Of a stretch of DNA of 64,000 nt, positions 1 to 64,000 are shown piece by piece. The DNA lies in the NCBI RefSeq assembly GCF_000516515.1, contig NZ_KI911784.1:124001-188000 (forward strand). The letters run 5' to 3'. The stretch is from Chloroflexus sp. Y-396-1. GTDB taxonomy: Bacteria; Chloroflexota; Chloroflexia; Chloroflexales; Chloroflexaceae. The notes below the pieces were generated by a model, which was given only the letters and a program-made list of their open reading frames with translations, was not told the DNA's origin and ran no database searches. The first letter of the stretch is position 1; every line of letters starts with the position of its first letter. A program made the position numbers and the translations under genes.

Positions 1-388
1 TCAGCAGTTGAAACCAATTGAGGGGTTTAATACCTTCATCTACAGTGTTGCCTTCAATACTGCCGGTACCATCATCACCGCCTGTAGCGGCACTACTATT
101 CGCCTCTGGCGAGTGAAAGATTTTCTCCCACTGGAGACATTGCAAGGCCACACTGCACCGGTGCGCGGTTTGGCGTGTAGTCCACGTATCCCACTGCTGG
201 CTTCAGGAAGTGAAGATCGGAGTGCCCGCTTTTGGCTGATAGATCAGTACCAGCCACTACCACTTATTCTCGAACACAGCTCTGGCGTCAGTTGCCTGAG
301 ATTCAGCCCCGATGGTCAACTCCTGGCTACCGGTACCCACGATGGCCGCATTTACCTCTGGCAAGCGCCGGTCGAGAGTCAGATTTAG
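1..388 (+). CDS. WD40 repeat protein, C-terminal part
   Basis: The reading frame is open from the window edge, so the N-terminus lies outside. About 128 residues are visible. They hold three WD40 blades, each with the usual ending: LWRV, FWLID and LWQ, preceded by SG/SGSED/GTHDG turns. WD40 blades build a beta-propeller that serves as a protein-binding platform; in Chloroflexota such repeats often follow a kinase or AAA/NACHT module, but nothing upstream is visible here. The protein ends soon after the last blade, as expected for a closed propeller. No partner can be named. Confidence 0.85.
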   Translation, partial: QQLKPIEGFNTFIYSVAFNTAGTIITACSGTTIRLWRVKDFLPLETLQGHTAPVRGLACSPRIPLLASGSEDRSARFWLIDQYQPLPLILEHSSGVSCLRFSPDGQLLATGTHDGRIYLWQAPVESQI

Positions 389-796
389 CGTCCTCATACC
401 TTGATTTCCAATGCAACGTGATATGAGCAGGCATAACCCTTAACTCCCCCCCGTCCCTTCCTTTCCGCTCCCACATAGGGAAAGGAAGGCCAGTGAAGAT
501 CGCCCCTGATCAGATCGGTGTCTATCTGCAAGCGTCATTTCTCACAATTCGAGACCATGTTCGGACACCGACAGGCATCATAGACCATTCGACAATCGCA
601 GGGGTAAGACAATACCCTACTCCGAGCGATGCCTTGCCCTCTTGCATCGACAGATTTCATCTATGGGAATACGACAACGAGGTATTCAGATAGTGCAATC
701 GCGGAGAGACGACGTGTACATTGCCCCTCCACAACGCAATAGGAGCATGGCATGAAACTGAGCAAAAACTCAGATTTTTGTTCACGTTCCCACACC
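389..796. other. intergenic region without a gene
   Basis: It holds a GC-rich inverted repeat near 450-490 (a cousin of the hairpin modules found elsewhere in the window). Near 752-775 there is a small hairpin (CTGAG / CTCAG) with A- and T-runs that could act as a weak terminator for the minus-strand gene ending at 797. The stretch from about 750 to 790 also resembles one end of the GAGCRTGATCAAAAAC repeat family, but only as a remnant. No credible coding frame was seen. Confidence 0.4.
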
Positions 797-1996
797 TCAC
801 CGTACCCGCTCAACCAGAGCAATGATCCGCTCAGCTCGTCGGCCATACGTGTGTTCGGCAGCCACTTTCTGCCGTGCAGCCATCAGCGCCGGGTCGCATT
901 CGTTCAGAGCTGCGGTCAATGCCGCCTGTAAACCAGCCAGATCACGCCGTGGAAAACTATAGGCGAGCTGCGGTGGCACAATCTCGTGTAATGCTGGAAT
1001 CGCCGGTATGACAATCGGCAGGCCCAATGCCAGATATTCAAACAATTTCAACGGTGAGGCTGTGACATCGGTAACTGTATCGGGAATGACCAGGACATCG
1101 GCGGCGCCTAAACAGCGTACAACCTCGGCCTGCGGTCGTGGCGACAATACGTAGAGATCGGCTGGCGTTGTCGTGGTCTCGGCAACCCGTAATCCTTCAC
1201 TGACCGCGTGCGCAATGAGGGCTGCTCGCTCACCAGGTCGGCCACCGAGGATCAGGCCACACAATGTCGGATGGGTTGCCTTGAGTGCCCGCAGGGCGCT
1301 GAGGAGACCCTCAAGCCAGCGATGAGCAAAGGTCATACCCGCGTATGCAATGATCGGTATAGTCGGCGACAAACCAAGCTCGGCACGACACTGAGCACGA
1401 TCTTGCGGTGTAAATATTCGTTCATCGTAAGCATCTGGAATAACCGCAACATCTGCCGGATCACGCCAACCGAGTCGGGCCAGCAGGTATCGAAAATCGT
1501 TCGTCAGTGATGCAACTGCGGTTGCCCGGCACAGTGCGGTACGGTCAATCAAATCGAGTAATCCGCGCGCCCAGCGCTCTTTCGCCCGTGATGGATTCCG
1601 TGACTCAAAATCGTGGGCTTCGTAAATCACCGGTATCCCTAACCGCGGGCCGAAGACAGCAGCCCACCATGCCGCAATAATCGGCTGACGAATATAGACA
1701 GCTTCGACCTGATGGCGTTGTGGTGCGACCCGCATCGCGGTCATCGCTGCAAAGACCGAGTGCTCCAGGTAGTACAACAACGTACTCTTGTAGAAGCGTG
1801 AGAGCTTGCCGATGGCCGGTCGTGGCAAATGCACGACATTCAATTCGCTGAAGCGACTCGGTTCCAAACCCCAACGCGGAATCAACGCTAGCGTATCCGG
1901 TCGGCGAGCCATCAGCTCGCGGAGCGTGGTAAACGTTTGCAGGGCATTGGCCGACTGCAAATTCAAACTGGTGGGATATGCAATATAGACGATCAT
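797..1996 (-). CDS. glycosyltransferase, GT-B fold (GT4-like)
   Basis: A protein of about 399 residues that should transfer a sugar from a nucleotide-sugar to an acceptor in the cytoplasm. The N-terminal half has the Rossmann-like start MIVYIAYPTSLNLQSANALQ. The C-terminal half carries the donor-site region SPLKLFEYLALGLPIV followed by IPALHEIV, typical of GT4 enzymes. The ATG at 1996 was preferred over an in-frame start 13 residues earlier because the upstream gene ends only 1 bp away, implying translational coupling. Donor and acceptor cannot be read from sequence. The neighbouring patatin-like lipase suggests, without proof, a lipid or glycolipid role. Confidence 0.85.
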   Translation of the reverse strand: MIVYIAYPTSLNLQSANALQTFTTLRELMARRPDTLALIPRWGLEPSRFSELNVVHLPRPAIGKLSRFYKSTLLYYLEHSVFAAMTAMRVAPQRHQVEAVYIRQPIIAAWWAAVFGPRLGIPVIYEAHDFESRNPSRAKERWARGLLDLIDRTALCRATAVASLTNDFRYLLARLGWRDPADVAVIPDAYDERIFTPQDRAQCRAELGLSPTIPIIAYAGMTFAHRWLEGLLSALRALKATHPTLCGLILGGRPGERAALIAHAVSEGLRVAETTTTPADLYVLSPRPQAEVVRCLGAADVLVIPDTVTDVTASPLKLFEYLALGLPIVIPAIPALHEIVPPQLAYSFPRRDLAGLQAALTAALNECDPALMAARQKVAAEHTYGRRAERIIALVERVR

Positions 1997-1997
1997 C

Positions 1998-3215
1998 TTA
2001 GCGCGCAACCTCAAGCCGCGACAACAAACGATCAAGCTCAGCTAATGTCGATGCCAGACCGGCTGGGGCAGGATGCAACAAACCGCCGGTCACCAACGCA
2101 GCCCGCACAAGCTGAGGATCATCACCGGCCATCTGTAAATTACGGAGGTCTTGTCTAATCCGTTCATCGCTAATGGTAATGCCATGACGAGCCATCATTG
2201 CCCGGTAATAGGGATAGTGTTCACACAACTGCCGGGCCACACTTTCAAAACCATGACGCGCAATCGTCATCCGAGTCTGGAAACGCATTGTATTTTCGGC
2301 AAACATGATCCGGTCGCGGCGCGACGGTTCGATCAGAATAATATCTACCTCGGGATGGCGACGACGCACCTGTTTGATATGATAGTGCAAACCGGCGTGA
2401 ATAAACGTGCGAAAGACTTGATTACCAATCCGCTGAATTCCCTGTTCACTGATTGAGTTACCCGGTGCATGGCGGCGATTATCAAACGGTACCATTGGAT
2501 TGATACAGACAATCAGGTCAGCACCACGCTCAATTGCCACATCAAGACTGGCTGTCCCCCGCAGGCCACCATCGATGTAATCACGCTCTCCAATCCGCAC
2601 GGGCCGATAAAAGATCGGAATAGCGGCCGACGCGCAAACTGCCAGCGAGATCGGTACATTCTCGAGTGGCGGTAAGCCAAAGACGGCCCGTTCTCCAGAA
2701 TCGAGATCGGTTGCGATGATCAACAACTCACGATCCAAATCGGCAAAACAGTTTGAACGACCGGGTTGTTCAAAGGCAATCCGCAAGTACTGTTCGAGCG
2801 CCCGCGAGTCGTAGATACCGGTAGGTAAGCCAACAGCCAGCGTCTCGATCAAATCAAGGAGTGATGCTTCCCCGCCTTCACAGACCCAGCGCTGTAACAT
2901 TTGAACCAGCGCCCCAGGCAAGTGCGTCAATCGACGGAGCATATCAACCACATTCAACTGATACAGGTGATGTGGTTCAAGCTGATCAATACCAAGCAAC
3001 GAGCTTTCAAGGACACTGATCAATGTACGCGGTGACATATTGTTGGCCAGGCAGGCGTTTACCAAAGCCCCGGCGCTTGTCCCTACGTAAATATCAAACT
3101 CATTGACCGACAGATGTTCAAGCACCTGATCAATGGCACAGAGTGCACCAATTTCGTAAGCGGCACCAGCGACACCCCCACCGGCAAGAACCAGAGCTGT
3201 CTTGCTACGCTGCAT
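1998..3215 (-). CDS. patatin-like phospholipase
   Basis: A 405-residue patatin-family acyl hydrolase using a Ser-Asp dyad. The glycine-rich oxyanion loop GGGVAGAAYEIG lies near residues 12-23, the nucleophile elbow GTSAG at 45-49 (Ser47), and the catalytic Asp in DGG at about 215. No signal peptide is visible, so action in the cytoplasm or at the inner membrane face is likely. The C-terminal 150 residues are extra to the core and of unknown role. It is the first gene of a two-gene minus-strand unit with the glycosyltransferase. The substrate (phospholipid, glycolipid or other ester) is not determined by sequence. Confidence 0.88.
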   Translation of the reverse strand: MQRSKTALVLAGGGVAGAAYEIGALCAIDQVLEHLSVNEFDIYVGTSAGALVNACLANNMSPRTLISVLESSLLGIDQLEPHHLYQLNVVDMLRRLTHLPGALVQMLQRWVCEGGEASLLDLIETLAVGLPTGIYDSRALEQYLRIAFEQPGRSNCFADLDRELLIIATDLDSGERAVFGLPPLENVPISLAVCASAAIPIFYRPVRIGERDYIDGGLRGTASLDVAIERGADLIVCINPMVPFDNRRHAPGNSISEQGIQRIGNQVFRTFIHAGLHYHIKQVRRRHPEVDIILIEPSRRDRIMFAENTMRFQTRMTIARHGFESVARQLCEHYPYYRAMMARHGITISDERIRQDLRNLQMAGDDPQLVRAALVTGGLLHPAPAGLASTLAELDRLLSRLEVAR

Positions 3216-3441
3216 AATCAGCCTCTTTGCGATAACATGTACCAGCGAGCTGTGGATCGTGAGATGTTGCGGTCAGACACAAGAAACTATCGTTGCTACG
3301 GTACGAGTAGTTTTGGCCCTTGCGGGGCGATCTGGTGATGGTTGACAGCCTGACAGAAGCAACCCTCCATCTCCAGATGTTGAACGATCGCGTTAGAAAC
3401 ACCAACTGCGAGCCGGTCATTATCGATTCGCTTGCAGATGT

Positions 3442-3975
3442 TCAACGACGACGCAGTAATTGCTCAACGGTACTTGCCAGCGCATCTATCTGGGCATGGA
3501 GCCGTTCAACATCATTGCGCGTCGGCACATTTGCAATACGATCAGCAAGTTGATGACGAGCGTCGTCAGCAAACTCTTTGCGTAATAACAGTTTGCGCCA
3601 GCGATCAGCCTCTTCGGGGGAAAGTTCACCCTTGTCAACCAAAATATCGATACGCCGTCCAATTTCAGCTTCAATCAAGTCGTCACCGCCAAGCGAACTA
3701 AACAGCACCCGGCGCAAGTTGGAAATCGTATCTCCCCCAACCTGGATCAGGTCGGTCAGCAAATTGGTTGGCAACGGTGATCTGCGTCCACGAGCCTGCA
3801 ACACAACCTGCGCCAGAATATTCGCAGTAATATCATCACCGGTTTCGTTATCAAGCACCTGGACCGTTTCGCCCTCTTGGATGAGGCGAGCAATGCCGTC
3901 AAGCGTAATGTAACGTTTCTGATTGGTATGATAAAGTTTCCGATTTGCGTACTTCTTAATCAGGTGCATAGCCAT
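3442..3975 (-). CDS. phaR: polyhydroxyalkanoate synthesis regulator (PhaR-type)
   Basis: A 178-residue protein with the N-terminal PHB/PHA accumulation regulator domain (KKYANRKLYHT...YITLDGIARLI, residues about 5-30, continuing to about 65). In characterised bacteria this family binds both DNA and PHA granules and represses phasin genes when no granules are present. The C-terminal third ends in NVPTRNDVERL followed by a leucine-rich amphipathic helix, a pattern also found in the phasin (4994) and the PhaE-like protein (24350). ATG 3975 was chosen because AAGG lies 5 nt upstream; a longer frame adds 19 residues without family likeness. Its promoter shares a 14-bp motif with the phasin promoter. 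Confidence 0.85.
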   Translation of the reverse strand: MAMHLIKKYANRKLYHTNQKRYITLDGIARLIQEGETVQVLDNETGDDITANILAQVVLQARGRRSPLPTNLLTDLIQVGGDTISNLRRVLFSSLGGDDLIEAEIGRRIDILVDKGELSPEEADRWRKLLLRKEFADDARHQLADRIANVPTRNDVERLHAQIDALASTVEQLLRRR

Positions 3976-4073
3976 TGCCACCTTGTACCGGGTGCTGGTA
4001 TGATGCGTGCGCAGTGATGTTCCCAGCAACAATCATTTGGTAAGAACACGAAAAGCTAACAATCTCAGCAGCA

Positions 4074-4104
4074 ATTATAACACGCTGCGCCAAAATACCG
4101 ACAA
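4074..4104 (-). promoter_or_regulatory. phaR promoter with candidate PhaR operator
   Basis: Read on the minus strand there is a perfect -10 box TATAAT (4074-4079). A weaker TTGTCG (4099-4104) sits 19 bp upstream. The stretch 4074-4091 matches 5575-5592 in the phasin promoter at 16 of 18 positions, with CGCAGCGTGTTATA identical over 14 bp. The match covers the -10 box and part of the spacer, where a repressor would block RNA polymerase. Autoregulation by PhaR is an inference. Confidence 0.6.
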
Positions 4105-4308
4105 CAACGATCAATCTGACGAAGCACCACGTCAATCTTAGGGAAGGGTGATTTAGGGGAGGGTGAGGGGCCTAGATGCACGGCGTCGCAATATGCTGTA
4201 GAAGATTATCAGGCACCGGCCTGAACTGGGTTTTACCCGATCACATCAGGACACGGAGCAGAGAACCGCGTTCCAGGGTCACAGGCGTCTATTCCTGACA
4301 CACCCTAA

Positions 4309-4880
4309 GAGCGTGATCAAAAACCTGGATTTCTCATAAGGCTCGTACCGTGTATCTGCGACCATTGCGTTCGGGGGCCAACGTTCTATTCCGCCATCCG
4401 CCGTATGTTCCTTCTGCCGAGCGGGCAGCGCCAGGCGCTGCGCTTAACGGGTTGGGTGAACGAACTTCACCTCGTCCCCTCACGTTTCCCCCTTCCGCTC
4501 CCCGTGGAGGAACGGAAGGGGGCCAAGGGGAAGGTGAGGGGCATTATCCCCCCTTTCGCTCCCCGTGGAGGAGCGGAATGGGGCTAAGGGGAAGGTGAGG
4601 GGGCACCATCCCCCCTTTCGCTCCCCGTGGAGGAGCGGAATGGGGCTAAGGGGGAGGTGAGGGGGCACCATCCCCCCTTCCTCTCCCGCACTGCGGGAGA
4701 GGAAGGGGGTTGGGGGGAAGGTGAGGGCCATCAGGCGTGCGCCGCAGCACTGGCCCCGTAACCGTTGCACCCCTGTTCCGGCGCGTCGCGGAGCCGCATA
4801 CGGTACACCATCGTTCCTCTGACCATGATAGCGATGTCATGGTCAAGTCCCATCAAAAGCCCAAGTTTTTGATCATGCTC
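4309..4880. mobile_element. MITE-like element, family 1, copy A (572 bp)
   Basis: The ends are inverted repeats: GAGCGTGATCAAAAAC on the left, and GAGCATGATCAAAAAC when the right end is read on the other strand. The element is flanked by a TAA direct repeat (4306-4308 and 4881-4883). The first 110 bp closely resemble copy B at 29210. The interior (4488-4731) is an array of four GC-rich hairpin modules. No transposase frame is present, so it is non-autonomous. A 3-bp TNA target duplication with GAG-starting ends is known from parts of the IS5 family; this assignment is inference. Confidence 0.75.
4488..4731. repeat. array of four GC-rich hairpin modules inside copy A
   Basis: Four units of about 60 bp, each a palindrome around CCGTGGAGG or CGCACTGCGG, followed by a G-rich stretch and AAGGTGAGGG. 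The second and third units are almost identical. The same module recurs at 43800, 51050 and most densely at 55887-56467. Confidence 0.8.
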
Positions 4881-4919
4881 TAAGGTAACTACCAGATGAC
4901 CACCTTTTCATCATGATGT

Positions 4920-4946
4920 GGGCGAAGGAATAACCTCCCTTCGCCC
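4920..4946. terminator. hairpin, possible terminator
   Basis: A perfect 9-bp stem (GGGCGAAGG / CCTTCGCCC) with a 9-nt loop lies downstream of the phasin gene. There is no convincing T-run on the minus strand, so termination of the phasin transcript is only possible. Confidence 0.3.
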
Positions 4947-4993
4947 CTTTCGTGTACGATGCAGTGTGCCATCAAGTAGTGCATAGCAGGTTG

Positions 4994-5470
4994 CTACTTC
5001 TCGGCGCCCTCTTCCTTTGCCTCACCCCGCGTGCGGTTGCGAGCGGGCGTCTCCTGAGCCCGACGGAGCTCTTCTACACGCAAGGCCAACTGAGCAATCT
5101 TGGCGCTTAGCTCATCAATGTCACGTTTGGAAGGAATGTTGAGCCGATTAAGAAATTGCTCAAAGCTGGTTTCAAACTGGGCCGCCAGATTGTTCAGATT
5201 GGTCTGTACCTGATCCGACTGTGGCATAGCCGTCTTGCGGAAGCTCTCCATTGCCTCCTCAAACAGCTTCTGGGCGTCTTTCTGGGCCAACTCACCACGC
5301 TCAACTAGCCGATTCAGGAAGGCTTCCGCTTCTTCACGGCTGAGCGCAAAAGCGCCAATGCCAGCCAGTATGAGCTTACGAACGATCTCAAACACCTGGA
5401 CACTCGGATTGACGGGTGGCTTCTCGTCGATTTGGCGGACATTGACCTCAATTTCTTCTACAGTCGTCAT
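4994..5470 (-). CDS. phasin, PHA granule-associated protein
   Basis: A 158-residue helical protein of the poly(hydroxyalkanoate) granule-associated family. Phasins coat PHA granules and control their number and size. Residues 25-75 form amphipathic helices containing FEIVRKLILAGIGAFALS and an EEAEAFLNRLVERGELAQ stretch typical of the family. The C-terminal third has NIPSKRDIDEL followed by a heptad-like coiled coil and a charged tail. AGGAGG lies just upstream of ATG 5470. It stands alone behind a strong promoter that carries two copies of the candidate PhaR site. It belongs functionally with phaR (3442) and the synthase operon (24350-26844). Confidence 0.85.
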   Translation of the reverse strand: MTTVEEIEVNVRQIDEKPPVNPSVQVFEIVRKLILAGIGAFALSREEAEAFLNRLVERGELAQKDAQKLFEEAMESFRKTAMPQSDQVQTNLNNLAAQFETSFEQFLNRLNIPSKRDIDELSAKIAQLALRVEELRRAQETPARNRTRGEAKEEGAEK

Positions 5471-5547
5471 AGCTGCCTCCTACGTTATGTGGATTATCAG
5501 GGTTCGGACTATCTGTATCATAACACAGTCCACCGGATTTCGGTAGA

Positions 5548-5603
5548 TGTATAACGCACTGCGTCACACTTTCGAGTATAACACGCTGCGTCATGAAAGT
5601 CAA
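5548..5603 (-). promoter_or_regulatory. phasin promoter with two candidate PhaR sites
   Basis: On the minus strand TTGACT (5598-5603) and TATACT (5575-5580) are separated by 17 bp, close to the sigma-70 consensus. A motif GACGCAGCGTGTTATACT covers 5575-5592. A second copy, GACGCAGTGCGTTATACA, covers 5548-5565, 27 bp downstream. A third weaker relative (GACTGTGTTATGATACA) lies near 5514-5530. The first copy is nearly identical to the phaR promoter site. Repression by the PHA regulator is the natural reading. Confidence 0.7.
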
Positions 5604-5798
5604 CGCTACAATGTATATCAAATTGCTATGGGAATTATTGCAAGTGGCTGTACTGGGTAGCATGCATAGCCCCGTCGCCTTCCCCTGGTCCCTTTCTCTC
5701 ATAAGGAAGGTGTAGAATGAAGGGAAATCCACCTTGTAATATCACCTCTGCCGGGTCGGTTGAGAATGTTGAGAACTGCTCACGAATCTGTCTACTAC

Positions 5799-5827
5799 TT
5801 GACAGTCGGTTAAAGCAGGTACATCAT
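5799..5827 (+). promoter_or_regulatory. candidate promoter of the kai cluster
   Basis: TTGACA (5799-5804) is a perfect -35 box. CATCAT (5822-5827), 17 bp further on, is a four-of-six -10 match. It is the only good candidate between the divergent phasin gene and the first kai-cluster gene, and would give a leader of about 70 nt. Confidence 0.45.
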
Positions 5828-5887
5828 GCATAACTGTGAGTATTATATTGTAGTAAGCTATCATCACCCAGGCTTTGTCTTAGCCAT

Positions 5888-7150
5888 TTGCCCGCGGATG
5901 GAATGAAGTGCAGCAATCCGGGCATTATTACACACTGCATTGGCAGACGCGGTACGACGAGGAGGATCACTATCGAACCGCCGACCCGCTCAACAGCCGA
6001 AGAAAATCTACGCGCCATCGTTAGTCATGATGCTGACGGAGCAATCATTGTTGATAGCAGTGGCGTGGTGCGGTTTTTAAACAGTGCCGCTGAACGTCTT
6101 CTTGATCGCCATGGCGCTGAACTCCATGGGCAAGTTTTTGGCTTTCCGCTGGTGGTCGGTGAACGAGCGGAAGTTGAAGTTTTGCGTCCAAACGGTGAAT
6201 TTGCGGTCGCCGAAATGAGGGTCTTGTCGATTGTTTGGGAAGGACAGGATGCACTGCTCATTACCCTACGCGATGTTACCTTTGAGCGTCAGGCCGAAAC
6301 AGCCTTACGCGAGGCGGAAGAGTTTAGTATTACCATTCTCAATTCGCTGACGAATGAAATTGTTGTCCTTGATGAGCAGGGTAAGATTGTGGCAGTGAAT
6401 GAGGCCTGGCTGCGGTTTGGGCGCGAGCACGGCATTACCGATCTGGCTGCGATCAGTGTGGGAGCTGATTATTTTGCTGCCTGTGCGGTAGACAAAACGT
6501 TAACCGGTGGCATAGATGTACTGCAAGGGTTGCAGGATGTATTAGCAGGGAATAAAGAGGAATTTTCCTGCGAGTATGAACTCCCTACCTCAGCCGGAAC
6601 ACGCTGGTTCGCCCTGCGTGCGGTGCCGCTACGCGGGAAACGACGCGGTATTGTCATTTCTCACACCGACATTACCGAACAACGGCGAGCAGCGCAGCTC
6701 GCTGCCGAAGCTGAAATGCTACGCGAACAGGTACGACAGATGGAGCGCGAGCTGACCAATGTTGATGCGCTCTCGCGACCCGAAGATGCAGTACGTTCGC
6801 GTTTGAGTTCACTACGCCAGCGGCTGCCCGAGGTCTTCGAGTATGCGTTGCATCGCTATGGATCACTGTTAGATGAAGCACTGCAAAGTCGGATTCATCG
6901 TACCCAGTTGCCACCGCGTGCATTACGTGAATTGGGTGAATTTCTCGGTTCCGGATGGGCCACCCCACGCGATCTGATCGATATTCATTTGCAGGCTATC
7001 CGGCAGCGGAGCGCACAGAGTCCACCGAAAAAACTACAAGCCTACGTTGAAGAGGGCCGTTTACTTTTGCTAGAATTAATGGGACATTTAGCATCATTTT
7101 ATCGATCACTTGCGATTGGTGAATTAGCTTCTCGTCCTCCAGAGCAATAG
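5888..7150 (+). CDS. PAS-PAS protein with KaiA/RsbU-like C-terminal domain
   Basis: About 420 residues from TTG 5888 (ATG 5903 also possible; neither has a clear ribosome site, while a strong GAGGAGG lies further down at 5958-5964 before an ATC codon). Residues about 38-140 and 145-275 are two PAS domains (ALLITLRDVTFERQ and GIVISHTDITEQR mark their ends), followed by a short coiled coil. There is no kinase, GGDEF or HTH domain. Residues about 303-410 are helical, with LIDIHLQAI (His367) in the middle and HLASFYRSLAI at the end. This order resembles the KaiA C-terminal and RsbU N-terminal domains (one structural superfamily). It sits 37 bp before kaiB. A KaiA-like regulator of KaiC is my inference. 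Confidence 0.7.
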   Translation: MPADGMKCSNPGIITHCIGRRGTTRRITIEPPTRSTAEENLRAIVSHDADGAIIVDSSGVVRFLNSAAERLLDRHGAELHGQVFGFPLVVGERAEVEVLRPNGEFAVAEMRVLSIVWEGQDALLITLRDVTFERQAETALREAEEFSITILNSLTNEIVVLDEQGKIVAVNEAWLRFGREHGITDLAAISVGADYFAACAVDKTLTGGIDVLQGLQDVLAGNKEEFSCEYELPTSAGTRWFALRAVPLRGKRRGIVISHTDITEQRRAAQLAAEAEMLREQVRQMERELTNVDALSRPEDAVRSRLSSLRQRLPEVFEYALHRYGSLLDEALQSRIHRTQLPPRALRELGEFLGSGWATPRDLIDIHLQAIRQRSAQSPPKKLQAYVEEGRLLLLELMGHLASFYRSLAIGELASRPPEQ

Positions 7151-7187
7151 CAGAAGCTCACAAGCTGGCTGCTGGGATGAAGGGACT

Positions 7188-7493
7188 GTGAGTAAAATTG
7201 TTTTGCATCTCTACATTGCCGGTCAGACACCACGCGCTGAACGAGCGATTAACACGCTACGCCAGATGCTAGAACACGATCTGGCCGGCTATGAATGTGA
7301 ACTGACAATTATTGATGTGTTGGCCGATCCACAGCAGGCAGAAGATCAAAAAATCCTGGCAACACCGACTCTGATAAAGAGTTCGCCACCGCCGTATCGA
7401 CGGGTTATTGGCGATCTATCGAGTGTTGTCGATCTCCTAAATGTACTGAATTTGCCGCCAAAGACAGGTTCATCAATGATAAACAAGGAGTAA
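7188..7493 (+). CDS. kaiB: circadian clock protein KaiB
   Basis: A 101-residue KaiB, the usual length. The start VLHLYIAGQTPRAERAI gives the thioredoxin-like beta strand and helix. LATPTLIK and PPPYRRVIGDLS are the conserved segments in the region that switches fold in cyanobacterial KaiB when it binds the KaiC CI ring. GTG 7188 follows AAGGGA. It lies 37 bp after the PAS-PAS gene and 4 bp before kaiC, so these genes are almost certainly cotranscribed. In organisms lacking kaiA, KaiBC pairs are thought to act as hourglass timers or in stress responses; which applies here is open. Confidence 0.95.
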   Translation: MSKIVLHLYIAGQTPRAERAINTLRQMLEHDLAGYECELTIIDVLADPQQAEDQKILATPTLIKSSPPPYRRVIGDLSSVVDLLNVLNLPPKTGSSMINKE

Positions 7494-7497
7494 TCAG

Positions 7498-9030
7498 GTG
7501 TGCGCTGATCACATCGAACGTCTGCCAACCGGGATCACCGGTTTTGATCATATTGCCAACGGTGGTTTACCGAAAGGGCGCACAACCCTTGTTTCGGGCA
7601 CCGCTGGCAGCGCCAAGACAGTCTTTGCTGCCCAGTTTCTGGCTGCCGGTATTAAACGAGGCGAGCCAGGTGTGTTCGTCACCTTTGAAGAGACACCCGA
7701 AGCACTGCGCCGCAATATGCTCGGCTTTGGCTGGGATATTGCCCGCTGGGAGGCAGAAGGGAAATGGGCGTTTGTCGATGTTTCGCCACAACCTGAAGAG
7801 GAGATCGTTGAACTGGGTACTTACGATCTGGGTGCATTGCTGGCGCGAATCGAGCATGCGGTACGCAGCATCGGTGCCGTTCGCCTTTCGCTCGACTCGC
7901 TTGGGGCAATTTTTACCCGCCTGAACGATACGCGGGTGGTACGCAACGAGTTGCTTCGGATTGTCAGTACCCTCCGTCGTCTCGGTGTAACGGCAGTGTT
8001 AACTGCCGAACGAACGCAAGAGTATGGTGAGATCGCTCGCTACGGTGTGGAAGAATTCGTCTCTGACGACGTGGTGATTCTGCGCAACTTGCTTGAAGAT
8101 GAGAAACGACGACGCACGGTTGAGATTCTCAAGTTCCGTGGTACGTCTCACCAGAAAGGCAGCTTTCCCTTCACCGTCATTCCCGGCGAAGGTATTCATG
8201 TGATTCCTCTGTCGGCAATTGAGCTGAAGCAACGCTCCTCAAACGTCCGTACAACCTCTGGGAATGCCGAACTGGATCGAATGTGTGGCGGCGGTTTCTT
8301 CCGCGATTCCATTGTATTGGTGAGTGGCGCAACCGGTACCGGTAAGACGCTGATGGCAACCACCTTTATGGCAGCCGGGGTACGCCAGAAAGAACGCTCC
8401 CTGTTGTTTGCGTTTGAGGAGAGTCGTGATCAACTCTTCCGCAATGCTATCGGGTGGGGGATCGATTTCGAGCAGATGGAACGCGATGGTCTCTTGCGGG
8501 TCGTCTGTAATTACCCCGAAGTGACCAGTCTTGAAGATCAGTTGATCTTTATGAAAGCGGAAATCGAGCGCTTTCGACCGCAGCGGGTGGCCGTTGATAG
8601 TCTGTCAGCCCTCGAACGTGTCTCGACAGTGAAGGGATTCCGCGAGTTCGTCATTGGGCTGACCTCGTTTATCAAGCATCAAGAGATGGCAGGCCTCTAT
8701 ACCTCAACGACCCCTACGCTGCTCGGAGGTTCATCTATCACCGAAGCCCATATTTCGACGATTACCGACTCAATTATTCTGTTGCGTTATGTTGAGCTAT
8801 TCGGGGAGATGCGTCGCGGATTAACGGTCTTGAAAATGCGTGGATCGAGCCATGACAAAGATATTCGCGAGTTTACCATCGATAGTCGTGGGATGCACAT
8901 CGGCCGACCATTCCGCAATATCTCCGGTATTCTGTCGGGCCAGTTCACGCATATTGCACCGAGTGAGATTGAACGGTTAAGCGCAATGTTCCGTGATGAG
9001 GAAGGGACGGAAACAGCGGAAACGAACTAA
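7498..9030 (+). CDS. kaiC: circadian clock ATPase/kinase KaiC
   Basis: A 510-residue double-domain RecA-like ATPase. CI has a P-loop GTAGSAKT (Lys40; the usual Gly before Lys is Ala) and catalytic glutamates FEE (64-65). CII has GATGTGKT (Lys283) and FEE (307-308). The autophosphorylation segment ITEAHISTITD keeps all three known sites: Thr415, Ser420 and Thr421, matching Thr426, Ser431 and Thr432 of the Synechococcus protein. The C-terminal HIGRPFRNISGILSG corresponds to the A-loop segment that KaiA binds, followed by an acidic tail. GTG 7498 has AAGGAG upstream. Autokinase and autophosphatase activity is expected from these residues. Confidence 0.96.
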   Translation: MCADHIERLPTGITGFDHIANGGLPKGRTTLVSGTAGSAKTVFAAQFLAAGIKRGEPGVFVTFEETPEALRRNMLGFGWDIARWEAEGKWAFVDVSPQPEEEIVELGTYDLGALLARIEHAVRSIGAVRLSLDSLGAIFTRLNDTRVVRNELLRIVSTLRRLGVTAVLTAERTQEYGEIARYGVEEFVSDDVVILRNLLEDEKRRRTVEILKFRGTSHQKGSFPFTVIPGEGIHVIPLSAIELKQRSSNVRTTSGNAELDRMCGGGFFRDSIVLVSGATGTGKTLMATTFMAAGVRQKERSLLFAFEESRDQLFRNAIGWGIDFEQMERDGLLRVVCNYPEVTSLEDQLIFMKAEIERFRPQRVAVDSLSALERVSTVKGFREFVIGLTSFIKHQEMAGLYTSTTPTLLGGSSITEAHISTITDSIILLRYVELFGEMRRGLTVLKMRGSSHDKDIREFTIDSRGMHIGRPFRNISGILSGQFTHIAPSEIERLSAMFRDEEGTETAETN

Positions 9031-9069
9031 ACCGCCGTTCCATACAACGTGGGTACGAGGAGGCTGTTC

Positions 9070-11631
9070 GTGCAGCACGAAGATAGTGAAGTCGATCAAA
9101 CATCACACGCTGATGATCGTTCATGGTCGAGTCTGGATCAGCAGACATTGCAGACGATTGTCGCTCACAGCACGAATGCTCTGCTCGTACTTGATCAAAA
9201 TGGGTATGTTCTCTTCGCGAATCGGGCCGCCCAGCGACTGTTCGGTCGTCGGCCCGATCAGTTGGAGGGCAGCCCGTTCGGTTTTCCCCTGCAACCCGGT
9301 TTAACCGTTGATGCCGAGATTGTCCGCCCCGATCAGTCAGTTGTGATTGTTGATCTGCGCGTCGAGCCGATAGAATGGCAGGGTTCATCGGCTATGCTCG
9401 CCGTGCTGCACGATATTACCGAGCGTAAACAAACCGAACAGTTTCTCATCGAAACACAACAGTTACTCCATTCAGCACTTGACGCACTGCCATCTGCCAT
9501 TGCAATCCTGAATCGCTATGGGCAAGTGCTGGCAGCAAACGTTGTCTGGCTGCAATTGGGACCTTTATTGGGTGTTGAAAGCGCTGATTGTGCAGTGGGT
9601 GCGTCATTTTTGGCTGCCTGTCATTTAGGTCAGCAACCTGCAGGGATGATTGCCAGTACGATTGAACGGTTGTTGAGTGGCAGTGACGAGCGTTTTGAAG
9701 GTGAATTTGCGGCCGCAGGTGATGAGAAACGTTGGCTAACGGTGCGTGCTGTGCGGTTTGGGTACAATGAACGGATACGGGTGGTGATCACGCTGGAAGA
9801 TGTTTCCGCTCGTCATCGAGCCGAACAGATCGCGGTAGCACGCCGTCGTGTTCTGGAGATGATTGCCCGTCAGTACAATCTAAAGACAATTATGCGCGAG
9901 TTGCTCGTGTTGATCGGGCAGCAGATGGTTGATCTGACGTACGGCGCCTTTACACTCCTCTCGCATGGTTTATTTGTCAGCTTCAGCACCGTACTCGAAA
10001 CAGCCGAGCTGCAACAATTTGATGCATGGGCGCATGAGGTGCTTTCATTGGCGCCGTGCCGGTATCAACGCATCACCGAGCTAGCTCCTGATACACCATA
10101 TTGGTGGTCTTCGGTTGAGCCGCTTGTCTGCAAGTACACTATCAAACGAGGTTGGATTATCGGGATACGAACAAACCGCGATGCGGCCGATGGGTGTCTA
10201 TTGCTATGTCGGCGGGAAGATACGCCGTTAAGTGGCGATGAACGACGTCTGCTTGAGCAGATTGAACAATTGACGACTATCACAATTGAACAGCAGACGA
10301 CGCTGGAAAAGCTGGCGTATCAGGCTCATCACGATGCACTTACCGGATTACCAAACCGATTATTGTTCGAGGATCGATTGCAGCAGGCTATCGAACACGC
10401 TCGGCGCACAAATACGCTGGTGGCAGTGCTCTTTATCGATCTGGATCGTTTCAAACAGATCAATGATACGCTAGGCCATACGATAGGTGATCTCCTGTTA
10501 ATTCAAGTGGCGCGCCGGTTTGAATTGTGCATTCGAGCAACCGACACCTTAGCCCGCCACGGTGGTGATGAGTTTTTACTGGTGCTGCCTGATATTACCG
10601 CGCCACAGCAAGTGACCGTCGTGGCACAGCGTTTGCATGAATCGCTCAGGCATCCCTTTTTCGTCAATGGACACGAGATCTTTGTCAGTGCCAGTATCGG
10701 CGCAAGCCTCTACCCAATTGACGGTAAGGATGTGGTTGCATTACAACGCGCCGCCGATATTGCGATGTATCGGGCAAAACAGATAGCCTACGATCGCTTT
10801 CAATTTTTCGATGCAACGCTTGCTGTTATCTCATCTGAACGTTTACAGCTCGAAACCCAGCTACGTCATGCTATTGAACGCAATGAACTTCTCCTCTTCT
10901 ATCAGCCGAAGGTTGATCGAACCGGCTCCCTGGTTGGTTTAGAGGCTTTGTTGCGCTGGCACAGTGCTGAGCTGGGCACGGTATCGCCCGCAAAGTTTAT
11001 TCCCATTGCCGAAGAGACCGGTTTGATCGTACCGATTGGCCGATGGATTTTGCACGAAATTGCTCGCCAGGTTAAACACTGGTTGGAGGCAGGCCTGCAC
11101 GTAGTACCGGTCGCTGCAAATGTTTCGGCTATTCAATTTGCTCAAACCGATTTTGTTCAACAGGTCGAGGATATTCTTAGCACGGCTAATCTGCCATTGC
11201 CATGGCTTGAACTGGAAGTTACTGAGAGTATGCTGATGGGGCAGATCGAGAATCTCATTCAGCAGCTTAACCGACTCCGTCAGCTTGGCGTGACGCTGGC
11301 AGTTGATGATTTCGGTACCGGTTATTCGTCACTTACCTACCTCCACCGGCTACCAATCAACATCCTCAAGATCGACCGGTCATTTGTTGCTTGCCTTGAT
11401 CGGGCTGACTCAGAGGTTGAACGAAGTTTGGTGGAAACCATTATTACGTTGGGGCGCCGCCTTAGGATGCAGGTAGTCGCTGAAGGGGTTGAGACCGCAG
11501 AGCAATACCAGATACTGGAAGCAGCCGGTTGTGATATATTTCAGGGGTATTATATCGCCCGTCCACTATCGGTTGCAGATGTGGTAGCCTGGATGAAAAA
11601 GGAGCGCAGCGGTGCTGCGCCCTACCGGTAA
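9070..11631 (+). CDS. PAS-PAS-GAF-GGDEF-EAL cyclic di-GMP protein
   Basis: An 853-residue protein. Two PAS domains (about 25-125 and 130-255) are close relatives of those in the first kai-cluster gene. A GAF-like domain follows (about 260-405), then GGDEF (motif GGDEF at 498-502, with RATD, an inhibitory I-site, 5 residues before it) and EAL (EAL at 625-627; later DDFGTGYSS, KIDRSF and EGVE are kept). Both catalytic sites look intact, so it may make or degrade c-di-GMP depending on input. GTG 9070 was chosen because AGGAGG lies 6 nt upstream; a start 21 bp earlier would precede it. It lies 39 bp after kaiC, and is probably an output of the clock. Confidence 0.92.
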   Translation: MQHEDSEVDQTSHADDRSWSSLDQQTLQTIVAHSTNALLVLDQNGYVLFANRAAQRLFGRRPDQLEGSPFGFPLQPGLTVDAEIVRPDQSVVIVDLRVEPIEWQGSSAMLAVLHDITERKQTEQFLIETQQLLHSALDALPSAIAILNRYGQVLAANVVWLQLGPLLGVESADCAVGASFLAACHLGQQPAGMIASTIERLLSGSDERFEGEFAAAGDEKRWLTVRAVRFGYNERIRVVITLEDVSARHRAEQIAVARRRVLEMIARQYNLKTIMRELLVLIGQQMVDLTYGAFTLLSHGLFVSFSTVLETAELQQFDAWAHEVLSLAPCRYQRITELAPDTPYWWSSVEPLVCKYTIKRGWIIGIRTNRDAADGCLLLCRREDTPLSGDERRLLEQIEQLTTITIEQQTTLEKLAYQAHHDALTGLPNRLLFEDRLQQAIEHARRTNTLVAVLFIDLDRFKQINDTLGHTIGDLLLIQVARRFELCIRATDTLARHGGDEFLLVLPDITAPQQVTVVAQRLHESLRHPFFVNGHEIFVSASIGASLYPIDGKDVVALQRAADIAMYRAKQIAYDRFQFFDATLAVISSERLQLETQLRHAIERNELLLFYQPKVDRTGSLVGLEALLRWHSAELGTVSPAKFIPIAEETGLIVPIGRWILHEIARQVKHWLEAGLHVVPVAANVSAIQFAQTDFVQQVEDILSTANLPLPWLELEVTESMLMGQIENLIQQLNRLRQLGVTLAVDDFGTGYSSLTYLHRLPINILKIDRSFVACLDRADSEVERSLVETIITLGRRLRMQVVAEGVETAEQYQILEAAGCDIFQGYYIARPLSVADVVAWMKKERSGAAPYR

Positions 11632-11639
11632 CGTGTATG

Positions 11640-12443
11640 CTATCGGTCACGCTGCACCGCTGCTTTCAGCAAACGCCAGATCGCGCGATGACGCGGCATC
11701 ACCTCAAATACCTGCCCATTCTTCCCTTCACGGACAATGCGTAGCGCCAGGGCTGCTGTCTCTTCGGCAGTTGTACCAAAGATGCGGAGCACTCGTGGTA
11801 ATTGCTTGATCGCTTCTCCGCCAGGGCCAACCGTCTCAAAATGGTTGATCATATCGGTCGGTACCATACCAGGAGTGAGGACGTTGAAGCGTAAATAGGG
11901 GTGATCCTGGTAATCACGGGCGAAGGCTTCGGTGAGACGAACAATAGCGGCTTTAGAGGTGCTGTAGGCCGAGAGAAAGCGCTGGGCGCGCTTTGCCCCA
12001 CCACCAGAGAGATTAATAATCTGACCATTCCGCTGCCTGATCATATAGGGTAATGCAGCACGACAACCGTAGTAAGTACCGAGCAGATTCACCCGGATCA
12101 CCTGTTCCCAGGCCTCAGGTGGCACATCGAGGGCATAGCCAAACGGCCCGGAAATTCCGGCATTGTTGACCCACAGATCGATGCGCTCCATCCGTTCAAC
12201 TGCCGCTGCCGCCAGAGCTTCGACTTCTGCACGATGGGAGACATCACAGCGGATACCGCTGACGTTTAATCCGGCAGCCTGCAAGTCCCGCTCAGCTTCG
12301 GCAAGGTTGCTGGTATTGGCCGATGAGATAATGACCTGCGCACCGGCACGGGCTAGCGCTTCAGCAATAGCACGACCAATGCCACGGCTACCACCGGTAA
12401 CGACGGCTTTCAGATTGCTTAAGTCGGTACGAGTACGAGCCAT
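11640..12443 (-). CDS. short-chain dehydrogenase/reductase
   Basis: A 267-residue NAD(P)-dependent oxidoreductase of the SDR family. It has TGGSRGIGRA near residue 18 (nucleotide binding), NNAGISG (structural), and the catalytic Ser...YSTSK. SANTSN after the second strand suggests NADP preference. ATG 12443 follows GAGAGGAAG and was preferred to a start 7 residues upstream. It converges with the c-di-GMP gene with only 8 bp between stops. The substrate is not predictable; the family also includes sugar, steroid and acyl-CoA reductases. Confidence 0.85.
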   Translation of the reverse strand: MARTRTDLSNLKAVVTGGSRGIGRAIAEALARAGAQVIISSANTSNLAEAERDLQAAGLNVSGIRCDVSHRAEVEALAAAAVERMERIDLWVNNAGISGPFGYALDVPPEAWEQVIRVNLLGTYYGCRAALPYMIRQRNGQIINLSGGGAKRAQRFLSAYSTSKAAIVRLTEAFARDYQDHPYLRFNVLTPGMVPTDMINHFETVGPGGEAIKQLPRVLRIFGTTAEETAALALRIVREGKNGQVFEVMPRHRAIWRLLKAAVQRDR

Positions 12444-12481
12444 AACTTCCTCTCTCGCATACAACAGACGGTTGCAATTGG

Positions 12482-13606
12482 TTAACGGCGTCGGATGGTC
12501 AGTCGGTCGCCTTCCCGGATAGCACGGATCGGAACCCCGCGCAGAGCTGGCGGTAAGAGTAGGTGACGTCGGTATGGGCCAAGTGACACGATCAGTTCGT
12601 CACCACTGACACTGATGCTGAGATCATCACGATTGACGCCCGGTAAAGACAGTTTCAGATACGGATCGTTTGCCGAATTCACGGTGATAGGAGGTGAGAG
12701 TGGAGTAAGCGGTAGCATCAATTCACACCCCAGGGTGACAAATGGTGCAATCGTCCCCGGTGTGGCCCTGAACCAAAGGGGCACTTGGCGCAAACCCGAC
12801 CAGCGTGTAGCCACGGTCGCTACCACCTCATTCTGTTCACGTAGCGCATCGGCCAGCTTGTCATCCTCTTCTCCAACCGGCAACAATGGACCAACGATCA
12901 GCGCATCAAGATTCAATCCAAAGAGGTGAAATGCCGGTACAGAGATGATTGCCTGCCGAAGACCGGCCTGATCGGGGCGAATGACGAGCCTTGCCCGAAC
13001 TCGTGTCGGATCGAGGACTGCATCGCGCAATTGCTCAAATTTCACTCGTGCATCCTGCATTCGACCGATCTGCTCAAATGGCAGGAGATGAGCAGGCAGC
13101 GCAGCTCGTGCCAGCGAGTCGCTCGATTGACCGGGACCACGGTCAAGCCCAAAGAGTTGACGCATCAGCCAACGGAATGTATCGGGTATGGCCAACGCAC
13201 GAAGTAACCCATCAACCGGACCAGCATCAATACAGATCAGCGCGTAACCGCGATGGGCATGTTGTGCCAGACGGTAGACGGCTAAAAACAGATCAATGCC
13301 GGGAAGCAAAGGTAAATCTTCGCCACTGATCGGTGGTCCTGGCAATTTGACCTGGGCTTGTAACTCGTTCCAGATACTGTTCAACTCACTCAAGATTTGA
13401 AATGTCCACAAATCAAGATGCTCGGTCAACATCGTTGGCTGCGGGGCAAGCGGAACCCCAAGCAAGGTAGCACAAGGGTGCGCCGGAGCAAGGCTAACTA
13501 GCAGCGTCGATTGCCCCTGATTTGCAGCGGCCACAGCAGTAGCGGTCGCTGCGATAGCACTGGCTTCACCACTAAAAATAATGATGTGCGAATGTGCTGG
13601 CCACAT
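12482..13606 (-). CDS. ArsA/Get3-like protein with degenerate P-loop and HSP20-like C-terminus
   Basis: 374 residues. The fold is that of arsenite-pump/tail-anchor ATPases: the start IIIFSGEASAIAATATAVAAA occupies the P-loop position, and YALICIDAGPVDGLLRAL matches the usual D-x-APTGHTLRLL-like segment. The P-loop has lost both lysines of KGGVGKT, so ATP hydrolysis is doubtful. Residues from about 310 form a small beta domain (LKLSLPGVNRDDLSISVSGDELIV) like the HSP20-like domain attached to many ArsA relatives. It may be a scaffold or chaperone partner of an active paralogue elsewhere. It lies 38 bp upstream of the SDR gene on the same strand. Confidence 0.75.
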   Translation of the reverse strand: MWPAHSHIIIFSGEASAIAATATAVAAANQGQSTLLVSLAPAHPCATLLGVPLAPQPTMLTEHLDLWTFQILSELNSIWNELQAQVKLPGPPISGEDLPLLPGIDLFLAVYRLAQHAHRGYALICIDAGPVDGLLRALAIPDTFRWLMRQLFGLDRGPGQSSDSLARAALPAHLLPFEQIGRMQDARVKFEQLRDAVLDPTRVRARLVIRPDQAGLRQAIISVPAFHLFGLNLDALIVGPLLPVGEEDDKLADALREQNEVVATVATRWSGLRQVPLWFRATPGTIAPFVTLGCELMLPLTPLSPPITVNSANDPYLKLSLPGVNRDDLSISVSGDELIVSLGPYRRHLLLPPALRGVPIRAIREGDRLTIRRR

Positions 13607-13935
13607 AGGTTATTCCATCACTCTTGCCGGGAATGCCCTCCGATCATCGGATTACGAGGAGAGAAAGCTCTGTTTCTACAAACAAACTCGCTTCAGAGAC
13701 CCTAACCAAGGTCTTTGCACTTGTAGCGTATTGCATATAATACTCCACTGCCCCTGTCACGTGGTCACATTATACCCCTGTTGCGGAAGATGCTCGTTAT
13801 CAGTTGCATAACCAGAGCAGATATCGCAACCTACCGCATCTAGGTGCGGATCGCTGGTAGCAGCAATCGGCTATAATGATCAGTATCAGACGCCATCGTG
13901 CGTTTTCTTGGGATCGTTCTACTCCGGGAGGCGAT
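13607..13935. other. divergent intergenic region
   Basis: This region separates the minus-strand ArsA-like gene from the plus-strand folate genes. A TATAAT box at 13872-13877 is a plausible -10 for the folate genes, but no good -35 precedes it. TATTAT on the minus strand near 13736 may serve the other direction. No gene was seen. Confidence 0.4.
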
Positions 13936-14574
13936 ATGTCAGAATCATTGATGCAACAACCACTCGGTGCCATCCTCGACGCTTTGGCCTCACGTGCGCC
14001 AACGCCGGGTGGTGGTAGTGTGGCGGCTCTTACCGGCGCCATGGCCGCTGGATTGGTCAGCATGGTTTGCGAACTTACCATCGGCAAACCACAGTTTGCC
14101 GAAATGGAAGATGAATTACGCACGATTCACGCCCAGGCTGAGCAATTGCGCAACGAGCTACAGCGCCTTGCCGACGAAGATATTGCCGTGTTTAACCGGC
14201 TGGCTGCTGCATATAAACTGCCACGTACCACTGAAGCCGATGCAGCAACCCGCAAGGCTGCTATCCAGCAGATTACCCGCCTCGCGGCGGAAGTCCCACT
14301 CCGCACGGCGCAGGCTGCTGCCGCATTGTTACCACTTTGTACAACACTGGCAAACAATTGCTCTCGCCTGGTTGTTAGTGATGTAGGAGTCGCTGCGTTA
14401 TTGGTGCGGGCTACAGTGCAGAGTGCTGCATTGAATGTCGAAATCAATCTCGCCACACTGGAGGATCAACTCTTTGTCCGCGAAACTCGTGCGCAATTGC
14501 AGGATCTACTCATCGGGCTTGGTGATGAGGTTGATGGCATCGTCACCATTGTTCGGGGAAGGATGGTCGGATGA
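13936..14574 (+). CDS. methenyltetrahydrofolate cyclohydrolase / cyclodeaminase family protein
   Basis: A 212-residue all-helical protein of the formiminotransferase-cyclodeaminase C-terminal family. [23 protein letters not shown] near residues 18-40 is the hallmark. Free-standing members open methenyl-THF to 10-formyl-THF or deaminate formimino-THF. GGGAGG lies just before ATG 13936. The stop overlaps the folD start (ATGA), so both act in the one-carbon pathway and are translationally coupled. Because FolD is itself bifunctional, this second enzyme may raise cyclohydrolase capacity or handle formimino-THF. Confidence 0.88.
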
Positions 14575-15428
14575 GCGCCCGTATTCTTGATGGTCGTGCA
14601 GTTGCACAAGCGCTCCGCACCGAGCTAGCTCAGCAGATCGCTGAGCTGCGTGACCGGATGGATCGCCCACCTACAATTGCGGTCATTCAGGTCGGTGATG
14701 ATGCGGCAGCTACGCGCTATGTGCGTAGTATTGATCGGTTATGTCAATCGCTTGGCGCTGCCTGTCGCGCAATCGCGTTACCAACCGTAACAACCCAAAC
14801 TGACCTTGAAGCAACGGTAGCCGACCTGAGTGCTGATGATCGCATCGATGGTATCTTACTGCAACTACCGCTTCCCCAAGGGTTATCACTCGATGGGGTG
14901 CTGAGCCGACTTGCCCCTGAAAAAGACCTCGATGGTATTCATCCGATCAATGCCGGTCTCCTTGCGCAAGGACGTTCTGCGTTGATACCGAATACTCCCG
15001 CCGGCGGCATGGAGTTACTCCGACGTTTTGAGATCGAGGTGCGTGGGAAACGGGCAGCCGTGGTAGGACGCTCGGCAATTGTAGGGCGGCCGATGGCCCT
15101 GCTCTTGTTGCAAGCCGATGCGACGGTGACCATTTGTCATTCACGTACACCCGATCTTGGTACAGTCTTACGTGAGTGTGACATTATTGCTGCTGCGGCT
15201 GGACGGCCCGGTTTAATCACTGCCGACATGATCAAGCCTGGTGCTACCGTCATCGACTTTGGTACGAATGTCCTTGCCGATGGCAGCATGGTCGGCGATG
15301 TTGATTTTGCCGCTGCGGTCGAGGTTGCCGGCGCAATTACGCCAGTTCCCGGCGGTACCGGTCCGGTTACGAACGTTATGTTGATGCGGAATCTGATCAC
15401 CGCAACCCGAACCCGCTTAGGCATTTAA
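14571..15428 (+). CDS. folD: FolD, methylene-THF dehydrogenase / methenyl-THF cyclohydrolase
   Basis: A 285-residue cytoplasmic bifunctional enzyme linking 5,10-methylene-THF to 10-formyl-THF with NADP. It shows [14 protein letters not shown] (with the substrate-site Tyr), [26 protein letters not shown], the Rossmann [16 protein letters not shown] and the C-terminal [14 protein letters not shown]. In the usual YVxxK motif the lysine position reads Ser (YVRSI); the catalytic Lys of many FolD proteins may therefore be replaced, which deserves checking for the cyclohydrolase step, perhaps explaining the coupled cyclohydrolase gene upstream. Length and all other motifs are standard. Confidence 0.93.
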
Positions 15429-15531
15429 TTAGGTACATTCCTGCAAGACAAGCAGATTGGCCATGCCCTGAACCGGTGTCCGATCTGGCGCAGCCAGCAA
15501 TATGGCGTAGCAAGCGAAGGAAACAACCAGT

Positions 15532-16836
15532 ATGAAGATTCTGGTACTTGGGAATGACGGACGTGCCCATGCGTTAGTCTGGAAACTCTTCGCCAGTCCA
15601 ACTGCCGATGTTCTGGTAGCACCGGGTAACGGTGGCGCCTGTCAGATCGCACCGCAGGTTGACCTGGATCCGCTCCACCCGGATCAGATTGCGCGGTGGG
15701 CTTTCGATGAACAGATCGATCTCATTGTTCCTGCCGGGAGCGAACCTCTATGGGCCGGACTGGTTGATGAGGTCATCAGCATGCACATCGGGGCATGCGG
15801 TGCATCACAACGCAGCAGCCGGATCGAGTGGAGTCGTTGCTTCACGAAAGAGCTTCTGTTGCGCTATCAGTTACCGACCCCCCACGGACGTTGTTTCACC
15901 AGTTTACCGATGGCCGAGAAATACCTGGCCGCGCAGCCATTGCCGGTTGTGCTGCGCGGCGATCATCCCGCGTCTGGAGAAGGGGTCTACCACGACCGTT
16001 ATACAGCGCTTGAAGCATTACAGGCCCTGTTTGCTTCGCGACCGGTGGAAGGAAGTAGCCATGGAGTCGTCATCGAAGAATACGTTGAGGGGTCGTTGGT
16101 GAGTTTTTCAGCCATTACCGACGGCAGTCATCTGGTATCGTTACTTCCGGCCCGCATCTATGAAGGTCTGGGACCACAGCCGGACAGTCCACCGGCGCCA
16201 GGGATGGGTGCCATTACCGGTAACTCGACATACGCACAGCGACTGACAAGCTACCTCGAGCGGCACGTGATGCAACCATTAGTTTCGGCCATCGCCCGCG
16301 AACAGTTGCCTTACTGGGGCATCATCGGTGTTGATTGCATCATCGGCGCTCAAGGCCCGCGGATTATCGGTTTGCGTTGCAGTCTCCGCGATATGGAAGC
16401 ACAGGCTGTTTTACCGCGCATGATCGATGATCTGGTACCCTACTTTGAAGCGGCGATTGCCCGTAATCTGCACCGATTACCACCGATTCGCTGGCGCGAT
16501 GAGGCCAGTGTGGCCCTAGCACTGGTGACCCAAGGCTATCCTCATCATTATCCGCTCAATGCGACGGTAGAAGGCCTAACCGATGTAGACGAAGGTATCC
16601 TCGTTTTCCACGATCAAACCGATTCACCGTTGATCTTGCGCTACGATCCAGCCCGTCGTGAACGCTTGTTGGGCGGAGGAAGTGGCGGACTGTACCTGAC
16701 CGGTGGTCACGTTGTAACGATCGTGGCGTTGGGGGCAACGCTAGCCGGTGCACGCGGCCGTGCACTGATCAACGCTGAACGTATCCGCTTTCCAGGTCGT
16801 ACCTATCGCGAGGATGTCGGCGCCAGTGAACGGTAG
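15532..16836 (+). CDS. divergent phosphoribosylamine-glycine ligase (PurD-like)
   Basis: 434 residues with PurD architecture: N-terminal MKILVLGNDGRAHALVWKL, a PGNGG segment, an ATP-grasp centre (VVLRGDHPASGEGVY, then VIEEYVEGSLVSFSAITDG) and the C-terminal cap domain. Several usually invariant pieces are altered. The DHKR-type segment reads ARIYEGLG, the metal/ATP motif EFN-RFGDPE reads GLRCSLRDMEAQ, and GREHA reads GRAHA. It may be a paralogue with another substrate or an inactive copy. It follows folD after about 100 bp on the same strand, fitting one-carbon and purine metabolism. Confidence 0.7.
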   Translation: MKILVLGNDGRAHALVWKLFASPTADVLVAPGNGGACQIAPQVDLDPLHPDQIARWAFDEQIDLIVPAGSEPLWAGLVDEVISMHIGACGASQRSSRIEWSRCFTKELLLRYQLPTPHGRCFTSLPMAEKYLAAQPLPVVLRGDHPASGEGVYHDRYTALEALQALFASRPVEGSSHGVVIEEYVEGSLVSFSAITDGSHLVSLLPARIYEGLGPQPDSPPAPGMGAITGNSTYAQRLTSYLERHVMQPLVSAIAREQLPYWGIIGVDCIIGAQGPRIIGLRCSLRDMEAQAVLPRMIDDLVPYFEAAIARNLHRLPPIRWRDEASVALALVTQGYPHHYPLNATVEGLTDVDEGILVFHDQTDSPLILRYDPARRERLLGGGSGGLYLTGGHVVTIVALGATLAGARGRALINAERIRFPGRTYREDVGASER

Positions 16837-16884
16837 ATGATCGCCATACAGGAGAGACCTTTTGTAACCGATGGGGGCTGACTG

Positions 16885-17316
16885 TTGAACATCTTCATAG
16901 CTACCACAGACGAGGAAATTGCTGCCTGTTATCCGGTGATGCGTGAGTTACGACCGCATCTCACCGAGACAGCATTTGTGCCACGCATTCGCCAGTTGAT
17001 GGCGGTAGGTTATCAACTAGCGGCACTTGTCGATCACGATGAGATTGTCGCCGTTGCCGGTTTTCGGATTGGCGAAAATCTGGCCTGGGGGCGATTCCTC
17101 TATGTTGACGATCTGGTGACTCGTGCTGAACGACGCTCTAGCGGCTATGGTGCTGCTTTGTTGAACTGGTTGAAAGATTTCGCAGCCAAAGCTCATTGTC
17201 ACCAATTGCATCTCGATTCCGGCACCTGGCGCAAAGATGCTCATCGCTTTTATGAAAGGGAAGGAATGCAATTGAGCAGTTTTCATTTTACGTGCGATAT
17301 ACACCCCCGACGTTAA
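16885..17316 (+). CDS. GNAT family N-acetyltransferase
   Basis: A 143-residue single-domain acetyltransferase. The acetyl-CoA binding motif A is LYVDDLVTRAERRSSGYGAALLNWL, followed by HLDSGTWRKDAHRFYEREGM. TTG 16885 follows a GGGGG tract and gives the normal family length. The substrate cannot be predicted. It lies 48 bp after the PurD-like gene on the same strand. Confidence 0.88.
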   Translation: MNIFIATTDEEIAACYPVMRELRPHLTETAFVPRIRQLMAVGYQLAALVDHDEIVAVAGFRIGENLAWGRFLYVDDLVTRAERRSSGYGAALLNWLKDFAAKAHCHQLHLDSGTWRKDAHRFYEREGMQLSSFHFTCDIHPRR

Positions 17317-17490
17317 TAGATGAACTTGAAACGCAGCCTGTATCGTCTTATTCCGCCAGTGGTCTGCAACCAGCCCCTGTTGCCGCGCCGATCACACTCA
17401 TCACCGCAGCGCTAGGGGCAGGTGCCAAACCCGCCCTCTGCAACGCCGTATCCTGCAACAACTGCCTGTTACCGCAAGACGTCACCTCGT

Positions 17491-18759
17491 CTACACGGCA
17501 CGCAACGCCTGTCGCAGATCGGCGATCAGATCATCGGGATGTTCCACTCCTACTGAAAGCCGGATCATTGCCGGCCCAATCCCAAATTCGATCCGTTCTT
17601 CAGGATCGACATCGGCGTGAGTCATTGTTGCCGGATGCTCGGCCAACGACTCGGTACCACCCAGACTCACGGCCAGATGGATCAATTGTAGATGATTGAG
17701 GAAGCGGAACGCCTCAGCTTCACCGCCGTGGAGATCGAACGAGATCATCGCCCCTGGCCCCAAACACTGCCGTCGATAGATATGGTACTGCGGATTATCA
17801 CTCTCCAGATGCCCAAGATAGTAGACGCGAGCAACTTTTGGGTGTGTTGTTAGGAAATCAGCAACCCGTCGGGCGCCAGCCTGCTGCGTCTCCATCCGTA
17901 TTTTGAGAGTCTCTAAGGAACGCAAGAGCAGCCAACCGGTATGTGCGCCGGCCATTGTCCCCATAATCGTGCGCATACCCTTAACCTGAGCTACCAACTC
18001 GCGGCTTCCCAGACAGACACCAGCGATCACATCACTATGCCCACCAATGTATTTCGTCGCCGAATAGAGTACCAGATCGGCGCCGTGAGCCAGCGGATGT
18101 TGCCAGAGTGGCCCCAGAAAGGTGTTATCAACGGCCACCAGCACTCGACGCGGCATTCGCTTTGCCAGTGCGGCAAAACCAGCAATATCTACCAAGGCAT
18201 TTGTCGGGTTAGCTGGCGTCTCTACATAGATCATTCCAACCGTATCAAACAAACCGGCACGCCGTAGTTGTACCTCAACCTGTTCAGGTGAAACTCCTGA
18301 AACAAACCCGTAACGGCGAATACCGAAGGCCGGTAAAATGTGTTTCAGCAGATAATCGGTCCTTCCATAAACCGGTTCGCTATGCACAATCACATCACCC
18401 GGGCGTAAGAAGGTGAGAAGGGTTGTCGTAATAGCAGCCATCCCACTGGCGAAGACTGCCGCCGCCTCTGCTTGATCCCAAAGTGTCAATCTATCCTCCA
18501 GAATCTCAAGATCGGGATTATTGAGCCGACTGTAGATCAGGCCAATCTCTTCCCCTTCACGTGGACGGCGCAGACCATACGCTAGTTCAAAGAAGGCCTT
18601 GCCATCTTCCGCAGTCTGAAACACGAAAGTCGAGGTTTGAAAAATCGGACACTTGATCGCTCCTTCAGAAAGCGCCGGCACATAGCCGTAGCTCATCATC
18701 AAACTTTCGGGATGCAGCCGATGACCGTCGATCATCGTTTGTTTGCTCTGCTTTGTCAT
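17491..18759 (-). CDS. PLP-dependent Cys/Met metabolism enzyme (methionine gamma-lyase / cystathionine gamma-synthase family)
   Basis: 422 residues of the trans-sulfuration family (fold type I, pyridoxal phosphate). SGMAAITTTLLTFLRPGD, ETPANPTNALVDI, VDNTFLGPLWQHPLAHGADLVLYSATKYIGGHSD (PLP lysine in SATK) and SLGGTESLAEHPATMTH are all present. The reaction (gamma-lyase, gamma-synthase or sulfhydrylation) cannot be settled from motifs alone; the extended N-terminus with ALSEGAIKCPIFQTSTF is often seen in methionine gamma-lyase-like members. ATG 18759 follows AAGGAGG; a longer frame would overlap the ribosome site. It lies 36 bp after the DUF445 gene. Confidence 0.85.
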   Translation of the reverse strand: MTKQSKQTMIDGHRLHPESLMMSYGYVPALSEGAIKCPIFQTSTFVFQTAEDGKAFFELAYGLRRPREGEEIGLIYSRLNNPDLEILEDRLTLWDQAEAAAVFASGMAAITTTLLTFLRPGDVIVHSEPVYGRTDYLLKHILPAFGIRRYGFVSGVSPEQVEVQLRRAGLFDTVGMIYVETPANPTNALVDIAGFAALAKRMPRRVLVAVDNTFLGPLWQHPLAHGADLVLYSATKYIGGHSDVIAGVCLGSRELVAQVKGMRTIMGTMAGAHTGWLLLRSLETLKIRMETQQAGARRVADFLTTHPKVARVYYLGHLESDNPQYHIYRRQCLGPGAMISFDLHGGEAEAFRFLNHLQLIHLAVSLGGTESLAEHPATMTHADVDPEERIEFGIGPAMIRLSVGVEHPDDLIADLRQALRAV

Positions 18760-18795
18760 GCTTCGCCTCCTTGCGTGTTGAGCAGCGTCGCTCAC

Positions 18796-20037
18796 TCAGG
18801 TAAAGAGAAGAGAGACACTATAAATAATGAGACCGACTAACCCACCCACAATGGTACCATTAATACGGATAAATTGCAGATCTCGTCCGAACTGCAACTC
18901 GATTTTGCGCGTTGTCATCTGCGTATCCCAACTATTGACAACCTGCGTCACAAACTCGCCAATGACGTGTCGGTAGCGACCGACCAACGCTACAACCGCT
19001 TCCGTCATCCAGTTTTCTGTCTTTTCGTACCACTCGTCGTTATCTTCGATCAAGTCGGCAAAACGTTCGACCGCAATGACGATTGATCGGCGCAGTGACG
19101 ACGCTGCGCTCACACTCTGATCAAGAAGAGAGAGCTTCAGATCACGCCAGATCATCTCCACCAATTCCCGTGTCATTGGATGCGTGATCAATTCGTGTTT
19201 CAACGCATCAATCTGTTGGTGCATCTGCCGATCAAACTGTAAATCAACAATCCAACGGTCAATCAAACTGGTAAACTGATGATAAAGCGGATGTTCAGGA
19301 GCATCGCGCAACTCGCGCAACAAACGCTGCACCCCTTCCAGTAATCGCTCATAAATTCGTTGATCGACAATCCGTGGCATCCACGACGGCAACTCTCCGG
19401 CGATCCGCCGTCGAATTTCGGTCTCATTCGCAGCAATGACCTCGGCCAACAGATTCATAAGCTGCATCAGGGCATCACGCTGCCGACCACCAGCCAGCAA
19501 TATCCCAAGTAACCGGCCTACCAGCGGTGCTGCTTGTACCGTCTCCAGGCGCTGGTTGAGACCACGGGCTAACGCCTGACTCACCTCATCGTCATCAATC
19601 ACATTCAAGACACCACGAATGATTTCCGTCACCGCATCGGCAATCTGATTCGCCCGTTCAGGATTGCGCAGCCACTGCGCCAGGCGCTTGACCAGATTCT
19701 GGCTGCGTATCCGCATGGTAATCTGATTAGGATCGAGAAAATTATGTGCAATGAAATGACCAAAACCGACGGCAATCTGCGGTTTTCGCTTTGGAATAAT
19801 CGCAGTATGAGGGATCGGTATACCGAGCGGATGACGGAAGAGGGCCGTAACTGCAAACCAATCAGCAACCGCACCTACCATTGCAGCTTCGGCAAAGGCC
19901 CGCACAAACGGCACCCACGGTGCAGCATCACGCCAGATACTCGTTAAGACAAAGAGCACGCCTGCTGCAACCAGCAAACCGGTCGCAAGGCGTTGCATGC
20001 GCCGTAAATCGATGATACGTTGTTGATCTTCGCTCAC
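18796..20037 (-). CDS. DUF445 family membrane protein
   Basis: 413 residues. A membrane helix at about 13-30 is followed by the diagnostic FAEAAMVGAVADWFAVTALFRHPLGIPIPHTAIIP and KPQIAVGFGHFIAHNFL. A long, mostly helical soluble part follows, and a second membrane helix closes the protein (about 393-412), so both ends are anchored. The function of this family is not established. It is probably cotranscribed with the Cys/Met enzyme. Confidence 0.88.
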   Translation of the reverse strand: MSEDQQRIIDLRRMQRLATGLLVAAGVLFVLTSIWRDAAPWVPFVRAFAEAAMVGAVADWFAVTALFRHPLGIPIPHTAIIPKRKPQIAVGFGHFIAHNFLDPNQITMRIRSQNLVKRLAQWLRNPERANQIADAVTEIIRGVLNVIDDDEVSQALARGLNQRLETVQAAPLVGRLLGILLAGGRQRDALMQLMNLLAEVIAANETEIRRRIAGELPSWMPRIVDQRIYERLLEGVQRLLRELRDAPEHPLYHQFTSLIDRWIVDLQFDRQMHQQIDALKHELITHPMTRELVEMIWRDLKLSLLDQSVSAASSLRRSIVIAVERFADLIEDNDEWYEKTENWMTEAVVALVGRYRHVIGEFVTQVVNSWDTQMTTRKIELQFGRDLQFIRINGTIVGGLVGLIIYSVSLLFT

Positions 20038-20208
20038 GTTGATTGTACTCCTCTCATACCATTTCTGTGAGGCAGAATCGTGGATCGTAGAGGGGTTTTC
20101 AGCATTCTCAGCACCAGGCCACCTCCGATGTCCGAATGATACAACAGTAGCGTAACCCCGACGAACATCCCATATCCGCTACCGATGACCCCCACCTTGC
20201 GCGATCAC

Positions 20209-20316
20209 CTCGGTGCGCGGGCCTCCCGCCCGCGTGTACATTCCCTCGGTGCGCGGGCCTCCCGCCCGCGGGTGCACTCCCTCGGTGCGCGGGCGCCCGC
20301 CCGTGGGTGCGATAGG
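20209..20316. repeat. three 36-bp tandem units, each a GC-rich palindrome
   Basis: Units begin at 20209, 20245 and 20281, each starting CTCGGTGCGCGGGC and containing an inverted GCCCGC half. Units 1 and 2 differ at only a few positions; unit 3 is more diverged. The exact 36-bp period with self-complementary units suggests recent amplification. No spacers are present, so it is not a CRISPR. Confidence 0.85.
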
Positions 20317-20660
20317 CAACTAATACCCATCAGTTGATGCATCCGCTCCCCACTGCCCCCCCACATCTCAGTAAACGGGGAGGAGGTGGAACCAAAACCT
20401 CCCAATGCCATGTGACGGGCATGATCGGCAAGGCAGCGGGAGTGCGTAATAGTTCCGTCCACATATATCAGGGTAAGCAGCATGGATCTGGCGATCGTCG
20501 TGTGACCGGAAAGGCCGTATATTGGTAAACAAAACCAGAACTGGAGCACGTTGAACTCCCCTCTGGATTATCGTATGCAGCTCGTGCAGCACCGCTCACA
20601 CTGGTGAATCACGATCTACTCGCTTACCCATGCGGTTGAAAGCATGATACACGGTTTGCA

Positions 20661-20692
20661 TAGACAGGATTGGTATCAGAGTAGGATATAAT
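20661..20692 (+). promoter_or_regulatory. candidate promoter of the mscS gene
   Basis: A perfect TATAAT at 20687-20692 ends only 6 bp before the ATG at 20699. TAGACA (20661-20666) is a five-of-six -35 match at a long 20-bp spacing. If used, the transcript would start at or next to the ATG, giving a leaderless mRNA, which fits the lack of a ribosome site. Confidence 0.5.
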
Positions 20693-20698
20693 ATCCGT

Positions 20699-21688
20699 AT
20701 GATTACCAATTTTACTGACACCATCATACTTATCATCACAACCCTGACGCTAAGCCTCATCCTCGATTGGCTGGTGCGGCCGTGGGTACAACGCTGGGCT
20801 GACACGCGGAACGCTATTGTTATCGAGGCCATAACCATCGCAATTGGTGGCCAATGCACATTCTGGGCGCTGATACTCCTGATCCGCCTAGTCGGAAATC
20901 AATTCTTCGCCCCCAGCCTGATCGAAGCCTGGCAACCAACCCTTGATGTAGCCGGTAGCATCGCGATAGCTGTCTTTATTGTTCGGCTTATAACCAATCT
21001 CGTCGATAGCTATTTGCGTCACCAGCAGATCGGCAACATCTCGCTGATCCAGAATCTCTTACGTGGCTTGAGTGCACTGGCCATTGGCGGCACATTGCTG
21101 ATCAGCTATGGATTTCCCCTTAGTCCGGTATTAACCGTGATCGCCAGTTCAAGTCTCGGTCTGACGCTCGCCCTCCGCGAGCCATTGGCCAATTTCTTTG
21201 CCGGTGTCCAAATCATTGTATCAAACCGGGTGCGCCCTGGCGACTACATCCGACTGGCTTCAGGAGAAGAGGGTTTTGTAACCGACATTCGCTGGTCTGA
21301 CACATACCTTCGTCAGTTGGCGAACAATATCATCATCATTCCCAATGCCCAGATGATTTCACAGATCGTGACCAACTTTAGTCGTCCCGAACCGGAACTC
21401 GCAGTCCTGGTTGATGGTATGGTTGGCACCGATACCGATTTACACCGTATTGAGTCCATTGTGCTAGAGGTTGCTCGTGAAGTCCTGACAACAACGACCG
21501 GTGGGGTGAGCACCTTTGAACCATTAATTCGCTTCAACGGCATCGATGCGTTCGGTATCCGCTTTACAGTGGTCTTACGTGGGCAATCGTTTACCGATCA
21601 GTTCTTATTGCGTCACGAGTTGATTAAGCGGCTGTACACGCGCTTCCATGCTGAAGGAATTGCGCCACCAATTCAACGTGTACGGTGA
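20699..21688 (+). CDS. MscS family mechanosensitive ion channel
   Basis: A 329-residue small-conductance channel protein. Several N-terminal membrane helices (about 5-25, 45-70, 82-100 and 118-138) are followed by the pore-lining helix region (SLGLTLALREPLANFFAGVQI). The beta domain has RPGDYIRLASGEEGFVTDIRWSDT and IIIIPNAQMISQIVTNFSRPEP, which are diagnostic. It acts in the cytoplasmic membrane, releasing solutes on osmotic downshock. It stands alone, convergent with the CPBP protease gene. Confidence 0.93.
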   Translation: MITNFTDTIILIITTLTLSLILDWLVRPWVQRWADTRNAIVIEAITIAIGGQCTFWALILLIRLVGNQFFAPSLIEAWQPTLDVAGSIAIAVFIVRLITNLVDSYLRHQQIGNISLIQNLLRGLSALAIGGTLLISYGFPLSPVLTVIASSSLGLTLALREPLANFFAGVQIIVSNRVRPGDYIRLASGEEGFVTDIRWSDTYLRQLANNIIIIPNAQMISQIVTNFSRPEPELAVLVDGMVGTDTDLHRIESIVLEVAREVLTTTTGGVSTFEPLIRFNGIDAFGIRFTVVLRGQSFTDQFLLRHELIKRLYTRFHAEGIAPPIQRVR

Positions 21689-21791
21689 AGTAAGGTTGTA
21701 GCCGGTCCAAAATAATTTACCCAAGTAGCCATCTAAATGTGATGACAAAATCTGCCAATCGTACCCGAAAATCATTCGTACAACCTCACAT

Positions 21792-21819
21792 AAAACGGTT
21801 GCATCAGCCTGATGCAACC
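21792..21819 (-). terminator. terminator between mscS and the CPBP gene
   Basis: A perfect 10-bp stem GGTTGCATCA / TGATGCAACC with a 3-nt loop (21797-21819). On the minus strand it is followed by GTTTTA, so it most likely ends the CPBP protease transcript. Confidence 0.6.
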
Positions 21820-21851
21820 GCGACAACACACCTCCTATCTCTCCTTCCTTA

Positions 21852-22796
21852 CTACCTGACCACCGACACCTCCGGCAATACAAATGATTGATGAGCATCA
21901 GGCGGATCAGCAACCGGCAGACGACGCATCAGCACCAGTATAGCAATCACGCTCAACCACAGCGGCCACCCGGTAAGACCAAGAGCAGTCGCCCAGACGG
22001 TATCAACCGTCGAACCGGCACGGGCAAAGAGCACGATCACACCGCCAAAAGCGTTCAAACTGCCGTGACCGATCACTGCCGGCCAGACACTCCCGGTCGC
22101 CAATCGCGTCCAGCCGAGCAAGATGCCAACCAATACGCAAAATACCGTCATCATCATGACACCCAACACCGGATTTGTCGGGTAGTTGTAGCCCAGCAAA
22201 ATGATCGGTGTGTGCCATAGCCCCCAGATCACGCCACTGATGATCAGTACCGGCCATTGACCAAGCGGTAGCAGGTTAGGTAACAGATACCCGCGCCAAC
22301 CCCATTCTTCACCAAAGACGGGAATAGCATTCATAAGTGGACCGATGACCAGTGCGATAAGGAGTTGAGTTACAACAATCGACCACAATGATAGATTGCT
22401 TAACGCATCACCAGCACCTGTCGCATTCAACAATGCACGAAAGCCCGATAACGACAGATCGAGATCGTACACGCCCAGTAGCGCACTGACAAACGGTGAG
22501 ACGATCATAACCAGAGCCGGTACTGTCCACGCAAATAGCCAGTACCATCCCCAACGACGACCTTTACCGATCACCAGTCCGGTCGCTTTGACAATGCCTC
22601 CCGGTGGTGGACTGATCCAGCGGGTAACAATCAGGGTTGCCAGCGCTGGTGTAAACATCATCAGGATCATAAGTAAAGGCGCCAGCGGATGTTGAAGACC
22701 TGCGCCGCTGATCCACAACGGTGCACAACAGAGCCACCCCAACCCTGCAGCCAACCCAACAAACCAGCTTACACCGCGCCAATTGATCATACTCAT
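21852..22796 (-). CDS. CPBP family intramembrane metalloprotease
   Basis: A 314-residue polytopic membrane protein with the Abi/CAAX-protease signature. FGEEWGWRGYLLP carries the EExxxR pair, WGLWHTPIIL the first metal His region, and GHGSLNAFGG the second. Members cleave or process membrane-embedded substrates; some act in peptide self-immunity. AAGGAA precedes ATG 22796. Its closeness to the SdpI/ArsR pair (400 bp away, same strand) is notable, because CPBP and SdpI-type proteins both occur in immunity to small membrane-active toxins, but no toxin gene is visible. Confidence 0.87.
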   Translation of the reverse strand: MSMINWRGVSWFVGLAAGLGWLCCAPLWISGAGLQHPLAPLLMILMMFTPALATLIVTRWISPPPGGIVKATGLVIGKGRRWGWYWLFAWTVPALVMIVSPFVSALLGVYDLDLSLSGFRALLNATGAGDALSNLSLWSIVVTQLLIALVIGPLMNAIPVFGEEWGWRGYLLPNLLPLGQWPVLIISGVIWGLWHTPIILLGYNYPTNPVLGVMMMTVFCVLVGILLGWTRLATGSVWPAVIGHGSLNAFGGVIVLFARAGSTVDTVWATALGLTGWPLWLSVIAILVLMRRLPVADPPDAHQSFVLPEVSVVR

Positions 22797-23221
22797 GATG
22801 GTTCCTTTCTTGCCAAGACCATACCAGCTACAATTTCACCGGTCAGACAAAGCCCCTATGATCTATGAGGCTGTGCAATATTGTCAGCTTCGAGCGGCAT
22901 TCGCTTTCGATGGCCGAACTACTCAACAACTGGGTACACACTGACCACGATCTCCGGTGCGGTTTCCCTGGGAGCACAGGCCAGCGACCTGTAGCTTGCA
23001 GGAGTGGAGGGTGCCCACCGTAGCAACACATCATCTGGGGTAGGCACCCAACCTGCCCAGGCTCCCCCTCCCTTTTCCACACGGTGAGAGGAAGGGGAAT
23101 AGGGGAAAGAGGGGTGCAAGACGAACGTTACAGAAAACGTTGACTACCTACACGATCTAGCCGATGGATTGTCGGATCAAGCGCATATCAAATGACGCCT
23201 CTGTTCACCGGAAGTTACCCC
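22797..23221. other. intergenic region with a GC-rich hairpin module
   Basis: No gene is visible. Near 23050-23105 there is one diverged copy of the GC-rich palindromic module (CCCCTCCC... / ...GGAAGGGG). The rest shows no clear feature. Confidence 0.4.
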
Positions 23222-23872
23222 TCACCCGACCTGCCGATGCTTTACCTGCCGCCAGACAATATACGAATAAGGGATCGTAGACAAAACTGGCAGAATGATC
23301 AGGAGAAGAACGGTAATAAACAGCCAGTCCTCAGCGATGAAGAAACTGACCAGCATTGCCAGCAATCCACTGCCGACGATGATTCGGGCGCCAACTCGAT
23401 GCGTCTTGCGCCAGACCTCATCATCAGCGAGTGTCCATGGTGTGCGAATACCAACAAAGTAATTCGGAGTCACCCTTCCCAGCTCATTTCCTAACACCAC
23501 CATGAAGAGAGCCATCCCGATGCTGAGGAGGCGTGGCACACTATACGACCAACCAATCGCTGCTCCCACCGTGATTACCTGAAGTGCAGCTAGGAACAAG
23601 ACGAAGCTATTCATCATCAACGCATACGTCCGCGAAAAAGCGGTATACCCTTTCCCTCGCGGATCGATTCGTGGCAAGAGCGGGGCCAACACCGCAATAA
23701 TGGTCGCCCCTATCGCTGGCGCTAGGGCAGCGATCCACGGACTCCCATACCCATCCACCTCACCGGCTGCATTCCAATGAATAGGCGCCGGATCGGAAAT
23801 GAGTGGCAGCATAGCAAAGCCAAACACCCACATCAGAATCACTACGACCATCATGAACCGTAGATTACGCAT
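23222..23872 (-). CDS. SdpI family membrane protein
   Basis: A 216-residue protein with about six membrane helices. The N-terminus includes PLISDPAPIHWNAAGEVDGYGSPW, the DUF1648-type motif, and the centre GNELGRVTPNYFVGIRTPWTL plus WRKTHRVGARI is typical of SdpI. In Bacillus, SdpI confers immunity to the SdpC toxin and sequesters the repressor SdpR. ATG 23872 was chosen because GGGGG precedes it; it overlaps the ArsR stop by 8 bp (ATGCGTAA). Coupling to an SdpR-like regulator strongly supports the call, although no SdpC-like toxin is nearby. Confidence 0.87.
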   Translation of the reverse strand: MRNLRFMMVVVILMWVFGFAMLPLISDPAPIHWNAAGEVDGYGSPWIAALAPAIGATIIAVLAPLLPRIDPRGKGYTAFSRTYALMMNSFVLFLAALQVITVGAAIGWSYSVPRLLSIGMALFMVVLGNELGRVTPNYFVGIRTPWTLADDEVWRKTHRVGARIIVGSGLLAMLVSFFIAEDWLFITVLLLIILPVLSTIPYSYIVWRQVKHRQVG

Positions 23873-24164
23873 GACCATCCCCCTTTCGCTCGATGCCAAT
23901 GCGCAACACTTCCATAAGACTATGAATCACCTCTTGTAAGACGGTAGCATTCACGCGGTATACAATCCGCTGCCCATGCCGCTCAGCCGTTACCAGCTCG
24001 GCGGCTTTCAGAACGTTTAGATGGTGAGAGATACTCGGCGCCGAGATCGCAAAGTGAGCCGCAATCTCACCGGCAGTCATATCACGATCTTGAAGCATCC
24101 GAATGATCGCCCGCCGCGTGGGATCCGAGAGCGCGTAGAGTGTACGTGTGATTGCCTGTTCCAT
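23865..24164 (-). CDS. ArsR family regulator (SdpR-like)
   Basis: A 99-residue winged-helix repressor: ALSDPTRRAIIRMLQDRDMTAGEIAAHFAISAPSISHHLNVLKAAELVTAERHGQRIVYRVN. No cysteine pair of the metal-sensing type is present, so control by metals is unlikely; binding to the SdpI partner is the known mode in the Bacillus pair. ATG 24164 gives the usual N-terminus; the longer frame adds 16 unrelated residues. It is coupled to the sdpI-like gene by an 8-bp overlap. Confidence 0.9.
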   Translation of the reverse strand: MEQAITRTLYALSDPTRRAIIRMLQDRDMTAGEIAAHFAISAPSISHHLNVLKAAELVTAERHGQRIVYRVNATVLQEVIHSLMEVLRIGIERKGDGHA

Positions 24165-24171
24165 AGCTATT

Positions 24172-24197
24172 TTTAGATATTTAGCCAAACTTCTAAA
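24172..24197. promoter_or_regulatory. candidate operator of the ArsR/SdpI unit
   Basis: Inverted half-sites TTTAGA (24172-24177) and TCTAAA (24192-24197) lie with centres 20 bp apart, two helical turns, directly upstream of the regulator start. A winged-helix dimer could bind here and autoregulate. Inferred from symmetry and position only. Confidence 0.4.
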
Positions 24198-24349
24198 TCT
24201 TCTCAACCTCAAGTATAGAGAGCTTTACCGCGCTTTGTCAAGATGGTTGTATACTATATGTAACCATGCTGTAACTACATCCACTACGCTAAAGGCAGAA
24301 TTTCGAGCTTTAACGCGCCGTGATGGCGTGTCGTCAAAGGAGATTGGCA

Positions 24350-24832
24350 ATGACTCAGCCTCCGAATGGCTTTGATCCAAATGACCCAATCGGAACATGG
24401 CGGGCATGGCGCGATGCCACGCTGGAAGCATGGGCAAAGAGTATGACCGCGCTGGTCAACACTGAGACGTTCTCACAGGCAATCGGTGCTCAGCTCGATG
24501 CCCTGCTAGCTGTATCAGGTCCAGTCCAGCAGGCCGTGCAGCAGTACATGGAGCGATACCTGGCCCAGGCCCAGTTACCCTCACGCAATGAGGTCGTGAC
24601 CCTGGCCAGCCGACTGACCAACATCGAGTTTCGCCTCGATGATATGCAGGCCCAACTCGATGAGTTGACAGACCTGGTACGCAAATTGGCTAGCGCCGAG
24701 ACGCAGCCAGTCCCTGATCTCTCCGTGATCGGCGAGCGACTCCAGGTGATTGAAGAGCAATTAGCTTCCCTTTCGGCCGTTCGTGCTGCTAATCGGCCGC
24801 GTAAGGCAACGACCGCAGAAGAAAAAGAGTAG
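24350..24832 (+). CDS. PHA synthase accessory subunit (PhaE/PhaR-like)
   Basis: A 160-residue mainly helical protein. The N-terminus DPIGTWRAWRDATLEAWAKSMTALVNTETF resembles PhaE subunits and phasins, though it is shorter than the usual class III PhaE. LPSRNEVVTLASRLTNIE is followed by a heptad-like coiled coil. This subunit type activates the short PhaC synthases. AAAGGAGA precedes ATG 24350. It lies 12 bp before phaC, which is the main support for its role. Confidence 0.8.
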   Translation: MTQPPNGFDPNDPIGTWRAWRDATLEAWAKSMTALVNTETFSQAIGAQLDALLAVSGPVQQAVQQYMERYLAQAQLPSRNEVVTLASRLTNIEFRLDDMQAQLDELTDLVRKLASAETQPVPDLSVIGERLQVIEEQLASLSAVRAANRPRKATTAEEKE

Positions 24833-24844
24833 GAGTGTCTGATC

Positions 24845-25951
24845 ATGACAAGTCCTGATGCCGCGCCAATCGATCTTGAGCGGATGACCGAGCAGTTGCT
24901 GAAAGAGATTGAGCGTACCACGAAAAGCAGCGATATGGCTGCCCGTCTGGCAACAAACCGCATTCGGGTTGCGGTCGGTCAAACGCCGAAAGAGCAGATC
25001 TGGGCGCTGAATAAAATGCGTCTCTACCACTATTATCCGCAGGTACCACCCGAACAACGTAAGCCGGTTCCTCTTTTGCTCGTCTTTGCCTTAATCAACC
25101 GACCGTACATCTTCGATCTGCGCCCGGGAAACAGCTTTGTCGAATACATGCTCCAGCATGGCTACGAGGTCTATCTCCTCGATTGGGGCACGCCCGGTCC
25201 CGAAGATGCCCACTACGACTTTGAAGACTTTTCCCTGAAGTTCTTACCCCGCGCCGTCCGTGCTATGCAGCGCCACAGCGGCAAACGTGAATTCTCGATG
25301 CTTGGCTGGTGTATCGGCGCTACGATCGTTACGATCTACGCCGCAATGCGCCCTGATGACGGCTTGCGGAACCTGATTTTGCTCACCGCCCCGCTTGATT
25401 TCAGCGATAAAGAGGGTAGCACGTTTAGCCGCTGGCTCAATACCGAGTACTATAACGTCGATGAGCTGGTACGCCAGTTTGGCAACGTACCGGCAGCTAT
25501 TATCGAATATGGCAATAAGATGTTGAAGCCGGTCGAGAACTACATCGGTACCTACCTCAAGCTATGGGATAATCTCGATAACCCGGCAGTGGTCGAGGCC
25601 TGGCTGGCCATGAATACATGGGTCACCGATAATGTCGATTTCCCGGGCGCTGCATTCCGTCAGTGGGTTATCGAGTTTTTCCGTGAAAACCGGCTGATGG
25701 AAAACAAGTTAATGATGGAAGGTCGCATAGTCGATGTAGCTAATATCAGGGCGAACCTCTTAAATGTAATTGCCGATAAAGACCACATTGTGCCTAATTG
25801 TCAGTCGCGTTCGATCATGGATCGAGTCGGTAGCAAAGATAAGAAGCTGATCGAGCTGAAAGGTGGCCATATTGGGATTATGGTCGGTAGCGGCGCCAGC
25901 AAACGAGCCTGGCCGCAGATCGAAGCCTGGTTGAGCGAACGTAGCAACTGA
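24845..25951 (+). CDS. phaC: PHA synthase PhaC (class III/IV type)
   Basis: A 368-residue alpha/beta-hydrolase, the short size of class III/IV synthases. The lipase-like box is GWCIGA, with the nucleophilic Cys; VYLLDWGTPGPEDAHYDFEDF is typical of the family. The catalytic Asp lies in IADKDHIVP and the His in LKGGHIGIMVG. It polymerises hydroxyacyl-CoA into PHA on the granule surface. The accessory subunit upstream and reductase downstream complete the pathway from acetoacetyl-CoA. Storing carbon as PHA is well known in filamentous anoxygenic phototrophs. Confidence 0.95.
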   Translation: MTSPDAAPIDLERMTEQLLKEIERTTKSSDMAARLATNRIRVAVGQTPKEQIWALNKMRLYHYYPQVPPEQRKPVPLLLVFALINRPYIFDLRPGNSFVEYMLQHGYEVYLLDWGTPGPEDAHYDFEDFSLKFLPRAVRAMQRHSGKREFSMLGWCIGATIVTIYAAMRPDDGLRNLILLTAPLDFSDKEGSTFSRWLNTEYYNVDELVRQFGNVPAAIIEYGNKMLKPVENYIGTYLKLWDNLDNPAVVEAWLAMNTWVTDNVDFPGAAFRQWVIEFFRENRLMENKLMMEGRIVDVANIRANLLNVIADKDHIVPNCQSRSIMDRVGSKDKKLIELKGGHIGIMVGSGASKRAWPQIEAWLSERSN

Positions 25952-26103
25952 CATTCCCCCTTTCAATGTGCCGGTACAGCCGTAAGCATCGTCGATCTCC
26001 TCTCTTGAGACGATGCGCGGCTTTGTATCGTCTTATGTTCTGGTGAGCCGGCCGATGGAAGTCGGTTGGTTGGTGGTGTGTTGTTTGAGTAAAGGAGAAA
26101 CCC

Positions 26104-26844
26104 ATGCGACTCAGCGGAAAGGTAGCTCTGATCACCGGCGCCGGACAAGGTATTGGCCGGGCGACCGCATTGCTTTTTGGTCAGCAGGGGGCAAAGGTTG
26201 CGGTTGCCGATATTAATGAGGAGGCAGCCACTAAAACAGCCAATGATATTGTGGCAGCCGGCGGCGACGCGAAAGCGTTCACCGTGAATGTCGGACAGGC
26301 GGCATCGGTTGAAGCTATGGTGAAAGCAGTTGTTGAATGGGCCGGTAAAATCGATGTCCTCGTCAACAATGCCGGTATTACGCGCGACGCCCGCATGATC
26401 AAGATGACTGAAGAGCAGTTTGATGAGGTGATCAACGTCAATCTGAAGGGGGTCTGGCTCTGCACCAAGTACGTGGCGCCGATCATGATTGAGAACGGTG
26501 GTGGCTCAATCATTAATGCTGCGTCTATCGTAGCCTTCAACGGCAATTTTGGTCAGACCAATTATGTTGCATCAAAAGCCGGTGTGATCGGGATGACTAA
26601 GACGTGGGCACGCGAGTTCGGGCCGAGCGGGATTCGCGTAAATGCGGTTGCCCCCGGCTTTACCCAGACTGAGATGATTGCTCACGTACCTGAAAAGGTG
26701 CTTGATGAGTTCAAGAATCGCACACCGCTCCGTCGCCTGGGTACGGCTGAAGATATGGCCTACGCCTATCTCTTCCTTGCCTCTGATGAGTCCAGCTTCA
26801 TTACCGGTGAAGTGTTACCGGTCGATGGTGGTCTCGATCTCTAG
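26104..26844 (+). CDS. phaB: acetoacetyl-CoA reductase (PhaB) / FabG-type SDR
   Basis: A 246-residue SDR with TGAGQGIGRA (cofactor), NNAGITRD, the catalytic Ser and NYVASKAG (Tyr, Lys), and the C-terminal ITGEVLPVDGGLDL. FabG enzymes share all of these; the position 150 bp after phaC argues for NADPH-dependent reduction of acetoacetyl-CoA to 3-hydroxybutyryl-CoA. AAAGGAGAAACCC precedes ATG 26104. A terminator follows at 26883. No beta-ketothiolase gene is in the window, so phaA must be elsewhere. Confidence 0.88.
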   Translation: MRLSGKVALITGAGQGIGRATALLFGQQGAKVAVADINEEAATKTANDIVAAGGDAKAFTVNVGQAASVEAMVKAVVEWAGKIDVLVNNAGITRDARMIKMTEEQFDEVINVNLKGVWLCTKYVAPIMIENGGGSIINAASIVAFNGNFGQTNYVASKAGVIGMTKTWAREFGPSGIRVNAVAPGFTQTEMIAHVPEKVLDEFKNRTPLRRLGTAEDMAYAYLFLASDESSFITGEVLPVDGGLDL

Positions 26845-26882
26845 GAAGCCTCTGAGGAACGTGATCCTTAGATAGTCATTGT

Positions 26883-26910
26883 CGGGACGGGTGCCACACC
26901 CGCCCGTTTT
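26883..26910 (+). terminator. terminator after phaB
   Basis: A stem CGGGACGGGTG / CACCCGCCCG with one bulged A and a 3-nt loop is followed by TTTTGTG. It ends the synthase operon. Confidence 0.75.
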
Positions 26911-26943
26911 GTGTAGGCCCGTACTTCCGCACTGCCCCCGAAA

Positions 26944-26983
26944 TCGCTCCCGCCCTCTCCCGAAGGGAAGAGGGCGGGAGCGA
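26944..26983. repeat. strong GC-rich hairpin
   Basis: A perfect 15-bp inverted repeat (TCGCTCCCGCCCTCT and its complement) with extra pairing in the loop. It lies 26 bp from the 3' end of the minus-strand 5'-nucleotidase gene and could stall or end its transcript. It is also a relative of the dispersed GC-rich palindromes. Confidence 0.6.
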
Positions 26984-27008
26984 CGGAAAAGTGGGGAGCA
27001 CCAGCCAC

Positions 27009-28817
27009 TTAATGCACTACTTCTTCAGCAACCTCCTCTGTCGGGTTGCTTGCTTCCTCTGGTGAATTACGCGCCGTGCGTTGCAATGCTGCACCACCGG
27101 CCAACGCTGCTGCACCCAACCCAGCCAGCCAGGCCAGCGGCGTTAAGGCACCACCGGTAGCAGGCAGTGTTGCCGGTGTTGGCACACTTGGCTGAGCCGG
27201 CGTTGTCGCTGGCGCAGCGCCAATCGCGATCCGGCCATCAACCACCGGATTGACCGGCGAGTTCGCAGCAATATACTCTTCCACCACATCAGACAGAATG
27301 AAGCCGGTATCGACTTGGTTGCGTCCAAGAGTGAAGACACTGTAGCCATCACCACCGGTCAGCATAAAGTTATTTGTTACCACCACATAATCGGCGTTGG
27401 GATCAATAGCTGCCCCGCCTACAGTGACACTGGTTACTCGACTACTTGCTGGTAGCGACGGATCGTAAGTGAAACGCAAACCGGCCACCTGCGGGAATCG
27501 GCCAGCACCACTCTCTACCTGGCTCACGCCGTTGTTCAGTGCTTCAACAACCTGTGCACCTGTGAGAGTAACCAATGCTAGTGTATTGCCGAAGGGCAAT
27601 ACTTCCAGTATCTGGCCGACGGTAATCGGCCCAGCCGGGATCGAAGTGCGAATACCACCACCGTTGGTAATCGCAATCGTTGCGCCTGAATTCCGCGCTT
27701 TTGCCAGCATGGCCTCGGCCACCAAATTGCCCAGATTGGTCTCACGTGAGCGGATATTGGCGCGACTGCCATCGAGGTCAACCGCAGTCGACCCGACGAC
27801 CCGCGCACGGAGCTGGTCGATTGGCCCACGGAAAACAGCAATCCGGTTCTCGAAACCCTGATCAACAGGCAACGACGGGAGAACCTCGGTTGGATTACCC
27901 TGGAGATCAATCACTGTACCAGCAGCATTGAAGGCAACTGTAATATCACCGAGCCAGCGTCCCCATTCCCAGTCGGTGACGACCACCACCGGTTTTCCAT
28001 CTGGGCCTGCGATCAACTCAGGATACGGCGGGAAGTCTACCTTATTCATCGGCCGCATAGGCGTATGTGAGTGACCACCGATGATCATGCTCATACCACC
28101 GACTTCGCGAGCAATTTGGCGATCAACGTTGATGCCAACGTGGGTTAAGGCAATAATCGTGAACGCACCCTCTGCCTTCAATGCAGCCACTTGCTGACGT
28201 GCGGCTTCGATTGCAGAAGTAAAGGTTATGCCCGCACCAGCATTCGAGAGCACGCCGGTATCTTCGGGGGTCAGACTGAAAATCCCGATCTTCTTCCCGT
28301 CTTTCTCGATAATTGTGCGTGGCTTGATCAGCCCGGCGAGTGGATTCCCCGGCGCTACTGTGATGTTAGCACTCAACACGGGAAATTTGGCCCGAGTAAT
28401 AAAATCTGCTAATGCCTGTGGCCCTTTATCAAATTCATGATTCCCAATCGCCATGGCCTCGTAACCCATCGCGTTGTAAAACTCGAGGTCGGCCATACCG
28501 TTATACTGATTGAAGTAGAGTGTCCCCTGAAACACATCGCCGGCATCAACCACTAAGGTCGGCAGCGCTGTCTCACGACGAATCTTGTCAATCAACGCCT
28601 TGCGGCGCGAGACTCCGCCATGAACCGGATTGTTGCCACTGAAGACCGGTTCAATCCGGGCGTGATGATCATTGGTGTGCAGAATGCGCATGCGGAAGAC
28701 AGGATTCTCTTGCGCTAAAGCCAACCGAAAGCTGCCATCGCTGTAGATCGACAGCAATGCACCCGCTCCTAGCGCAATCGTCCCTTTGAGAAACCGCCGA
28801 CGTGAGATCTTCTCCAT
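27009..28817 (-). CDS. Tat-exported 5'-nucleotidase (UshA family) with LPATG tail
   Basis: 602 residues. The N-terminus SRRRFLKG followed by a hydrophobic stretch and ALAQE is a twin-arginine signal. The metallophosphatase domain (about 42-260) keeps HTNDHHARIEP, GDVFQG, GNHEFDKG and GGHSHTP; the nucleotidase C-terminal domain (about 330-520) has TNGGGIRTSI and GGDGYSVF. It should remove phosphate from nucleotides outside the cytoplasm. The C-terminus holds LPATG (551-555), a 22-residue hydrophobic helix and an arginine, as in sortase substrates, but then an unusually long acidic tail. A sortase is encoded at 43982. Confidence 0.9.
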   Translation of the reverse strand: MEKISRRRFLKGTIALGAGALLSIYSDGSFRLALAQENPVFRMRILHTNDHHARIEPVFSGNNPVHGGVSRRKALIDKIRRETALPTLVVDAGDVFQGTLYFNQYNGMADLEFYNAMGYEAMAIGNHEFDKGPQALADFITRAKFPVLSANITVAPGNPLAGLIKPRTIIEKDGKKIGIFSLTPEDTGVLSNAGAGITFTSAIEAARQQVAALKAEGAFTIIALTHVGINVDRQIAREVGGMSMIIGGHSHTPMRPMNKVDFPPYPELIAGPDGKPVVVVTDWEWGRWLGDITVAFNAAGTVIDLQGNPTEVLPSLPVDQGFENRIAVFRGPIDQLRARVVGSTAVDLDGSRANIRSRETNLGNLVAEAMLAKARNSGATIAITNGGGIRTSIPAGPITVGQILEVLPFGNTLALVTLTGAQVVEALNNGVSQVESGAGRFPQVAGLRFTYDPSLPASSRVTSVTVGGAAIDPNADYVVVTNNFMLTGGDGYSVFTLGRNQVDTGFILSDVVEEYIAANSPVNPVVDGRIAIGAAPATTPAQPSVPTPATLPATGGALTPLAWLAGLGAAALAGGAALQRTARNSPEEASNPTEEVAEEVVH

Positions 28818-29006
28818 AATGGTCTCATCTCCATTTCAATAAACGAGCGACCACAACCGTGACCTAACCGATAGCCAGGTCGGTCAAGCTGGACGTGCAA
28901 ACCTCAAGGTGCAAGCCGATGTTGAACAAAAATGGGCATGCACATAGTACCGTAAATTGGCGATTCTTGCAAGTAATAAGACTATATTTTCTACTTTCCA
29001 AGAACA

Positions 29007-29035
29007 CTTAATGTCTAATTAACAATACTTAACGA
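29007..29035. promoter_or_regulatory. three spaced direct repeats, possible PHO-box
   Basis: Octamers CTTAATGT, ATTAACAA and CTTAACGA follow one another at 11 and 10 bp. This resembles the phosphate-regulator boxes described in cyanobacteria (CTTAACCT-like octamers with about 3-bp spacers). It lies 190 bp upstream of the 5'-nucleotidase start. A further CTTAACTTAAG occurs at about 29099. Inference only. Confidence 0.35.
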
Positions 29036-29209
29036 ATTGTTATACCAAACCGATACCACTGCCGAATACCTGATACAACTGCTTTACTCGCCATCTAAAC
29101 TTAACTTAAGAGTCTATCCGAAAAATCCCGCTTCGGGAAATGAAGTTCATTAAACGTCACCGCCTTGCCAGATCGTGTGCCTCCAAAAGGATCAAATCCC
29201 ACGATCTGA

Positions 29210-29545
29210 GAGCCTGATCAAAAACTAGGATTGCTCACGAGGCGCGTACCATCCATCTGCAACCATTGTGTTCGGGGGCCAACGTTCTGTTCTTCCATCC
29301 GCTGTCCGTTCCCTCTGCCAAGCAGGCGGTGCCGAGCGCTGCGGGCAGCCCTCACCCCCGGCCCCGCTCCTGCGCTGCGGGAGAGGGGTGAGCTGGTTGG
29401 TGGAATCGGTACCGTTGACAGACGCCGGCACAGAATCGCCACTGCTATGCTCACCTGTAGCGGAGACGCATGCGTTGCCCGCTAGCGTTTTCTATTGTGT
29501 ACCATTATCGAGCCTTATCAAAAGCCCAGGTTTTTGATCACGATC
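29210..29545. mobile_element. MITE-like element, family 1, copy B (336 bp)
   Basis: Left end GAGCCTGATCAAAAAC; right end, read on the other strand, GATCGTGATCAAAAAC. Flanked by TGA (29207-29209 and 29546-29548). The left 110 bp match copy A, including CCATTG-GTTCGGGGGCCAACGTTCT. The interior holds one GC-rich hairpin module followed by a segment related to the 175-bp repeat at 56001. No coding capacity for a transposase. Confidence 0.75.
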
Positions 29546-29787
29546 TGAGACCACATCTGGCCACCAGCAATAGGGGCACGGCGATACCGCGCCCCAACCC
29601 ACCCCGAATCAGTGCAGCGCCTGACATCATCAACACGCTAGCAATGATCCGGCGAAGAAAGTTCATACACATATCTAACACAGCTCGGCTTGACGATCCA
29701 GATAACGCTCTCTACAATCAAAAATAACCTCTTTCGCGAAGCGTCGGTATCCTGCGCTTCAGCTTCTACATGACGCGGGGCAAATCT

Positions 29788-30648
29788 ATGAAGGACTATT
29801 ACCAGGTATTGGGAGTAAGTCGCAACGCCAGCGATGAAGAGATCAAGCAGGCCTACCGACGACTGGCCCGCAAATATCACCCTGACGTCAATCCAGGTGA
29901 TCCAAAGGCCGAAGCGCGCTTCAAAGAGATCAACGAAGCCTATCAGGTGTTATCCGATAAAGAGCAGCGCGCTAAGTACGACCGCTTTGGCAGCGACTTT
30001 CGACGGTACGAACAAACCGGCTTCGGTGGCTTCAATTATGAGAGCCAGGATTTTGCCGATCTGTTTGAAACGTTGTTTGGTCAACGCCGAACCACCGGTA
30101 GCGGCTTTTCGGTCAAGCTCGACGGTCAGGATGTTGAACAGCCAGTTGAGCTGACCCTGGAAGAGGCGTACAACGGCACACAACGCACGTTGCAATTTTC
30201 TAACCCTAATGGCACACCGCGAACCATTACGGTCAAAATCCCCGCCGGGATCGATACCGGCAAGCGTGTACGTGTCCCCGGCGAAGGCGCCCCAGGCCTA
30301 AATGGCGGACGCCGCGGTGATCTGTATTTGGTGGTGACAGTAAAACCACACGATCGCTTTGAGCGCAAGGGGAATGATCTATACACGACTGTGCCGGTAA
30401 GTATGTACACCTTGCTGCTCGGCGGTCAAACAACAATTGCCCTGCTATCGGGCAAAACACTAACGTTGACCATCCCACCCCAAACACAGAATGGGCGAGT
30501 CTTCCGCATTTCTGGTCAGGGAATGCCTTTGATGCACAGTTCGCACTTTGGTGATTTGTACGTGACCGTTAGTGCTGTTTTACCAACCAACCTCTCACCA
30601 CAGGCCCGCAAGCTGGTAGAGGAATTACAACGTCTTACCGGAATGTAG
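29788..30648 (+). CDS. DnaJ/CbpA-type co-chaperone
   Basis: 286 residues. The J domain (about 1-68) has [62 protein letters not shown] with the HPD motif needed to stimulate DnaK. A short Gly/Phe region follows, then two beta-rich C-terminal domains ([39 protein letters not shown]). The cysteine-rich zinc domain is absent, so it is a CbpA-like type II protein. ATG 29788 starts the J domain correctly; a frame start 6 residues earlier is less likely. No dnaK or grpE is adjacent. Confidence 0.9.
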
Positions 30649-30744
30649 GAACCTCACAATACAATAGCTCGCAATCAGATCAGTTCGATCTCTGTTCATG
30701 CATTAACGTATTACGAAACAGTTGGTACTTTCGTACAAAATCAC

Positions 30745-30774
30745 TTGACACACTTGCCCAAGATGCTGTAAAAT
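30745..30774 (+). promoter_or_regulatory. gltB promoter
   Basis: TTGACA (30745-30750) and TAAAAT (30769-30774) are 18 bp apart, a strong sigma-70-like promoter. Transcription would start near 30781, leaving about 294 nt before the gltB ATG. Confidence 0.7.
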
Positions 30775-30922
30775 ATCGGATAATAATTCCACCACAACAG
30801 TGATGTTTGGCGCGATCCATCGAAATGATGATCACACCCAATGGCGTTGTGTGACACATTTCTAAGAGTATCCGAATCACATCATTAAGTAAAATAAGAA
30901 CGGCTCTGTAGCCATTGTACTG

Positions 30923-30939
30923 TCACCGTGACACGGTGA
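30923..30939. promoter_or_regulatory. 17-bp perfect palindrome in the gltB leader
   Basis: TCACCGTG-A-CACGGTGA is fully symmetric. With a 1-nt centre it is a poor RNA hairpin but a good dimer-binding DNA site. It may be an operator for a regulator of nitrogen assimilation; no regulator gene is adjacent. Confidence 0.45.
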
Positions 30940-30975
30940 ACAGCATTATCTTACTCTGATGTAAAGAACGAGAGT

Positions 30976-31020
30976 GCGCTCACCCTTCTCCTCACAGTTG
31001 AGGAATGGTGAGCGCCTTTT
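30976..31020 (+). terminator. terminator-like hairpin in the gltB leader (possible attenuator)
   Basis: The outer stem GCGCTCACC / GGTGAGCGC (9 bp) and inner stem CCTCA / TGAGG are followed by CTTTT. It lies between the strong promoter and gltB, 55 nt before the ATG, with no gene in front of it. This fits premature termination as a control step; it could also end an unrecognised small RNA started at 30781. Confidence 0.6.
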
Positions 31021-31074
31021 ATGTATTTCCGTATTTTGGGATTCGCTGTATTAGTAGAAACCAAGGAACGAGCA

Positions 31075-34000
31075 ATGTACCTTCCTGCGCGAGACCCTGC
31101 CCAACTGTACGACCCGCGCTTCGAGCACGATGCATGCGGTGTTGGTTTTGTTGCCCGCGTCAATGGTCGGGACAGCCACGATATTCTTGAGCTGGCACTC
31201 ACTGCCTTGAGCCGGCTTGAACATCGCGGAGCCGTAGCCGACGATGCCCGCACCGGTGATGGTGCTGGAGTCCTAACCCAGCTTCCATACCGTTTGCTGC
31301 GTCGAGAGTTAGCCGCAGTTGGGTTATCTGCGCTCGATACCGATCTCGCGCTGGGGATGCTTTTCCTCCCCGCCGATCCCGACCAGTGTACCAAGGCCTG
31401 TTCGCTTGTCGAACAGGCATTAGCAGCGTATCACCTACCATTGCTTCGCTGGCGTGACGTACCAATTGTTCCCGAAGTACTTGGTGAACGCGCCCGCCGA
31501 GCCATGCCAACGATCCGTCAGATTATCGTTGGTCGGCCACAAGGGCTTGATGACCAGACCTTTGAACGCACCATCTTTCTGGCCCGGAAGATGATGGAAC
31601 GGCTTTTCCGCCAAGCCAGCTTACCGGCGTATATCCCGTCGTTTTCATCACGTACCGTTGTATACAAAGGTCTGCTTCTCGGCTCGCACCTGGCTGATTT
31701 TTACCTCGATCTGCGCGATCCTGATTTCACCACTGCTATTGCCGTCTATCATCAGCGCTATAGCACCAACACCTTCCCAACCTGGGATCGGGCACAACCG
31801 TTCCGCATGCTGTCCCACAACGGTGAGATCAATACATTACAGGGGAATATCAACTGGATGCGTGCCCGCGAACAAGCCATTACCCTCCCAGACGATTTCT
31901 TACCCAGCGGTGCGCCACCGATGAGTGAACTGCTGCCGGTTATCGACGAGAATGGCTCCGACTCGGCCATGTTGGATAACACGCTCGAATTACTGGTGAT
32001 GGCCGGGCGAGATATTCGGCATGCAACGGCTATGCTGGTACCCGAAGCCTGGGAAAAGGTACCTGACATCGATCCCGATCTGCGGGCATTTTATCAGTAT
32101 CACTCTTGTCTGATCGAACCGTGGGACGGCCCGGCCGCCCTGGCATTTTCCGACGGGATTATTGTTGGCACCGCCCTTGACCGCAACGGTTTACGACCAG
32201 CCCGCTATATTGTTACCGATGACGGATTAGTCGTATCGGGATCAGAAGTCGGCGCCGTGCCTATCGCAGAAACCCGCATTGTCTGTAAAGGGAAACTCGG
32301 CCCTGGGCAGATGTTGGCAGTTGATACCAGCTCAGGAAAGATTTACACCGATAGCGAAGTCAAGGCACTCCTGGCGAAACGTCGCCCTTACACCGAATGG
32401 CTTAAAGATCATTTGTGTTATTTACCTTCAAATCTCCCTACACTGGCGGCTGAAAACGAAGAGGATTTGCAACCACTACAGATGGCGTTTGGCTACACCT
32501 CTGAAGAGCTGAATGTGATCCTTAAGCCAATGGGTATGACCGGTCACGAACCGGTTGGCTCGATGGGTGATGACACACCGATACCACCACTCTCGCAGTT
32601 GGAATTGGGACGACCGCTCTTCCATTTTTTTAAGCAGCGTTTCGCTGAAGTAACTAATCCTCCCATCGATCCACTGCGTGAAGAGTTGGTTATGTCGTTG
32701 AGTGTAGGCATTGGTCGTCGCCGCTCAATTCTGCTCGAAACGCCAGAACATGCTCATCTGTTACAACTGACCTCTCCCATTCTGACGGATGCGCAGTTGG
32801 CGGCAATTCGCACGCATAGCGATCCGTTGCTGCGCTCGGAAACAATCAGTCTCCTCTTCCCCGCTCAGCACATCAATGCAGAAAGCCTGTTGCAGGCTCT
32901 TGATCGGGTGTGCGCCGAGGCTGCAACTGCTGTTCAAAATGGAGCAGCAATCATTATTCTGAGCGACCGCGGGCTTGACGCTGATCACGCAGCGTTACCG
33001 ATTCTGTTGGCAACCGGCGCGGTTCACCATCATCTCATCCGTACCGGTCTACGCTCGCGGGTCAGTCTACTGGTCGAAACCGGTGAAGCCCGCGAAGTAC
33101 ATCACATGGCGACCCTGATCGGCTATGGCGCCGAGGCGATCAACCCCTACCTGGCACTGATCAGTGTGCGCCGGATTGCTCTTGAACGGGATGCAGTGCG
33201 GCAGCGGGCCGAGCATGGTGTTGGCCATTATACCGATGATCCGCGCACCTCTGCACTCGCCGAAGAGGCCGAGCACCACTACATTCACGCCTTAGAAAAG
33301 GGACTGCTCAAGATTATGTCGAAGATGGGTATTTCAACCCTCGACAGTTATTGTGGTGCTCAAATCTTCGAGGCGTTAGGGTTGGCTCATGATGTCATTG
33401 AACGATGCTTCACCGGTACACCATCTCGTGTGGGTGGCGTTTCGTTCAACCGTATTGCCCGTGATCTGGCCGTTCGCCACGCCCGCGCATTCCAGACCGG
33501 TCGGGTGAGTCTGCCGCATCCCGGCTTCTATAAATTCAAGAAGGATGGCGAATACCACGCCTTTAGCCCGGCCGTGGTTCACGCGCTTCACAAAGCGGTA
33601 CGCAACCCTTATGCGCTCAATGGTGATAGCACCGGCCCATCACTGAGTAGTGAAGGCTACGCCACATATCGCGCTTATGCCGATCTGGTCAACAACCGGC
33701 CCCCAACCGAACCGCGTGACCTGTTAGAGTTTGTGCCGGCCGGCCCACCGGTGCCGATTGATGAAGTGGAACCCATTGAGTCCATTGTAAAGCGATTTTC
33801 GACGGCGGCGATGAGCCATGGCTCAACCAGCTCTGAAGCCCACGAGACGCTGTCAATCGCGATGAACCGCCTGGGCGCAATGGCAAACAGTGGTGAAGGT
33901 GGTGAAGCGCCAGAACGCTACCACGATGAACGTAATTCACGGATCAAGCAGGTTGCATCTGGTCGTTTCGGGGTGACACCAGCGTATCTGGCCAGTGCCA

Positions 34001-35676
34001 GTGAGTTGCAGATCAAAATGGCTCAGGGCGCCAAACCGGGTGAAGGCGGTCAATTGCCCGGCCACAAAGTAAATGAAGAGATTGCTCGGATTCGCCATAC
34101 AGTGCCCGGCGTGGCGCTGATTAGCCCACCGCCTCATCACGACATCTACAGCATCGAAGACCTGGCACAACTGATCTATGACCTCAAGCAGGTCAATCCT
34201 AACGCTCGCGTTTCGGTCAAGCTAGTAGCGACGTCCGGCGTCGGTACCATCGCTGCCGGCGTAGCTAAAGGATATGCCGATACTATTCTGATCAGTGGTC
34301 ATGCTGGGGGTACCGGCGCATCACCGTTGAGTAGCATTAAGAATGCCGGTATCCCGTGGGAATTGGGCCTGGCCGAAACCCAACAGACGCTTATCATGAA
34401 CGGTCTCCGCGAGCGGGTACGGCTCCGCGCTGATGGTGGGCTGAAGACAGGCCGTGATGTAGTTGTTGCCGCTCTCCTTGGCGCCGATGAGTTCTCTTTC
34501 GGTACAGCAGCACTGGTCGCCGAGGGATGTATTATGGCCCGCGCCTGTCACAATAACACCTGTCCGGTTGGCATTGCCACTCAGCGCAGTGATCTGCGGG
34601 CGAAATTCCCTGGCAAACCAGAGATGGTGATGGCCTTCTTCCGCTATCTGGCTCAGGAGGTTCGCGAGATACTGGCCAGCCTTGGGCTGCGATCACTTGA
34701 CGAGGCTGTTGGTCGGACAGACCTGCTCCGTCAGCGCAAGACTAACATTGAAGCGGCTGATATGCTCGATATGACCCCTGTTCTCGGCGCAGCAGCGCTG
34801 ATTGGCAAAGGTCCCATTCGCCACGGCGGGAAGCCCAACGCACTTCCGCCTGAACAGAGTCTGAACGATCAGATTATGATCGATGCCGCCAACGCATTGG
34901 CAGCGAGTGGCCCGGTACGGCTCCGCTACGCGATCAACAATTGTGACCGTTCGGTCGGCGCGCGGCTGGCTGGTGCAATCGGGCAGCTCTACGGCGATAA
35001 GGGGTTGCCACCTGATACCATCACCATCACCTTCCACGGCCATGCCGGGCAGAGCTTTGGGGCATTCAACGCCCCCGGTGTCTCACTCCATCTCATTGGC
35101 GACGCAAATGACTATGTCGGGAAGGGGATGGCCGGCGGGCTGATCACTATCGCACCACCGCCTGAAGCACAATACGTCTGGCACGAGAACGTGATTGCCG
35201 GGAATACACTGCTTTACGGCGCAACCGGTGGCGAACTCTATGCCGCTGGTCGGGTAGGAGAGCGCTTTGCCGTGCGCAATTCCGGCGCAACGGCCGTGGT
35301 CGAAGGAGTTGGCGACCACGGCTGCGAGTATATGACCGGCGGTGTCGTTGTTGTACTCGGCCCAACCGGACGCAACTTCGGCGCCGGTATGACCGGGGGC
35401 ATAGCCTATGTGCTCGATGAAGCAGGTACGTTTGCCCAGCGCTACAATCCACAACTGGTCGAGCTTCGACCGCTCAGCGACCGGGATGAAAAACGCGTCC
35501 GTGAGTTGATCCGCCGCCATGTTGCTCTGACAAAAAGCCCACGCGGTAGTGAAATTCTGGCCCGCTGGGATCACTACCGGACCTGTTTCCTGATGGTTAA
35601 ACCACGCGATGCGGTAGCGCAAATCGAGGCTGCTGCCGAGGGTACCGAAGAGCCAGCAGCTGCCCGTGCAGCATAA
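31075..35676 (+). CDS. gltB: glutamate synthase large subunit (GltB / Fd-GOGAT type)
   Basis: A 1533-residue enzyme making two glutamates from glutamine and 2-oxoglutarate. A short propeptide of 20 residues precedes Cys21 (HDACGVGF), the glutaminase nucleophile. The class II amidotransferase domain reaches about residue 430; the FMN/synthase domain lies at about 800-1180 and includes CIMARACHNNTCPVGIATQ, whose three cysteines bind a 3Fe-4S cluster. The C-terminal beta-helix spans about 1260-1500. ATG 31075 (AAGGA upstream) gives the correct propeptide; a start 18 residues earlier overlaps the leader hairpin. No gltD follows, so the electron donor (small subunit elsewhere, or ferredoxin) is open. 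Confidence 0.95.
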   Translation: MYLPARDPAQLYDPRFEHDACGVGFVARVNGRDSHDILELALTALSRLEHRGAVADDARTGDGAGVLTQLPYRLLRRELAAVGLSALDTDLALGMLFLPADPDQCTKACSLVEQALAAYHLPLLRWRDVPIVPEVLGERARRAMPTIRQIIVGRPQGLDDQTFERTIFLARKMMERLFRQASLPAYIPSFSSRTVVYKGLLLGSHLADFYLDLRDPDFTTAIAVYHQRYSTNTFPTWDRAQPFRMLSHNGEINTLQGNINWMRAREQAITLPDDFLPSGAPPMSELLPVIDENGSDSAMLDNTLELLVMAGRDIRHATAMLVPEAWEKVPDIDPDLRAFYQYHSCLIEPWDGPAALAFSDGIIVGTALDRNGLRPARYIVTDDGLVVSGSEVGAVPIAETRIVCKGKLGPGQMLAVDTSSGKIYTDSEVKALLAKRRPYTEWLKDHLCYLPSNLPTLAAENEEDLQPLQMAFGYTSEELNVILKPMGMTGHEPVGSMGDDTPIPPLSQLELGRPLFHFFKQRFAEVTNPPIDPLREELVMSLSVGIGRRRSILLETPEHAHLLQLTSPILTDAQLAAIRTHSDPLLRSETISLLFPAQHINAESLLQALDRVCAEAATAVQNGAAIIILSDRGLDADHAALPILLATGAVHHHLIRTGLRSRVSLLVETGEAREVHHMATLIGYGAEAINPYLALISVRRIALERDAVRQRAEHGVGHYTDDPRTSALAEEAEHHYIHALEKGLLKIMSKMGISTLDSYCGAQIFEALGLAHDVIERCFTGTPSRVGGVSFNRIARDLAVRHARAFQTGRVSLPHPGFYKFKKDGEYHAFSPAVVHALHKAVRNPYALNGDSTGPSLSSEGYATYRAYADLVNNRPPTEPRDLLEFVPAGPPVPIDEVEPIESIVKRFSTAAMSHGSTSSEAHETLSIAMNRLGAMANSGEGGEAPERYHDERNSRIKQVASGRFGVTPAYLASASELQIKMAQGAKPGEGGQLPGHKVNEEIARIRHTVPGVALISPPPHHDIYSIEDLAQLIYDLKQVNPNARVSVKLVATSGVGTIAAGVAKGYADTILISGHAGGTGASPLSSIKNAGIPWELGLAETQQTLIMNGLRERVRLRADGGLKTGRDVVVAALLGADEFSFGTAALVAEGCIMARACHNNTCPVGIATQRSDLRAKFPGKPEMVMAFFRYLAQEVREILASLGLRSLDEAVGRTDLLRQRKTNIEAADMLDMTPVLGAAALIGKGPIRHGGKPNALPPEQSLNDQIMIDAANALAASGPVRLRYAINNCDRSVGARLAGAIGQLYGDKGLPPDTITITFHGHAGQSFGAFNAPGVSLHLIGDANDYVGKGMAGGLITIAPPPEAQYVWHENVIAGNTLLYGATGGELYAAGRVGERFAVRNSGATAVVEGVGDHGCEYMTGGVVVVLGPTGRNFGAGMTGGIAYVLDEAGTFAQRYNPQLVELRPLSDRDEKRVRELIRRHVALTKSPRGSEILARWDHYRTCFLMVKPRDAVAQIEAAAEGTEEPAAARAA

Positions 35677-35688
35677 TACACCATCACC

Positions 35689-35729
35689 GATAGACGGGAC
35701 AGAGAAGCTGTCCCGTCTATCAGCTTTTT
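35689..35729 (+). terminator. terminator after gltB
   Basis: A perfect 14-bp stem GATAGACGGGACAG / CTGTCCCGTCTATC with a 5-nt loop is followed by AGCTTTTTA. A classical intrinsic terminator, showing gltB is transcribed alone. Confidence 0.9.
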
Positions 35730-35832
35730 ATCAGCTTACAAGACCGGCAGATTATGGTAAGATAGGGCGCTGCGTTATGATGCGCAGTGGTGACAGTATG
35801 TGCAAAGAATAGAAGAGGGAGAAGAGCCGCGT

Positions 35833-35982
35833 ATGCTCTGGGTAAGTCTGATTGCTCTCATGCTACTTATCGCAGCCTCGCCGGGTATTATGCTCTACAT
35901 CGAACATCGCCGGTCAATTGCCAATCATCGCAAGCCAGCGGGAGACTCTCACCCCTATCATCAAGACGCCACCTCACCATAA
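35833..35982 (+). CDS. possible small single-span membrane protein
   Basis: A 49-residue frame from ATG 35833: MLWVSLIALMLLIAASPGIM forms one membrane helix, then a basic stretch YIEHRRSIANHRK and a polar tail. A purine-rich tract (GAGGGAGAAGAG) lies upstream at a usable distance. It precedes the polysaccharide operon by about 60 bp. I do not recognise a family; the composition fits a real small membrane protein, but a chance frame cannot be excluded. Confidence 0.4.
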   Translation: MLWVSLIALMLLIAASPGIMLYIEHRRSIANHRKPAGDSHPYHQDATSP

Positions 35983-36044
35983 ATGGTTGCGTCAGGAACC
36001 AGGTATGTCATTGCTGATAGTTGAACGGTCAGACAGACTTGCGC

Positions 36045-37544
36045 ATGATTGAGCATCCGCCAGTATCGGAGAGTGCGTCATTAACCAGCCGACAACGTTT
36101 GCGCCGCAAGCAGCGTTGGATGGCAGTCGGTATGTTCTTGATCGACCAGGCTCTTATCTTTACTGGTTTTGGCATAGCATACCTGCTACGCTATCAGGTA
36201 AGCTGGCCAGCACCACTTGATCGGATTGTCGCCGAAGTTGCTACCGAAAACCTGGTTCCCTTCAGTGCATTTCTACCGATTGTCCTCATTCTTCAGGTCT
36301 TACTGAGTATACGCTTTATCGGCAGCGGATTTTACCGTCGCAGCCGTCGAATGACCCTGCTCGATGAGACCACTGCCATCGCCGGGAATGTGATTACGAT
36401 GATCGCACTGCTGATGGTGGTGGTCTTCTTGTACCGTCCCTTCTTCTATTCACGCTTAATCTTTGCTTTTGCTGCCATCACCATTATCGGCTTATTGTTG
36501 AGCTGGCGCCTGTTGCTGATTGGCATCCGCCATTGGTTCTGGTCTCGTGGTCTCGGTCGTGAACGAGTGCTGGTGGTTGGTGGTACTGGCCTCGGACAGT
36601 TGGTGATGCAATCCCTGACTGCTTCACCGGGCATCGGGTATACACTTGTTGGCTATCTCAGCGATCAGCCAATTATTGCCAGCAATCGTGCCCGAGTCTT
36701 TCAATATCTCGGCGATCTCGAGGATTTTGAAACTGTCGTTCTCCAACAGGATATTCAACACGTTATTATTGCGCTACCATTCTGGGAATACGAACGATTA
36801 CCTGAATTAGCCGCTCGCTGCCAGCAACTTGACGTTGAATATCAGATAGCCCCTGATATATACCAGCTCAGCTTTGATCGTGTTGATATTATGCACCTCA
36901 GCGGCATCCCCTTGCTCCAACCAAAAGCGGTTCAGCTTCAAGGCCTGAACCTGGCCCTAAAACGGATCTTCGATCTGTCAGCAGTGTTGATCAGTTTACC
37001 GATCACGATTCCGCTAGCAATTATTATTGCGTTTCTGATCTGGTTCGACTCTGGGCATCCAATTATCTTTCGCCAGCAACGGGTTGGCAAACACGGTAAA
37101 CTATTTACCTGCTACAAGTTTCGCACGATGGTGCCGGATGCTGAACAGCGGCGCAAGGAATTGATCCGCCACAACGAAGCCGATGGCCCCTTGTTCAAAA
37201 TGCGCGCCGATCCACGGGTGACGCGGATCGGGCGTTGGCTGCGGCGTACCAGTCTTGATGAACTTCCGCAACTGTATAATGTTCTTCGTGGTGATATGAG
37301 CCTGATCGGCCCACGACCTGCGTTACCGGAAGAGGTGGCTCGCTACGAACCATGGCATCATCGCCGACTGGCGGTGCTTCCGGGGCTGGCATGCCTTCCC
37401 CAGGCGCTGGGGCGTAGTGAAATCTCCTTTGACGAACAGGTGCGGCTCGATATTTACTATGCTGAGAACTGGTCATTAAGTCTCGATTTCCGCATTTTGA
37501 TGATGGTCATTCCGGCGATTCTGTCCGGTCGTGGTGCCTGGTAA
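36045..37544 (+). CDS. polyprenyl-phosphate hexose-1-phosphate transferase
   Basis: About 499 residues; a TTG start 8 codons upstream is also possible. Four N-terminal membrane helices (about 20-130) are followed by a nucleotide-binding-like domain (RVLVVGGTGLGQLVMQSL) and a fifth helix. The bacterial sugar transferase domain has KRIFDLSAVLISLPITIP, RVGKHGKLFTCYKFRTM, DELPQLYNVLRGDMSLIGPRPALPEE. This WbaP/WcaJ-type enzyme loads the first sugar onto undecaprenyl phosphate and starts repeat-unit synthesis. It heads a run of six or more genes for surface polysaccharide; its stop overlaps the next start (TAATG). Confidence 0.92.
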   Translation: MIEHPPVSESASLTSRQRLRRKQRWMAVGMFLIDQALIFTGFGIAYLLRYQVSWPAPLDRIVAEVATENLVPFSAFLPIVLILQVLLSIRFIGSGFYRRSRRMTLLDETTAIAGNVITMIALLMVVVFLYRPFFYSRLIFAFAAITIIGLLLSWRLLLIGIRHWFWSRGLGRERVLVVGGTGLGQLVMQSLTASPGIGYTLVGYLSDQPIIASNRARVFQYLGDLEDFETVVLQQDIQHVIIALPFWEYERLPELAARCQQLDVEYQIAPDIYQLSFDRVDIMHLSGIPLLQPKAVQLQGLNLALKRIFDLSAVLISLPITIPLAIIIAFLIWFDSGHPIIFRQQRVGKHGKLFTCYKFRTMVPDAEQRRKELIRHNEADGPLFKMRADPRVTRIGRWLRRTSLDELPQLYNVLRGDMSLIGPRPALPEEVARYEPWHHRRLAVLPGLACLPQALGRSEISFDEQVRLDIYYAENWSLSLDFRILMMVIPAILSGRGAW

Positions 37545-39028
37545 TGCAGTTGTTTTCGACAGCATATCGTGCAGATCAACGATGGATATGGCTGATCGGC
37601 GCGGGGATAGTAGGCCTGCTTCTCGCCTTCACTCCCCCGCTGGTAGCAGTAAGCTGGCTGGTGGGTCTTACCGCTCTAGGACTTGCGATCTGTGATCCGG
37701 TCTGGCCTGTTGCACTTGCCGTTCTCTCTGTTCCCTTTCAGCAATTAGTGACGCTCCCCGGTGGGCTGAGTGTAACACAGGCCTGTTTGATCCTGGTCCT
37801 GTTAAGTCTGTTCAGACAACTCAGCCAACCCTGGCCTACCCTGAAACCTCCTGGTATTGCGCTGGTAATCTTTGTCTGGACGCTGGCGCTCTCTGCGGTC
37901 ACAACACCACTGAGTCGGAGTGAGAGCTTAAAAGAGACACTGCGCTGGACAACGGTACTGCTCATCTATACCGCAACTGTTTGGGTGCTCCAAGACCCAT
38001 CACGCATATCCTGGCGACGGATAGTATTGATAACGAGCTTACTGGTCGCGCCTGGCATCACAGCATTGATTGGTATTGGACAGTTTTTCACCGGAATCGG
38101 GCCCGAAAGTTTTGCCATCGCAGGGGGCAGAGTACGGGCATACGGCACTATCGGGCAACCCAATTCGTTTGCCGGCTACATGAATCAGGCCTGGCCTCTG
38201 GCGGTCGGGATGATCGTGGCTCTGATTGAAACCCGCCGCTATTCTGCTCAATTCTGGCCTATTCTTTTTGCGCTGTGCATTGCCGCTGGGAGCCTACTTG
38301 GTGGGCTGCTCACGAGTTTTTCGCGCGGTGGATGGGTTGGCGCCTTACTTGGCGGCCTAGTATTAGCTATCGCCTTCACCATACGTTACGGACGCCCGAT
38401 CCTGATCCGCACCGGCCTGACTGCATTGATAATCGGATCATTCGGGTTCTTATTGCTCCAGAGTGGGCTTCTTCCTGCAACACTGAGCAATCGCATTATA
38501 TCGATCACTGATAATCTTCGGCTATTCGATCCCCGTAGTGTTGAAATTACACCTTCAAACTTTGCCATTGTCGAACGAATGGCTCACCTGCATTCGGCAT
38601 GGCGGATGCTCCAAGAACGACCATTCTTGGGGGTTGGGCCTGGTAATTTTAGTATCGCCTACGAACGCCTGATCTACAGTGGATCAACCCCCACCTGGAT
38701 TAGGCCATGGTATGATTCCCGAGGCCACGCGCACAACCATTACCTGCACATCGCCGCCGAGAGTGGTCTTCTCGGACTCAGCGCATATTTGGGCTTTATT
38801 GGCAGCATCTGGTATTGTATCATCCGAGCAGCACGACAAACGTACCATGGATTGATACGCGGGATCATCCTTGGTGGAACAGGTGTAGTGGGTGCACTGA
38901 ACGGTCACAATCTATTTGAGAATTTGCACGTCTTAAATATGGGTATTCAATTCGGTGTTGTGATCGCTTTACTAGCAACACTTGATACGAGCGACACCAC
39001 ACCACCAGAACCCAAAGAGGAGTTATGA
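37544..39028 (+). CDS. O-antigen ligase / polymerase family membrane protein
   Basis: 494 residues with about 11 membrane helices. The Wzy_C-type region GVGPGNFSIAYERL, a periplasmic loop, and HAHNHYLHIAAESGLLGLSAYLGF are characteristic, including the conserved His pair. It either polymerises repeat units or ligates glycans to a carrier. The start overlaps the stop of the hexose-1-phosphate transferase, and its stop overlaps the start of the epimerase (ATGA). Confidence 0.87.
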   Translation: MQLFSTAYRADQRWIWLIGAGIVGLLLAFTPPLVAVSWLVGLTALGLAICDPVWPVALAVLSVPFQQLVTLPGGLSVTQACLILVLLSLFRQLSQPWPTLKPPGIALVIFVWTLALSAVTTPLSRSESLKETLRWTTVLLIYTATVWVLQDPSRISWRRIVLITSLLVAPGITALIGIGQFFTGIGPESFAIAGGRVRAYGTIGQPNSFAGYMNQAWPLAVGMIVALIETRRYSAQFWPILFALCIAAGSLLGGLLTSFSRGGWVGALLGGLVLAIAFTIRYGRPILIRTGLTALIIGSFGFLLLQSGLLPATLSNRIISITDNLRLFDPRSVEITPSNFAIVERMAHLHSAWRMLQERPFLGVGPGNFSIAYERLIYSGSTPTWIRPWYDSRGHAHNHYLHIAAESGLLGLSAYLGFIGSIWYCIIRAARQTYHGLIRGIILGGTGVVGALNGHNLFENLHVLNMGIQFGVVIALLATLDTSDTTPPEPKEEL

Positions 39029-39987
39029 CCTATCTCGTCACCGGTGCAGCCGGTTTCATCGGAAGCCATTTAGTTGATCGCTTACTGGCACGTGGTGAGC
39101 AGGTAATTGGCCTGGATAATTTCACCGACTACTACAACCCCAACCGTAAGCGTCGCAATCTCATCTGGGCGATGCAACAACCAGGATTTACCCTCATCGA
39201 AGGTGACATCCGCAACGTCGATACGGTAGCAATGATCTTTGCCCGCTATCGGCCACGGTTTGTAGCTCACCTGGCAGCGATGCCCGGCCCACGCCCATCA
39301 ATTGCCAATCCACAGCTCTACGAAGCAGTGAATGTCGGCGGTAGCCTGGTCATCCTTGAACAAGCACGGCGCGCAGGGGTAGAAAATCTGATCCTGGCTT
39401 CTACCTCATCGGTGTACGGTAAGACCAATCGCGTCCCGTTTCGCGAAGATGACCCGACCGACCGACCATTATCTCCGTATGCTGCAACGAAAAAAGCAGC
39501 CGAGGTGTTGGCCTATACCTTTCATAGCCTGTACGGCATACCAACCAGCGTTGTGCGCTTTTTTACCGTCTATGGTCCACGAGGCCGCCCTGATATGACG
39601 CCATACCTGTTTGTTGACCGAATGGTGCGTGGTCAGCCAATTACCCTGTTCAATGGTGGCGAAAAGCTATTCCGTGATTACACATATATCGATGACATTA
39701 TCAATGGTGTTATTCATGCGCTTGATCGACCACACGCCTACGAAATATTCAACCTCGGCCATTCACAACCGGTCGAAATGTGTCATTTTGTCGCGCTGCT
39801 TGAACAGATTACCGGCTATCCGGCCCAGATCGAGATCAAGCCATTACCGGCCACCGAACCACCGATCACCTATGCTGATACAACGAAAGCCAACCAGCTC
39901 CTCGGCTTTTCGCCAACGGTTGCTATTGAAGAGGGGCTAAGCAGATTTTGGGAGTGGTATTGCATAGAACGTGATCAGGACACCTGA
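39025..39987 (+). CDS. NAD-dependent sugar epimerase (UDP-glucuronate/glucose 4-epimerase type)
   Basis: A 320-residue extended [20 protein letters not shown] (NAD), [16 protein letters not shown] (as in UDP-glucuronate 4-epimerases), [28 protein letters not shown] (catalytic Tyr, Lys), [14 protein letters not shown] and [10 protein letters not shown]. The DYYNP..KR segment favours a uronate substrate, but this is not proof. It supplies a nucleotide-sugar to the surrounding glycan pathway. Confidence 0.88.
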
Positions 39988-40023
39988 TCGGGTTGCACAT
40001 GTGCAGTCCTATCGAGTACGATC

Positions 40024-41133
40024 ATGACAACGGTTAACGAAAAAACACCTGACAGGTTCGGGAAGGCTAACCTGACTATGAGCGAACCATCAACACCGCT
40101 CTCCGAAGCGCCTGAAGACAGTAGAAAGAATGATACTGATCGAGGAACGTTCTCGCTTGGTCAGCGGCTGCGCCATCCACGAACGTTGATCTCCTTCGGC
40201 CTTGCCATTGCTATCATTGTCTTTGCGGTGCGCAGCCTTGATATCGACCTGCTAGAGACATGGCAATATATGCGCTCGGCCAATCCATGGTTGCTCGGCA
40301 CTGGTTTGATCGTCTTTTACCTCACCTTCCCGCTACGTGCACTCCGTTGGCGTATGCTCTTGATCAACGCCGGGGTACCGGTAGAAGATGGCCGCCGCTC
40401 ATGGGCTTCATTCTCGGCTTTGATCGAATATATCTATCTTTCGTGGTTCGCAAACTGTATTGTGCCGGCAAAATTAGGCGATGCATATCGCGGTTATCTG
40501 CTAAAACAGAATGGAAATGTCTCGTTTTCGGCAACATTCGGAACGATTTTTGCTGAACGGTTACTCGATATGATCGGCTTGTTCAGCTTACTCGTCCTTT
40601 CTGGCTTTCTGACGTTTGGCCCTCAAATGCCCGAAGGTACCCAGATCGTCTTCGGGTTCGGCAGTCTGCTCGTCATTATCATTATCAGCGGGCTGATCGG
40701 TATGCGCTGGCTTGGCCCGCAGATCCGTTGGTTCATCCCGCGCCGTCTGCACCGCGTATACGGTAACTTTGAGCACTCGGCCCTGACATCGTTTGCTCCC
40801 GCCATCTTGCCACGGCTGTTTGTGCTCACCGCTGCAATCTGGACCCTCGAAGGATTTCGGCTCTGGTTTGTCATTCAGTCACTTGATCATACCGGTCTCA
40901 ACTTAACCCTAGCTGCGATTATCTTCGTTGCCCTGTCCTCATCGCTGCTGACCGCACTGCCCATTACGCCGGCCGGATTAGGTGTGGTGGAAGGGACGAT
41001 TACGGTCGTACTGACGCTATTTGGGATCGCGGCTAGTCTGGGAAGCGCGGTCACTCTGCTAGACCGACTGATTAACTTTTGGAGTATCGTGATTTTTGGC
41101 TTCATCCTCTACCTGTTTAGCCGACGAAAATAA
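40024..41133 (+). CDS. lysylphosphatidylglycerol synthase-like flippase domain protein (UPF0104)
   Basis: 369 residues; the first 50 are polar, followed by about eight membrane helices. FYLTFPLRALRWRMLLINAGVPV, FANCIVPAKLGDAYRGYLLK, TIFAERLLDMIGL and LPITPAGLGVVEGTI are the family's marks. Members move lipids or lipid-linked sugars or alter membrane lipids; the aminoacyl-transferase half of MprF is absent. Here lipid-linked glycan handling is the likely context. The gene lies 36 bp after the epimerase and 3 bp before the next glycosyltransferase. Confidence 0.85.
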   Translation: MTTVNEKTPDRFGKANLTMSEPSTPLSEAPEDSRKNDTDRGTFSLGQRLRHPRTLISFGLAIAIIVFAVRSLDIDLLETWQYMRSANPWLLGTGLIVFYLTFPLRALRWRMLLINAGVPVEDGRRSWASFSALIEYIYLSWFANCIVPAKLGDAYRGYLLKQNGNVSFSATFGTIFAERLLDMIGLFSLLVLSGFLTFGPQMPEGTQIVFGFGSLLVIIIISGLIGMRWLGPQIRWFIPRRLHRVYGNFEHSALTSFAPAILPRLFVLTAAIWTLEGFRLWFVIQSLDHTGLNLTLAAIIFVALSSSLLTALPITPAGLGVVEGTITVVLTLFGIAASLGSAVTLLDRLINFWSIVIFGFILYLFSRRK

Positions 41134-41136
41134 GCC

Positions 41137-42291
41137 ATGCGCATCGGTATCGATTATACAGCGGGCATCTGGCAAGGCGCCGGAATAGGTCGGTATACCC
41201 GTGAATTAGTACGTGCAGCCGCCCAGGCTGATTCTGAACTCTCATTTCAACTCTTTTACGCTGCTGCTGGTCTCGATCCCCAAAGCCCGTTTGTGCACTA
41301 CGCGCAACAACTGGCAGCCACGTACCGCAATGTCAGGCTACGACCACTCCCGATCAGTCCACGACTCCTAACCATTCTCTGGCAACGCCTACGCCTACCG
41401 ATCCGGATTGAATGGCTGATTGGGCCACTCGATGTGGTGCATGCCCCTGATTTTGTGTTACCGCCAACCCAAGCGCGCACACTGCTCACTATTCACGATC
41501 TAACCTTTCTGGTCGAACCAGGCTGCGCCGAGCCAAAGCTCCGCCGTTATCTAAGCACCGCAGTACCACAATCACTCCGACGCGCCAACCTGATCGTTGT
41601 TGACTCAAAAGCAACGGCTAGCGATCTCGGTCGTTTGTACGGCATTCCGAACCGGCGAATCCGGTTACTCTACCCGGCAGTAGATACCCGCTTTCGTCAA
41701 CTACCAACTGCTGAGATGCAGAAGGTCCACCAACGACTCAACTTACCCGAACATTTTTTGCTCTTTGTCGGTACTCTCGAACCACGCAAGAACCTGGTAC
41801 GATTGTTGCAGGCTTTTACGTTACTGCAATCAGAGTATCCTGACCTGCACCTGGTGATTGCCGGAAGGCGCGGCTGGCTCTACGATGACATTTTTGCCAC
41901 TGTTGAACGATACCGTCTGCGTGATCGTGTCCACTTCCTCGACTTTGTTGCTGATGAAGATTTACCGGCATTGTATAATTTAGCTAGAGCCTTCGTATAT
42001 CCATCACTGTACGAAGGGTTTGGCTTCCCGGTTCTTGAAGCGCTTGCATGTGGAACGCCGGTAGTCACGACAAAAGTATCCAGCTTACCCGAAGTAACCG
42101 GATCGGCTGCCATATTCGTCGATCCGCTCGATCCAGAGGATATTGCCGCCGGCATCCGTACCGCGCTGGCCAACCCGATGCCACTACGCACCGCCGGCCC
42201 ACAACAGGCAGCATCGTTCCGCTGGGAGCAAGCCGGCCAGACGCTTGTCGCTATTTATCGTGAGCTTGCAACAATAGAGCAGGCTCGCTGA
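41137..42291 (+). CDS. glycosyltransferase family 4
   Basis: A 384-residue GT-B enzyme. MRIGIDYTAGIWQGAGIGRYTREL is the N-terminal acceptor-domain start; FVGTLEPRKNLVRLLQAF and SLYEGFGFPVLEALACGTPVVTTKVSSLPEV form the donor site with the EX7E motif. This subgroup commonly adds mannose or related sugars to polyprenyl-linked chains. It sits inside the polysaccharide operon. Confidence 0.92.
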   Translation: MRIGIDYTAGIWQGAGIGRYTRELVRAAAQADSELSFQLFYAAAGLDPQSPFVHYAQQLAATYRNVRLRPLPISPRLLTILWQRLRLPIRIEWLIGPLDVVHAPDFVLPPTQARTLLTIHDLTFLVEPGCAEPKLRRYLSTAVPQSLRRANLIVVDSKATASDLGRLYGIPNRRIRLLYPAVDTRFRQLPTAEMQKVHQRLNLPEHFLLFVGTLEPRKNLVRLLQAFTLLQSEYPDLHLVIAGRRGWLYDDIFATVERYRLRDRVHFLDFVADEDLPALYNLARAFVYPSLYEGFGFPVLEALACGTPVVTTKVSSLPEVTGSAAIFVDPLDPEDIAAGIRTALANPMPLRTAGPQQAASFRWEQAGQTLVAIYRELATIEQAR

Positions 42292-42296
42292 GGGTT

Positions 42297-42944
42297 ATGA
42301 ATATGATGCAATCGAATGATCTGACTGCTGAAGCACTGAGTCGAGGCGCCATACCGGGACGGGGATATGCTATCGCCCGCCGTATCTCACAGATATTACA
42401 CCCGGTACCACTCGGTATCGTAAGTATTTTCATCGTTGGGGTACTTGGGAACGATAACCGTATCCATGGCCTGTGGTGGTCGCTCCTCTGCGCCCTCCTG
42501 CATGTCGTACCGCCGACCATCTTTTTCAATATTCGCTTGCAGCAGGGGGCTTATAGCGATGATGACATTTCAGTACGTACTCAGCGCAACGAACTGTACC
42601 TGTTTGGAATGGCCAATGTCTTGATCGGCACAGCCATTCTCTGGGCGCTGCACGCGCCATTACCGCTGTTAGCCATGCTTGTATCGGTTGCGGTAATGAA
42701 TTTCCTTTCGTTTCTGATCAATCTCTTCTGGAAAATTAGCATTCACTCGGCCAGCATTGGCTCGTGTGCTACGCTGGCAAGCATTTACCTGCCCGCGCTT
42801 GGTGGCGTGTGTTGGGCGGCAGCAATTGTGTTGGGATGGGCGCGATTACGCACCCGCAACCACACCCTGATGCAGGTAATTGCCGGTATCAGTCTGGCGG
42901 TAGTGTGTGTATTAGTCGTCTATCGACTCTTTGGACTAATTTAG
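42297..42944 (+). CDS. PAP2-like membrane phosphatase
   Basis: 215 residues with about five membrane helices. The motifs of PAP2 phosphatases are present in weakened form: DDISVRTQRNELY, ISIHSASIGSCATLA (His in place of the PSGH motif) and ARLRTRNHTLMQVIAG (Arg and His). A role in recycling polyprenyl diphosphate after glycan transfer would fit the operon it closes. Loss of the exact PSGH leaves activity uncertain. Confidence 0.72.
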   Translation: MNMMQSNDLTAEALSRGAIPGRGYAIARRISQILHPVPLGIVSIFIVGVLGNDNRIHGLWWSLLCALLHVVPPTIFFNIRLQQGAYSDDDISVRTQRNELYLFGMANVLIGTAILWALHAPLPLLAMLVSVAVMNFLSFLINLFWKISIHSASIGSCATLASIYLPALGGVCWAAAIVLGWARLRTRNHTLMQVIAGISLAVVCVLVVYRLFGLI

Positions 42945-43222
42945 CTTCATTGCCAGAGCACTTCTTGTCTATCAGCTACTGGTTCACCAGTGGCATGGCT
43001 ATCTGGCATTATTTACGCCCCGTTATAGGAAAGAGTAACGTTGGAACCTCCTCCCGTCATCATCTACACCCCTCGTGGTAGCGTATCAAATAGTCGATGG
43101 TGCAAGAGGGATAGAGCGAGACGCCAGCGCAGCTAGATAGCCCAATATGCAGTCGTCAACTACAAGTTGTTCCATTGTGCTACACTTCACGATGGCAAGA
43201 GCAAACATCAGAAGGAGCGACA

Positions 43223-43438
43223 ATGGCACGCCGTGAAGGAATTAACCCTGATGCAGTCTATTCACGTGAGGAGGTTGCCCGTCTACTAGGGGTAAGTCTG
43301 AGTACCGTAAAACGGCTGATCAGTAGCGGTCAGTTGGCCGCTAGCCGACCGGCCGGTCTCCGTCGTGTCTTTATTCGTGGCGCCAGTATCTTGCAAATGC
43401 TCGACACAACACGCATCAACGAAGAACATCGCGACTGA
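43223..43438 (+). CDS. excisionase-like helix-turn-helix protein
   Basis: A 71-residue protein: YSREEVARLLGVSLSTVKRLISSGQLAASRPAGLRRVFIRGASILQML is a MerR/excisionase-type (HTH_17) domain. AAGGAG precedes ATG 43223. No integrase or phage gene is adjacent, so it may be a small regulator and not a true excisionase. It sits just upstream of two MITE-like elements. Confidence 0.82.
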   Translation: MARREGINPDAVYSREEVARLLGVSLSTVKRLISSGQLAASRPAGLRRVFIRGASILQMLDTTRINEEHRD

Positions 43439-43448
43439 AATATTTATG

Positions 43449-43641
43449 ACTTCACTGCAAAAAGGTTATCTTCTCACCACAGAGACCACGGAGATCACAG
43501 AGACTAAAGATGATCATTGAACATAGGGTTGTGAATTTTTTCTTACATGCACCCAATAGCCAAAAATTATCCTTATTATTCATAAATCTTAGACGCTCTG
43601 CGTGCTCTGTGTGCTCCATGGTGAGTTTTTGCAGTGGACTC
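43449..43641. mobile_element. MITE-like element, family 2, copy 1 (193 bp)
   Basis: The ends are inverted repeats around CACTGCAAAAA, continuing to CTCACCA. The element is bounded by a 7-bp direct repeat ATTTATG (43442-43448 and 43642-43648). Internally it carries CTCACCACAGAGACCACGGAG-like sequence, of the kind seen as dispersed repeats in many bacteria. It is highly similar to copy 2 at 45052. No coding frame is convincing. It starts 10 bp after the excisionase-like gene's stop. Confidence 0.82.
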
Positions 43642-43725
43642 ATTTATGCAAACTTATATAATACCGGGAAGATAATGCCAACGATAGATGGCATTGCCCG
43701 CCAACACTGGTCATTACAACACTGA

Positions 43726-43917
43726 GCAGGTGATCAGAAACCCGGCTTTCTCATCGGGCACGTACCGTACCCGTGCGATCATTGCGTGAGGGGGGTGCCA
43801 ATATTCTTTCGCTCCAGCACCCCACGTTCTCCTCGCCCCGTGGGGGAGAGGAAGAGGGCGAGGGAGAAGGTGAGGGCGGTCGAGCTGCATCAAAAGCCTA
43901 GATTTTTGATCACGCAC
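43726..43917. mobile_element. MITE-like element, family 1, copy C (192 bp)
   Basis: Left end GCAGGTGATCAGAAAC (diverged); right end, on the other strand, GTGCGTGATCAAAAAT. Flanked by TGA (43723-43725 and 43918-43920). The left 100 bp match the right end of copy E read in reverse, including CATCGGGCACGTACCGTACCCGTGCG. It contains one GC-rich hairpin module. Confidence 0.72.
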
Positions 43918-43981
43918 TGAGAGGTACGGCATTATCGTGAGAGCGACTCCTGGTAGTAAAAGAGTATTGTACAGATGTGCT

Positions 43982-44947
43982 TTAAGGAGCACGCTCATCA
44001 GAGTTATCTACACGCGAAGCGGGTAACGCTCGCACAATGACACGCTGTTTATACTTATTAGGGCCACTGGGCGGCCAGCAGGTAATCATCGTGACCACCT
44101 CATAACCGGTTGGCGCAATATAGCGAGCATTAGCTAACCGCTGCTCAGCGGGTACCCCTTCTTCATCAACGATGATCCGCTCGTGTACGATATAGCGGTA
44201 AGGCTGACCACGACTGTACACTATCACCTCATCACCTGGTTGCAAGTAGAAGAGGTCTTTGAAAACCCGACCATACCCACCGACATGTCCTGCCAGTACG
44301 ATATTATCGCCTTCACCGGGATTAGCCGATCCACGATGCTGACCAACCGCAAACTCAGCGACCTGCCAGACCGAGATCAACTGACCGTTTTCTTCCACCG
44401 TCTCCCATCCTACCTCGATCACCTTCGAGTCAACCTTGATCTTCGGTATCACCAGACGTTCAACTGTCGCTACCCATTCAACACGGCTTGGCTCAGGCGG
44501 TTCAGAAATAAGCAAGCCGCTATCGACCCCGGCAAGAGGTGTTTCTCTGTTCGTCGCCGGTATTGGCGGTAGCGTACCATCGGCTGAAGCGGGTACCGGA
44601 GTGGCAACCACTGTGTCAGACACAGGCGCCCCTCCTGGAACAGTTGCGTTAGCTGGTACAGGGGTAGCAACCGTAATCTCAGCTAAAGGTAACAATAGTG
44701 GACGTGCATCGGCTGGGCGAAAGCCACTAGTGGTCAATCGCGGCGCCGGTAATGGTGAATCACCACGGGCAGCCCAACGGTAATATTCCACTTGCAAGGT
44801 TGAAAACAACACATAGATAAGCAAACTCGCGCCGATAACCATCAGTGATGTCCCAATGAGCCATTGCCCACGACGTTTTGTCGGCACACGCCGCCAGTTG
44901 ATGCGATGAACAATTTGTTGACCAATAAGCGGTAGACGACGAAACAT
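43982..44947 (-). CDS. sortase family protein
   Basis: 321 residues: an N-terminal basic segment with one membrane helix (about 28-50), a Pro/Ala/Val-rich linker, and a C-terminal sortase domain. The catalytic triad is visible: His221 in LAGHVGG, Cys290 in MITCWPP and Arg302 in KQRVIV. It should cut an LPxTG-like motif and join the protein to an amine outside the membrane. Chloroflexus-type cells lack a typical Gram-positive wall, so the acceptor is unknown. A possible substrate with LPATG is encoded at 27009. Confidence 0.9.
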   Translation of the reverse strand: MFRRLPLIGQQIVHRINWRRVPTKRRGQWLIGTSLMVIGASLLIYVLFSTLQVEYYRWAARGDSPLPAPRLTTSGFRPADARPLLLPLAEITVATPVPANATVPGGAPVSDTVVATPVPASADGTLPPIPATNRETPLAGVDSGLLISEPPEPSRVEWVATVERLVIPKIKVDSKVIEVGWETVEENGQLISVWQVAEFAVGQHRGSANPGEGDNIVLAGHVGGYGRVFKDLFYLQPGDEVIVYSRGQPYRYIVHERIIVDEEGVPAEQRLANARYIAPTGYEVVTMITCWPPSGPNKYKQRVIVRALPASRVDNSDERAP

Positions 44948-45051
44948 GATGAGTGTTCCTCAGCGTTACAACTTGTTATTCAGTATATCATGTACTATCT
45001 CATGTTACGCACAGGAACGGCGGAAGGATGTCACCGGCAAAATCAACAATG

Positions 45052-45239
<188 letters not shown>

Positions 45240-45401
45240 CAATGCCTTTTGAAGGGAGAACAAAACAGACTATCAAAAGCCCAGGTTGTTGATGCCGCGC
45301 TGAGTTGCTCGCCACTTCAGCCGACTCTCTTGCTGAACGCTTGATCAAAACCACGAGTTTCTGATCACGCTCTTTGACCGCCATACTCATGCACAACATA
45401 A

Positions 45402-45435
45402 AATCACGGAGCACGTGTTGTCGTGCTCCGTGATT
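45402..45435 (-). terminator. terminator of the auracyanin-like gene
   Basis: A perfect 14-bp stem AATCACGGAGCACG / CGTGCTCCGTGATT with a 6-nt loop. On the minus strand it is followed by a TTTTATG tract. Confidence 0.85.
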
Positions 45436-45457
45436 ATTTGTGTCACAGATTAAGATG

Positions 45458-45946
45458 TTAGTTTACCACCAACTTACCCTGCATCAGCGGGTAATGACCT
45501 GGCACGGTACAAATGTAGAGGTACGTACCGGGGGCCGGTGCCGTGAATGTCACTTCGACCGTCTCATTGCCGTTGGCCAATGGCGATTCAGCAATAATGT
45601 TGCTCTTGTCTTCCGGTAAATAGTTTGCCGCCGGACCAGCAGTCAAACCAGCATTAGCAATTGCAGCAGCTTCAGTATCGCCACCCTTGATCAGAATCCA
45701 GTTGTGCTGTTGCACCGCCGAATTATTCTTGAAGCGGAGAGTAACTGTCTGCCCTGCTGCAACCTTCAGCTCCGTCTTATCAAAAGCTAATTCTTCACCT
45801 TTCGAACCGATTTCCAGAATGACCGGCCCACTGCCAGAGCCACCAGCAGAGCCACCGCTGCTGCTCCCACCACCACCACAGGCTGCTAGTACCAAAGCCA
45901 TCACCGTCAAGACTACCAAAGCGAGCATTCGTGACCACATCTTCAT
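45458..45946 (-). CDS. auracyanin-like blue copper lipoprotein
   Basis: A 162-residue cupredoxin. A lipoprotein signal ends in LVLAAC with the lipidated Cys23, then a Gly/Ser-rich linker. The copper ligands are His81 (QQHNW) and Cys146, His151 and Met155 in CTVPGHYPLM, a type 1 blue copper site. Auracyanins of Chloroflexus carry electrons between the alternative complex III and the reaction centre, and auracyanin A is lipid-anchored in the same manner. AAAGG precedes ATG 45946. It stands alone with its own terminator. The exact auracyanin type is not decided here. Confidence 0.88.
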   Translation of the reverse strand: MKMWSRMLALVVLTVMALVLAACGGGGSSSGGSAGGSGSGPVILEIGSKGEELAFDKTELKVAAGQTVTLRFKNNSAVQQHNWILIKGGDTEAAAIANAGLTAGPAANYLPEDKSNIIAESPLANGNETVEVTFTAPAPGTYLYICTVPGHYPLMQGKLVVN

Positions 45947-46063
45947 TACTCTTTTCCTTTCTTGTGGTATCTATCACAAGCATATACCCAAACATTTATA
46001 CCACTATCTGGTGCTTTGTCAAGCTCATCAGTGCTACTTATCCATAGTTCGTACTAATAGAAA

Positions 46064-47335
46064 TTATTCCTGATCTTTATCACGATGCGAGCGCTGGATA
46101 CGTTGCTGGAGATTGTTCTGAGTAGGTTTACCTTGACGATTCGGCCGTGCAGATGATGATTTGCTATTCGCTGGACGCTGACGCTCGTCTCGATAAGTCT
46201 GCCCTGTACTCTTCCCTGCACGACTACGCTGTTCTTCCCTCAATTGTGACGGTGCTGCTCGTTCGCCGCGCTCCTGGCGTGGTGGCGCTGCCCGTCCGCC
46301 ACGCTCCTGGCGGGGCGGCGCTGTCCGTTCGCCGCGCTCTTGGCGTGACGATGCTCCCCGTTCGCCGCGCTCTTGGCGTGGTGGCGCTGCCCGTCCGCCG
46401 CTCTCCTGGCGGGGCGGCGCTCCCCGTTCGCCGCGCTCTTGTCGGGGCGGCGCTCCCCGTTCGCCGCGCTCCTGGCGTGACGGCGCTGCCCGTTCACCAC
46501 GATCCCGCCGCCCCCCCGCGGTGCGCTCATCCTCACGAACATCAACGATTGATCGATTGGCTGGTGGTCGAACAACCGGTGTCGTTTCTGCTGATTTTAC
46601 CGGTGGAGATCGTCGGGTCGAGATATGGGCACGGAGTGCAGCAACTTCCTCATCGGTCAAATAGCGCCAGGATCGTGGTGGTAAATCGCCGAGCGACAGA
46701 TTACCCTCACGTACCCGGATCAAGCGTCGCACTTCATAACCGAGTAGTTTGGCAACAGCCCGAATCTGACGCTTACGCCCCTCACGTAATACGATACGGA
46801 CCCATACCCCCTCTGGTGCCGTCCCGATCAGTTCTACCCAGGCCGGCGCTGTCATCTCACCGTCGAGCAAAACCCCATTGCGCCAACTACGCAACGCCTC
46901 TGGCGTCAGTGGCCGATCAAGAAGCACACGATACTCTTTTTCAACCTCAAAACTGGGATGGGTCAGGGCATACGCCAATTCGCCGTCGTCGGTCAGCAAA
47001 ATCAAACCCTCACTATCAATGTCGAGGCGCCCAACCGGAAACACCCGTGCCGGTACGTCCACTAGATCAAGCACAGTCGGACGACCATGGGTGTCTTCAG
47101 CGGTCGATACCACACCTGCCGGCTTATGCAGCATAATATAGGTACGCTTGGCCGGCATACGGATTGGCTGACCATCAACCCGTACCTCATCGTGCTCTAA
47201 ATCAACTCGTGTGCCGGGCACAACCACGACACGACCATTGACCGTTACTCGTCCGGCAGCAATGAGTGCTTCACAATCACGTCGTGAAGCGATACCTGCA
47301 CTGGCCAAGACCTTTTGCAAACGTTCAGGACTCAC
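46064..47335 (-). CDS. pseudouridine synthase (RsuA/RluB family) with long Arg/Gly-rich repeat tail
   Basis: 423 residues from GTG 47335 (AGAAAGG upstream; a longer frame adds 23 unrelated residues). An S4 RNA-binding domain (about 3-60: ERLQKVLASAGIASRRDCEALI) leads into the synthase domain, with the catalytic Asp in VGRLDIDSEGL and the usual HPSFEVEKEYRV and REGRKRQIRAVAKLLGYEV. It isomerises uridine in rRNA. From about residue 250 the family part ends and a basic, disordered tail begins, including about eight 10-residue repeats of the type RQERGERAAP (coded at 46247-46497). Such tails can bind RNA. Confidence 0.9.
   Translation of the reverse strand: MSPERLQKVLASAGIASRRDCEALIAAGRVTVNGRVVVVPGTRVDLEHDEVRVDGQPIRMPAKRTYIMLHKPAGVVSTAEDTHGRPTVLDLVDVPARVFPVGRLDIDSEGLILLTDDGELAYALTHPSFEVEKEYRVLLDRPLTPEALRSWRNGVLLDGEMTAPAWVELIGTAPEGVWVRIVLREGRKRQIRAVAKLLGYEVRRLIRVREGNLSLGDLPPRSWRYLTDEEVAALRAHISTRRSPPVKSAETTPVVRPPANRSIVDVREDERTAGGRRDRGERAAPSRQERGERGAPPRQERGERGAPPRQESGGRAAPPRQERGERGASSRQERGERTAPPRQERGGRAAPPRQERGERAAPSQLREEQRSRAGKSTGQTYRDERQRPANSKSSSARPNRQGKPTQNNLQQRIQRSHRDKDQE
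46247..46497 (-). repeat. 30-bp tandem repeats coding the RQERGERxAP tail
   Basis: About eight in-frame 30-bp units inside the pseudouridine synthase gene. Units are close to identical at the nucleotide level, so the copy number is likely variable between strains. Confidence 0.8.
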
Positions 47336-47468
47336 AGACAGCCTTTCTACGTCTGAGTATGATGCGATAGAGTGACAATTCGTTGTCGCTTGACAGTATA
47401 CCATACTACGTTTTACAACCCGATTTAGAGTACAATAAGATAAGGCAACAGCAGCCTATTACCAGCAC

Positions 47469-50400
47469 ATGGAACAACAAACATCTAACCAGCTATTCCG
47501 ACCTTACGTACCTGTCACCCTACGTGACGCACTCGATGCTGGAGCATTACGCGCAGGACAGGTTCAAACGTATCAGGCAACGATCCTCTACACAGATTTG
47601 AGAGGGTTCACTCGTCTCACCGCATCATTTGCCACTCTTCCTGACGGAGCCGAGCACTTACACAACATCCTGAACCGCTACTTCGAGGTTATGATCGCTA
47701 CAATTACCGCCAATGGTGGCGATGTCATCCAAATTGCCGGCGATGCTTTTACCGCTTGGTGGCCAGGTATAACCGACCCTACACAGGCTATCCATTGCGG
47801 TTATGCCCTCCACAATGCAATCGCTACCCTTAACCCGATCATGACACCTAGCGGCCCTTTCACACTCGAACTTCGGGTCGGAATCAGTGTTGGATCGGTG
47901 TACCTGACGCTGGTAGGGATACCTAATCAAGGCATTCATCCAGTATTGATCGGTTCACCGGTTAACGCCGCCAGCCTGGCTGAGCAACAGGCCGGTCCAG
48001 GAGAGGTACAATTGCTTCTGTTCAATGCGCAACCGGCCCCCTCTATTAACTACTATCCTTTAGAAGCCCCTACCCTGCGATGGGAACACTTTCTTCCACC
48101 CAGTTTTGCCCGCCGCCTTCAACTTAATACGCTGGTAACCGAATATCGGCGATGTGTGCCGGTCTTCGCAGCTTTTGATTTGCCAGAAAATCCAGTGGAC
48201 TTGCAAACGCTGGTTGTGCAAGCTCAGGCTATCACCATGCGGTGGGGTGGCTGGCTCAACGAGATCGAAATCGGTAACAAAGGTACAGTAATGGTCTGCC
48301 TGTTTGGTGCACCGATTTCTCACGGTGATGACACCAGCCGGGCTGTTGGTTGCGCGATAGAACTCCGTGATCGCGGCGTGATTCGTAAGGCAGGGATTAC
48401 GGTGGGGACGCTTTTCGTTGGCGAAGTTGGGAGTCGTCTGCGGCGAGTGTATACTGCACAAGGTGAAGAGATGAACCTTGCTGCATTGTTGATGGATCGG
48501 GCCCAACCCGGTGAAATTATCATCTCCGGTCGGGTACGGCAAGATGTCTTGAGCCGGTATCACACAACCCTGCCGCAACCAATGCCGATCAAGGGCTACA
48601 GTCAACCTATTCCAACAGCTCTCGTGCTAACCGAGCAAACAATTGCAGAACAGCATGGGTTCCGGGCGTTACAAGCCTCGCTGGCCGTTTATACCGAACT
48701 GGTCGGTCGCGAGCAGGAACGCCAAATACTTGAACAGCTCATTGCTAACGCTACGCACCAGGGTCAAGTCTTACTCATCGAGGGTGAAGCCGGGATTGGG
48801 AAATCGAGCCTGATTCACCATCTAAGTGTCAAATGGCTTGAGCACGGGTATCACGGATTCCGAGGCGATTGCCAGAGTGGGATGCAAGAACACCTCTTAT
48901 ATCCATGGCGTGCGATTCTCAGCGAGTTATGTGGCATTGATGATAGCATGCCGACGTATGTGAAACGAGAACGATTACAGCAGATAGCGTCCGAAGTGTC
49001 TACAACCTTATCGCACCACATTGCAGCGCTGGCTCGTCTGCTCAATATCGACGGATTTGCGCATGCAACGGGTGCTACCGATATTAGCCCTCTCGTGATC
49101 GAGCTGCTGATCGGTCGTCTAAAGCATGAACCACTCTTGATTGTGATAGAGGATATTCATTGGGCTGATCCGGCTTCAATGCAACTTCTGAACGCGATCA
49201 TTGACTCGCTCGTTCCCCAATTGCCGCTGTTGATCGCTGTATCATATCGGCCACTCACCGAACACGTAGCACCCGTTATCGCCCGAATACGCCATCAGCC
49301 GTTCACAACTCATCATTTGCTTGAGCGATTGCCCGTGGCAGAACGCCTCTATCTCATTCGCCAATTAATCGGTGTTAAAGAGATTGATCCGCGTCTGATT
49401 CAATATCTTGAACGGTATGCAGCAGGACAACCCCTTTTTATTAAGGAATATGTACGTGTTCTATTGCAGAAAGGGCTGATCATCATTGAAGAAGATACTG
49501 CCCGGTTACGCGAACCACCACCACCCTTACAACTCTCAAGCCCCGCGCTGGGTATCGTGCAGGCCCGGATTGATCAGATGGAAGAGCGCATCCGCCTCAC
49601 GTTGAAAGTAGCTGCCGTTATCGGGCGCAGCTTTCCACTACGCTTGTTACAGCATATTCACCCCGCTCACCTTACCGATGACGAGTTACGTCAGGACATC
49701 GCCGTTTTGGTACGCGACCAGTTGATCGAACTCGAGATGAGCGACCCAGAGCCGATTTACCGGTTTGTCTTTGGTATTGCACATGAGGCCGCTTATAATA
49801 GCCTGCTCTTCGCCCAACGCCGCGATTTGCATCAGGCTGTCTATGCCTGGTATCTGACAACGTACCAGAACGAACTGACCCAGATGAAAGCCCCATTGGC
49901 CGTGTACGACGTTATGATTCACCACAGCTTATGCGCCGAAATGCGGGCCAACGCTATCGAACACTGCTGGCAAGCGGCGCTGATCTGCGTCCAACGTTCA
50001 CTCTTCCAAACAGCATTGCACTACATTGAAAAGGGAATTGCGCCAACCGATAACTCTTCTCGCCGCACTGAACTCCTCGTTTTGCGCATCATGCTTAACG
50101 ATCGGATAGGTGACCATTTGCATCAAGCAGAAGATTTCCGCCTGTTTAAGAACCTTTTACCCGAACAAGAACAGCCGGTTTTGTACGCAATAACCGCAGT
50201 ACTGTATCTACATCACCTTCTCGTTAGCGGTCAGTTCCATCTCTTCCATACGCAAAGTGCCTCCACTCAGACCCAGATCGACCAATTGAGTCAGATAGAT
50301 GCACGTTCTGGTCGATTCTTACGGGCATGTCTCTGGCTGATCCACGCCCAATATCTGGCACTCCAGGGTCAGTACGAACAGGCGATGGCAACACTCCGCC

Positions 50401-50894
50401 GTGTAAACCGTATCTGTAAGCCGGTTCCCAGCAACACGCCGCCACAACCTATGATCACCGATCTGATGACGCTTGGAAGCCTCTCCGCCCAGAGTTATGA
50501 ATTGCAAGGCTGGATACTCATTGAGACTGGTGATTTCCGACGGGCAAAGAAGTGCTTCCAGCGAGCAGTCCAACAGGCGCGAAGCGTGAATGACCGGATC
50601 GTGGAAAATCGCGCCCAGATTGGGTTGTGTCACACGATGATCATGAATGCACAATACGATGCTGTCGAGCACCGGATACAACGAGCGATTCACATTGCCC
50701 GCTCAATCAGCGATCGGTATGGGCAAGTGCTCGGATTACGCACTCAGGCGTTTCTGCATCTCAACCGACACGATGTCAATGCAGCGCATCGTGCCATCTG
50801 GCAAGCTATCGCCATTGCAAACAGTTCACGAATAGGCGTTCTTGAAATCGTCTTGCTGAATCAGCTTGAAAAGCTGGCCCGGGCGATGCAGTAA
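47469..50894 (+). CDS. soluble-adenylyl-cyclase-like protein: two cyclase domains, AAA ATPase and TPR-like tail
   Basis: 1141 residues. A class III nucleotide cyclase domain (about 28-190: ILYTDLRGFTRL and QIAGDAFTAWW, the two metal-binding Asp) is followed by a second cyclase-like domain (about 220-380) that lacks the first Asp and has GNKGTVMVCLFGAP. This pairing of active and degenerate halves is as in the soluble adenylyl cyclases. Next come an AAA/STAND ATPase (P-loop GEAGIGKSS near 440; Walker B LLIVIEDIHWAD near 560) and helical repeats to the end. Bicarbonate or ATP sensing is known for relatives, not shown here. Confidence 0.88.
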   Translation: MEQQTSNQLFRPYVPVTLRDALDAGALRAGQVQTYQATILYTDLRGFTRLTASFATLPDGAEHLHNILNRYFEVMIATITANGGDVIQIAGDAFTAWWPGITDPTQAIHCGYALHNAIATLNPIMTPSGPFTLELRVGISVGSVYLTLVGIPNQGIHPVLIGSPVNAASLAEQQAGPGEVQLLLFNAQPAPSINYYPLEAPTLRWEHFLPPSFARRLQLNTLVTEYRRCVPVFAAFDLPENPVDLQTLVVQAQAITMRWGGWLNEIEIGNKGTVMVCLFGAPISHGDDTSRAVGCAIELRDRGVIRKAGITVGTLFVGEVGSRLRRVYTAQGEEMNLAALLMDRAQPGEIIISGRVRQDVLSRYHTTLPQPMPIKGYSQPIPTALVLTEQTIAEQHGFRALQASLAVYTELVGREQERQILEQLIANATHQGQVLLIEGEAGIGKSSLIHHLSVKWLEHGYHGFRGDCQSGMQEHLLYPWRAILSELCGIDDSMPTYVKRERLQQIASEVSTTLSHHIAALARLLNIDGFAHATGATDISPLVIELLIGRLKHEPLLIVIEDIHWADPASMQLLNAIIDSLVPQLPLLIAVSYRPLTEHVAPVIARIRHQPFTTHHLLERLPVAERLYLIRQLIGVKEIDPRLIQYLERYAAGQPLFIKEYVRVLLQKGLIIIEEDTARLREPPPPLQLSSPALGIVQARIDQMEERIRLTLKVAAVIGRSFPLRLLQHIHPAHLTDDELRQDIAVLVRDQLIELEMSDPEPIYRFVFGIAHEAAYNSLLFAQRRDLHQAVYAWYLTTYQNELTQMKAPLAVYDVMIHHSLCAEMRANAIEHCWQAALICVQRSLFQTALHYIEKGIAPTDNSSRRTELLVLRIMLNDRIGDHLHQAEDFRLFKNLLPEQEQPVLYAITAVLYLHHLLVSGQFHLFHTQSASTQTQIDQLSQIDARSGRFLRACLWLIHAQYLALQGQYEQAMATLRRVNRICKPVPSNTPPQPMITDLMTLGSLSAQSYELQGWILIETGDFRRAKKCFQRAVQQARSVNDRIVENRAQIGLCHTMIMNAQYDAVEHRIQRAIHIARSISDRYGQVLGLRTQAFLHLNRHDVNAAHRAIWQAIAIANSSRIGVLEIVLLNQLEKLARAMQ

Positions 50895-50904
50895 GGTTAT
50901 CTAA

Positions 50905-51202
50905 GAGCATGATCAAAAACCTAAACTTTTGATGAGACTCGATAATAGCATCTTCAAACGTTGGCAGGTAACACAGGCGTCCCCTCGACGCGCTGAAACA
51001 GGGTTGCGACGGTTTTAGCCTAGTGCTGCGGAGCACGCTTGGCGCTCCTCACCTTCCCCTCGCCCTCTTCTTCCTCTCCCCTTTTGGAAGAGGAAGGGGA
51101 ACGTGGGGTAGCTGGAGCGAAGGAATGTGGGCAACCCATCACGCAACGGTCGCACGGGTACGGTATGTGCCCGATGAGAAATCTGGGTTTTTGTTCAGGC
51201 TC
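50905..51202. mobile_element. MITE-like element, family 1, copy E (298 bp)
   Basis: Left end GAGCATGATCAAAAAC; right end, on the other strand, GAGCCTGAACAAAAAC. Flanked by TAA (50902-50904 and 51203-51205). It is in the opposite orientation to copy C, with which it shares about 100 bp. It contains one GC-rich hairpin module. It starts 10 bp after the cyclase gene's stop. Confidence 0.75.
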
Positions 51203-51288
51203 TAAGATGGTGAATGACGACCAAGGAGAACACCTATAGTCCACCGCACAACGGTAATACAAGACCGGTATACTGATGCAGAGCCAGA

Positions 51289-51798
51289 TTACGGAAAAAA
51301 CGCTCGCCACCAGCGTTGCCAGTTGGGTGCTGGCGATGGGAGCGGCGCAGGTGTCGGTACAACTTGTGGTGTTGATAGTGGTGCTAAGGTTGGCACTCGT
51401 TCAGGGACAATCACAATATCGCCTTCACGAACCAGACCAAGATTACGTGCCCACGCTTCAGTGGCTGCATCCGACTGTTCATATTCTAACTGCGCCCTCA
51501 AGGCCTTCGTCGTCGCCTGTAGTGCCTGCATCTCGACCTGCGCGGTTGCCAGTTCGCGCTCAAGCGCCCGAGCAATGATAATCTGATTGACCAGATTAGC
51601 GGTAATGCTTCCAATCATCACCAGCAAGACTCCCATGATCGCCAGTGAAGCCAGTGTGCGACTGCCACCGGGAAAGGTTGTCTTCAACCAGCGCCGCATC
51701 CGACCACGAAACGTGGCCCAGATCCGTCGCCAGGCAGTGAATGAATATGGCTGTTTTGGTGAAGAACGATAACGAGGCATAAGAATAAACACTTGCAT
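51289..51798 (-). CDS. FtsB/DivIC-like septum formation initiator protein
   Basis: About 169 residues (TTG 51801 or ATG 51780 are alternatives; no clear ribosome site). A basic cytoplasmic N-terminus, one membrane helix (about 48-70: TLASLAIMGVLLVMIGSITANLV), a coiled coil (about 75-115) and ARNLGLVREGDIVIV, the short motif that follows the coiled coil in FtsB/DivIC proteins. A Pro-rich tail ends the protein. FtsB-type proteins act at the division site with FtsL and FtsQ. The bactofilin gene lies just upstream on the same strand. Confidence 0.78.
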   Translation of the reverse strand: MQVFILMPRYRSSPKQPYSFTAWRRIWATFRGRMRRWLKTTFPGGSRTLASLAIMGVLLVMIGSITANLVNQIIIARALERELATAQVEMQALQATTKALRAQLEYEQSDAATEAWARNLGLVREGDIVIVPERVPTLAPLSTPQVVPTPAPLPSPAPNWQRWWRAFFP

Positions 51799-51850
51799 CA
51801 AGTAGCAATGTGTCTACCTGTGCAAGTACCCATCGCTCTACACGATGCGG

Positions 51851-52270
51851 TTATCGCGATTCTGCGGTTGAGCGTGGTGGTTCGAGCAACAACGGCTCTT
51901 CTATATTCGTCGTCATCGAACTCTGGCCGCGGAAGAGACCACCCGGTTCAATGTGCAGCGCAGCCGTCGTAATATCACCCCACACCTTACCGGTTGGTGA
52001 GATTTCCAACTGCTCGAGCGCCGTAATTTGTCCTTTTACCGCACCCGATACATGGACATTCCGCGCTTTAATCGTTGCAATAACCCGCCCCGTCTCGCCG
52101 ATAATCAGATTACCAACGACCTCAATATCGCCTTCTACCGCACCATCGATGCGAACATTCCCTTCGGCATTCAAGGTGCCAACAAACCGGGTATTGGCCC
52201 CAATGACCGTTTCTGTCCGCCCATTAACAATCGTCGGCGTTTGAGCAGGCTTGCGGTTTGTACCAAACAT
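51851..52270 (-). CDS. bactofilin
   Basis: A 139-residue bactofilin. The core (about 20-115) is a run of short beta repeats: ETVIGANTRFVGTLNAEGNVRIDGAVEGDIEVVGNLIIGETGRVIATIKARNVHVSGAVKGQI, forming the beta-helix that polymerises without nucleotides. It acts as a cytoskeletal scaffold at the membrane. ATG 52270 was chosen because GGAGGAGG lies 9 nt upstream; two earlier in-frame ATGs precede that site. Nearness to an FtsB-like gene suggests a role in division or filament shape. Confidence 0.92.
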   Translation of the reverse strand: MFGTNRKPAQTPTIVNGRTETVIGANTRFVGTLNAEGNVRIDGAVEGDIEVVGNLIIGETGRVIATIKARNVHVSGAVKGQITALEQLEISPTGKVWGDITTAALHIEPGGLFRGQSSMTTNIEEPLLLEPPRSTAESR

Positions 52271-52910
52271 GCGTGCGATCCTCCTCCACATAACCGGCCA
52301 CCTGTTTATATCAAAAGACACTGACGAGGCCGGGAGAAAACCCGATCGTTCGGGCAATCGTTGTTGACATTATAAACGATAGTCGATGATGGGGCAACGT
52401 TCAGGAAGTACCACGAGATGTTTCAACGTCTTCCCCCCTCACAGTGGTAAGAAGAGAAAAGAGAAACGAGTGCGGAAGCGGTAGCTTTTCTGTTACGCCG
52501 GTGGTCTAACACCAAGCCCTTCGTTGGTACACCGATTACGTCCGTCAGCATCTTGTAAGGGCACGTCCCTCCCTGCTGTGTCGCACATCGGAACGCCAAC
52601 CGCTCACTTTCTTGGTGGGGGAGGTTCTACCCCTGCCCCCATTTGCTGAGGGATACGCCAACTGATGGGTTCACGTGGAAAGCAGCGCACGTCGCAGCAG
52701 CACCGACCCGCTTATCTTCGCCCCAATCCTCTTCCGCTCCCACCAGAAGAGCGGAAGGGGAAGTGAGTTGGAAGCGTTTTAAACGGCTGGATGACGTTTA
52801 TTACTCGTGTCATTGTTCGTTCGCAGCGAGAAAGCCTTCATAACACGAAACGCTGCGCTGGTGGAGACACTTCAGGAACCCTCTCGAATCTCTCCTTCCC
52901 CACCACTTCA
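52271..52910. other. intergenic region with a GC-rich hairpin module
   Basis: No gene is visible. A diverged hairpin module lies at about 52725-52760 (CCTCTTCCGCTCCC / AGAGCGGAAGGGG). The remaining sequence has no clear signal apart from short inverted stretches. Confidence 0.4.
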
Positions 52911-53546
52911 TTACGGTGCGAGTCGTTCGCGCTGCCAACCATCATCACGACGAGTATAGCAGAGCCGATCATGCAAGCGCGAAGGCCGTCCCTGCCAGAA
53001 CTCAATCCGCTCCGGAATCACGCGGTAACCACCCCAAAACGGCGGTCGTGGCGGGTCTTGGTCGGCAAAACGAGCAGCGATTTCGGCCACCCGTTGTTCC
53101 AGTTCTGCCCGATCAGCAATTGGCCTGCTTTGTGGCGACGCCCACGCTCCAATGCGACTGTCCCGTGGTCGAGTAGCATAGTAAGCATCGGCCTCTTCAT
53201 CACTGACTTTTTCTGCATACCCTTCTACCCGCACCTGCCGTTCAAGTTCTGGCCAGTAAAAGACGAGGGCTACCGCAGGATTGACGGCCAATGCTTGTCC
53301 CTTCCGACTCTCGTAATTCGTAAAGAAGACAAAACCACGCTCATCTACCCCCTTTAACAAAACCATACGGGCCGAGGGGCGTCCATCAGGATCAATTGTC
53401 GCCAGAGTCATTGCATTCGGCTCAATTAAACCCGCTGCTAACGCTTCGTCGAACCAGCGCATAAACTGCACGATTGGATCCGGATCGGCCTCGGCTTCCG
53501 ATAAACCGCGTTGTGTATACTCCTTACGTAAATCGGCCAGACTCAT
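52911..53546 (-). CDS. pdxH: pyridoxamine 5'-phosphate oxidase
   Basis: A 211-residue FMN enzyme oxidising pyridoxine or pyridoxamine phosphate to pyridoxal phosphate. The motifs [58 protein letters not shown] and the C-terminal [19 protein letters not shown] are complete. ATG 53546 follows GGAG and gives the family's usual length. It lies 50 bp from the divergent unknown gene at 53596. Confidence 0.95.
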
Positions 53547-53595
53547 CACATCACTCCATTTGCATAAGAACGCTGACTGAACTACAATAGCGCTA

Positions 53596-54171
53596 ATGAT
53601 GAACAATAGCGCTGCCATTTATGTTGCTCACACCAACCACGCTATCGTTGCAGAGGCGCTGCACAGGCTGCTCATCGAGCAGGGGTTCATTGCTGTTGAG
53701 CGCGCACCGCACGAGATAAGCGGCATTATCATGATACCTGATAAACCCTACCGCCATTTCTTCATTGCGCCATCAGCACGGGGATGGGTACCAATTTGGG
53801 AAGATCCACGTTACTTCGCCGACCGCACGATAGCAAAAGAACTGGCCAGCCGCCTACAAACGCGCAGTGTCTGGATTGAGGTAGGCGGGAATGGTGTGAG
53901 TTGGGCGCGTGGTCTATATGAAGGAGCGATTGTTCTTGAAGAACGGTTTGAAGCAGTCGAAACTATCTTCTACGGTGAACGGGGAGTCGTTCATTTAACG
54001 TTTGATCCCGATACCCTACCCGACGAATGGATTGCTCACCTCGGTTTACCCGATCCCGATTTGCACTATGAAGCCATTCTAGCCGGTGCTCAACCATCGG
54101 CTGGGCCACCGTTGCACCTGGTCGTGCAGCGTCGCGCTGGTGTTCCTGCGCCGAACACCATACGTGGCTAA
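53596..54171 (+). CDS. protein of unknown function
   Basis: A 191-residue soluble protein without signal peptide or membrane helix. I do not recognise the family. Features are [35 protein letters not shown] and [29 protein letters not shown], suggesting a compact alpha/beta domain. Its stop overlaps the start of the following glycosyltransferase (TAATG), so the two are translationally coupled, and it shares a divergent promoter region with pdxH. Confidence 0.75.
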
Positions 54172-55412
54172 TGCCCTGTACCGCTATGCCATACAACATT
54201 TTGATGATCGCCTCGACGAGTTTCTTTTCCGACTACGGTAATCATGTTCGTATTTTAGAAGAGATCCGTGCCCTGCAACGCCGTGGTCATCGTATTGTAC
54301 TGGTAACGTACCATAATGGCGATGATATTCCGGGGATCACCATTTACCGTTCGTGGGACGTCCCCTGGGTGAAACGCGCCGTTGTTGGATCATCACGCCA
54401 TAAGCTCTACCTCGATATTGGCCTGGGATGGCGCGCATTACGTACTGCCCTCCAGATACGACCCGATGTTATTCACGCCCACACTCACGAAGCGGCTGCT
54501 ATTGGGCTTCCGCTACAACGCCTACTGCGTCGGCCATTGATCCTCGATTACCAGGGCAGTATGACCAGCGAGATGCTTGATCACGGCTTCATTCGGCGCA
54601 GCAATCCTCTTTTCGTCCCTCTTACTCGTCTGGAACGCATGCTGAACCGCACCGCCGATGCGGTGATGACGTCGACCCACAATGCAGCCAATCTTCTCCG
54701 TCGTGATGGTTCGGTGGCGGAAGATCGCCTCTTCACTATCGCCGACGGCGTCGATACCGAGCGGTTTCGCCCCTTCGATGGTTCACCCGAATGGACAGCC
54801 CAACGCGCTGAGTTGCGCGCTCAGCTCGGTATTCCGTCGGATCGGCGGATCGTGGTCTATATTGGCTTGCTGGCCCCTTATCAGGGCACCAATCTGCTGC
54901 TCGAAGTGGCCCGGCATCTGTGTCAGCGCTATCCTGACCTCCATTTCTTGATCATGGGTCACCCTGATCCACAAAGCTACCGTAATCTGGCTGCCAGTTT
55001 GGGAATTGCCGATCACGTTACGCTTCCCGGTCGGATTATGTACCGTGATCTCCACAGTTATCTGGCGCTCGGTGAGGTTGCCGTTGCCCCGAAGATGAGT
55101 TTAACTGAGGGTAACGGCAAAATCGGCAACTATATGGCAATGGGTTTGCCCACTGTTGCCTTCGATACACCGGTGAACCGAGAGATTCTGGGGCCGTATG
55201 GCTTCTACGCCAAACTCGGCAGTGTAGCCGATTTTGCAGCCCAACTGGAATTAGCCCTGACGAATCGCGAGCTGGCAACCGAGCGTGCGGCAGGTGCGCG
55301 GGCAAGAGCAGTAGCAGAACTTTCGTGGGAACGGGCGGCGATTGCTATCGAAGCAATCTATGCGGCGGTGATCGCCCGCCGTCAACAATCAGATGAAGAA
55401 GATGAAGAATAG
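54171..55412 (+). CDS. glycosyltransferase family 4
   Basis: A 413-residue GT-B enzyme. The N-terminal part has ASTSFFSDYGNHVRILEEIRALQRRGH and HAHTHEAAAIGLPLQRLL; the donor part has VVYIGLLAPYQGTNLLLEVARHL, HVTLPGRIMYRDLHSYLALGEVAVAPKMSLTEGNGKIGNYMAMGLPTVAFD. In place of the strict EX7E motif it reads EGNGKIGNYMA, close to that of PIG-A-like members. An ATG 15 nt into the frame (MPYNILMIAS) is an alternative start. The acceptor is unknown. Confidence 0.88.
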   Translation: MPCTAMPYNILMIASTSFFSDYGNHVRILEEIRALQRRGHRIVLVTYHNGDDIPGITIYRSWDVPWVKRAVVGSSRHKLYLDIGLGWRALRTALQIRPDVIHAHTHEAAAIGLPLQRLLRRPLILDYQGSMTSEMLDHGFIRRSNPLFVPLTRLERMLNRTADAVMTSTHNAANLLRRDGSVAEDRLFTIADGVDTERFRPFDGSPEWTAQRAELRAQLGIPSDRRIVVYIGLLAPYQGTNLLLEVARHLCQRYPDLHFLIMGHPDPQSYRNLAASLGIADHVTLPGRIMYRDLHSYLALGEVAVAPKMSLTEGNGKIGNYMAMGLPTVAFDTPVNREILGPYGFYAKLGSVADFAAQLELALTNRELATERAAGARARAVAELSWERAAIAIEAIYAAVIARRQQSDEEDEE

Positions 55413-56531
55413 CCAACGTAGTGATATCTGCCCTGATGTATTCTGTGTCGTTTCGCTGAAGTATGGAACACGATCCAGCCAGAGATCGTTGATGAGAACT
55501 GGCATTGTCCGATGTCAGCTCTCTAACAGGGATAACAGGGATGAGTTCGCTCCCTGATCGCTATGGCGTGCTGATAAAGTCCGAAATGGATCGAAACAAC
55601 CCGTGAGTCGCAGAGATAGGAGAGAGGTCTGATACCCAGTTGGCACAGACAGGATCGGTATTAAAAGCCGATCCGCATCAGATCGTCGTGCATCCAAACG
55701 TAGGGACACAGCAGTGCTGTATCACCGGTAGGGACTCCTCCCCCAGCATGCCGTGCCCCTGCCGATGATACCGCCAGAGCATCGAACGCATGTGCATCCG
55801 GCAAGTCGTCTTCAATGATTTCTGCTGTAGCAGTTCCTGAAGCGCCAGGCTGATCGTGAATTGTGTTGCATCAATAGCTATCCCACCTCCCCCTTCCGCT
55901 CCCGCAGCGTGGGAGAGGAAGGGGGGCCGGGGGGAAGGTGAGGGCCGCCTCCCCCTTCCGCTCCCGCAGCGTGGGAGAGGAAGGGGGGCCGGGGGGAAGG
56001 TGAGGGCCGCCCTCACCCCCGGCCCCGCTCCCGCAGTGCGGGAGCGGGGTGATCTGAGTTGTAGCCTCGGTATCGTTGAACGACGCAGGCGAAGGATCTC
56101 CCCTGCTCCGCCCATCCTCCCCCTTCCGCTCCCGCAGCGTGGGAGCGGAAGGGGGCTGGGGGGAAGGTGAGGGCCGCCTCCCCCTTCCGCTCCCGCAGCG
56201 TGGGAGCGGAAGGGGGCTAGGGGGAAGGTGAGGGCCGCCTCCCCCTTCCGCTCCCTGCGTGAAAGAGGAAGGGGGGCCGGGGGGAAGGTGAGGGCCGCCC
56301 TCACCCCCGGCCCCGCTCCCGCAGTGCGGGAGCGGGGTGATCTGGGTTGTAGCCTCGGTATCGTTGAACGACGCAGGCGAAGGATCTCCCCTGCTCCGCC
56401 CATCCTCCCCCTTCCGCTCCCGCAGCGTGGGAGCGGAAGGGGGCTGGGGGGAAGGTGAGGGCCATCAGGCATGCTCCGCAGCACTGGCGCTGAAACCGTT
56501 GTAACCCGTTTCTATCGCATTGCGGATCGGA
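55413..56531. other. intergenic region dominated by a hairpin repeat array
   Basis: The left half (55413-55870) has no recognisable gene. The right half is the GC-rich array at 55887-56467. Long open frames exist on both strands across the array, but they are products of its composition. Confidence 0.6.
55887..56467. repeat. dense array of GC-rich palindromic modules
   Basis: Eight hairpin modules are visible, most centred on CGCTCCCGCAGCGTGGGAGCG or close variants and followed by GGGGGAAGGTGAGGGCC. Within it a 175-bp segment is duplicated directly (56001-56175 and 56289-56463) with only one difference noticed. The same tail (CATCAGGC-TGC-CCGCAGCACTGG) follows the hairpins in MITE copy A, so the array and the mobile element share parts. 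Confidence 0.88.
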
Positions 56532-58505
56532 TCAGCGATAAATCAAACGAATCGACTCAACGATAATCGTGCCCCCATCTCCTGCACTGACCGGGTCAAA
56601 GCGGATACCACCGATCCTTTCCATCTGTTCAGCTATGCCATCGAATGGGAGGCGGTAGGTGGTCATATCTGTACCTGGCACAAGTGTAAACGAGATTGAT
56701 CGTTCCTCACGCGCCTGGCCATTGAGATCGAGAAAGAATATTTGCGCCTCACGCGCATTGGTCGTTGCCGCCAGCTTTACCTCTACCGCAACAATATCAG
56801 CCGATGAGAGAAGTAACGGCGGACTATTCAACTTGGGATCAATCCCCGGAATGATATGCCAGCCCGAAGGCGTTATACGCTCCGATTCTACCTGCTCAGC
56901 GCGCCAACCCCAAAGTCCGCGGCGAAAATCCCATCCTTCACCGCCCGCCAATACATTGGCACGTGGAATAAACCGGTAGACTGGTAGATCGGCTGGTAAT
57001 GGTGCCATCCGCAACATCGACTGAATCGGTGCATAGCACGCAGATACCATTTCCGCAGTTAACCCAAAACGCTCGGCAGGTGTTGGTGGTTGACCAGGTG
57101 GCGCCGGTAGTGGTCGTTGTGCCTCATCGGCAATTAAGACGGCATAGCCAGCAGCGAGCACAGTTTCAATCCGCTGCTGAATACGAGCACAGGCTGCCGA
57201 CCAATCGCCGCTACTGGCTATCATCGCTTGATTGAGACCATAGACATTGGCGTGCCCCCAGTAATAAGGCAGATACAGTTCGAGCACGCCATCAGGCACG
57301 ATGATCAGATCGCCAGCTTGAGTTATTGCCGCCACCGACTCGGCAATTCGCCGTTGTAAATCACGATTAGGATCGCCCCGTTCGATGATAGTTGGCAAGT
57401 TAAGCACCAACATGACGATCACCAGCACGAGACCCGCTCGATAAATCCATTGAATCGTCAATACTGCACTGAACAAGAGTGCCAGTGGTGGCAGACTGGC
57501 AATCCAGAATTCGATGTTGTCAGGTTCCCACCAGAGAAAGAACAGACCGTACACTATCAACCAGCTCAGGACACCGATCAACAATGGACGAGGCAAGCGC
57601 GAAAACGCACTCCGGCCAGCCAGCAAGAGCACTATCCCACTTATGCCAATCACTGCCCCACCCCGCAGAGCAAGCGTTTCACTCCAACCCTTCAGCAGTC
57701 CGGTCAACTTATTTTGATCGATTGCTCCGCCCCAAAAACCGGTCCGGGCGTATCCGGTCAGCCATGTCCACACCTCAGACCAACTCCGCATTCCACTTAC
57801 CCCAAAGGCAACCCAGAGATACGCACTACCGACCACCGCCACCAGCGGTAACAGGTAAGCAACTCCAAGCTGGTAACGAAGCTGTTGCGTCTTTGTGCTC
57901 AACCCAATCGTCAGTAAAGCAGGCACCGCAAACAAGACATTTGTTTGGTGGCCTAGAACGGCAAAGCCATGAACCAGACCTAACCATACCGATAACTGCC
58001 ACGTCGGGGTCTGGACAATTCTGAACATCAGCCAGAGCGCAACGACGAGTGCCACCGCAGCAAGGGTGTACACTTCAACTTCAACGGCATAGTACCAGTA
58101 GGCATAGCTGAAACCCATGCCGGTGCTTGCTATCAATGCGGCGCCGGTTGACCGAGTGACTGCTCTGCAAACAACGAAAAGTATTGTCACCCCAATCGCA
58201 CCGGCAATCGCATTGACAAACTGAAGCCATACAGCAACACTACCTTGCCAACCAATACCGGTTGCCAATACCCGAATCACTGCACCCAAGGGGCCATATA
58301 ACAGGTGATGCGGATGAAACAACTCTGACCATGGCTTCCGGTCAACATCGAGAATGTACGAAAGAGCATCGAAGGTGTGCACATTGGTCAATGTTAAACC
58401 ATAGAGGGTAGAAAAAACCAGCAAGAGAATGAATACCAACCAGCGTAAGCTAATCCGCGACAGAACGGCACCAAACGTTGTCATAACAGTAGTTGAGTGA
58501 GACAT
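56532..58505 (-). CDS. GT-C type membrane glycosyltransferase-like protein
   Basis: About 657 residues; ATG 58484 and a longer frame to 58529 are alternatives. Some eleven membrane helices occupy residues 10-400. DALSYILDVDRKPWSELFHPHHLLYGPLG in the first outside loop, with an Asp early and an HPHH cluster, and GFSYAYWYYAVEVEVYTLAA resemble DUF2723/GT39-like proteins that use polyprenyl-linked sugars. The C-terminal 200 residues are a periplasmic beta-rich domain. No partner gene is adjacent. Confidence 0.75.
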   Translation of the reverse strand: MSHSTTVMTTFGAVLSRISLRWLVFILLLVFSTLYGLTLTNVHTFDALSYILDVDRKPWSELFHPHHLLYGPLGAVIRVLATGIGWQGSVAVWLQFVNAIAGAIGVTILFVVCRAVTRSTGAALIASTGMGFSYAYWYYAVEVEVYTLAAVALVVALWLMFRIVQTPTWQLSVWLGLVHGFAVLGHQTNVLFAVPALLTIGLSTKTQQLRYQLGVAYLLPLVAVVGSAYLWVAFGVSGMRSWSEVWTWLTGYARTGFWGGAIDQNKLTGLLKGWSETLALRGGAVIGISGIVLLLAGRSAFSRLPRPLLIGVLSWLIVYGLFFLWWEPDNIEFWIASLPPLALLFSAVLTIQWIYRAGLVLVIVMLVLNLPTIIERGDPNRDLQRRIAESVAAITQAGDLIIVPDGVLELYLPYYWGHANVYGLNQAMIASSGDWSAACARIQQRIETVLAAGYAVLIADEAQRPLPAPPGQPPTPAERFGLTAEMVSACYAPIQSMLRMAPLPADLPVYRFIPRANVLAGGEGWDFRRGLWGWRAEQVESERITPSGWHIIPGIDPKLNSPPLLLSSADIVAVEVKLAATTNAREAQIFFLDLNGQAREERSISFTLVPGTDMTTYRLPFDGIAEQMERIGGIRFDPVSAGDGGTIIVESIRLIYR

Positions 58506-58967
58506 TCCACATTGCACACAAAATACCACACGGACAGCTTCCCTATATACCTACTCTAGCGTCCTTAAGCTGCCCGAACGGCGTAATCAGACCCTCGCGA
58601 ACGATCAAAGTATCACAGTCACTTCTACCGGTATTCAAGAGAAATGCCAAGGCGAGTATAAAACCCTTGCTGCCGTTACTCTCTCTTGAATATTCCTTAC
58701 CAAAAGGGTGTTTACTCTACCGCCTCATTCCTCTCCCTCAAGGGGAAAAGAAGATGGCAAGGGGGAAGGTCAGGGAGCTGCCATGCCGTAAGCCGACCAC
58801 TCTAACGGTTGGACAACAATATAGACAGGATTCCACTCGTTCATAGCAAAACGAGACCGAAGACCCGCACTCCAAATCAAGAGACATTTCTCAGACACTC
58901 TTCTTGTTCCCTTGCCACATACCAGAAAGAAAAGTCGGCGATGGAGAGAGGTGAAACGACCTTCCCG
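58506..58967. other. intergenic region
   Basis: One weak hairpin module occurs at about 58728-58790 (CCTCTCCCTCAAGGGGAA, then GGGGGAAGGTCAGGG). Otherwise nothing recognisable. Confidence 0.35.
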
Positions 58968-59321
58968 CTACTCTACCGGTTGCACGACAATCTGATCACC
59001 GATCGTTGTTTGCGTCGCGGCAATCACCCCAACCGGCAATTCAAGCACATAACGAGCCTGGTGATGGCCGGCGTAGAGACGCCAGGGTGGCAGATTTGGA
59101 TAAAGCGCCACAACCTTCCCATGCCGATCAACGAAGATCGCATCGATAGCGAAGCGCATAAAGAGCATATGAATACTACTGCATGGTTCAATGAGCAATC
59201 CGCCATCAACCGGCAATGACTCGCGCCCCAACAGACCACGACCACGGGCCACAAACGAACGCGCCACCTCGCACTTGCGGGCAAGGATGGCGCGTCGCGT
59301 CTGATTAACAACTTGAACCAT
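58968..59321 (-). CDS. DUF192 family protein
   Basis: A 117-residue protein with the DUF192 core: RSFVARGRGLLGRESLPVDGGLLIEPCSSIHMLFMRFAIDAIFVDRHGKVVALYPNLPPW and YVLELPVGV. The function is not established. ATG 59321 was preferred; a GTG 24 nt upstream also lies in frame. Either start overlaps or abuts the TadC-like gene, so it is the last gene of the tad operon. Confidence 0.87.
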   Translation of the reverse strand: MVQVVNQTRRAILARKCEVARSFVARGRGLLGRESLPVDGGLLIEPCSSIHMLFMRFAIDAIFVDRHGKVVALYPNLPPWRLYAGHHQARYVLELPVGVIAATQTTIGDQIVVQPVE

Positions 59322-59328
59322 ACCGCTA

Positions 59329-60270
59329 TTAGTTCCCCATACCACTATTCATAACACCAAGTGCCTGCATAATCCTCGGCACAGCCGGCCCCAGAATAAC
59401 CACAAACAGGGCTGGGAAGATCAAGAACACCATCGGTATCAGCATCTTCACCGGCGCTTTCTGAGCTGCCTCTTCAGCCCGCTGGCGCCGGCGCACGCGC
59501 AACTGATCCGACTGAATACGCAGAATCTTCGACATCGACACACCCAATTGATCGGCTTGAATAACTGCCGATACGAAGGTTTGCACATCCTCAACGCCGG
59601 TACGAGTTACCAGATCGCGTAACGCTTCACGGCGGGTCCGTCCGAGACGAATATCCTGAAGTACGCGCTGAAACTCACGTGACAGCTCATTATCCCACTT
59701 TTGGGCGACCCGCTGGAGCGCCAGATCGAAAGCCAGACCTGCTTCAACACTGATACAGAGCAGATCAAGCGCATCAGGCAGCGCCTTGAGAATATTCTTC
59801 TTCCGTTCTTTGATCTTGCGGTCGAGCCAGATACCAGGCAGAATATAGCCGATCATTGCTGCGATCAAGGTTCCCATCAACGCCTGCATAAACGGCATGC
59901 GCCCGATAACCAGCAAGCCAACGACGACCAACAACGAAATCGCCAGCGCCATCCGCAGACCGATGAACATATTGGGTGTAATGTTACCGGGGTTTCCGGC
60001 CAACTGAAGGCTGATCCGCAAGCGTTCTTGATTCTGCTTCAGACCAAACCGCCCCAGCGTGGTTAGAATCGAGCGGAAGAGCGGCTTCAGCACCCGTTCA
60101 CGGAACGGTTGCTGCAACTCCAACTCTTCGAGCGACAGCGAGACATCAGTGTATTGCTCCAGCCGTTCACTGATCGCCTTCGACTGGTTCATTTGCCTGA
60201 CGGCAAAGATGATCAGTATCGAGCCTACCACCAAAATCAGGGCCACGATTGTTATATCAATCACAGACAT
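59329..60270 (-). CDS. tadC: TadC-like type II secretion F-domain protein
   Basis: 313 residues with a membrane helix near the N-terminus, paired helices in the middle (about 100-150) and a last pair at the end. The T2SSF domain (about 165-290) has ALPDALDLLCISVEAGLAFDLALQRVAQKW and VSAVIQADQLGVSMSKILRIQSDQLRVRRRQRAEEAAQKAPVKMLIPMVFLIFPALFVVI. It forms the inner-membrane platform of Tad/Flp pili or a type II-like system, together with TadB. It lies 9 bp after the tadB-like gene. Confidence 0.9.
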   Translation of the reverse strand: MSVIDITIVALILVVGSILIIFAVRQMNQSKAISERLEQYTDVSLSLEELELQQPFRERVLKPLFRSILTTLGRFGLKQNQERLRISLQLAGNPGNITPNMFIGLRMALAISLLVVVGLLVIGRMPFMQALMGTLIAAMIGYILPGIWLDRKIKERKKNILKALPDALDLLCISVEAGLAFDLALQRVAQKWDNELSREFQRVLQDIRLGRTRREALRDLVTRTGVEDVQTFVSAVIQADQLGVSMSKILRIQSDQLRVRRRQRAEEAAQKAPVKMLIPMVFLIFPALFVVILGPAVPRIMQALGVMNSGMGN

Positions 60271-60279
60271 CGCAGCACC

Positions 60280-61281
60280 TCACACTTCAATATCAATAAT
60301 CTTCTGAATCGCAAAGTAACCGAGGGCAATCATAAAGAGGGATGTCACCGGCATACAACACCAGGCTTCAGGTGGGAAACCAAAGGTGAAGAGAGGCGCC
60401 ATATAAGTAGGATTTACCACAGTAATGAACATCGCGAGGCCGATCGGCAAGCCGGTAATAATCCACGAAGAGATACGGCCCTGTGCAGTTAAGGTTGAAA
60501 TTTCACCCTTAATACGTACTCGTTCGCGGATAGTATGACCAATAGTATCGAGAATCTGCGCCAGATTACCTCCTACTTCCATCTGAATGCTGACCGCAGT
60601 GATCAGAAGGTCAAGGTCATCAGAGGGCACCCGTCGCAAGAGATTTTGCAACGCTTCTTCAGTCGAGCGACCCAGCCCTACTTCCTGGACAACACGGCGA
60701 AATTCGGTCGCAGCCGGTTCTGGAGCTTCACGCGCAACCATATCGAGGGTTTGCAAGAAGCTGTAACCGCCGCGGAGCGCATTCGCCATCATGGTGATCA
60801 CGTCACCTAATTGATTGTTAAACGCTTTCAACCGTTGCGCCGCCCGGACGTTCACATAGATGTTAGGTATAAATGAGAAAACAACCGCCCCAACGATTGC
60901 AGAGCCTATCTGAGCAGCGGGCGAAGCTCGACCGAGAATAAAGCCAAAGACTACCCCAAGCAGTGCAGCACCAAGCTTTAGTCCAATAAACTCGGCGACC
61001 GTCAGCTTCAAATCAGCACGCGCCAATTCTTGCTTGATCGAACTGCCCTGCTTACTCCGCGCCACAACCGAGTCAATGCGCTCAATAGCCTGACGGGTAA
61101 TCGGCTCATTCGAGCGTTCTTGTACGCGACCACCACCGGTATATGTCTCGAGCCGCTGCGAAACATCAGCCGTTGCCGATTGACGCATCAACAACACGAC
61201 TACGCCTATCAGCAGGAGCAAGAGCACGCCCAATCCAGCGAGCGTGACTGGCAACATATCCGGTGCGAGCAAGCGTTCCAT
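60280..61281 (-). CDS. tadB: TadB-like type II secretion F-domain protein
   Basis: 333 residues; membrane helices at about 10-30, 100-145 and at the C-terminus. The F domain (about 165-300) shows QLGDVITMMANALRGGYSFLQTLDMVAREAPEPAATEFRRVVQEVGLGRSTEEALQNLL and QMEVGGNLAQILDTIGHTIRERVRIKGEI. It pairs with TadC as the inner-membrane platform and is driven by the ATPase encoded just upstream. Confidence 0.9.
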   Translation of the reverse strand: MERLLAPDMLPVTLAGLGVLLLLLIGVVVLLMRQSATADVSQRLETYTGGGRVQERSNEPITRQAIERIDSVVARSKQGSSIKQELARADLKLTVAEFIGLKLGAALLGVVFGFILGRASPAAQIGSAIVGAVVFSFIPNIYVNVRAAQRLKAFNNQLGDVITMMANALRGGYSFLQTLDMVAREAPEPAATEFRRVVQEVGLGRSTEEALQNLLRRVPSDDLDLLITAVSIQMEVGGNLAQILDTIGHTIRERVRIKGEISTLTAQGRISSWIITGLPIGLAMFITVVNPTYMAPLFTFGFPPEAWCCMPVTSLFMIALGYFAIQKIIDIEV

Positions 61282-61323
61282 AACTGTGATGCCTCCTTCT
61301 CACGCCGACAATCGTCAGGAGTA

Positions 61324-62718
61324 TTAGAAGCTGAAACGTTCCGACGAACCAAAGATGGTCGGCGGTAGAAAGATATTAAGGGCCTCGAATTTCTCGAGAA
61401 AACGTGGGCGCACACCGGTTGGTCGCAACTGACCAACGATCTTCCCTTTTTCATCAATTCCGGTTTGCTCGAAGACGAAGATGTCTTGCAACACGACCAC
61501 GTCGCCTTCCATGCCGGCGACTTCGGTGATCTGAGTAACCTTCCGTGAGCCATCTTTCAAACGCGACTGCTGCACGAACACATGGATCGCCGAAGCAATC
61601 TGCTCGCGAATCGCACGGGCCGGCAGATCCATACCCGCCATCAAACACATTGTTTCGATTCGGCTCACCGCATCGCGTGGCGTATTAGCATGAATGGTTG
61701 TCATTGAGCCATCGTGACCGGTATTCATCGCCTGCAACATGTCGAGCGTCTCACCACCACGACACTCACCGACAATAATACGTTCAGGGCGCATGCGCAG
61801 ACAGTTAATGACCAGATCACGAATGGTCACTTCGCCCTTACCTTCTACATTCGGTGGCCGCGATTCGAGCGTTACGACGTGCTCCTGACGCAGTTGCAAT
61901 TCGGCTGCATTCTCAACTGTGATAATCCGCTCATCTTCGGGAATGAATGACGAAAGCACATTGAGCAACGTCGTTTTCCCCGATCCAGTTCCACCGGCAA
62001 CAACAATGTTCAAACGGGCCTGGACACAAGCAGCTAGAAAGTCGGCCATGTCTTGCGACATAGAACCGAATCGAACCAGATCCTGGACGGTCAGCTTGTC
62101 TTTGCGGAACTTGCGAATGGTGATCGTCGGCCCATTAAGCGCCAGCGGTCGAATAACAACGTTTACCCGCGAACCATCTTTCAAGCGAGCATCAACCATC
62201 GGCGATGATTCATCGACTCGACGCCCTAATGGTGCCACAATCCGGTCAATGATCCGCATGACGTGCTCATCATCGGTAAACGTAATATCAGTTTTGATCA
62301 ACTTCCCCTTCTTTTCGACGTAGACTTGCTTCGGGCCGTTGACCATAATTTCACTAACCTCATCATCGGCCAAAAGTGGTTCAATTGGACCAAGACCGAT
62401 GATGTCGGCAGCAATACTTTCAAAGAGTCGCTGGCGTTCACTGCGCGACAGAACAATACTTTCGCTATCAAGAATGGCGTTAAAGATCTCTTCGACCTGT
62501 TTACGCACTTTTGCCGGGTTACTCAAATCGATCTGTGGGTTTAGTTCATTAATCAAGCGATCCTGCACTCGCGAGCGAAGTTCGCGAAACGTCTCATCAT
62601 TACCGGAAATTCCAACCGACGGCAGTCGACCGGTTGCCTCTGGCCGAATCGGCGCTCGCGACAGAGTCGGTTCGGCAGGCGTCGGAACGCCTCCGCCAAT
62701 TCGCTTAAGCAATGACAT
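61324..62718 (-). CDS. cpaF: CpaF/TadA secretion ATPase
   Basis: A 464-residue type II/IV secretion ATPase. An N-terminal helical domain (about 35-130) leads to the RecA-like core: [17 protein letters not shown] (Walker A), the Asp box region [61 protein letters not shown] (Walker B and His box). It powers pilus assembly or retraction through TadB/C. About 42 bp separate it from tadB, and 49 bp from the CpaE-like gene. Confidence 0.95.
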
Positions 62719-62767
62719 TGCGTTAACCTCCCTTTGTAAAACAACCGTCGGTTATGGACGCGACCAT

Positions 62768-64000
62768 TTAGCGGCGGGGGATCAAACCACCGAGCAGACC
62801 GCGCGATTTTGCCGCCTCTTTGCTCGCTGCCGCCTCTTTGCTCGACTTAGCCACCAACTCACGAGCCAGGTTCATAATGTCTTTTGACACCTGATGGTTA
62901 GGTTTCGCCAGTATCAGGGGTGTACCCTGATTAATAGCCAGCGTCATTTCCTGAGCAGCATCACCGATCTGCAACGCCAGCTTCCGCTGGAGATGCTTCT
63001 CGACATCTTCAGCGCGAATACCGGTACGGTTTGTGGCTTTATTCAGCACCAACATCACTTTATCTGCAGGATACCCGAGAAGATCGGCCACTTCGAGGAA
63101 GAGTTTAACATTCCGGATACAGTGCATTTCGAGGGTCATAAGGGTAATCACGCGCTGAGCCAGATCAAGTGCAGCTAGTGAGCGATCCTGAAATGATGCT
63201 GGTGTATCAACAATGACGTAGTGAAACTCCTGACGTAAAGCTTCGAGGATCGTGCGAATCTGATCGGCGGTAACCAGCTCACCGCGCTGGGGATCAGGCG
63301 GAGCCAGAAGAACACGGATTTGTGTCGGATGAGGCGCCATCACATCGTTCAAGAGATCGCGATCAAGCCCCTCGATGCGTGATGCCAGATCAAGAATCGT
63401 TTTATCCGGCCGCAGATTCAGGAGCACGCTCAGGTCACCAAAGAGAACATTCCCATCGACCAGCGCCACCTTCTTGTTTGTCTGTTGACGGATAGCCACC
63501 GCCAGGTTCGCCGCGATTGACGAAACACCAACGCCGCCTTTCGGGCTAAATACGGCAAAGATTTCTCCATCAACACCAGACGGTCCGCCCACTGTCTGAC
63601 CGCTCATCCCCATAACCGGCACAACCGGACGGGTTGCTGCCAGACGAGCGACATGACGGATCGAGCGGTAGAGATCATCGGCACTGATCGGTTTAATGAG
63701 AAATTCACGCGCTCCTGCCAGCATCGCCCGCCGAATGTAATCGGTTTCACCCTGGACACTCATAATGATCACCTGAATGGTTGGATCTTGGGTCAGGATC
63801 GCTTCTGTAGCAGCGATCCCGTCCATATCAGGCATGTTGATGTCCATTAAAATGACTTGTGGGCGATGCTGACGGGCAAGCGCAATCGCTTCACGTCCGT
63901 TGCTGGCTTTGGCAACGACTTCAATATCCTTTTCAAAGAAGAGCAGTTTTTCGAGTTGATCGCGAGTATCGACGATGTCATCAACGATCATGACTCGAAT
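62768..64000 (-). CDS. CpaE/TadZ-like protein: receiver domain plus MinD-type ATPase (5' end cut)
   Basis: At least 410 residues; the frame is open to the window edge with IRV before the first Met, so the true start is probably just outside. The receiver domain (about 1-120) keeps the acidic pair VDD, the phospho-acceptor Asp in LMDINMPDMDG and the Lys in FLIKPIS. The MinD-like domain has FSPKGGVGVSSIAANLAVAI: the first signature Lys is kept but the Lys before Ser/Thr is Val, as in many atypical CpaE/TadZ ATPases. It localises the Tad machine at the pole. A Lys/Ala/Ser-rich tail (SSKEAAASKEAAKSRG) ends the protein. Confidence 0.9.
   Translation of the reverse strand: MRVMIVDDIVDTRDQLEKLLFFEKDIEVVAKASNGREAIALARQHRPQVILMDINMPDMDGIAATEAILTQDPTIQVIIMSVQGETDYIRRAMLAGAREFLIKPISADDLYRSIRHVARLAATRPVVPVMGMSGQTVGGPSGVDGEIFAVFSPKGGVGVSSIAANLAVAIRQQTNKKVALVDGNVLFGDLSVLLNLRPDKTILDLASRIEGLDRDLLNDVMAPHPTQIRVLLAPPDPQRGELVTADQIRTILEALRQEFHYVIVDTPASFQDRSLAALDLAQRVITLMTLEMHCIRNVKLFLEVADLLGYPADKVMLVLNKATNRTGIRAEDVEKHLQRKLALQIGDAAQEMTLAINQGTPLILAKPNHQVSKDIMNLARELVAKSSKEAAASKEAAKSRGLLGGLIPRR

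Follow-up and report, generated by a model that had tools for sequence, protein, structure and literature searches.

The kai cluster of the green non-sulfur bacterium Chloroflexus sp. Y-396-1 raises the question of what kind of Kai system it encodes: does the gene upstream of kaiB supply a KaiA, and does the cyclic di-GMP (c-di-GMP) enzyme downstream of kaiC report on a timer or feed into it? In the window, that is, the whole stretch of 64,000 nucleotides that was analysed (contig NZ_KI911784.1, positions 124,001 to 188,000), the cluster occupies positions 5888-11631 and consists of four genes, all on the + strand. These encode a PAS-PAS-KaiA-like protein (gene 1; ORF 5888-7150, 420 aa), KaiB (7188-7493, 101 aa), KaiC (7498-9030, 510 aa, with two ATPase domains), and a PAS-PAS-(divergent GAF)-GGDEF-EAL protein (gene 4; 9070-11631, with an ORF that can be extended to 9049). 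Gene 4 very probably starts at the GTG at 9070, because an AGGAGG lies 7 nt upstream and the sequence GTGCAG is kept in relatives; the gaps are therefore 37, 4, and 39 bp, and the ORF coordinates bear out the strand and spacing given by an earlier, sequence-only reading of this DNA. The true start of gene 1 is uncertain since conservation begins only from about residue 30. Both neighbours of the cluster are oppositely oriented, and the four genes therefore form an isolated directon.

The sequence-only reading also held that classical kaiA is not expected outside cyanobacteria; KaiA-like genes are known there, since KaiA3 orthologues (receiver plus KaiA) were reported in Chloroflexus and Roseiflexus in 2024 (PMC11372060). 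In the KaiA3-KaiB3-KaiC3 system of Synechocystis sp. PCC 6803, as here, a KaiA-type C-terminal bundle is carried on a signalling N-terminus directly upstream of kaiB; kaiA3, kaiB3, and kaiC3 are clustered in most bearers (C. aggregans is named as a synteny exception), and KaiA3 increases KaiC3 phosphorylation in vitro (PMC11372060). The two differ in that the N-terminus of KaiA3 is a NarL-type receiver, which gene 1 lacks, having PAS-PAS there instead, and in that the GGDEF-EAL gene present in the Chloroflexus cluster is undescribed in the kaiA3 cluster. GGDEF/EAL genes adjoining kaiBC were described in 2011 (PMC3164672), in a paper whose text makes no mention of Chloroflexus. In its first kaiC context, kaiBC is followed by a histidine kinase or GGDEF/EAL gene; the PAS-bearing GGDEF/EAL protein immediately downstream of kaiBC is the point of likeness, whereas no KaiA-like gene is described there. 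Neither an exchange of receiver for PAS-PAS in a KaiA-like protein nor a PAS-PAS module restricted to the two genes flanking kaiBC was found described in the literature. The KaiABC system of S. elongatus shares the A-B-C gene order, the KaiC phosphosites, catalytic glutamates and A-loop, KaiB, and the KaiA bundle fold, but its KaiA has a pseudo-receiver N-terminus, its outputs are SasA/CikA/RpaA, and the Chloroflexus KaiA-like sequence has diverged beyond the reach of Pfam KaiA.

We consider it fairly probable that the cluster is a KaiA3-type kaiABC in which the receiver of KaiA3 has been exchanged for tandem PAS domains, and that it is paired with a bifunctional c-di-GMP enzyme whose own tandem PAS is a diverged version of the same sensor. 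The observations behind this explanation are the gene order and its conservation, the fold of the KaiA domain and its co-occurrence with kaiC, the intact KaiC, GGDEF, and EAL sites, and the exclusive sharing of the PAS-PAS module. By analogy with KaiA and KaiA3, gene 1 may act on KaiC in a KaiA-like manner, its dimeric bundle binding the KaiC C-terminal tail, drawing out the A-loop, and promoting phosphorylation of Thr415/Ser420/Thr421, while its PAS pair would alter the activity of the KaiA domain upon a signal that is probably metabolic, redox, or oxygen-related. KaiB, as in its family, would bind phosphorylated KaiC and oppose KaiA. In the least certain step, the GGDEF-EAL protein might use its own PAS pair to sense a signal of that kind, touch the Kai proteins, or both, thereby keeping c-di-GMP in step with the timer as its presumed output. 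The cluster brings together the candidate input and output ends of a putative non-cyanobacterial Kai timer, in one compact, conserved unit of anoxygenic phototrophs, and represents a testable tie between a Kai system and c-di-GMP.

KaiB matched Pfam PF07689 with 77.8 bits (cut-off 27; E=5e-22), with scores under both NCBIfam KaiB equivalog cut-offs. KaiC (Pfam E=2e-114; TIGR02655 630.6 bits, cut-off 546; PRK09302 735 bits) has two RecA-like domains, the CI and CII catalytic glutamates, and the T/S/T phosphosites (motifs FEE, FEES, and SIT..HIST). The codons for Thr415...Ser420-Thr421 lie at 8740-8760 (+); these residues are the counterparts of T426/S431/T432 of S. elongatus, and their numbers are as had been proposed from the sequence. 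The A-loop (RPFRNISGILSG) and C-terminal tail, at 8905-9027 (+), correspond to the region that binds KaiA in cyanobacteria; phosphosites, catalytic glutamates, A-loop, and tail are all conserved. The CII P-loop, GATGTGKT, is a canonical GxxxxGKT, and that of CI, GTAGSAKT, has Ala instead of the usual Gly, a substitution that is common to nearly all Chloroflexota kaiC examined and that we count against our explanation.

A Kai rhythm in Chloroflexus would follow from this explanation. The same wiring could also serve a non-oscillating hub (an hourglass or switch), in which KaiA, gated by its PAS domains, would adjust KaiC phosphorylation so that it reads out the metabolic state of the moment, with no self-sustained timing; this is compatible with our explanation, from which it would differ in dynamics, and we give it an even chance. 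It is favoured by the KaiBC system of R. palustris, which has been termed a proto-circadian timer (PMC4794148), and by the damped course of KaiA3-KaiC3 cycles in vitro (PMC11372060), but against it stands that everything a cycle would require is there and jointly conserved: a KaiA-type domain, KaiB, and, in KaiC, the phosphosites, the A-loop, and the tail.

At the other end of the cluster, gene 4 contains a GGDEF domain (10324-10782, +; Pfam E=4e-51) with an intact A-site (RHGGDEF) and I-site (RATD), and an EAL domain (10858-11565, +; Pfam E=5e-72) with the motifs EALLRW, NVSAIQF, EVTES, DDFGTGYSS, KIDRSFV, and AEGVE. Judged by these motifs, with the A-site and the EAL catalytic residues intact, it is predicted to be a bifunctional GGDEF-EAL enzyme. 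The architecture PAS-PAS-GAF-GGDEF-EAL proposed for it stands as far as PAS, GGDEF, and EAL are concerned; Pfam detected no GAF domain in the window's own protein, yet GAF_2 was detected in 6 of 13 orthologues (best E=1e-7). The further proposal that c-di-GMP ties the cluster to the Tad and polysaccharide genes was rejected, since these sit more than 24 kb from the kai genes and a search of the genome found neither a PilZ nor an MshEN c-di-GMP receptor.

Pfam recognizes two PAS domains in gene 1 and two in gene 4. In gene 1 these are PAS1 (5996-6274, +; type GFPLVVGE...EVLRPNGE) and PAS2 (6335-6679, +); the PAS-PAS module of gene 4 (9148-9828, +) shares 33% identity with the gene 1 module across some 235 aa. 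When the block was searched against its own genome, exactly two loci were returned, gene 1 itself and, at E=4e-37, gene 4, so that both bearers flank kaiBC and no third gene of the genome contains the module. Among other Chloroflexota, the PAS1 type recurs in kai-linked histidine kinases, as does the PAS2 type in those of Roseiflexaceae. The E. coli oxygen sensor DosP (PAS-PAS-GGDEF-EAL), whose PAS-A binds heme, resembles gene 1 in its tandem PAS fold and gene 4 in its domain order, but has no link to Kai proteins. We tentatively entertain the possibility that genes 1 and 4 are twin sensors derived from one duplicated PAS-PAS, such that the phase of the timer and the level of c-di-GMP would both be set by one signal, or by a hetero-PAS complex. 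If true, this would be a KaiA that bears a true small-molecule sensor, and the Kai system would connect to a second messenger rather than to a two-component output.

The sharing of the sensor module by genes 1 and 4 also fits a common input, and gene 4 might accordingly lie upstream of the clock, making or removing c-di-GMP according to the environment so that c-di-GMP tunes the Kai timer and carries no clock output. The missing PilZ and MshEN receptors point the same way, as does a 2026 report in which the level of c-di-GMP altered the S. elongatus clock in phase, period, and amplitude (PMC13001216). We nevertheless regard this direction as rather unlikely: in other families of Chloroflexota the arrangement is REC-KaiA/kaiB/kaiC with a PAS histidine kinase in the position of gene 4. 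Histidine kinases are the usual kind of cyanobacterial output (SasA), and we know of no c-di-GMP binding site on Kai proteins.

The C-terminal domain of gene 1 (6785-7117, +) is by fold a KaiA-type helical bundle. It was modelled separately (pLDDT 84.7), because the Foldseek matches listed for full-length gene 1 were all PAS structures, with DosP the best. Searched against 350,542 PDB chains, the model retrieved only one family with a probability above 0.9, namely KaiA (1q6a, 0.99; 5jwr, 0.96-0.99; 1r8j, 0.97; 1v2z, 0.96; overall range to KaiA C-terminal domains 0.92-0.99), and the top TM score was 0.71 to 1v2z, on the KaiA (target) chain. The Foldseek E-values to KaiA exceed 0.1, and the assignment therefore rests on probability and TM scores. 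Sequence-profile searches gave no match to KaiA with a significant E-value: Pfam KaiA (PF07688) matched nothing in the genome and none of 36 homologous domains, and an HMM of these 36 found no KaiA among PDB sequences (HMMER). The best PDB match to that HMM, a 67-residue SHERP chain (E=0.008), was judged a chance helical match. With hhalign, the alignment of the domain to two KaiA sequences was weak (P=0.0065), yet it kept the register and outscored alignments to reversed controls. The label "KaiA-like" is thus upheld by fold and not by Pfam KaiA or HMMER, and on the model the domain is a KaiA-type four-helix bundle of the KaiA/KaiA3 superfamily. The earlier idea that a PAS protein replaces KaiA must be turned around: gene 1 contains a KaiA-type domain, and it is the receiver of KaiA3 for which the PAS pair stands in.

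The best Pfam match of the domain, below threshold, is RsbU_N (E=0.013-0.08), the only Pfam trace that it leaves. RsbU_N is a four-helix bundle of the KaiA/RsbU type that binds RsbT; it is fused to a phosphatase domain, which gene 1 lacks. KaiA and RsbU_N have a common fold (PMC11372060), and the bundle could on these grounds be an adaptor for some other partner, such as an RsbT-kind serine kinase, unrelated to KaiC. We hold this to be very improbable, as the fold search retrieves KaiA and not RsbU, and the domain keeps company with kaiC almost perfectly. In a search of 400 Chloroflexota genomes it was found in 32 of the 33 with full-length kaiC; one genome had the KaiA-like domain only and one had full-length kaiC only. 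These counts were made after the removal of one spurious match (in G026), which ran antisense to a metabolic gene. The KaiA-like gene adjoins kai genes in six families.

The order gene 1/kaiB/kaiC/gene 4 is kept in about 20 of the 24 Chloroflexaceae genomes examined (a count that includes G094, where the cluster is spread over two contigs) and across four genera (g1, g2, g3, and g5), so that the cluster is more than chance. The proposed clustering of a PAS-linked KaiA-like gene with kaiBC and a GGDEF-EAL gene is thereby confirmed, in conserved order and with the GGDEF-EAL catalytic motifs intact; the lack of conservation that might have told against it did not materialise. Gaps between cluster genes reach 226-270 bp in some relatives, and co-transcription is therefore uncertain in some. 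Two relatives (G347 and G375) retain PAS-PAS-KaiA but have no gene 4 beside kaiBC. That the four genes are neighbours with no shared function, for example through chance retention in a slowly rearranging family, is scarcely credible: gaps of 100-270 bp in some genera and the absence of gene 4 next to kaiC in two genera would favour it, but the order persists although the PAS modules of the order-conserving genera are only 44-49% (gene 1) and 30-41% (gene 4) identical to those of the window, the four genes still stand together at the g2 and g5 loci where the flanking genes SDR, ArsA, and FolD were not found alongside, and the PAS-PAS module is confined to genes 1 and 4.

Plasmids were searched for relatives of the receiver-KaiA form, with matches to the receiver domain alone, and the surroundings of plasmid KaiC from other phyla had no evident KaiA-like gene or were unannotated. 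Within Chloroflexota, a receiver is carried by unlinked paralogues as well as by the proteins of other families, and the PAS and KaiA domains of Chloroflexaceae gene 1 each group together (support 92/81 and 93/92). The N-terminal sensor of KaiA is exchangeable, taking the form of a pseudo-receiver, a receiver, receiver-PAS-PAS, or PAS-PAS, and a path for the exchange is suggested by one relative (L089), whose single fused REC-PAS-PAS-KaiA protein looks like an intermediate. In C. aurantiacus, as in the genome of the window, PAS-PAS-KaiA seems to be the sole KaiA-like copy. In one other genome, the complete PAS-PAS-KaiA/kaiB/kaiC/PAS-PAS-GGDEF-EAL cluster is accompanied by an unlinked receiver-KaiA copy.

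The kai cluster is real and conserved and in part already known, since KaiA3 orthologues (KaiA with a NarL-type receiver N-terminus) in Chloroflexus and Roseiflexus, kaiA3B3C3 synteny outside cyanobacteria (PMC11372060), and GGDEF/EAL or histidine kinase genes adjoining kaiBC (PMC3164672) have been reported. What is new is the swapped sensor and its exclusive sharing by two genes of the cluster.

On the 4.89 Mb chromosome, a single contig of which the window covers 124001-188000, ORF calling places four plus-strand ORFs where the sequence-only reading had put them: gene 1 (5888-7150), kaiB (7188-7493), kaiC (7498-9030), and gene 4 (9049-11631 from its longest opening). When the start regions of eight Chloroflexus genomes are compared, GTG 9070, with AGGAGG seven bases 5' of it, comes out as the favoured gene 4 start, which yields the claimed gaps of 37, 4, and 39 bp. 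The cluster is an isolated directon, because the phasin gene on its left (4994-5470) and the SDR gene on its right (11640-12464) sit on the opposite strand. The phasin gene belongs to an upstream, opposite-strand stretch (3442-5470) with a PhaR-like regulator gene (polyhydroxyalkanoate granules). In gene 1, no convincing ATG or GTG start was found at the conserved N-terminus (5960-5977). AGGAGG is followed 6 bases on by ATC, within an ATCGA kept in the eight Chloroflexus genomes; this rare codon is a possible start, ATG 5903 being the alternative.

Pfam and NCBIfam identify PAS-PAS in gene 1, a KaiB domain, a double-domain KaiC above the equivalog cut-off, and PAS-PAS-GGDEF-EAL in gene 4. The GAF domain also ascribed to gene 4 is present in 6 of 13 orthologues, and none was detected in the window protein. 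With A-site and I-site in GGDEF and catalytic motifs in EAL, both domains may be active. KaiC, 57% identical to that of PDB 8zn6, has the expected Thr415/Ser420/Thr421 and both EE pairs, and its A-loop and tail (RPFRNISGILSGQFTHIAPSEIERL) are conserved across Chloroflexota. In its CI P-loop (SGTAGSAKT; residues 33-41, 7594-7620), Ala takes the place of the Gly that usually precedes Lys, as in nearly all Chloroflexota kaiC examined; CII is canonical.

Whether the C-terminal domain of gene 1 is a KaiA could not be settled by sequence alone. It did not match the Pfam KaiA model, a profile of 36 homologous domains matched no KaiA in the PDB, and hhalign against KaiA gave P=0.0065 in the right register. 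The sole Pfam trace was a sub-threshold match to RsbU_N, which shares its fold with KaiA. A model built from the 36 homologues (pLDDT 84.7) and searched with Foldseek against 350,542 PDB chains retrieved KaiA C-terminal domains of several entries at probability 0.92-0.99, KaiA being the only family above 0.9 among the matches listed, with E-values (0.16 and up) not significant on their own. Co-occurrence with kaiC supports the KaiA identity independently of fold: among 400 Chloroflexota genomes, 33 carry full-length kaiC, 34 the KaiA-like domain (one an antisense artefact), and 32 both (Fisher P about 1e-44, kinship ignored). The lone genome with kaiC and no KaiA-like gene has an altered, solitary kaiC and no kaiB on the contig.

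Conserved order in relatives, as anticipated, was found in about 20 of 24 family genomes: in all eight Chloroflexus, except that one has its last gene cut by a contig end and one a kaiB stop, and in three further genera (g2, g3, and g5). The in-frame stop (L075:9307-9309, SSPPP*RRVIGD, in genome G198) leaves the remaining frame intact and is either a pseudogene mark or an assembly error. In two more family genera, PAS-PAS-KaiA/kaiB/kaiC lacks the c-di-GMP gene; another genus combines receiver-KaiA/kaiB/kaiC with a PAS histidine kinase, and one has none of these forms. The order's other kai-bearing family, the Roseiflexus-like f3, has PAS histidine kinase/receiver-KaiA/kaiB/kaiC; in families farther away, kaiB/kaiC is preceded by receiver-KaiA (or a form with another N-terminus), and in most cases a PAS histidine kinase comes after kaiC.

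An extra, unlinked receiver-KaiA (about 300 aa, 85-100% identical) occurs in six of the eight Chloroflexus (e.g., L047:3434-4306, L050:8197-9111). The window's genome and G118 lack it and carry the PAS-PAS form alone. C. aggregans is a named exception to kaiA3B3C3 synteny (PMC11372060); in G230 (4,684,931 bp), presumed to be this species, the four-gene cluster is complete, and what that study found may be another copy, a receiver-KaiA 0.3 Mb from the cluster.

In G347 (genus g6), a single ORF upstream of kaiBC (L089:10168-12474) encodes receiver-PAS-PAS-KaiA, an architecture that looks intermediate between KaiA3 and the form seen in Chloroflexus. In the KaiA-domain tree, all kai-linked PAS forms and this fused form make one group (93/92), apart from the receiver forms. 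Together, these suggest a likely path in which PAS-PAS entered a KaiA3-like gene, the receiver was lost, and the histidine kinase was exchanged for GGDEF-EAL.

Searched against the whole genome, the gene 1 PAS-PAS block has a single match outside gene 1, and this lies in gene 4 (33% identity, E=4e-37); no earlier description of this sharing was found in the literature searched. In the PAS-PAS tree, gene-4 modules (97/99) and gene-1 modules (92/81) stay in two distinct groups across the family, which makes their duplication or sharing older than its genera. PAS1 and PAS2 each resemble, at 28-48% identity, PAS domains from kai-linked histidine kinases elsewhere in the Chloroflexota; on this likeness, PAS domains of these types seem to move together with kai clusters.

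We propose that the KaiA bundle would act on the KaiC tail, gated by PAS, and be opposed by KaiB. These first steps are plausible by analogy with Synechocystis, where KaiA3 promotes and KaiB3 opposes KaiC3 phosphorylation (PMC11372060). GGDEF-EAL would respond either to a signal of the kind that gates the KaiA bundle or to the state of the Kai proteins, and c-di-GMP could be either output or input of the timer; in S. elongatus, c-di-GMP alters clock phase and period (PMC13001216). The suggested link to Tad and polysaccharide genes finds no support: those genes are >24 kb away, and a genome-wide domain search (about 14 GGDEF, 3 EAL) returned no PilZ and no MshEN, leaving no c-di-GMP receptor in sight.

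A second, unlinked kaiB in the same genome (L061:9922-10224, near 2969921-2970223 of the chromosome), with a REC-PAS-GAF-like gene on one side and a gene for a PAS histidine kinase on the other, possibly marks a separate KaiB-dependent pathway.
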